Source of the DNA: Spirogloea muscicola
Lineage: Eukaryota; Streptophyta; Zygnematophyceae; Spirogloeales; Spirogloeaceae
Length of the DNA stretch: 27,220 nt
Assembly: GCA_009602725.1 (NCBI GenBank)
Contig: WELB01000287.1
Span: 33,043-60,262, forward strand
Direction of reading: 5' to 3'
Within the stretch, counting starts at the first letter, position 1. The number at the start of each line of letters is the position of its first letter. The notes beneath the pieces are model-generated. The model had not been told where the DNA came from and made no database searches. It saw only the letters and a program-made list of their open reading frames with translations. The translations under genes and the position numbers were made by a program. This document shows, piece by piece, positions 1-27,220 of the stretch.

Positions 1-17
1 GCCTCGCACCCGCAGGT

Positions 18-19
<2 letters not shown>

Positions 20-54
<35 letters not shown>
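20..54. repeat. (GCC)n microsatellite
   Basis: An uninterrupted CCG/GCC trinucleotide run, with a second interrupted run near 166-195. The surrounding 1-480 is very GC-rich and reads open in several frames, so open frames here carry little weight. It may be the 5' leader or first exon of the DDA1-like gene that follows. Confidence 0.9.
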
Positions 55-480
55 TTCCGCCGCCGGCGCGGCTGCGGGTCCTTGCCTGCTCTTGACGGCG
101 GCAACGGTAGATTGGACTGCGGGTAGCGTGACAGGCGGCGGCAAAGACGGCGTCCCCTGCGCTGTCGCCGCCGCCGCTGCCGCCGCCGCCGCCGTCGCTG
201 GAGCGCGGGCAGCAGCGAGGCCAGCGGCCTGCCGTAGCCGGCGCCAGTGCCGCTGCGTCGGCGCCTATCGCCGCCCATTGCCGGCGGCCCAGTGGTCGCG
301 GACGCTTGGCCTGCCCACGGCGCCCTCGACGGCGCAGTGGGCGGCGCTTGTTCGCCATGCCGGCGGGCCGTCGCCAGAGCGCCGGCGGGGGCCGTGGCCG
401 CCAAGGCCCACTGGCGTTGCCGCTCGTTCGTGCACGCTCCTCACAGCTGTCCCGCAACTGCGGCGCTTCTCTCGCAGCAG

Positions 481-1214
481 CTGACGGCGGCGACGTACCA
501 TGCAACGCACGACCGCACGCAGCCGCCGCCCCATCAAGGTCCCTCCTCTCCTTCGCCCTCCCTCTTGCGCTGCTACCTCAGGCACCGCATTGGCGGGGCA
601 TCTGCAAGCTCTGGTCAGGCGCCAGGCTCGTGCTGGCTCTTTGGCATGAAGGCAGAGCTCGACATGAAATTGGAGCCCAGATCACTGAGCGGCAGACGTT
701 ATGAATTTGTTGGGTGTAGACATCCGGTCGCTGCAAATGTGATCAACGCTCACGGCTTGAATGGTCACTCGCTGTTGCTGCGGCACAGTGATTGCAACGG
801 AGGCCACCAACATCCTCATCCGGCACTTCTACCAGATGGCAGAGCACAAGGTACCAGTTACGCAGCAGCTGGAACTGCCCTTGCGGCACTGTCTTTTGGG
901 CGCTGTTAATGCTGGTCAATGTTGCTACTGTGATCCTTAGCTTCATGCTTGTTCTAGGCCGACATACACACTGCCTCTACCGCAGCCTCCTCTCTTGTTG
1001 CTTCTCGCACTCTCTTAGAAACAGCAATACAAATCTACACGTAGACAGCTTCGAATCCCTTGTTTGATGCAAATGCCAGCAACATCGGCCAAAGCGCGTG
1101 GCATCAGAGACGTTCCCGGCTGGGGAGCAGGAGCCCAAGCTCCTGCGACGGTCGTCCTCGGCGCTGCCGACTGTGGGCGAGCAACCCTTGCAGGAGGAAG
1201 AAGGGGCCACATAG
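481..1214 (+). CDS. DDA1: DDA1-like protein (DET1- and DDB1-associated), 5' part unresolved
   Basis: Small regulatory subunit of the CUL4-DDB1-DET1 ubiquitin ligase group, expected in the nucleus. Three exons are visible: up to 538, 789-850 and 1131-1214 (stop TAG 1212-1214). The first contains TYHATHDRTQPPPHQ. After a phase-1 GT-AG intron the second gives VIATEATNILIRHFYQMAE, ending at AAG|GTACCA. Together these match the conserved DDA1 core (plant type: TY.PTH.RT.PPP.Q followed by V..TE..NIL.R.FYQ.AE). The last exon starts at GAGCAG|GAG in phase 0 and encodes a short acidic tail ending in EEEGAT. Known family members are about 100-150 residues; about 67 are seen here. The N-terminal exon was not found: exon 1 may start at the AG just before 481 or extend left in the same open frame. 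Family assignment is firm; the start is not. Confidence 0.82.
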
Positions 1215-1325
1215 CTGGGATGGTGCAGCAGCAGCTGCTGCAACGACTGCAGGGCCTGCTCTTCATGTGGACGCTGCTCTTCATCCACACTGCTCAAGCG
1301 AGCAGCTCATGGTCTGCTTTCGGTG

Positions 1326-1562
1326 ATGGCCGCCTGCACAGCCCGTGCTTGGCTGCTCGCGCCTTTGCTTGGGCTCGCGATTTTACTGCACGGAGGATTT
1401 GCAGGCGCTGTCGGAGTGCTGTTTTGCACTCCTACCGACCCTCTCGGACTGCACGCAGCCGACTCCTATTACCAAAGCCTGATATCAAAGCCCTGCAAAA
1501 TTAAGCCCGCAATGCTGAACAAGCGCGGGTGCAGGATGACAGCTCTGGACCAACTTCTTTAA
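1326..1562 (+). CDS. Possible small hydrophobic protein or exon, unrecognised
   Basis: An open frame of 78 codons starts at ATG 1326, 111 bases after the DDA1-like stop. Its first ~30 residues look like a signal peptide or membrane segment: a short polar start, then LLAPLLGLAILLHGGFAGAVG. The rest is unremarkable and matches no family I recognise. It may be an exon of an unmodelled gene, part of the DDA1 3' UTR, or chance. There is no splice or homology support. Confidence 0.2.
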   Translation: MAACTARAWLLAPLLGLAILLHGGFAGAVGVLFCTPTDPLGLHAADSYYQSLISKPCKIKPAMLNKRGCRMTALDQLL

Positions 1563-1902
1563 CCTGAGCAGGCCCGTTTTCCAATCGTGCAAGTTAGATC
1601 AAGGCTGGCAGAGTGCTCGCTAGGTGCAGTTGTGGGCAATCCAGTAGTGGGGCAGCAGGTTAACCAATGTAGATGACTATATGGTCAGACGACTAGTCAT
1701 AAATGGATCGCCAATGTCCTGCACTGCCTGGTGGTGTCCAAAGATTGTGTAGTTTCGTAACTGGGACTCGCAGCCAGCTCACCAAGCTGCGCTTTCAGAA
1801 TGAAGAAGATGGAAGGAGTAAGGCAGAAGGATTGGTACCTTACTTCCATATGTATAGAGCTTTGAGCAGTCAGCTGTGATACTTTTATAAGTTGTGCCCA
1901 CA

Positions 1903-2210
1903 AACACAGGCAACGGTAGTCTAGCACAGCTTTATTCTAAAGCACACTACAGAGATGACTTTCAATTGACAAAATAACTCCAAAAACCTTCTGTGTGGGT
2001 AATCCATGCACTTGCCTGATTCACAAATTGGAAATAGAATACATGGTCGTGTTGCAACACAGGCAACGATAGTCTAGCACAGCTTTATCCTAGAGCACAT
2101 TGCAGAGATGACTTTCAATTGACAAAATAACTCCGAAAACCTTCTCTATGGGTGTTCCATGCACTAGCCTGATTCACAAATTGGAGATAGAATACAAGGT
2201 CGTGTTGCAA
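1903..2210. repeat. Direct tandem duplication, two units of about 153 bp
   Basis: Unit 1 (1903-2055) and unit 2 (2056-2210) both start with AACACAGGCAACG and both end with GTCGTGTTGCA. They share long identical blocks such as GATGACTTTCAATTGACAAA. Differences are scattered substitutions, roughly one in ten to fifteen bases. The unit is AT-richer than the flanks and has no coding frame I can support. It lies just downstream (minus sense) of the pseudouridine synthase exon. Confidence 0.9.
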
Positions 2211-2224
2211 GCCCAATCGCTAGC

Positions 2225-2725
2225 TTAGAAAGCAGAGGTGAGGCGCCAGACAACATCGGCTTGCTTTGTAGAATACATGCATATGGCATACTTTTTGTTG
2301 TCATAGCGTCCAACACAAGGACTATCAAATGTGCGTCCACAAGCGAAGCCCTCGGCAGCCCTGCCAGCGGTCCCTTCGACAGCGTGACGGCGGCTGTGCC
2401 GAGAAGCCGACGGGAGTTCACCTGACTCGCCTGCCTGGGGCGCGAGCGCCGCTGAGCTACTGCCGCCCCAGTCGCCACCGCCGCCAAAGTGGCAGCTGTC
2501 GCTGCTGCTGCTGCTTGGGCTGGCACTGGCGTCGCCGGATGCAACGGCGGCGGGCGGCGGCGGTCGCCGCTGCGGCGGCGGCGAGCGGTAGGGCGCGCCG
2601 TGAAGCGCCGCGGGCATGGACGCAAGGACGTGCTCGCTGTACACGCCAGCGGGCTTGTTGACGGCCACCAGGACGGCGTCGTCGTACAGCATGGCCGCGG
2701 CGCCCACCGCCGGCCCGGCGGCCAT
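2225..2725 (-). CDS. RluA-type RNA pseudouridine synthase, N-terminal exon only
   Basis: Read on the minus strand from ATG 2725, the protein soon contains LYDDAVLVAVNKPAGVYSEHV, here given as DDAVLVAVNKPAG. This is the first conserved motif of the RluA family, which isomerises uridine to pseudouridine in rRNA or tRNA. Only about the first 50 residues look like the family. After them comes low-complexity Pro/Ser/Gly/Ala sequence to a stop at 2225. The catalytic HRLD..TSG motif was not found on the minus strand down to position 1, so the gene continues through unrecognised introns, is broken, or is mis-assembled. The long open frame covering 2164-3153 on this strand is a shadow of the EF-Ts exons. 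Function is inferred from one motif; the start is uncertain because N 2739 is 14 bases upstream. Confidence 0.55.
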   Translation of the reverse strand: MAAGPAVGAAAMLYDDAVLVAVNKPAGVYSEHVLASMPAALHGAPYRSPPPQRRPPPPAAVASGDASASPSSSSSDSCHFGGGGDWGGSSSAALAPQAGESGELPSASRHSRRHAVEGTAGRAAEGFACGRTFDSPCVGRYDNKKYAICMYSTKQADVVWRLTSAF

Positions 2726-2738
2726 GGCGCGCTCCGCC

Positions 2739-2739
2739 N
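2739..2739. other. Ambiguous base N between two divergent genes
   Basis: A single N lies between the start of the minus-strand pseudouridine synthase exon and exon 1 of EF-Ts. The EF-Ts frame (codon starts at 2744, 2747 and so on) is out of phase with the nearby ATG at 2724; it would fit if N stood for two bases, or for a longer gap in the right phase. Confidence 0.95.
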
Positions 2740-2743
2740 GGGC

Positions 2744-5102
2744 TCGGCGGCGGCCATCCGGCGGCTGCGGGAGCGCACGGGCGCGCCCATGAAGGACGTC
2801 AAGGCCGTCCTCGTCGCCTGCGCCTGGGACGACGGTGCGGCCGCCGCCGCCGCCGCCGCCGCTTGCGATGGAGCAAGCGAGCGAGAGCAGGCCTCTGGTG
2901 GTGCTGAGTACATCCCGCTTCGTTGGCGGTGATGGCCGCAGAGGCGGCGTTCATGGAGTTGCGCAAGCGTGGCCTGGCGGCGGCCGGCAAGAAGCGCGGC
3001 CGCACCGCCGCCGAGGGCCTCCTGGGCGTCGCTTCCGCCCCCGGCGGCGCCGCCGTCGTGGAGGTCAACAGCGAGACGGACTTTGTGGCGCGCACTGACC
3101 TCTTCCGCCACCTGGTCTGCGCGCCACTTAAACCCGCGATCCTTAATACTCAAGTAACCCCAATTTAATCTACTGTAAGCCCAAAACCACAGCTGATACC
3201 AACAGGACTTTGCTGACTCGGGACGTCAGTAGCAGCGCCTCAGCCTGCGGCTTCGTAGTGGGGCAGCAACATGCACGGATCAAGGCTTGTGCAGTCACCT
3301 GGACTTAGCAGCTGCGATTCAGTCTCCGTCGGAACCCTTTGCCTCGGCTGCTGCAACATAACATCTGCTATGGCGGCCATTGACAAGGGGCCAATGCAAA
3401 AGAGCCCTGTGGCGCCCATCTTGCACTCATTGAAGAGCAAGCACTGGACACCACTTAGAAGCTGTTATCAAGGGGACGCTCCGTTGCCCTCTTACCTCTT
3501 CCCCACTTGCTGCTCAGCGATGGACTGTGACAAAGCAGCAACTGCGACTCGTGCCCCCCTGCAGGTGTCGCGCGTGGCTGCAGCAGCATGGGAGGCGGGA
3601 TTGAGTGGTGTCAGCAGCAGCAGCAGCATTGGCGGCATTAGGGAGGTTGCGTTGCCCCACTTGGAGGTACCACCTTACTCCCGCAGCACAATCGGCACCA
3701 ATCTGCACAATAGCACAATTGGCAAAGCTTGCCGAGCCGTGGCAGCTACTTCTGTGCGGCAGTCGGAGCCGATGCCGGATACTTCACTTGTGATTACCGC
3801 AAGTGCAGGCGTGTGTGATCACGCTGGAGCACCCGAAGCTGCAAGGAGAGGCGACGGTGCGGGACATGGTCGCAGAGGTGGCGGCCATTACCGGGGAGCA
3901 CGTGCGCCTCCGCCGAGGGTTTCGGCTGAGTCCGCCGGAAAGCAGCGGTAGCGGCTGCGGCAGCGGTGCTGTTGGCACATACTTGCACGCCAGTCCTGAG
4001 CCAGGTACGCAACATGCGACAGGTGCTCTGCCTGCGATCCTGTGAGGGTCATGCTGCTTCACCCACTGGCATGCACTCACCCAGCCGTGTCGTGCATGGC
4101 CGAAGGTTGCGTGCAGGCCTGGCAAGGATAGCTGGCCTGGTGAGCATCACAGGTGCTGGCAATGGGCTTGCGCCTCCACCACTGCAGGCGCTCCAGGAGC
4201 TTGCTGCCCAGCTTGCCATGCACGTGGTTGCTGCGCGGCCACTTTTCCTTTGCCGTGAGCTTGTCACAGAAGACGTCCAGCGGCGGGAGCGAGAGATCCT
4301 CGCCACGCAGGTCGCAAGTCGCATAGCTGGGATTTGCTCATTACAAGCCATGGGCTTGTAATAATTGTTGCCCAGGACTAGAAGCAGAGGAGGTCCTAGT
4401 GGAGGTAGCTGGGTGGTGCCAGTCAGTGCATATGCAAGATCTTGACAAAGGATCAGCAAGGCTGTGGTGGGGCAGCACTTACTCATGTCTTCTCCTCGTT
4501 TGGCTCCTGCTGGTTGGCAGGCGTCAACATCAGGCAAGCCGCAGAAAGTGGTGGACAAGATTGTCGGTGGCCGCCTGCAAAAGTACTTTGAGGATGTGGT
4601 GCTGTTGGAGCAACCGCTCGTTATGGATGACAGCAAGACCGTCGGTGTAGGTGCTAGGCTGCAGCACGCTTTTGTCCAATTCTTGCTGTTTGTTATGGTG
4701 CATTCTTGATGCAGGCGCAAGTAGAGGTTCGGATTTTTGACTGCATTGTCAAGTATTCATTTGCAGCTCAACATTGCATCCATGCCACCAGGCCTTTTTG
4801 AGTGCCGCCGGCAAGGACCTGGACTGCGAGCTGGCAGTTGCTGGCTTCCTCCGTGTGGAGGTCGGAGAGGGCATTGAGCGGTACGCAGTCACCGCTTGTA
4901 TGGAGCTGCTGCTTTTTAGCGTGCTAGACTCTTGCAGCTCAACCTGCAGTGATGGCAAGGCAAGGCGCATAGCCACTGGCAAGGCACATAGCCTGACTTT
5001 GGCGGCTTGGTAAATGTTGCTGTGCCCGCTCGCAGGGAAGACAAAGACTTTGCCGCTGAGGTGGCAGCTCAGGTTGGGAGGCTTACAGAGGCCGCCTTGT
5101 GA
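2744..5102 (+). CDS. TSFM: Organellar translation elongation factor Ts (EF-Ts), eight exons
   Basis: Guanine-nucleotide exchange factor for EF-Tu, acting in mitochondrial (or plastid) translation. Exons: ~2744-2834, 2942-3114, 3565-3666, 3809-4004, 4117-4310, 4521-4646, 4792-4880, 5036-5102. All junctions are GT-AG and the phases agree throughout. Landmarks in order: [16 protein letters not shown] (N-terminal UBA-like helix motif that binds EF-Tu); [23 protein letters not shown] (family signature); [54 protein letters not shown] with [25 protein letters not shown]; stop TGA 5100-5102. About 347 residues are visible, the usual size for a mitochondrial-type EF-Ts without its targeting peptide. 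The start and targeting peptide are missing: the reading frame meets N 2739 and no in-frame ATG is convincing. A TGTAA at 5406-5410 could be the polyadenylation signal. The exon 3 ends rest on phase and weak homology. Confidence 0.93.
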
Positions 5103-6450
5103 TGCACATGAGGCGGCACCCTGCAACAGCAGCTTAGCTCGCCATTTACGGTGTGTTTGTCCACAGCAACCTGGACAAGTCCACAACTGTATCTGCAAAG
5201 AGCACAAATCTCAACTTTTTGCAATGATTCAGGCGGTTCAAAGTACAGATGACGTCTGAGATTGCCAGCCGAAGGTAAGTGACTTTGACTGCCCCGTGCT
5301 TTCCAGCTGCCATTTTCCTGGAGCTGAAGCAGCATACATACACTGTGCAGTACAGCAAGCCACGTGTGGGAGGCAATAGGGTGGCTTGGGGGAGCTTGAC
5401 GAAATTGTAAGATGCGGCCCAATGAAGAGGCTGTCATAGGTCAGAAACGCTCATGTAGATGTGAGTGTGCTGAATGACCACATTCAGGAGGTTGGCAAGT
5501 CTGTGATCAATAGAAGAGCTTACTAGCATCGTTCCGTAGTAAAGGCAATGAGTAGCATATTGCTCAAGGAATGGTTAACAAGGCGCGGCAGGAGTCAAAG
5601 CAACAGCGCTGCAATTTGTCCGCACTTCTTGCCTCTGCAGCATGGGTGGCAATGTAGACGTTTGCTTTCTTGGGAGTAGTCAAGGTTGACAGTGCACTTA
5701 AGGGACTCCACGCTTGCTGCTGTCGACATTGTGCTGTCGTATTGAGAGAGTACCTGCCAAAACATTGGTGTTCACACACAGTGTTTTCACAATTTATGAA
5801 ATACATTTCTAAGTTGCCTGGCTAGCTGATGTCCGCGCTTGCAGGAACAGCATCTGCCCGTTGCCAGTGCAGCTGAGATCCTCAAAAGAATACAACCCAC
5901 TGTGACACAAAGGCACACTGCTCCTTGCGTGATTGTACTGAGCCTTGCTACAGATTGTGCACAATTACCGATTATGTAGACTTACAGATACAATTCGCTG
6001 TATGCAATCGTAGGTGTTTGATCTGTCAAGCCCAAATGGAAGCTTGCATATAGGAAATAATACTGACGCTTAGGCTAACGCCAAATAGTACCAAATACAT
6101 GGGCAGAGCTTACACACGATGAGCATGTAGAAATGTTGTACGTGCTAAGCAGTGTGACTTGACGGTTACCGAAGCTGTAGTGGTGCTCCCTGGCTGAAGT
6201 TGCAAGGTCAACCTCGTCGGCTGCAATGACAGTGACAGTCGCTCTTCAGTGACAATCGCTATCCAGTCAACAATACTGACCATGACTACGAGCTAAACGA
6301 GCAGCAGCAGGACTGGGGCCAGGCCGCGGGACCTTAGTCGACAGGACATGATGAGAACTCCGACCCCAAATTGGTTGCAGCAACCCGTGAAGCGTCCTCA
6401 AAATCTCACAATTCTGGTTTAGCACAGCCGGAGGCTGGCTACAAGAGAAG
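5103..6450. other. No gene recognised; EF-Ts 3' flank
   Basis: AT-richer than the coding regions. It contains only short open frames with no family resemblance. TGTAA at 5406-5410, 304 bases after the EF-Ts stop, matches the green-algal polyadenylation signal and may end that transcript. Nothing else is supported. Confidence 0.6.
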
Positions 6451-6464
6451 AAGTTTCTTCCATC

Positions 6465-6640
6465 AGAGGCGATGGCTGTGACAGGCCGGCCCAGAAACTA
6501 GAGTGGACAAACTGTGAAGGGCCAAGGAAGGTGCTAAAGCACACGGCAACGAAAGTGGCCACTAGGTTGTCAATATCCCCTGTGAGCAGCCGCACTCAGA
6601 GAAAGTAGTCTGGCCAAGAGCCCGTAGCTTCTCGGCAACT
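6465..6640 (-). mobile_element. LINE 3' tail, degenerate
   Basis: Matches the tail downstream of the LINE ORF fragment at 25207-25380. Shared blocks are GCGATGGCTGTGA..GGCC.GCCCA, a run resembling GCTAAAGCACACGGCAACGA, and GAGCAGCCGC followed by TCAGAGAAA.TAGTCT. The stem-loop lies at 6473-6491. No adjacent ORF remains. Orientation is set by the ORF-bearing copies. Confidence 0.7.
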
Positions 6641-7094
6641 GTCATAGCCCCTTCAAGTGCCCGCTTTCTGACTCATACATCCTGCGGCAACGTCATCACC
6701 GCAGCAGCACGCGGCTTCCTGCCACGCGTCGGCTCCTCCGATGCTCGCAGTCCCGTGGTAGGCGCCCACGTGATAGAGCATCCGACGGGGGGGTGCATAT
6801 CGGACGGGTGGGCTGTAAGTGCTCGAAATCGAACGGCAGTCGGGGCAAAAGGGCGCGTGGTATCTAGGTGAACGCTATACGATGGAAGATCGGACGGCCA
6901 ACAGGGGGCCGAGCGGCGCGTGGCATCTTGGCAAGACGGCGCTGCGCTTATACCGAGCCTGCTCCCGAAGCGAGGAGCGGTTCAGGAGATAGTTGGGGTC
7001 ACGCAGAAAAGCGTGCTCATCAAGGAGGTGCCGGACAGCGCTGAATTGGAAGAGGGAGCTAAGAAGGAGAGCGGACCTCCAGGAAAAGCCTGGG

Positions 7095-7260
7095 CCGAAG
7101 GGGGCGAGGACTGTGAAAGGCCAGCTCACCAAGGAAGGTGGGCTGGCCTTCGTAGCTGCTTAGAATAGAAGAAGGGCTCGCCCATTGAGGATCGGGGCTG
7201 GAAAAAGCCAGCCCAAGAAAGAATGAACAAAGGACGAGAAGGGGCCAGGGGAAGCACAAG
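7095..7260 (-). mobile_element. Two LINE 3' stem-loop segments
   Basis: The first (about 7101-7130) carries GACTGTGAAAGGCCAGCTC. The second (7170-7230) carries GAAGGGCTCGCCCATTGAGG, then the stem GGGCTGGAAAAAGCCAGCCC at 7195-7214, then AAGAAAGAATGAACAAAGG. The second matches the 26362-26489 copies closely (subfamily with the CTCGCCCA.TGAGGAT flank). Confidence 0.75.
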
Positions 7261-7299
7261 CACAGCCGCTTAGAATAAGCTCGCTTATGCTCTCTCTTT

Positions 7300-7315
7300 C
7301 CCCCCCCCCCCCCCN
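7300..7315. repeat. Poly-C run ending in N
   Basis: Fifteen C residues (7300-7314), preceded by TCTCTCTTT and followed by N at 7315. The N probably marks unresolved homopolymer length. The LINE-derived segment ends just to the left and the tandem-repeat region begins to the right. Confidence 0.9.
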
Positions 7316-7486
7316 TCCCCCTCACTCTCACCAAGGAAGCCCCGCGGCAGCTTGTCACTGCCTCATTCCCGCCACTCCCGACGGCACCCAGCCGTTTCTT
7401 CTCACTGCGGGCCCTGCAAATCCACCACTGCCCTCAGAGCAAGTCCTCGCTCTGCCCCGTGCTCCGTGTAAGCTCTTGCCGCCTCG

Positions 7487-8030
7487 CCGCTTGCTCTCAC
7501 CAGCCAGAGTGGTGACGCTGCCACGGTTGCCGCTGCTGCCGCATCCGCCACTGTTGCGGCTGCCAGCATCAATGGCTGCTGCATGTTAGATTGTCCGCTT
7601 ACTCACTGGTGGGCACCCTTACTAAATTCACAGCACTCTTGCTGCCGCCCATTTTGCAGCCGCACCGCTTGCTATCACAAGCCAGCAGCGGTGCCGCTCG
7701 CGGCCAGGAGGGCGCTGCTGCCGCATTTGCTGCTGTCACAGCGTTAACTGCGGTCGGCTGCCAGCATCAACCGCTGCCGCTTGGGCACTGGTGGGAACCT
7801 GTACAACTCCTGCAGCACTCCCGCCGTCCGCCCAGTTCGCGGCTGCGCGGCTTGATACCAGCCAGCGGCGCTGCTGCTAAAAGCGCCGCTGCTGCCGCCA
7901 TCGAGGCTGCAGCAGCAAGAACGGCTGCCGCTAGCATTGATGGCGGCTGCTGCACATCAAAGGCTCTGCACCCGGTTCCCAAGCGGCCACTTTTCTGCAT
8001 CTGCCATCACCACCACCGCCGCCACAGCCA
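7487..8030. repeat. Degenerate ~180-bp tandem repeat, three units
   Basis: Units start near 7487 (CCGCTTGCTCTCACCAGCCAG), 7665 (CCGCTTGCTATCACAAGCCAG) and 7848 (CGGCTTGATACCAGCCAGC), so the periods are about 178 and 183 bp. Each unit repeats the order: Ala-type GCTGCTGCCGC block, GGCTGCCAGCATCAA or a variant, then (units 1 and 2) CACTGGTGGG and a CAGCACTC block. A decayed partial unit may precede 7487. The units have diverged considerably and one reading frame does not stay conserved across them. Confidence 0.75.
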
Positions 8031-8214
8031 CCAGCCTGAGAAGTCCAGCTGCGGGGGCCTGCATCCCTCCTCCAGCACGCATACGGCCATGCTCAGGCTG
8101 CCAGCAGACTTCGGCATGGTCGACCTACAGCAACCCCAGCAGCCACTGCCCGGACCTGGTTTGACCCTTCTGGCCCATCCCCCTGCCTCAGTGCTACATG
8201 GCATTCCAGATTAA
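7591..8214 (+). CDS. Possible low-complexity protein over the tandem repeat
   Basis: A frame of 207 codons is open across units 1-3 of the tandem repeat. Its composition is Ala/Pro/His/Gln-rich, including AAAAAIEAAAARTAAA, with no recognisable domain. It could be the repetitive N-terminal part of a gene whose later exon lies at 8374-8546, or only an effect of GC-rich repeats keeping several frames open. Internal repeat units do not preserve the protein sequence, which argues against strong constraint. Confidence 0.2.
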   Translation: MSAYSLVGTLTKFTALLLPPILQPHRLLSQASSGAARGQEGAAAAFAAVTALTAVGCQHQPLPLGHWWEPVQLLQHSRRPPSSRLRGLIPASGAAAKSAAAAAIEAAAARTAAASIDGGCCTSKALHPVPKRPLFCICHHHHRRHSHQPEKSSCGGLHPSSSTHTAMLRLPADFGMVDLQQPQQPLPGPGLTLLAHPPASVLHGIPD

Positions 8215-8373
8215 ACGTAGCCAAGGCACCACCTCCCCTCAAGACGCTCTCCTGGTTGTGCAGCCTGTCTCCAGCAAAATCTCAAGAAGGAAGGTTGAGA
8301 GATTCCCCACTTCCGCAATGATGTGATACTATTGTGCTGCCCAGGAGTGTTGCTTGTACTTGAGTTGTTGCAG

Positions 8374-8546
8374 TAACAACCATCAAGGAGCCCATTATGG
8401 AGCTTGACAGCATGTGCGAGGAGTGGCAGTCTCTGAGGGAAGCCTTTATGGATTTGCCGTTGGTACCACGCCAATTTGCACTGAACAGCCTGGTAGCCAT
8501 GGTCTTGGGGGGCTTGCTGTCCTACTTCGCTCAAAGCCAGGTCTAA
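8374..8546 (+). CDS. Orphan exon with acidic helix and membrane segment
   Basis: After an acceptor (GAGTTGTTGCAG, ending 8373) an open frame, with codons starting at 8376, encodes IKEPIMELDSMCEEWQSLRE, then MDLPLVPRQF, then a hydrophobic stretch ALNSLVAMVLGGLLSYFA, ending SQV at TAA 8544-8546. An amphipathic acidic helix followed by one transmembrane helix near the C terminus suggests a tail-anchored or terminal membrane-anchor exon. CAG|GTCTAA at the end could instead be a donor site. I do not recognise the family. Upstream exons were not identified with confidence. Confidence 0.45.
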
Positions 8547-9440
8547 GCATGGGCGCAATTTGACAAGGCCGACCAGGGCCCAAGGTGCAATTCACTCAGC
8601 CTCATCTCTACTTTTGGTGCGGTCAATAGGCGAAGAGCTAAGATGAGATGTTCATGCTCAAGCGATGTAGTCCATTGAGCATAAAAGGCATGTGTTGAAA
8701 GTCACTCTCTATTAGCAACTGTGTATGATTGAGCAGAGTTGAGGATGATAGTAGTTGGAGTATGAATCGCGATCACGCGTCCACTTGAAGCTGAAAACGA
8801 CTTCTCTCCTGTGATAGGACTCCTGCCTCAGCACCTCCAAGCTGTGAGGATACCCCACAGGCCTGCACAACAAGAGCGCTTTCAAGTCGGCCTTTACGAT
8901 TGCATTGTACAGTGGTGGGGATATCCCATGGGCCTGCAGACGAAGAGCACTTCATAGTTAGCCCGGAGGGCTGACATGCAGCAGTCTACTTGTACAGATT
9001 TGGTTTCTCCACCACATTCAACAATATTGACCATGATCCACAACTCAGCCTTTTGCAACAAGCTGCTGAGTAGATTATTTGTGTACTTGTTGCCATGCTT
9101 CATGTGCAGTTCCTAAGAGCCGAGCCAAGGGACATGGGAGAATGACCATTGTTTGGGTGGTTTCTATTATGGCCTCTCTCGACTAGCGTTCTTTATGCTC
9201 ATGATATTTTCATGGGCGAAAATGGCGTTGAAGAAGAGCTTAATCTGTGAATGCAAGCAGGGTTAGCATTGAAGCGCATGCTGCAGCCTGACCTCTGCTG
9301 CACCTGAAGCGAGGAAAAGGGTTCGTTTCTACAGGACCAGCAAGGATAGGGAGTCCAATGAGGAGCAGAGAGGCAATAGTGAGCCAGCAGCATAGACATG
9401 GCTGCTCAAGCTGTGCACTCAAAGCAAGCACATCGAGGAC
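8547..9440. repeat. Gene-free stretch holding a 72-bp-spaced direct repeat
   Basis: No gene is supported. Two diverged direct repeats of about 50 bp start at 8843 (GTGAGGATACCCCACAGGCC) and 8915 (GTGGGGATATCCCATGGGCC); both continue into CTGCA..A..AAGAGC.CTT. The rest is unremarkable. Confidence 0.6.
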
Positions 9441-9689
9441 AGTCAGGCGGGTGAGAGAGTGCTAATAATGGATGCATGATGTGTGCAAAGGAAGGTGCAA
9501 GCGTATCTGGGGAGGAGGGGGTTGGTGGAGGGTATTGCTGATTGTACTGGATTGGGAGCTCTGTCAGTCAAGCCGCCGCTCCTTGGGGGGATGCCTGAAA
9601 CAAGCCGGCGAGCCCACGTGGATTGTCCGTTGGCTCCGCAGCCAGGTCGAAGGCAGCCGGCTTCACCTGCGCCATGTAGCGCGATTGGG

Positions 9690-9960
9690 CTCAAGAACCC
9701 AGGAAGATGCGGAAGTGCGGAAACAGGATTGCTCGCTGCACCACGTCGCTACGGGCCGCCGACAACACGTCGTGGGCAAGCAGAAGGCCGCTTGGAAGGG
9801 CAGCATGCCAGACTCCACGTCCGCTGCCGCCTGCTCCAGCACAGGACAGCCATGCAGTACAAACCACTGGGACATGGGAGCGGCGACCTGTGCCCAGCTG
9901 CCCAGGTCTGCGGCTCGGCAGGCGCGAGCAAGCAAGCGAAGGGCTGTCAAAAGCCGCCCA
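9690..9960 (-). pseudogene. LINE reverse-transcriptase C-terminal relic
   Basis: On the minus strand the translation contains ACRAADLGSWAQVAAPMSQW, then a V-L-x-x-A..V..G.LPFQAA pattern. It aligns with the better copy at the end of the window (LSQAAHLGCWAQVASTISS and GNLPFQLSLTAALHDL). The homology moves to another minus frame near FCLPTT/LLLAHDVLSAARSDVV, so there is at least one frameshift. The region downstream (9443-9690) may be the same element, further decayed. Confidence 0.65.
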
Positions 9961-10261
9961 CAAGTTGAAGAAGTAGCTCGCGAAGAAAGGTAAGGCGCGC
10001 GGTATGCAAGGAATGAAACGGAGGCCAGATCAAGCCAATGCACTAAGTGTGCATCCAGCATGCTGGTGCATAACCAAAGTATCAATTGCCGAGGAGCGCT
10101 GCAAAGTGACCTTAAATAAACGTGTGACATGCAACTGAGTGAGTCTTGACGCCGTAGTGTGACAAACAGGCGAGTGTCTTGATGGCAAAGTCTTGTAGTT
10201 GATCTGCCACCCGGCGACTCCACCTTATGCCATTCCCTAAAAGGATCATCACTTTGCGCCT

Positions 10262-10350
10262 CTCCGTGAAAGGCCAGCCCACCGCGAATGGACATGAGAC
10301 TCTTCCAGTAGAGGGCGATGGCTTTAATAGGCCAGCCCAGAAAAAGGAAT
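10262..10350 (-). mobile_element. LINE 3' stem-loop segments, tandem
   Basis: Two adjacent pieces: GTGAAAGGCCAGCCCACC (about 10266-10283), then GACTCTTCCAGTAGAGGGCG (10298 on) leading into ATGGCTTTAATAGGCCAGCCC. The second is nearly identical to the start of the 25207 tail (subfamily with the CTCTTCCAGTAGAGGGCGATGG flank). The stem is weakened by GGCTTTAATAGGCC. No ORF remains. Confidence 0.7.
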
Positions 10351-10534
10351 GAGCGAATGACGATGGATGAGGTCTAAACAGAAAGGGGGGATGGTCAACC
10401 ATAATATTGAGGCAGCAGCAAAGGGAGTGCGACTTAATGTGGATCTACTAATACTTTTGTACAGCAATGCTTTGCTGAGCCCATTTTGTCCAGCTGAAGC
10501 AGCTGCCGAGTGCCTCAAAGGCAGGGCCATGGCT

Positions 10535-11925
10535 TCACGATGAGCTGGCGTGGACCAGGCGCGGCTTTCCTGTGGCAGGCTCAAGCTGGACTTCCCACCC
10601 CAGCTCCCGCAGCTGCTGATTGTCGGCGACGCCCTGGAAAGTGAGTGCTGATACCTCGCACGCGTTTGCGTCGCTGCCTTCCAGCAGGTTGCGCATGGCA
10701 AAGAGGCCCCACTCACGGAGCCAGGGGTTACGGTCGTCCACGACGCACTGCTGCAGCACAAGCAGCAGCTTGCCCCGCCGCCGCACCTCGTCCTGGCACA
10801 AAGGGCGGCGGTAGACGGCATTGCAAATGACTGCTACGAGCCCCGTGCGGTAACCAGAGTAAGGCTCCACGACCGGGTAAGCGGATGATGCAGAGCCAGC
10901 ATTCGCTATACGCGCCGTCGGGGCCTCTGCCATGCCTCCACGTACTTCTGTGGCTCGGAGCGTTGCCGGGAGAGGTTGGGGCAGTGCCTCGAGCGCATCA
11001 AGTACTCGATTGAGGACACTGCCGAGCACCTCGGTAGCATCACTAGAGGCCGCTGCGCCAGCGGTCAGTGACCGCAGCAGCTGCAGGGAGCAGGCTAGAA
11101 CAGCCGCAAAGGGATCAGCTCCACCAACCTCCAGGCCGCCCAGATCTGAGCCCCTCGCACTATCGCTTGCCAACCGGGGGGCTGGTGGTCCAGCGTTTGT
11201 AGGATTTGTCGAGGTCAGCGTGCTGCCGCCCCGTTGCTGACGCTCCCTTACAGCAGCAGCGGCCTGGGCAAAGAGGTCGGCGATGACGGGCAGGAGCTGC
11301 AGAGGGCCGACCCAGTCAGCTGTCGGGCGCCTGCAGTCTGTGGCAGTCGCGACCGCTGGCTCGCTGCCAAGGCTTTGGGGCAGCGCTGCCTCGTTCTGAT
11401 GGCTCTTCTCATCAACAAGGACGGCGAGGATTGTCAGCAAGCTGGCCTGCTCCTCGGTCATCACATCCACGGGTGCCAGACACTCATCGCCAACGGTGTC
11501 CACCGCTGCCTTCGCCGCTGCCTGCGCTGCTAGGCCGGCAATGAGGTCGCTGAGCAGCGGCCGCTGGAGGCAGAGGGCGCCAACCAGCAGCTGAAGCCAC
11601 GTTCCGGCACCATCGGAGACTGCAGAAGCGAACGATGGTCATTAAAGGCCGCCGGTGCTGATGCCAGAAGCCGGCGCTCGGGCACGGTGTGCAAGCTTGC
11701 GCCCTTACCGCTCTCCTTGCCAGCGCCGCTGAGGAGTGCAGCGAGGCAGCGCGCGCCAGGACCATGGCAGAGCTCCTTGCAGCGGTCGCCGCTCTCGCGG
11801 CAGCAGGTGTAGAGGACCATGGCGAGGGGCTCGTGCAGGGCGTCGGCGCGGAGGCCGGCGTCAGCCAGCAGGAGTGGCGAGACGGCTGGCGAGATGGCGC
11901 GAGCGTCAAGGATGTCAGTGAGGTG
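10535..11925 (-). CDS. ATXN10: Ataxin-10 homologue (armadillo-like), 5' end missing
   Basis: Minus strand, two exons visible: about 11925-11709 and 11619-10535 (stop at 10535), joined by an 89-base GT-AG intron (donor GGTAAGG, acceptor CTGCAG) with matching phase. About 433 residues are visible. The C-terminal ~100 carry the ataxin-10 domain: GYRTGLVAVICNAVYRRP, then VVDDRNPWLREWGLFAMRNL and LEGSDANACEV, matching the family pattern of a lost-nucleus armadillo repeat followed by D.NP..REW..FA.RNLLE. The first visible exon begins LTDILDARAISPAV, preceded in frame by TGA at 11928-11926 with no obvious acceptor between; the true upstream exon is unclear. In animals ataxin-10 acts in cytokinesis and glycosyltransferase regulation; the algal role is unknown. 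Immediately upstream lie N 12132 and a LINE fragment. Confidence 0.82.
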
Positions 11926-12131
11926 TCAGATAACCTTCTGGAGAGCGTGGCGGCAGTGCCATCGGCAGAGCCAGAAGCCGGCGGCGGCGGCGGCAGCGGA
12001 GGGCACCTGCGAGCTCGGGGAAGGTTGCGGGGAGGCACCTCGCCCAGACCGCCTCCTGGTGGGCGCTGCCGCCGCCGCAGGCGTTGCCAAGGAGCTGCAG
12101 GCCCGCCGCGGCGGCGCCGCCGGCGGCCCGT

Positions 12132-12132
12132 N
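12132..12132. other. N at the junction of ataxin-10 5' DNA and LINE
   Basis: The LINE-derived sequence starts immediately right of the N (12133, GTAGCTAGCAGGCGG). To the left is GC-rich DNA leading to the ataxin-10 exons. The junction may be a true insertion boundary or an assembly join. Confidence 0.95.
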
Positions 12133-12489
12133 GTAGCTAGCAGGCGGAAAGACGTCGCCCTGACGGAAGCCGGAGGCCGCCGCCAGAGCGCGGCCTGCGC
12201 GCAAGTGGACCGCAAAAGCTAGGGACCGCTGCAAAGAGACGGCCAGGCGCATCCGGTAAACTTGGGCGAGGGACCCGGCGACATGGAAGCCAGGCTGCTC
12301 GCCTTGCTGCCCGTCGCGGCGGGCCGCTGCTCGCCGCGCAAGGCGGTGGAGGAGGTCCAGCCATTTGGCGCCATAGGCGCCGTGTACGACGGCGAGTGGG
12401 ATAAACTCGTCGCCTACCGGGTGATCTGAGTACTTGCGCTCCTTTGCGGCGGCCGCTTGGCGGACGGCAAACAGGGGTCTTTCGGCCAC
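12133..12489 (-). pseudogene. LINE ORF C-terminal fragment, best-preserved copy
   Basis: The minus-strand frame from 12489 is open to the N at 12132. It contains DEFIPLAVVHGAYGAKWLDL, LLHRLARRAAARRDGQQGE, VYRMRLAVSLQRSLAFAVHL and RAGRALAAASGFRQGDVF. The first part has the pattern F.PLA....G..G......L..L, and VSLQR..A is typical of the very C terminus of many non-LTR retrotransposon RT proteins. Sequence left of the N belongs to something else, so the longer open frame (11926-12489) is a chimera. The copy lacks the RT core and its 3' tail. Confidence 0.7.
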
Positions 12490-12654
12490 TTAGTCTCTGG
12501 TCCGTCACGATCTGTGGCTAGCGACCCAGCCTGGCAGGCGATAAGTAAGAGGTACATTAGCTGCTAGTTGAGTGTTAATCAGAGAAAACGCTTAGGCTGG
12601 GGTCAACAAGCCAGCCGTACTTGCGGCCTGAACTGAGATGGAAGCAGCAGCTCT

Positions 12655-12800
12655 TCCAAGGTGGCGAGGGCCGTGATCAGCCAGTCCACAGAAGATGAAA
12701 AAGGGGCAAAGGAGAAGTAGTGGCTCTCCCAATGGGGGCAAGGGCTGTGAGAAGCCAGCCCGAAAAGAATTGACAAGGTTCGAAGGGGCCAAACTACGAG
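12655..12800 (-). mobile_element. LINE 3' stem-loop segments, tandem
   Basis: First piece: GGCGAGGGCCGTGATCAGCC then AGTCCACAGAAGATG. Second: GGCTCTCCCAATGGGGGCAA, then the stem GGGCTGTGAGAAGCCAGCCC at 12742-12761, then GAAAAGAATTGACAAGGTTC and GAAGGGGCCA. Both match the tails at 7195 and 25234. They lie about 750 bp upstream of ABC copy A. Confidence 0.75.
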
Positions 12801-13178
12801 CTAAGCAGCTACTAGGGGCCTGAAGAGGCTATGGCAGAACGGGGGAGGATGGACCACTCAGTAGTTACGAGTGAGGAGCCTCAAATCCGACAGACTAGCT
12901 GCCGGAAAGCTATTCCCAAGGGTCCAAAGGAGCCGGAAAGCGCAGAGAATACTGGGGGGTGCGTTGCTAACCATTTCCTGCTCAGCAAGAGGAAGAAGGG
13001 AGGTTCTCATCAAATAGGTTGCGTTGACGCCTCGTCAACCAAAGTCAACTGGGTGACGCGGAGCGCGCTCATTCGCCCGGCACGCCCGCCGGATGCGGCC
13101 GAGAAGCGCCGGCAGGCAGATTCCCCCGCCGTCGTCGGCGGAGCACCCGAGTGCTCGCAGCCGTCGCCGCCGCCGGGA

Positions 13179-13261
13179 ATCGCGGCGCGCATCGCGGCGC
13201 GCTCCGCGGCGCGCATCGTGGCGCGCGACGCGGAGCACGCTGCGGCGCGCATCGCGGCCAC
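13179..13261. repeat. 12-bp tandem repeat, seven units
   Basis: Units of the form ATCGCGGCGCGC start at 13179, 13191, 13203, 13215, 13227, 13239 and 13251; units 1, 2 and most of 7 are identical and the others differ by a few bases. One plus frame reads repeated I/S-A-A-R, but several frames are open, so coding is not shown. The equivalent position upstream of copy B (about 19767-19792) holds a (CCG)n run instead. Confidence 0.85.
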
Positions 13262-13507
13262 GCCCCTCCCGCCCCCTGCCGCGGCTCTGCGGCGTCGCCG
13301 TGGCCAAGGCGGCGGCGCCGCTTCCGCAGCGGCGGCCTGGCCATCGATCGCAGGAGCGCGTCAGAGCAACCGGTACTGCTGGGCTCACTGTTGGTGAACC
13401 GGAGGAAGAGACTGATGCCAGCTCCATCTACAACGACGTTCCCATCGATGCCTCTGACGGCTGCGGGCTGACCCCGCTGCGGCGCGGTCGCCGGCGGGCG
13501 CGCTGCA

Positions 13508-16500
13508 ATGAGCGCTGCGGACGCGGTGCCGCGGCCGCGCTCCGCGTCCCGTGCCGCCGTCGACGACAAGGTGAGCCTCTCGGGGCGCAGAGACTTCGTA
13601 TCGCTCTCGGTGGCAAACTCAGGACCGGTCCGCCGTCAAGGCCTGCGCTTCTCGGCGTGGCCGCAGGTAGCGGAGCTCGAGCCGCTTCCAGAGACGAGCC
13701 ACCGGCACCTGCCGCGCCACTTCTTCGCCATCGCGAGCAGCTACTTCATTGGCGATCAGCGGTGGAAGGCGCGCAGCCTCATGGCCGTGATGCTGGCCCT
13801 CACCGTCGGCAAAACCGGTGAGCAGTGTGGGCACAACTATGCATCATCCAGCTTCCGACACCTTCGAGTACAGGTTTCGACCGCAGCTCCGCTGCTGGCT
13901 GCTCGGCAGCCTTGCAGAGTCCTCCCTGCAACCTGATGTTGTTCTGGTCTAATGCCATGTTTAGTTGACTGTGCCTTGATGTCTTCGTGTTCCCTTGTTG
14001 GTGTGGCCAAAGGCATCAGGGTGTTGATGTCATACGCGCAGCGGGACTTTACCACTGCCATGGCAAAACGGGACAAGGACGCGTTCTATTTCTCAATTGC
14101 CAAATACCTTATCCTTGTCCTCGTTGCTTCGCCGCTGTTTGCCTTGTACGACTACATGAAGGTGAACTACACCATCACATCTTAAGGCTACAATATTCCG
14201 CTTTGACACCCTTCAGACCTGCTTTGTCAGTGGGCTTGGAGAGTGACTAAGTGGCCTTCGGCAAGTGCAGGGCGTTCTGGTCCTGGAGTGGAGGGTGTGG
14301 CAGACAGAATCTATCTTGGCGCAGTATTTCGGTAAGTCCAGGGGTGCCAAGCCCAATCTCAGACCTTGCTGCTCCATGCTCAGTGATTGGCGAAGTTGGA
14401 AGCTGGATCTGTATAATCAACACCCTGCACAAGCAGCAACGAGGGGCAAGCTGCCACTGGGCTGGTCAGTAAGCTGCTACTGACATGCTATGTCCTCACT
14501 GGTGAAGCCAATAGGGCCTACTTTGAGGTCAAGATGAATGGAAAAATCGACAATCCCGATCAGCGCATCTGTGAGGACACCTCCAACTTCGTGCAGACAA
14601 CAGTTAGCATCCTCATGATCCTTGCAGACAAGGTCTTGAGCTTGGCAGCCTTTGCTGGGGTGCTCTGGTAAGATCAGATTGCTGCATCCATATTTGATTA
14701 GCAAGCTCCAGGCTGGCCATGCAGAGTATGCAGCACTCTGTGTCATCCTTTATCCCAACCTGCAAAAATAGATGCGCTTTTCAGATAAAAAGTTGCCATT
14801 TTCTTTTGACTTGAGAAGGTGCCACAACTCTATGACTCCTCACCATCTCATTGGTAGAGCAACTTTGCACTGGCAGGTCAATCTCTCCGACACTTGTGTA
14901 CTTCATCATGTCTTACTCTGTTCTGGGAACCATTGTGACAGTCCAGCTATTTGGCCTCAAGCTGATGAGCCTGCATGCAATATGAGGTGATCGCAGCATG
15001 CACTTCAGCTCAGAAGTGGTGAAAGTAGGGGTTGCTTTTGATTGAGATGCGAAGTACATACCCCTGTGCTTTGACATCACCTGCAAGCAATGACAAGCCA
15101 GACAGTCCTCCTGTCTCTGCTTACCATCTTGACACGTTGTCATCACAGCGTTTCCAACGTGAAGCAGACCTCCGATATTCACTTGTTCGCGTGCGCGACA
15201 GTGCCGAGTCCATTGCTTTCTACCGCGGCGAGCCCAGGGAGCTGGCGTGTGTGACTGTGAGCTGCACAAAAGCTTGCAACTATACGGGCATGTCAAAGAT
15301 GCTGAACACATAGGATTGTGTGATTTTTATGCAGGCTTGGTTGACAATGTCTCCTTGTCCTGAATGTGAAGGCCTGCTTCTGACCCGCAAAAGTTGAAGC
15401 CCAATTTGCATGGCTGTCTGCATTCAGTGCTTCCTGAGGCTGCTGGTGGAAAACACATGGGAGCGCTTATTGTGGCACCGGCACTTGGGCCTGTTCATCA
15501 ATCTCTATGACCACGTGACAATCGTTGTCCCATCCCTGATCATTGCCCAGCAGTACTTTGCGGGCGAGGTGATCATCCTCCCTGCAGCACAGCAAGCATC
15601 TCAGCATATATATGTCAAGTCTGAATTGGCAAGGCATGTCTTTGCTTGTCCTTCACGGCCCAACTTCATGGGGATGCCCTCTTTGGTCCTGCAAAGGTGG
15701 TATGGAACGTGAAGTTGAGCTCGCAGGAAGGTTATGCAGCTGTTGCAGTCTACTTCATTGGGCACGGCTAAGAGACTTTCTGTTATTGCAGGTGGAGTTT
15801 GGCGTTGTGACCCAGACTGCTTATGCCTTCACTACCATTCTGCATGCACTCATGGTTTTTGTCACCAAGTTTGAGGATCTCAGGTCAAAGACCACGAGTG
15901 CTACTTGAGGCTTTTGTTTACTTGATGCTAATTTGTATGTATAGCAACAGCTCCGCATACATGACACTGCAGGCCAGCCTTACTACAAGTAGCTGGCTGC
16001 AGCCCCCAATCAAGTCCCCATGTTGTCAGGGCCTAGCTCATCAATCATACAGTCACATTTTCTGTGTTTTTGACTGAGCTGCAGTGGTCTGGCAGCCAAG
16101 ACGGAGCGCTTGGACGGCCTATTACGGTCCTTGGGCTTCAAGTCAGAAGCTTTTTGCAGTGGTGACGCCACTGTCTCAGTCCAAGGAAAAGGGGATAATG
16201 CGCAGCATCTTAAGAAAGAGCCACCAGATAAGAGCGAAACGGAGCTCTCTAAGACCGGAGGCTGGGTTGGAGATTCTGAACCTTTGCTCCACAGCGTCAT
16301 CCCATCCAAGCTAATGAAGGTATGTGATTGCCCTCCTGCCTTGCTTCACGATTTGAGTCCTGACGTCAATCTTGACTTCAAGCTGACTCCAACGATTTGA
16401 CCGTCGGCCGTTTTGAAACAAGTATGTGATTAGAAGCATTGGGCACCAAAGAGACAGGAGAGCTGAGGAGCTTGCTGACATTGATTCACAGTCTTCTCCT

Positions 16501-17926
16501 TGGCCTATTTAAGGAGGAGTAATTCTCCACGAGGAAGCAGACACACTCTCGCTGCAGGGCGTGTCCCTCGCAACACCAGACCGGCGGCACGTCCTATTCG
16601 AGCAGCTGACATTTTCGCTGGACAAGGGTGAGGCTTTGCTCATCATGGGCCCATCAGGATGCGGCAAGTCGTCGCTGCTGCGGGCCATCGCCGGACTTTG
16701 GCGTGCCGGCGAGGGAGTGATAACGCTGCCGCCTGCGGAGGAGGTCTTCTTCCTCCCGCAGAAGCCGTACATGCCTCAAGGATCACTTCGGACACAGGTC
16801 TCAGGCGAACTGCAAATCGTTATCTTCCCCGCAAGATTGCTATATAGCCGTACCATGCCTGGAATTTTTCCCACAAGTATTATCATGACCTCCACAAGTT
16901 TGCTGTGAAGGCAAAGCTGGCAAGCCTTGGGTGGCTCATCGGCAACACGGAGCTTCACAGTGTCAACTCATTGGATCGATCTGTGGCCTCCTTGCACAGC
17001 TGCTGTTTCCAAAAGAGAGTGTCAAAGGCAAGGAAGTGGACGATCTGGAGCTGCTCAATGTGCTGGTCGATGTGGCTCTTGAAGCGTTGCCGGATCGAGT
17101 GGGGGGCTTGGATGCTAAGTGCAACTGGTCCGACATGCTGAGCTCCGGCGAGCAGCAGCGCATCGCCTTCGCCCGTGTTGTCCTGCATGCAAGTGCATGC
17201 AACCCTCCTCCATGCTGTCCACTTTTCATAAACATATCAAAGTCAATGGTCTGTTACTGAAGCAAGTGTGTAGCTTGTATTCCGATTACTTAGCAACATG
17301 TTAGTAGTTGCTCTCACATGTATTGATTTGTTGCACCTGGCACAAATCTCAGGAGTTGCACAGGTGCTGCAAATCTGGCTGCAATTCGGCCTTGCAGTCA
17401 GAAATTGGATTTTGACACCCGTGGAAACTGAGATCCCCCTTGTGGTATGCAGCGGCCTGCCATTGCGTTCCTGGACGAAGCCACGAGCGCATTGGACAGC
17501 GCAAACGAGGCGAAGCTGTACAACCTTCTACGGCAGCATGTGGGCAGCTATGTCAGCGTTGGCCACCGTCCGTCCCTCCTCCAATTTCACACACAGGTAT
17601 CAGCTGCACTACCACCGGCTTTACCTCCAACTTCCTTGTGAGCACATAGATTGCTCCAGCATGCAGTGCTATTCCTGAAGGACATTTGCTGCACAGTCAA
17701 CATGCTCGTATACACGATTGGTCGCCTAGCAAAGTCCCTGCGCTGGCATTGCACTTTTCGCATTCTCATCCACAGTGTCATCACCTGGATTGGGCACCTC
17801 CTTCTCTGAGTGATGTGCCGCTTAGGTGCGTAAATGTGCGAGCAGGTGCTGCACGTCACGGAGGACGGCCGCTGGAATCTCTGCCGGGCGGAGGAATTTC
17901 AAGTGGCCCAGTCTCGAGCTCAATGA
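13508..17926 (+). CDS. Plastid-type ABC half-transporter, copy A (ABCD2/YddA-like), with an exon 5 frameshift
   Basis: Half-size ABC transporter: an N-terminal membrane domain (peroxisomal/SbmA-like type) and one ATPase. Exons: 13508-13817, 14013-14161, 14271-14331, 14508-14667, 14877-14986, 15149-15256, 15428-15568, 15792-15883, 16085-16319, 16534-16797, 17000-17188, 17453-17596, 17846-17926. Phases agree everywhere except exon 5. About 679 residues if the exon 5 lesion is set aside. The first ~60 residues are rich in Ser/Arg/Ala (possible transit peptide). Membrane-domain landmarks: [20 protein letters not shown] in exon 4, [20 protein letters not shown] in exon 6, QQYFAGE in exon 7. ATPase: Walker [10 protein letters not shown] (~493-501), Q-loop [12 protein letters not shown], signature LSSGEQ (~589-594), Walker B IAFLDE (~609-614), H-loop His ~643. 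Intron 11 is GC-AG. The start ATGAGC is conserved in copy B. Oddity: TGCA is duplicated at 14972-14979, giving TGA at 14983 and wrong phase at the exon 5 donor. Substrate unknown; plastid location inferred from plant ABCD2. Confidence 0.85.
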
Positions 17927-18969
17927 GCCCACTCCGTTGCAGGATGCCAGCTTTTTGCAGAGAGCATCGCTTGCTCCCAGCTTGAACAGAACTGGTGCCT
18001 TGGAAGTTCCTTCTGTACTATGGCGGAGAAAGAGAGCTGCGCATTGTGCAGCTATTGCTGGGCCCTTTGACTTGTACAGGCATGCTTATGATGCAATTGC
18101 TCGGGTCCGAGTGCAGAGCCTGAGTCTCAACACCTTTGCCAGGCCTCTGTTTGAAAAGGACTCGGCTGACATTTCATCTTTGGCGCCTCATGGCAGCCCT
18201 TGCAGTGCACAGCGGCAGAATATCTGGAGAACCTTCTGTAACGCAAACATTCCTTGCTCATGGCACCACTGCCAACAGATAACTTATAAAGAATACACTT
18301 GTCAAGCTAAAGTACCAGGTTTGCGACTTTAGAAATGAGAGGACGAGCTGCCACAGCTCACGAATCAAGTCTCCTATGACAGGCGTGGTTGGTGAGTGAT
18401 TTAGTGAGGTGATCGTCACCAGTTGATCTGTGGATCGTGTCAGCCCAAGTGTGCCCTTGTGCCAGCAAGCTGAGCTTAGAAGCTTCACTGTAAGGCAGTG
18501 GTAAGCATACTTGGCTGCTAGCTACTCCGGGTTGCCGCCGTTCATCAGGGGTTTTAGATTACCTACGTGAAGTAGCCACATGCCAGCTGGTGGTTTGTGC
18601 TTTCTGGCCCTGTGACCTCTTACATCCTGAGCTGGCCTTTCACACCCTCGCGCCCTGTGGAGGAGCTTCAATTAGTAAGGTAGTGGAAGCTCTGCCATTG
18701 CCGCCACCACCGATGGCCCGCCCTCTGACATACCCGCTGCCTCCTCCAACACCTCGATCGCCTCAGCTGCAACTTTTTGGACTTCCGGTTGCTGACTACG
18801 ATCTATGAGCGGCCATACGTGGTTGTCACTTGCTTTCCCAAGTAGACACGCTTTCCAGCTCCTTCAAATAGTCCTTCATGTGGCCGGCATGTCACAGCCA
18901 TCGTCCCTTGGGAAAAGCTTTGCACCAGAAAGCTGGACGAGCTCTAGTTGGTGGCAGAAACGGAAGTAC

Positions 18970-19330
18970 TTTCCCAAAATTGGTGATGGCTGTGAAAAGG
19001 CCAGTCCAAGGGTTGATGGACGAGGTCAAAGGGGCAGGAAAATGCTACACCACAAAGCTACGCAAGTGGCTACTACGAACGGGTTGCTCACGACCCCTAG
19101 TCAGCAGCCGCAAGTCCGAGTAGGAAGCAGTCGGGATTGTCCCACTGCGGTAAGACTTACGAGCAGCAGCCAACAGGCGAAAGGCCAGCAAGTGCTTTTG
19201 CAAACGCCTGAAAGGGCTGGAGCGAACCTTGTTGATGCATGCCGACCACCTGACCGAGCAAACAGCGGCATCGAAGCCGGGCTGCTCGACTTGATGGTCT
19301 TGGCGTCGGGTGATCGCTCGGCTCGCCTCT
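18970..19330 (-). mobile_element. LINE fragment: ORF C terminus plus 3' tail, degenerate
   Basis: The minus-strand translation of about 19330-19160 resembles the 12133-12489 copy: QDHQVEQPGFDAA aligns with GQQGEQPGFHVA, and in another frame GSLQPFQAFAKALAG aligns with VSLQRSLAFAVHLRAG. So frameshifts have accumulated. Toward lower coordinates the tail follows: AGCAGCCGCAAGTCCGAG (about 19105), then the stem-loop region GATGGCTGTGAAAAGGCCAG at about 18985-19005. Gene order matches the 25207-25600 copy. Confidence 0.65.
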
Positions 19331-19393
19331 GGACCTTGATCCGTCTTTTGTTGGCTGGCTTTCCTTGGCCCTTGGACCTGTGTTCGTTCTTCT

Positions 19394-19530
19394 GGGCTTT
19401 CAAGAAGAAGGGCTCGCCCATGGAGGATAGGGGCTGGCCCCATCCCCTAATCAGACCTTGTAACGTTCCTCTGGGCTGGCCTCTCACAGCCCTTGCCTTA
19501 CACTGGAAGAGTAGTGCGCGCCCATAGAGA
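19394..19530. mobile_element. Two opposed LINE 3' stem-loop segments
   Basis: A minus-oriented piece has GAAGAAGGGCTCGCCCATGG then AGGATAGGGGCTGGCCCC (about 19403-19441). A plus-oriented piece has the 20-base stem-loop GGGCTGGCCTCTCACAGCCC at 19473-19492, followed by TTGCCTTACACTGGAAGAG. They face each other head to head, about 430 bp upstream of ABC copy B. Confidence 0.7.
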
Positions 19531-19922
19531 AGAGGGCTGGCAAGCTGGGAAGAGCTGTTCCTTTCTTCTGAGAGATGCTGCTGCTTCTTCCTCGAATCCA
19601 CGAATAAATCACAAACAGCCAGCCCGAGTAGGACGGCGTCTGATAGACTTCCGCGCCCTGCAAAGTCAACGGCGCAGCATGGCGGAGCGCGCTGATTCGG
19701 CCGGCCGGCAGATTCCCTCCACTCCCGGCGTCGCCGGAGCACCCCTGGCGGTCCAGCAGTGCCCGCCGCCGCCGCCGCCGCCGCCGCCGCGGATTGCGGC
19801 GGGCTCCGCGCCGCGCCCCACGAGAGACCGGAGTCCGATTCTCCGGCTCGCGGCGGCGTCGATGTGGGCAGGGCGGCGCCCATCTCCGCAGCGCCGCGGC
19901 TTCAATCGGCGGCGGCACTCTG

Positions 19923-22900
19923 ATGAGCACCGCAGCGGCGGGTCTGCGGCAGCGGCCTGCGCCCGGCGCTGCCGCCGACGACGAGGTGGCCCAGAGGCTT
20001 CGTCGCTCTGGCACCATTGGCGTGTTGATAGTGTCCTCCGTAGTGGTCCTGGGACCTGTCCACCATTGAGGCCTGCGCCGCTCGGCGTGGCTGCAGATGG
20101 CCGAGCTCGTGGCGCCGCCGAGTGCAAGCCAGCGGCGCCTGCCGCGCTTCTTCGCCATCGCGAGCGGCTAATTTGTCGGCGACCAGCTGTGGAAGGCGCG
20201 CGGACTTGGGGCCGCCATACTCGCCCCCCCAGTCGGCAAAATCAGCGAGCAGTCCAAGCTTTAAAATGAGACGTTCAAGCGCAGTGTCGCTTTCGCAGCT
20301 CCAGCGCTACCTGGCTGCACAGTATTGCAGCTTAGAGGAGTCGTCTCTGCATTGGGTGCTGACTTGACTCGAGGTATGGTGATCGATTGGGCTGTACAAT
20401 ATGGGCTACCTGCACGGTACACAAATGCACGATCAACGGGGAGGCATTGACTAGACGGCTGACAAAAATATCTCCATGCTCCCTGCCTGATGTGGCCGAA
20501 GGTATCAAGGTGTTGATGTCATACACGTCGCGGGACTTCACCACTGCCATGACACAGAGGGACAAGGACGCATTCTACTTCTCGGTCGGGAAGTACCTTG
20601 TCATTGTCCTCGTCGCTACGCCGCTGTTTGCCTTGTACGACTATATGAAGGTGACTACGCCATTACGTCTTTCTGCTCTGTGCAGTCCAACTTGATTGAC
20701 CTGAGACCCTCTTCGTTCTGATGCTAGTCTCGGTGGAAAAAGAGTGAGACAGCAGTCTTGTCAATGAAAATCTGCACTGCTTCAATCGCTGCAGGGCGTT
20801 TTGGTCCTGCAGTGGAGGGTGTGGCTGATGGATTCTATCTTGGTGCAATATTTTGGCGAGTCCAAAGAATGCAAAAGCGAGTCCCACAGCTGCCACTCCC
20901 TGCTTACCAAGCAGCATGCTGAACGCTAGAATCTCCATCCAACAGACCTGCACAAGCAGCTACAAGCTGGTCGAAGATCTGACAATATTTTGTCACTCTC
21001 TATTTGGTGAAGCCAATAGGGCCTACTTTGAGGTCAAGATAAATGGGAAGATCGACAACCCTGACCAACGCAGCTGTGAGGACACCTCCAACTTCGTGCG
21101 TACAATTGTTAGCCTCTTCATGATCCTTGCTGACAAGGTCTTGAGCTTGACAGCATTTGGTGGGGTGCTCTGGTGAGCACAGCCTCGTGCTGCATACAGT
21201 TCTTCTCAGCTGCATTCAAGCTCCAGGTTATGCCTTCAGGGCATGCAGGCGTGCTGACAAAGCAGCAACATGTGTCATCTATAATGTCAACTTGCAGAAA
21301 TTAGATGTAATTTGGTATTGCAGCTCTTTGTGGGGTTGGGAAAATGCGAGTGTCGACAGGATGATAACATTTTTCAGACTGCAAGAGCATGCTGTTTGCC
21401 AACCATCTATTCTTGCTTTAGGAGGTCAATTTCTCCAAACCTTGTTTACTTCATCATGGCCTACTCCGGCCTGGGGACGTTTATGACAATCCAGCTGTTC
21501 GGCCTGAAGCTGATGAGTCTGTAGTTTGAGGTGAACACAGCATGTGCTTCAGGTCAGAATGCATGAAGCAAGGGGTTATGTCCCTGGCGAAGTACAGATT
21601 CCTGTGCTCCGAAACCCTCATTCCAGCAAAGCGAAAGCCTGCCAGTCAGTCCTCCCGTCTCTGCTTTCCATCTTGACACAAGGACTCACGTTGTTGTCAC
21701 AGCGTTTCCAATGTGAAGCAGACCTCCGGTATTCGATTGTTCGCGTGCGCGACAGTGCTGAGTCAATCGCTTTCTACCGTGGCGAGCCCAGAGAGATGGC
21801 ATGTGTCAATGTGAGCTGCACAATGTCCTTGCAACTGTGTGGGCATGTCAATGTTGATGAATGGTTAGAGTGTGTAGTTCCTCTGCAGGGTCAGCTGACA
21901 TTGTCTACATGTCCTCAATCTGGAGGCCTGCCTCTGACTTCCTCAACGTTGCAGCCCACCTTCCTGAGTTGCTAGGCTTTGCTTGATTCAGCGCTTCTTG
22001 AGCCTGTTGGTGAAAATTACGTGGGAGCGCCTACTGTGGCACCGCCATTTGGGCCTTTTCATTAGTCTCTATGACCACGCGACGATTGTGGTCCCGTCCC
22101 TGATGATAGCCCGGCAGTATTTTGCAGGCGAGGTAATCCTCCCGCCGAAGCACAGCAAGCAAAGGGCAATAGATAGACTGTTTTCAAGTCTGGAAATGGC
22201 AGGCATGTCTTTCTCCCCTCGTTGGAATAACCTCTCTGGTCCTGCAAGATGGCATGACAGGTGATATCAAGCCTCGTTGAATTCATGCAGCTGTCGCAGC
22301 CCAACTCAATCCAATTTATTGGGCTCGTCTGACATTGCAGTTGCTGCTAAGTCAGGTGGAGTTTGGCGTGGTGACCCAGACTCGCTATGCCTTTACTACC
22401 ATCCTGCATCCACTCATGGTCTTTGCCACCAAGTTTGAGGATCTCAGGTCAAAGCCTACAAGAGCTAATACAAGCTCTTCTTCTCTTTAGAGTCCTTGTA
22501 TGCATCGCAATAGCACTGCATGCATGACAGTGCGCAGACAGTTGCTTCGAGTAGCTGGTTGGCCTCACCCCAATGGAGATGTTGGGATACCCCATCCTCA
22601 AGCACCCTTGTTGTCAAGGCACAAGGTCATCAGTCATACAATCACACCATCTGTACTCTTGACTGACTGACTTGCAGTTGTCTGGCAGCTAAGACGGAGC
22701 GCTAAGACGGCCTACTGCGGTCTTTGGGCTTTCAATCAGCAGACTTTGGCAGTGGCGTTGCGACAGTCTCAGTCCCAGGAAAAGCACAGTACCAACTAAG
22801 GAAGAGCCCTCAGATACGAGCAAATTGGAGCTCTCCGAAAGGGGAGGCTTAGTTGAAGATTCTGAACCTTTGCTTCATAGTGCCATTCGAGTCACTGAAG

Positions 22901-24515
22901 GTACGCAAGTTGCTGCAGAGACTCTGAACCTTTGCTTATAAAAATATTTATCTACGAAAGATACGAACAGTTTCTGTTGTGCTGTCCTGCTTGGCGCAAG
23001 TTCCAAAGACATATCTTGCTCTAGGAACGAACAACAATACGCTGGCCCTTTTGTTTCAACGGCGAGATCATGACTAGAAGCATCGTGCACCAAGAGACAG
23101 GAAAGCTGAGGAGCATGCTGACTTTGATCGACACTCTTCTTCTTGCATTGTCGAAGTAGGAAAAATTCTTCACAAACAAGCAGACACGCTCTCCCTGCAG
23201 GGCGTGTCGCTTGCGACGCCAGACCGCGGCCACATCCTATTTGAGCAGCTGACATTCTCGCTGAACAAGGGTAAGGCTTTGCTCATCATGGGCCCATCAG
23301 GATGCAGCAAATCATCGCTTCTGCGGGCCACTGCCGGACTCTGGCATGCCGGCGAGGGCGTCATTACGCTTCCGCCTGTTGAAGATGTCTTTTTCCTTCC
23401 CCAGAAGCCTTACATGCCCCAAAGATCACTCCGGACACAGGTCTCGGGCAAGCCTCCTCCTCCTCAGCCTCAGAGTTGCCATGTAGCCATACAATGCCCG
23501 TCTTGTTTAAGCATGTATGCATAAGTAATGTGAAGGCAGTGCTGGCAAGCCCAAATGACTTTTTGCCGTGCTTGAGCATCACAATGTCAACTCACATGTA
23601 TTGTGGCCTCCTTCCACAGCTGCTGTTTCCAAAAGAAGGCAAGGAGGTGAACGACAAGGAACTGCTGAATTTGCTGGTCGATGTGGCTCTTGGAACGCTG
23701 CCGAGTCGCGTGGGGGTCCTGGACGCCAAGTGCAACTGGTCCGACATGCTGAGCTCTGACGAGCAGCAGCGCATCGCATTCGCCCGTGTCGTCCTGCATG
23801 CAAGTGCCTGCAACATCCTCCACCACTTTCAGGGCTGACTACTTGGAGCACAGACTCAGCTGCTGTTGTACCTGGCAAGTTGCAGAAGTTTCAAATGACA
23901 TTGCACTCCTGGCTGGTAAATTGGCCTCGCAGTTGGCCTTGCAGCAGTAGGAGCTGGAATACGACACCCATGCAGATTGAGAATCTTCTTGTGGTGTGCA
24001 GCGGCCTGCCTTCGCATTCCTGGACGAAGCCACAAGCGCAGTGGACAGTGCAAACGAGGCGAAGCTATACAGCCTTCTGCGGCAGCATGTGAGCAGCTAC
24101 GTCAGCGTGGGCCATCGCCCGTCCCTCCTCCAGTTTCACACACAGGTAACACTGTCCCTGCGCTGCTTCCTGGCTCTTCTCAGAATTGCTTGTAGGCTGG
24201 TATGCTTTCTCCATAGTACACTGCGATCGAGGAGAGACGTTCTTCGTGTGCTACTGTCAACCTGCTCACACATATGACAACTTTCACAAGTTGCCCAGCA
24301 AAGACTCAGCACCAGCCAGAGTGTTTTTGCCCCTTTCTCATCTCAACACACTGCAATTCATACTGCAAATCAATTACCTAACTTATTAGTACCTCCTTTG
24401 AGAGTTGGGCTTTGGTACGGTCACATACGAGCAGGTGCTGCATGTCACGGAGAATGGCCGCTGGAAGCTTTGCAGCGCAGCGGAGTATCAAGTGGCCCAG
24501 TCGCGAGGTCAATAA
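19923..24515 (+). pseudogene. ABC half-transporter, copy B: tandem duplicate, multiply disabled
   Basis: Paralogue of the gene at 13508, with the same 13 exons and phases: 19923-20244, 20502-20650, 20795-20855, 21013-21172, 21425-21530, 21703-21810, 21992-22132, 22356-22447, 22678-22900, 23177-23440, 23620-23799, 24002-24145, 24435-24515. Eight internal exon lengths are identical to copy A (2-4, 6-8, 10, 12); exon 5 equals copy A minus its 4-bp duplication; exons 1, 9 and 11 differ by +12, -12 and -9. Identity is 39/50 residues in exon 2 and 44/48 in exon 12. Lesions: in-frame TGA 20067, TAA 20169 (TAC in A), TAG 21522, TAA 22703; GC instead of GT at donors 1 and 3; AA instead of AG before exon 10 (23175-23176). 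In the ATPase, Walker A is GPSGCSKSS and the signature is LSSDEQ, each losing a key glycine; Walker B (LDEATSAVD) and the H-loop remain. The four stops make a full-length product unlikely; a shorter downstream product is possible but would lack ATP-site glycines. Confidence 0.88.
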
Positions 24516-24892
24516 TTGAGCCAACTCCGGTGTGCAGGAGACCAGCTTACTGTATAGAGGACTGTTTGCTCCCGGCTGAATACATTGGGAGCTTTGGAGC
24601 TTCCTTGCCCCACCTCCGTGCTGAGGAGACCAGCACACATGCTCATAGTGCTGGGCACTTCAGTTTGTATGCAAATTATTGGATGCAGACTATTTCGGCT
24701 CGAGTGCAGAACCTGCACTCGACCCGAGTACAGAACCTGCTTCCTCAATGCGTATGTCAAGCGCTTTGCTGGACAAGCACTGTGCTGACACTTCTTGGCG
24801 CCTTCATGGCAGCCCCTTTCAATGCACATTGGCAGCAACACTGAGCATCGTTCTACATCGTCAATTTCGAGCCTCCCTCGGTCATGGCACCA

Positions 24893-25024
24893 TTGCTGAC
24901 AGCTCACTCTTGAAGAGGTCTTCACTCATGCGTTCTAAGCTCTGGGCACATCAAACCACCTTTGCTGACAGCTCACTCCTTAAGAGGTCTGCACTTATGC
25001 GTTCTAAAGTCTGGGTACATCAGA
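24893..25024. repeat. 69-bp direct repeat, two units
   Basis: Units 24893-24955 and 24962-25024 both begin TTGCTGACAGCTCACTC and continue with TAAGAGGTCT-like and ATGCGTTCTAA blocks, ending in CTGGG.ACATCA. The 3' flank of copy A has a single related stretch (CATGGCACCACTGCCAACAG, from about 18259), so the unit doubled after the ABC duplication. Confidence 0.85.
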
Positions 25025-25206
25025 TATGACAGGGACAGCTGCCAATTCAAAACTTGTTACTGTCGTGACACATGTGGCAGTTGACTGTCTGATAAATTGA
25101 ATTTAGTCACCCGTCATTTCGTGGTCGTGTCTGTCCTCAGTCTCTCTGACCTGCAGGTTTAGCTTGGAGGCTTACAGTAAGGCAGTGGAAGAGCAAGAGA
25201 CTGAAG

Positions 25207-25600
25207 ACGATAGACTCTTCCAGTAGAGGGCGATGGCTGTGATTGGCCAGCCCACAATGAACATTGTACGAAGGGGCCAGAAAAGCACTAAAGCACACAG
25301 CGACTCAAGTGGTCACTGGGTGCTCAACATCAGTAAGCAGCCGCAGGTCAGAGAAACTAGTCTCCGGTAGCAGGTCCCCTGTCTCTAGCCAGAGACTGCA
25401 GCCAAAGCGCGACCGGCACGCAGATGCACTGCGTGTGCCATTGACGTCTGCAGCGGTATTGACAGGCGCATGCGATAGACCTGGACGGGAGAGCCTGCCG
25501 CCTCAATATGGGCCAGCTCACCTTGGTGACGTCGAAAGACCACGCTGCGCGGTTGCCGGTGCAGGAGCTCGAGCCACCGAGAACTGACGAGGGCAAGAGG
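25207..25600 (-). mobile_element. LINE 3' end: ORF C terminus with complete tail
   Basis: Most complete 3' end here. Minus strand from about 25600: QGELAHIEAAGSPVQVYRMR, then LSIPLQTSMAHAVHLRAGRA and LAAVSG, matching the 12133-12489 copy. The tail follows (25380 down to 25207): TCTCTGACCTGCGGCTGCTT in minus sense, a CTTTAGTGCTTTTCTGGCCC block, the stem-loop at 25252-25234 (plus strand GGCTGTGATTGGCCAGCCC), and a CGCCCTCTACTGGAAGAGTC end. About 190 bases lie between ORF end and stem-loop end. Confidence 0.75.
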
Positions 25601-25857
25601 CTGTGTGCATGGCCAGCCCAGAACATACAACATGCAATATTGATGGAGGTATGGCGATCTTTATTTTTCAAGCCCCCATTCAGTGGTGGAGGTAGAAGTA
25701 AGGGCTGATGCGCAAAGAGCAGTGGCTGATAGGTGGCAACCCTCGAGCTTACATCTCAGGATATTGAGTATGCCGCTCAACTATCCTAAGTAGCAGCCGC
25801 AAAGAAGGAAGGAGGAAAATGCAGTAGCCCCGCCTATGTGGTGACAGGACTTTGATG

Positions 25858-26215
25858 AGTTTGGCAGTCGGTCGCTGGACCTCCTGCAGGGGCTCACGGC
25901 GGGCCATCGGTCATCGGCAGGGACAGCAAGGTGAGCTGCCCGGCTTCAAGGCCACCGGGTCGCCCAGGTGTTCTGCATGCGGCTATCCATTCCCTACCAA
26001 CGTTTCCAGGCTCACGCAGTGCACTTGCAGGCAGGCAGCGCTTCGGCATCATACCATCACCATCACTCAATACACGCTCCATGCTCCTACAACAGCCGCA
26101 AAAGTGGGCACAACCAGCATCCGGTACGAAGGCAAGTACAAATAGCCAAGTACAAACAGATGACGAGCAACAGTTTAGATGTGCATTCCTTTGGGCTGGC
26201 CTCTCCCAGCCACCA
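25858..26215 (+). mobile_element. LINE 3' end in plus orientation
   Basis: Plus-strand translation shows GQQGELPGFKATGSP, and in another frame FCMRLSIPYQRFQAHAVHLQ then AGSAS, homologous to the minus copies. At least one frameshift lies between the two parts. About 130 bases on is the tail stem-loop GGGCTGGCCTCTCCCAGCC at 26193-26211. This copy faces the one at 25207-25600, so the two ORF ends are arranged head to head. Confidence 0.7.
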
Positions 26216-26361
26216 GTTGATGTGGCCGCGCTTGCCTTTAGATGTAGGCCACCTGCTGCTGTACTTAGCAAGAGGACAGAATGCGGCTGCTGATATCACA
26301 GAATTGACTGCCAGCCAGATGCATACAGGTGTTCATGACGGAGCCAAAGGCTAGGCTTCTT

Positions 26362-26489
26362 TTTTGGGCTGGCTTTTCCAGCCCTTATCCTCAATGGGCG
26401 AGCACTTTCTTCAAGGCTAGGCAGACAGGGCGCCCTCAGAAGAAAGTGCTCGCCCACTGAGGATAAGGGCTGGAAAAGCCAGCCCAAAA
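26362..26489. repeat. 51-bp inverted repeat made of two LINE stem-loops
   Basis: The left arm 26362-26412 and right arm 26439-26489 are reverse complements at 50 of 51 positions (one ATT/ACT difference), separated by 26 bases. Each arm itself holds a small stem-loop: GGGCTGGCTTTTCCAGCCC at 26366-26384 and GGGCTGGAAAAGCCAGCCC at 26467-26485. The outer flank of each is the CTCGCCCA.TGAGGATAAGG subfamily sequence, also present at 7170-7214. Confidence 0.95.
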
Positions 26490-26556
26490 GAGAATGAACA
26501 ATACCCCCGTTTCAGCAGTAGGAAGTCAGATGACCTGAGGGGAGGAAGAGCAACCC

Positions 26557-26671
26557 CGATGCAGCGATCCCTTGCCTTCGCGGTTGACTTGCGCGCAGGC
26601 CGAGCTTTGGAGGCGGCATCCGGCTTCCGTCAGGGCGACGTCTTTCTTCTTTCTTTCCGCCGGCTAGCTAC
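26557..26671 (+). mobile_element. Short LINE ORF C-terminal fragment
   Basis: Encodes QRSLAFAVDLRAGRALEAAS then GFRQGDVF, almost the same as the end of the 12133-12489 copy. A ten-base TTCTTCTTTC-like insertion follows the DVF codons. Homology stops after GCTAGCTAC (26663-26671), the same sequence at which the 12133 copy meets its N. Confidence 0.75.
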
Positions 26672-26683
26672 TCAGACTTTCAT

Positions 26684-27220
26684 CTTCTGGTGGTGCTTGG
26701 AGTCCCGTTGGGGGCTGCTGCGCATGTGGAGCAAGTTGTGGAGTCCACCCTTTAGAACCATCTCCAGACCCTCCCGGCCCTCCCCTCCTTACAGGATGCG
26801 CAGCTTGCGGTGGCCATCCTCACCCGGTGTGTGGCCCAGCGTCCCACTTACCTGTTGCGGACTGTACCCCCCACCACGGCACTAAACGCCATCTACTCTA
26901 CCGTGGACTCCAGACTCCAACAGGCTCTTCACGGCCTGGTGGACCATCCCAATTTGTCCGCCACGCCGGCTGCCATCCTCCAGTGTACCCTTCCTACCAG
27001 CATAGGCGGCCTTGGGTGCCGTCCACTGGCTCGCCTGTCCCAAGCAGCTCACCTGGGTTGCTGGGCCCAAGTGGCCTCCACCATCTCCAGTCGCTTCATC
27101 CTGAGGGGCCAGGCTGTTTTAGCACCCGCTATAGCAGGTGTTGCAACAGGGAACCTACCCTTCCAGCTTTCCCTGACCGCAGCACTGCATGACCTCTCGC
27201 GCTCTTTACCAACACTTGCA
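26684..27220 (+). pseudogene. LINE reverse transcriptase, C-terminal half of RT domain, runs off window
   Basis: One frame of 179 codons is open to the window edge except for TAG at 26753-26755 (codon 24). It contains LLVVLGVPLG (the block after the RT catalytic core in many non-LTR elements), TYLLRTVPPTTALNAI, LPTSIGGLGCRPLARLSQAA, HLGCWAQVASTISSRF and NLPFQLSLTAALHDL. The catalytic YADD motif should lie upstream and is absent, so the copy is truncated at its 5' side at about 26672, directly against a different LINE 3' fragment. Presence of one stop in otherwise long open sequence suggests a fairly young insertion. Confidence 0.75.

Follow-up and report, generated by a model that had tools for sequence, protein, structure and literature searches.

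The window, i.e. the whole stretch of 27,220 nucleotides analysed here, carries two ABC transporter genes arranged in tandem on the forward strand, referred to as copy A and copy B (Table 1). Judged by its sequence, the pair goes back to an old tandem duplication; the genes encode half-transporters of the ABCD type and belong to an ordinary family. Their spliceosomal introns mark the source as a eukaryote, possibly a green alga. Based on this family membership, a putative peroxisomal or plastid fatty-acid type can be assigned to both copies. The ABC_membrane_2 transmembrane region (Pfam PF06472) was detected above the cut-off in exons 4b and 6 of copy A and in exon 6 of copy B. When scanned singly against Pfam, exons 3 and 7 of copy A matched no family, and exons 11 and 12 did not match the ABC family. 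The nucleotide-binding domain of copy A is complete, with Walker A, Q loop, signature, Walker B and H loop. For comparison, prokaryote genomes were searched with exon 10, which yielded at least 524 relatives. The best 80 were kept, and 77 of these 80 loci were aligned after a filter for a whole TMD plus NBD frame dropped three; they are referred to as the best-80 set. In both copies, the segment that we take to be the EAA-like segment between TM4 and TM5 equals the consensus of the 77 relatives in the best-80 set.

Table 1. Features of the two ABC genes and their lesions, in positions of the window
Feature	Position	Strand	Remark
Copy A	13508..17926	+	14-exon ABCD-type half-transporter; the exon 5 duplication is the sole break in the exon model
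Copy A exon 5	14877..14986	+	110 nt; donor GAG/GTGATC (cut at /)
TGCATGCA, tandem TGCA TGCA in copy A exon 5	14972..14979	+	frameshift
Candidate GC donor CAT/GCAATA (cut at /)	14977..14978	+	frame kept, two residues short; U1 pairing very weak
Premature TGA, copy A	14983..14985	+	frame CTG CAT GCA ATA TGA; after 230 codons
Copy A exon 6	15149..15256	+	ABC_membrane_2, PF06472 E 1.9e-8; carries the EAA-like segment
Short exon 9 donor, copy A	after 16161		followed by GTGACG
Copy A intron 9	16162..16513	+	begins at the donor of the short exon 9, which gives the most frequent linker length in the best-80 set
Copy A exon 10	16514..16797	+	Walker motif intact; PF00005 E 1.1e-10
Copy B	19923..24515	+	tandem duplicate; exon sum a multiple of three; three premature stops
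TAA, copy B exon 2	20169..20171	+	Tyr in copy A; Y in 62/77 relatives (best-80 set)
Copy B exon 5	21425..21530	+	106 nt
TAG, copy B exon 5	21522..21524	+	after 226 codons; CTG TAG TTT GAG at 21519-21530
TAA, copy B exon 9	22703..22705	+	Leu in copy A; L in 76/77 relatives (best-80 set)
Short exon 9 donor, copy B	after 22754
Copy B exon 10	23157..23440	+	Walker A Gly to Ser (GPSGCSKSS)
Copy B exon 11	23620..23799	+	signature Gly to Asp (LSSDEQQ)

The family assignment agrees with a structure comparison in which the exons of copy A, joined one by one with an X at the lesion, were used as the query. This query matched ABC transporter D family member 1 (PDB 9wfg), which we take to be a plant protein, with a whole-sequence E-value of 1.4e-108 and a best stretch covering residues 54-587. 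It also matched 6tqe, presumably a bacterial protein, with an E-value of 1.4e-70. Copy A shares its TMD-NBD layout and the EAA-like segment with ABCD relatives, including 9wfg, and with bacterial ABC_membrane_2 relatives, and its identity to the latter reaches up to 45%. The protein in 9wfg has 1337 residues and two matching halves, whereas the copies described here are half this size. In contrast to the ABCD family, both copies are interrupted in exon 5, and copy B additionally lacks two key ATPase glycines. A scan of viral contigs with exon 4b returned 14 pattern matches, none of which was a relative, and no paper on the locus of the ABC pair was among those listed by our literature searches.

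The exon model comprises 14 exons in each copy, including a short exon 9, and apart from the duplication in copy A all junctions are in phase in both. Its summed length is 1810 nt in copy A versus 1794 nt in copy B. The TERL-to-Walker A linker of copy A has 65 residues, which is the commonest value in the best-80 set (32 of 77 relatives). The phase of the short exon 9 and this usual linker length speak against what looked like a second lesion in copy A, which was rejected. A longer version of exon 9, reaching 16319 in copy A and 22900 in copy B, does not join exon 10 in phase in either copy; its most conserved stretch differs at 5, 6 and 8 sites by codon position, with no clear excess at the third. 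The corresponding differences in the model exons without exon 5 number 65, 47 and 145. The two copies are 84% identical in exons and 64% identical in introns. All 13 acceptors of copy B have AG and all 13 donors have GT or GC, with a GC donor at exon 11 in both copies (CAT/GCAAGT, cut at /). The alignment of the two copies contains four exon indels, one of which is a gap at the terminal stop, and no indel shifts the frame of the copy B exons relative to copy A except the one within copy A itself. The terminal stop is TGA in copy A and TAA at that place in copy B.

Both exon 5 lesions, first described in a sequence-only reading, were found as described: direct reading and a script reproduced the letters and coordinates of the tandem repeat and the resulting TGA in copy A, and the letters of the TAG context in copy B are right. 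The accompanying claim that a four-base excess breaks the phase of copy A was likewise confirmed. Copy A exon 5 is out of phase because of these extra bases, and the length of the copy B exon fits exons 4 and 6. The statement that both copies are hit at the same codon needs qualification. The codon at which the frame of copy A first changes corresponds to the TAG of copy B, but the stop of copy A itself follows three codons later. A change from CAG to TAG in copy B, as had been proposed, is one possibility among others, as none of the 77 relatives in the best-80 set has Q at this column (N 63, S 6, K 4, T 4). From the site to position +12, the columns are gap-free in 77/77 relatives of this set, and the flanks align with KLMSL before the site and (F/Y)E-RFQ-EADLR after it. 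This ungapped fit to the family indicates that exon 5 is drawn correctly, that its last three codons are coding and that the stops are not intronic. As sequenced, copy A would encode about 230 residues and lack the EAA-like segment, the membrane helices that follow and the entire ATPase domain.

The suggestion that both genes are dead holds for copy B even if exon 5 is disregarded, but for copy A it depends on a single duplication. Due to the Gly to Ser change in Walker A and the Gly to Asp change in the signature, copy B does not have an intact nucleotide-binding domain. Together with the two further stops, these glycine changes strongly indicate that copy B is dead irrespective of exon 5. 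At the 115 near-invariant columns, in which at least 90% of the sequences share one residue, copy B alone departs at 6, copy A alone at 1, and 12 departures are shared. With three stops and these 6 of 115 columns, copy B shows the several disabling changes against a conserved family that characterize duplicated pseudogenes. As in unprocessed tandem pseudogenes, introns and exon lengths are retained while stops and changes at invariant residues are present. The locus differs from such pseudogenes by the lone lesion of copy A and by one codon being hit in both copies. The intact splice sites of copy B and its exons free of frameshifting indels are tidy for a dead gene, and the splice sites count against a long decay.

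Copy A gives a different picture, as no other lesion was found in its exon model of about 600 codons and the ATPase motifs are intact. Relaxed constraint was not detected in this copy, whose lone departure affects 1 of the 115 conserved columns. Copy A is also nearer than copy B to 77/77 relatives of the best-80 set. The scored amino-acid differences favour copy A in 57 cases and copy B in 37, with 7 ties and 13 differences in mostly gapped columns. This split of 57 versus 37 shows that the surplus of bad changes in copy B is moderate.

The divergence between the copies provides information on the timing of these events. Over 587 codons, dS was 0.49 and dN 0.095 (NG86), and the overall dN/dS was 0.194 or 0.188. 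Codon pairs containing stops, codons split by introns, the part of copy A exon 5 past 14973, the last three codons of copy B exon 5, and four further copy A codons (one from exon 2, three from exon 11) were left out of these estimates. For exons 3-13, the bootstrap median of dN/dS was 0.157 (0.116-0.211), with 0.174-0.200 for exons 3-5 and, downstream of the site, 0.141 (NG86) or 0.176 (YN00) for exons 6-13. Exons 1-2 are poorly conserved and under far weaker constraint (0.35-0.50). The low values imply that both copies were translated past the site for most of their history since the duplication, as a far higher dN/dS would be expected if either copy had been unselected since then. A rough manual calculation compared three stops per 57 opportunities (0.052) and the 6 changes among 115 conserved codons with half of dS; it suggests that copy B has been free of selection for roughly 10-20% of the time since the duplication.

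Taken together, the locus is probably best described as a multi-lesion pseudogene, copy B, beside a copy A with one recent or erroneous frameshift, the shared position of the lesions being coincidental. In this scenario, selection would have kept both ABC copies for most of the time following the duplication. Copy B would then have lost constraint and gathered three stops, the exon 5 TAG among them, as well as the catalytic glycine changes. Copy A, otherwise complete, would have acquired a single tandem duplication of 4 bp in its exon 5. Copy B presumably decayed first and copy A later. The transcripts are expected to use the splice sites as drawn.

The coincidence at one codon counts against this description. 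Independent lesions at the same codon had been considered improbable. A chance model was used in which the three stops of copy B are placed by nonsense mutability and one copy A lesion is placed at random. The probability of hitting the same codon was 0.005, rising to 0.015 within one codon and 0.035 within three codons, all calculated post hoc. The exact-codon value supports the claim of improbability, but the several lesions of copy B and the post hoc nature of the test make this a weak argument. The window contains the sequence TGCATGCA six times, compared to 2.0 expected by shuffling, and 3 of 100 shuffles reach six. Given this excess, a local mutational cause is possible, and a mutation-prone local site may lie behind the shared codon. 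Overall, chance is adequate to explain the shared position, which looks like a coincidence rather than the product of a hidden mechanism.

The alternative that retains the most weight, less likely but a serious rival, is that only copy B is dead and copy A works, the additional TGCA being a rare allele or an error of sequencing or assembly. The otherwise undamaged exon model and ATPase motifs of copy A and its closer similarity to all relatives of the best-80 set fit this explanation. There are also three N calls in the window (2739, 7315 and 12132), from which it follows that the assembly is not finished. On the other hand, the exons of copy A contain no further frameshift, and to our knowledge a 4-base tandem duplication outside a homopolymer is not a usual base-calling error. 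On balance, a duplication really present in the DNA is somewhat favoured over one that is not.

Another possibility raised by the sequence-only reading, a hidden splicing alternative, was not borne out. The segment after the site codes, it fits the family without gaps, and the sole mild escape uses a very weak GC donor. Open alternatives joining exon 5 to exon 6 were enumerated with GT or GC donors, giving 21 in copy A and 16 in copy B. Five of the 21 use the normal exon 6 acceptor, and the GC donor after 14976 is the only one that loses just two residues, the other four losing at least 14. In copy B, two of the 16 use this acceptor, and each loses at least 24 residues. The remaining alternatives of both copies add intron sequence or cut into exon 6. 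Skipping of exon 5 was rejected, as exon 4b ends in phase 2 and exon 6 begins in phase 0.

Through the 14976 donor, copy A could evade its stop in-frame with a product two residues shorter ahead of the EAA-like segment. The frame is open from there to the usual exon 6 acceptor, and the candidate shares CCTGCATGCAA with the junction of the exon 11 GC donor of both copies. However, its U1 pairing energy is +1.3 kcal/mol, whereas the normal donor, at a distance of 10 nt, has -6.8, and the remaining GC donors in the exon model range from -1.5 to -4.8. The canonical exon 5 donors reach -6.8 in copy A and -7.0 in copy B, and the 9-mer at the copy A donor is identical to that at the copy A exon 7 donor. 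Furthermore, this escape would delete two residues in a region of 13 columns from the site in which 0/77 relatives of the best-80 set are gapped. It is therefore very improbable that copy A evades the stop in this way. The same low weight is given to the extended version, in which the duplication itself created the GC donor that rescues the frameshift, leaving copy A alive with a slightly shorter helix while copy B dies.

Even less probable is a single lesion that predates the duplication and was passed to both copies. It would account for one codon being affected twice, but the lesions differ in kind, a duplication in copy A and a stop in copy B, and the dN/dS beyond the site (0.14-0.18) indicates translation past it long after the duplication, so this explanation was rejected. 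An altered genetic code, with stops read as amino acids and neither copy broken at the site codon, has next to no probability and was likewise rejected: the exon frame length of copy B is preserved and TAA accounts for two of its three premature stops, but these two face Y in 62/77 and L in 76/77 relatives of the best-80 set, TAA serves as the terminator of copy B at the place of the copy A TGA, and recoding would not cure a frameshift in copy A. Since both copies were translated past the site, neither an inherited lesion nor recoding is needed.

Under the favoured description, a decayed copy B beside a copy A with one frameshift, the finding is mostly a caution, as two stops at one codon can resemble a mechanism. 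Should the lesion in copy A prove real and fixed, a tandem transporter pair that selection had kept since the duplication has just been lost in this organism, or is being lost, in both copies. Such a loss, if true, would provide a small natural example of genes disappearing late.

The stretches of the window surrounding the ABC pair, the two tandem copies of an ABCD-type half-transporter gene, contain further genes or candidate genes and repeats, which are listed in the table together with two conserved stretches of intron 9. The Ataxin-10 homologue was identified by its C-terminal domain, and there is a single N call at 12132. The exon pieces at 2690-5100 have what we take to be the appearance of an elongation factor Ts gene, and the only one of them scanned against Pfam (4192-4317) gave no match. 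The open frame at the end of the window has the look of a retroelement reverse transcriptase, of which it would be the end portion; a Pfam scan of this frame returned no match.

Features in the window outside the exons of the ABC pair
Feature	Position	Strand	Description
153-nt tandem repeat	1903-2208		two copies, 92% identical
Elongation factor Ts-like exon pieces	2690-5100		apparent resemblance
Ataxin-10 homologue, C-terminal domain	10538-11503	minus	Pfam PF09759, E 1.6e-26
87-nt inverted pair	12147-12233 and 26560-26646		89% complementary, 14 kb between
Intron 9 conserved stretch 1	16211-16300 (copy A), 22797-22886 (copy B)		A-B identity
Intron 9 conserved stretch 2	16441-16513		A-B identity
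Inverted repeat	26357-26494		56-nt arms, 96% complementary, 26-nt spacer
Open frame	26801-27220		continues to end of window

In form, the short-spaced inverted repeat is like miniature transposable elements. Pieces that look related to it by eye (GGGCTGGC/GCCAGCCC) are present near 7170-7210 and again at an inverted pair, 12737-12779 and 19455-19497. The 87-nt inverted pair flanks the ABC pair, with one member on each side.

Within the ABC pair, the two stretches of intron 9 show 79-81% identity between the copies, compared to 64% for introns overall, and may either contain an element that acts in splicing or regulation or be what was once a linker exon. All 13 acceptors of copy B have kept AG, and three of its donors (20244, 20855, 22754) read GC where copy A has GT. 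The exon 11 donor is GC in both copies (17188, 23799). Spirogloea muscicola may tolerate GC-AG introns.
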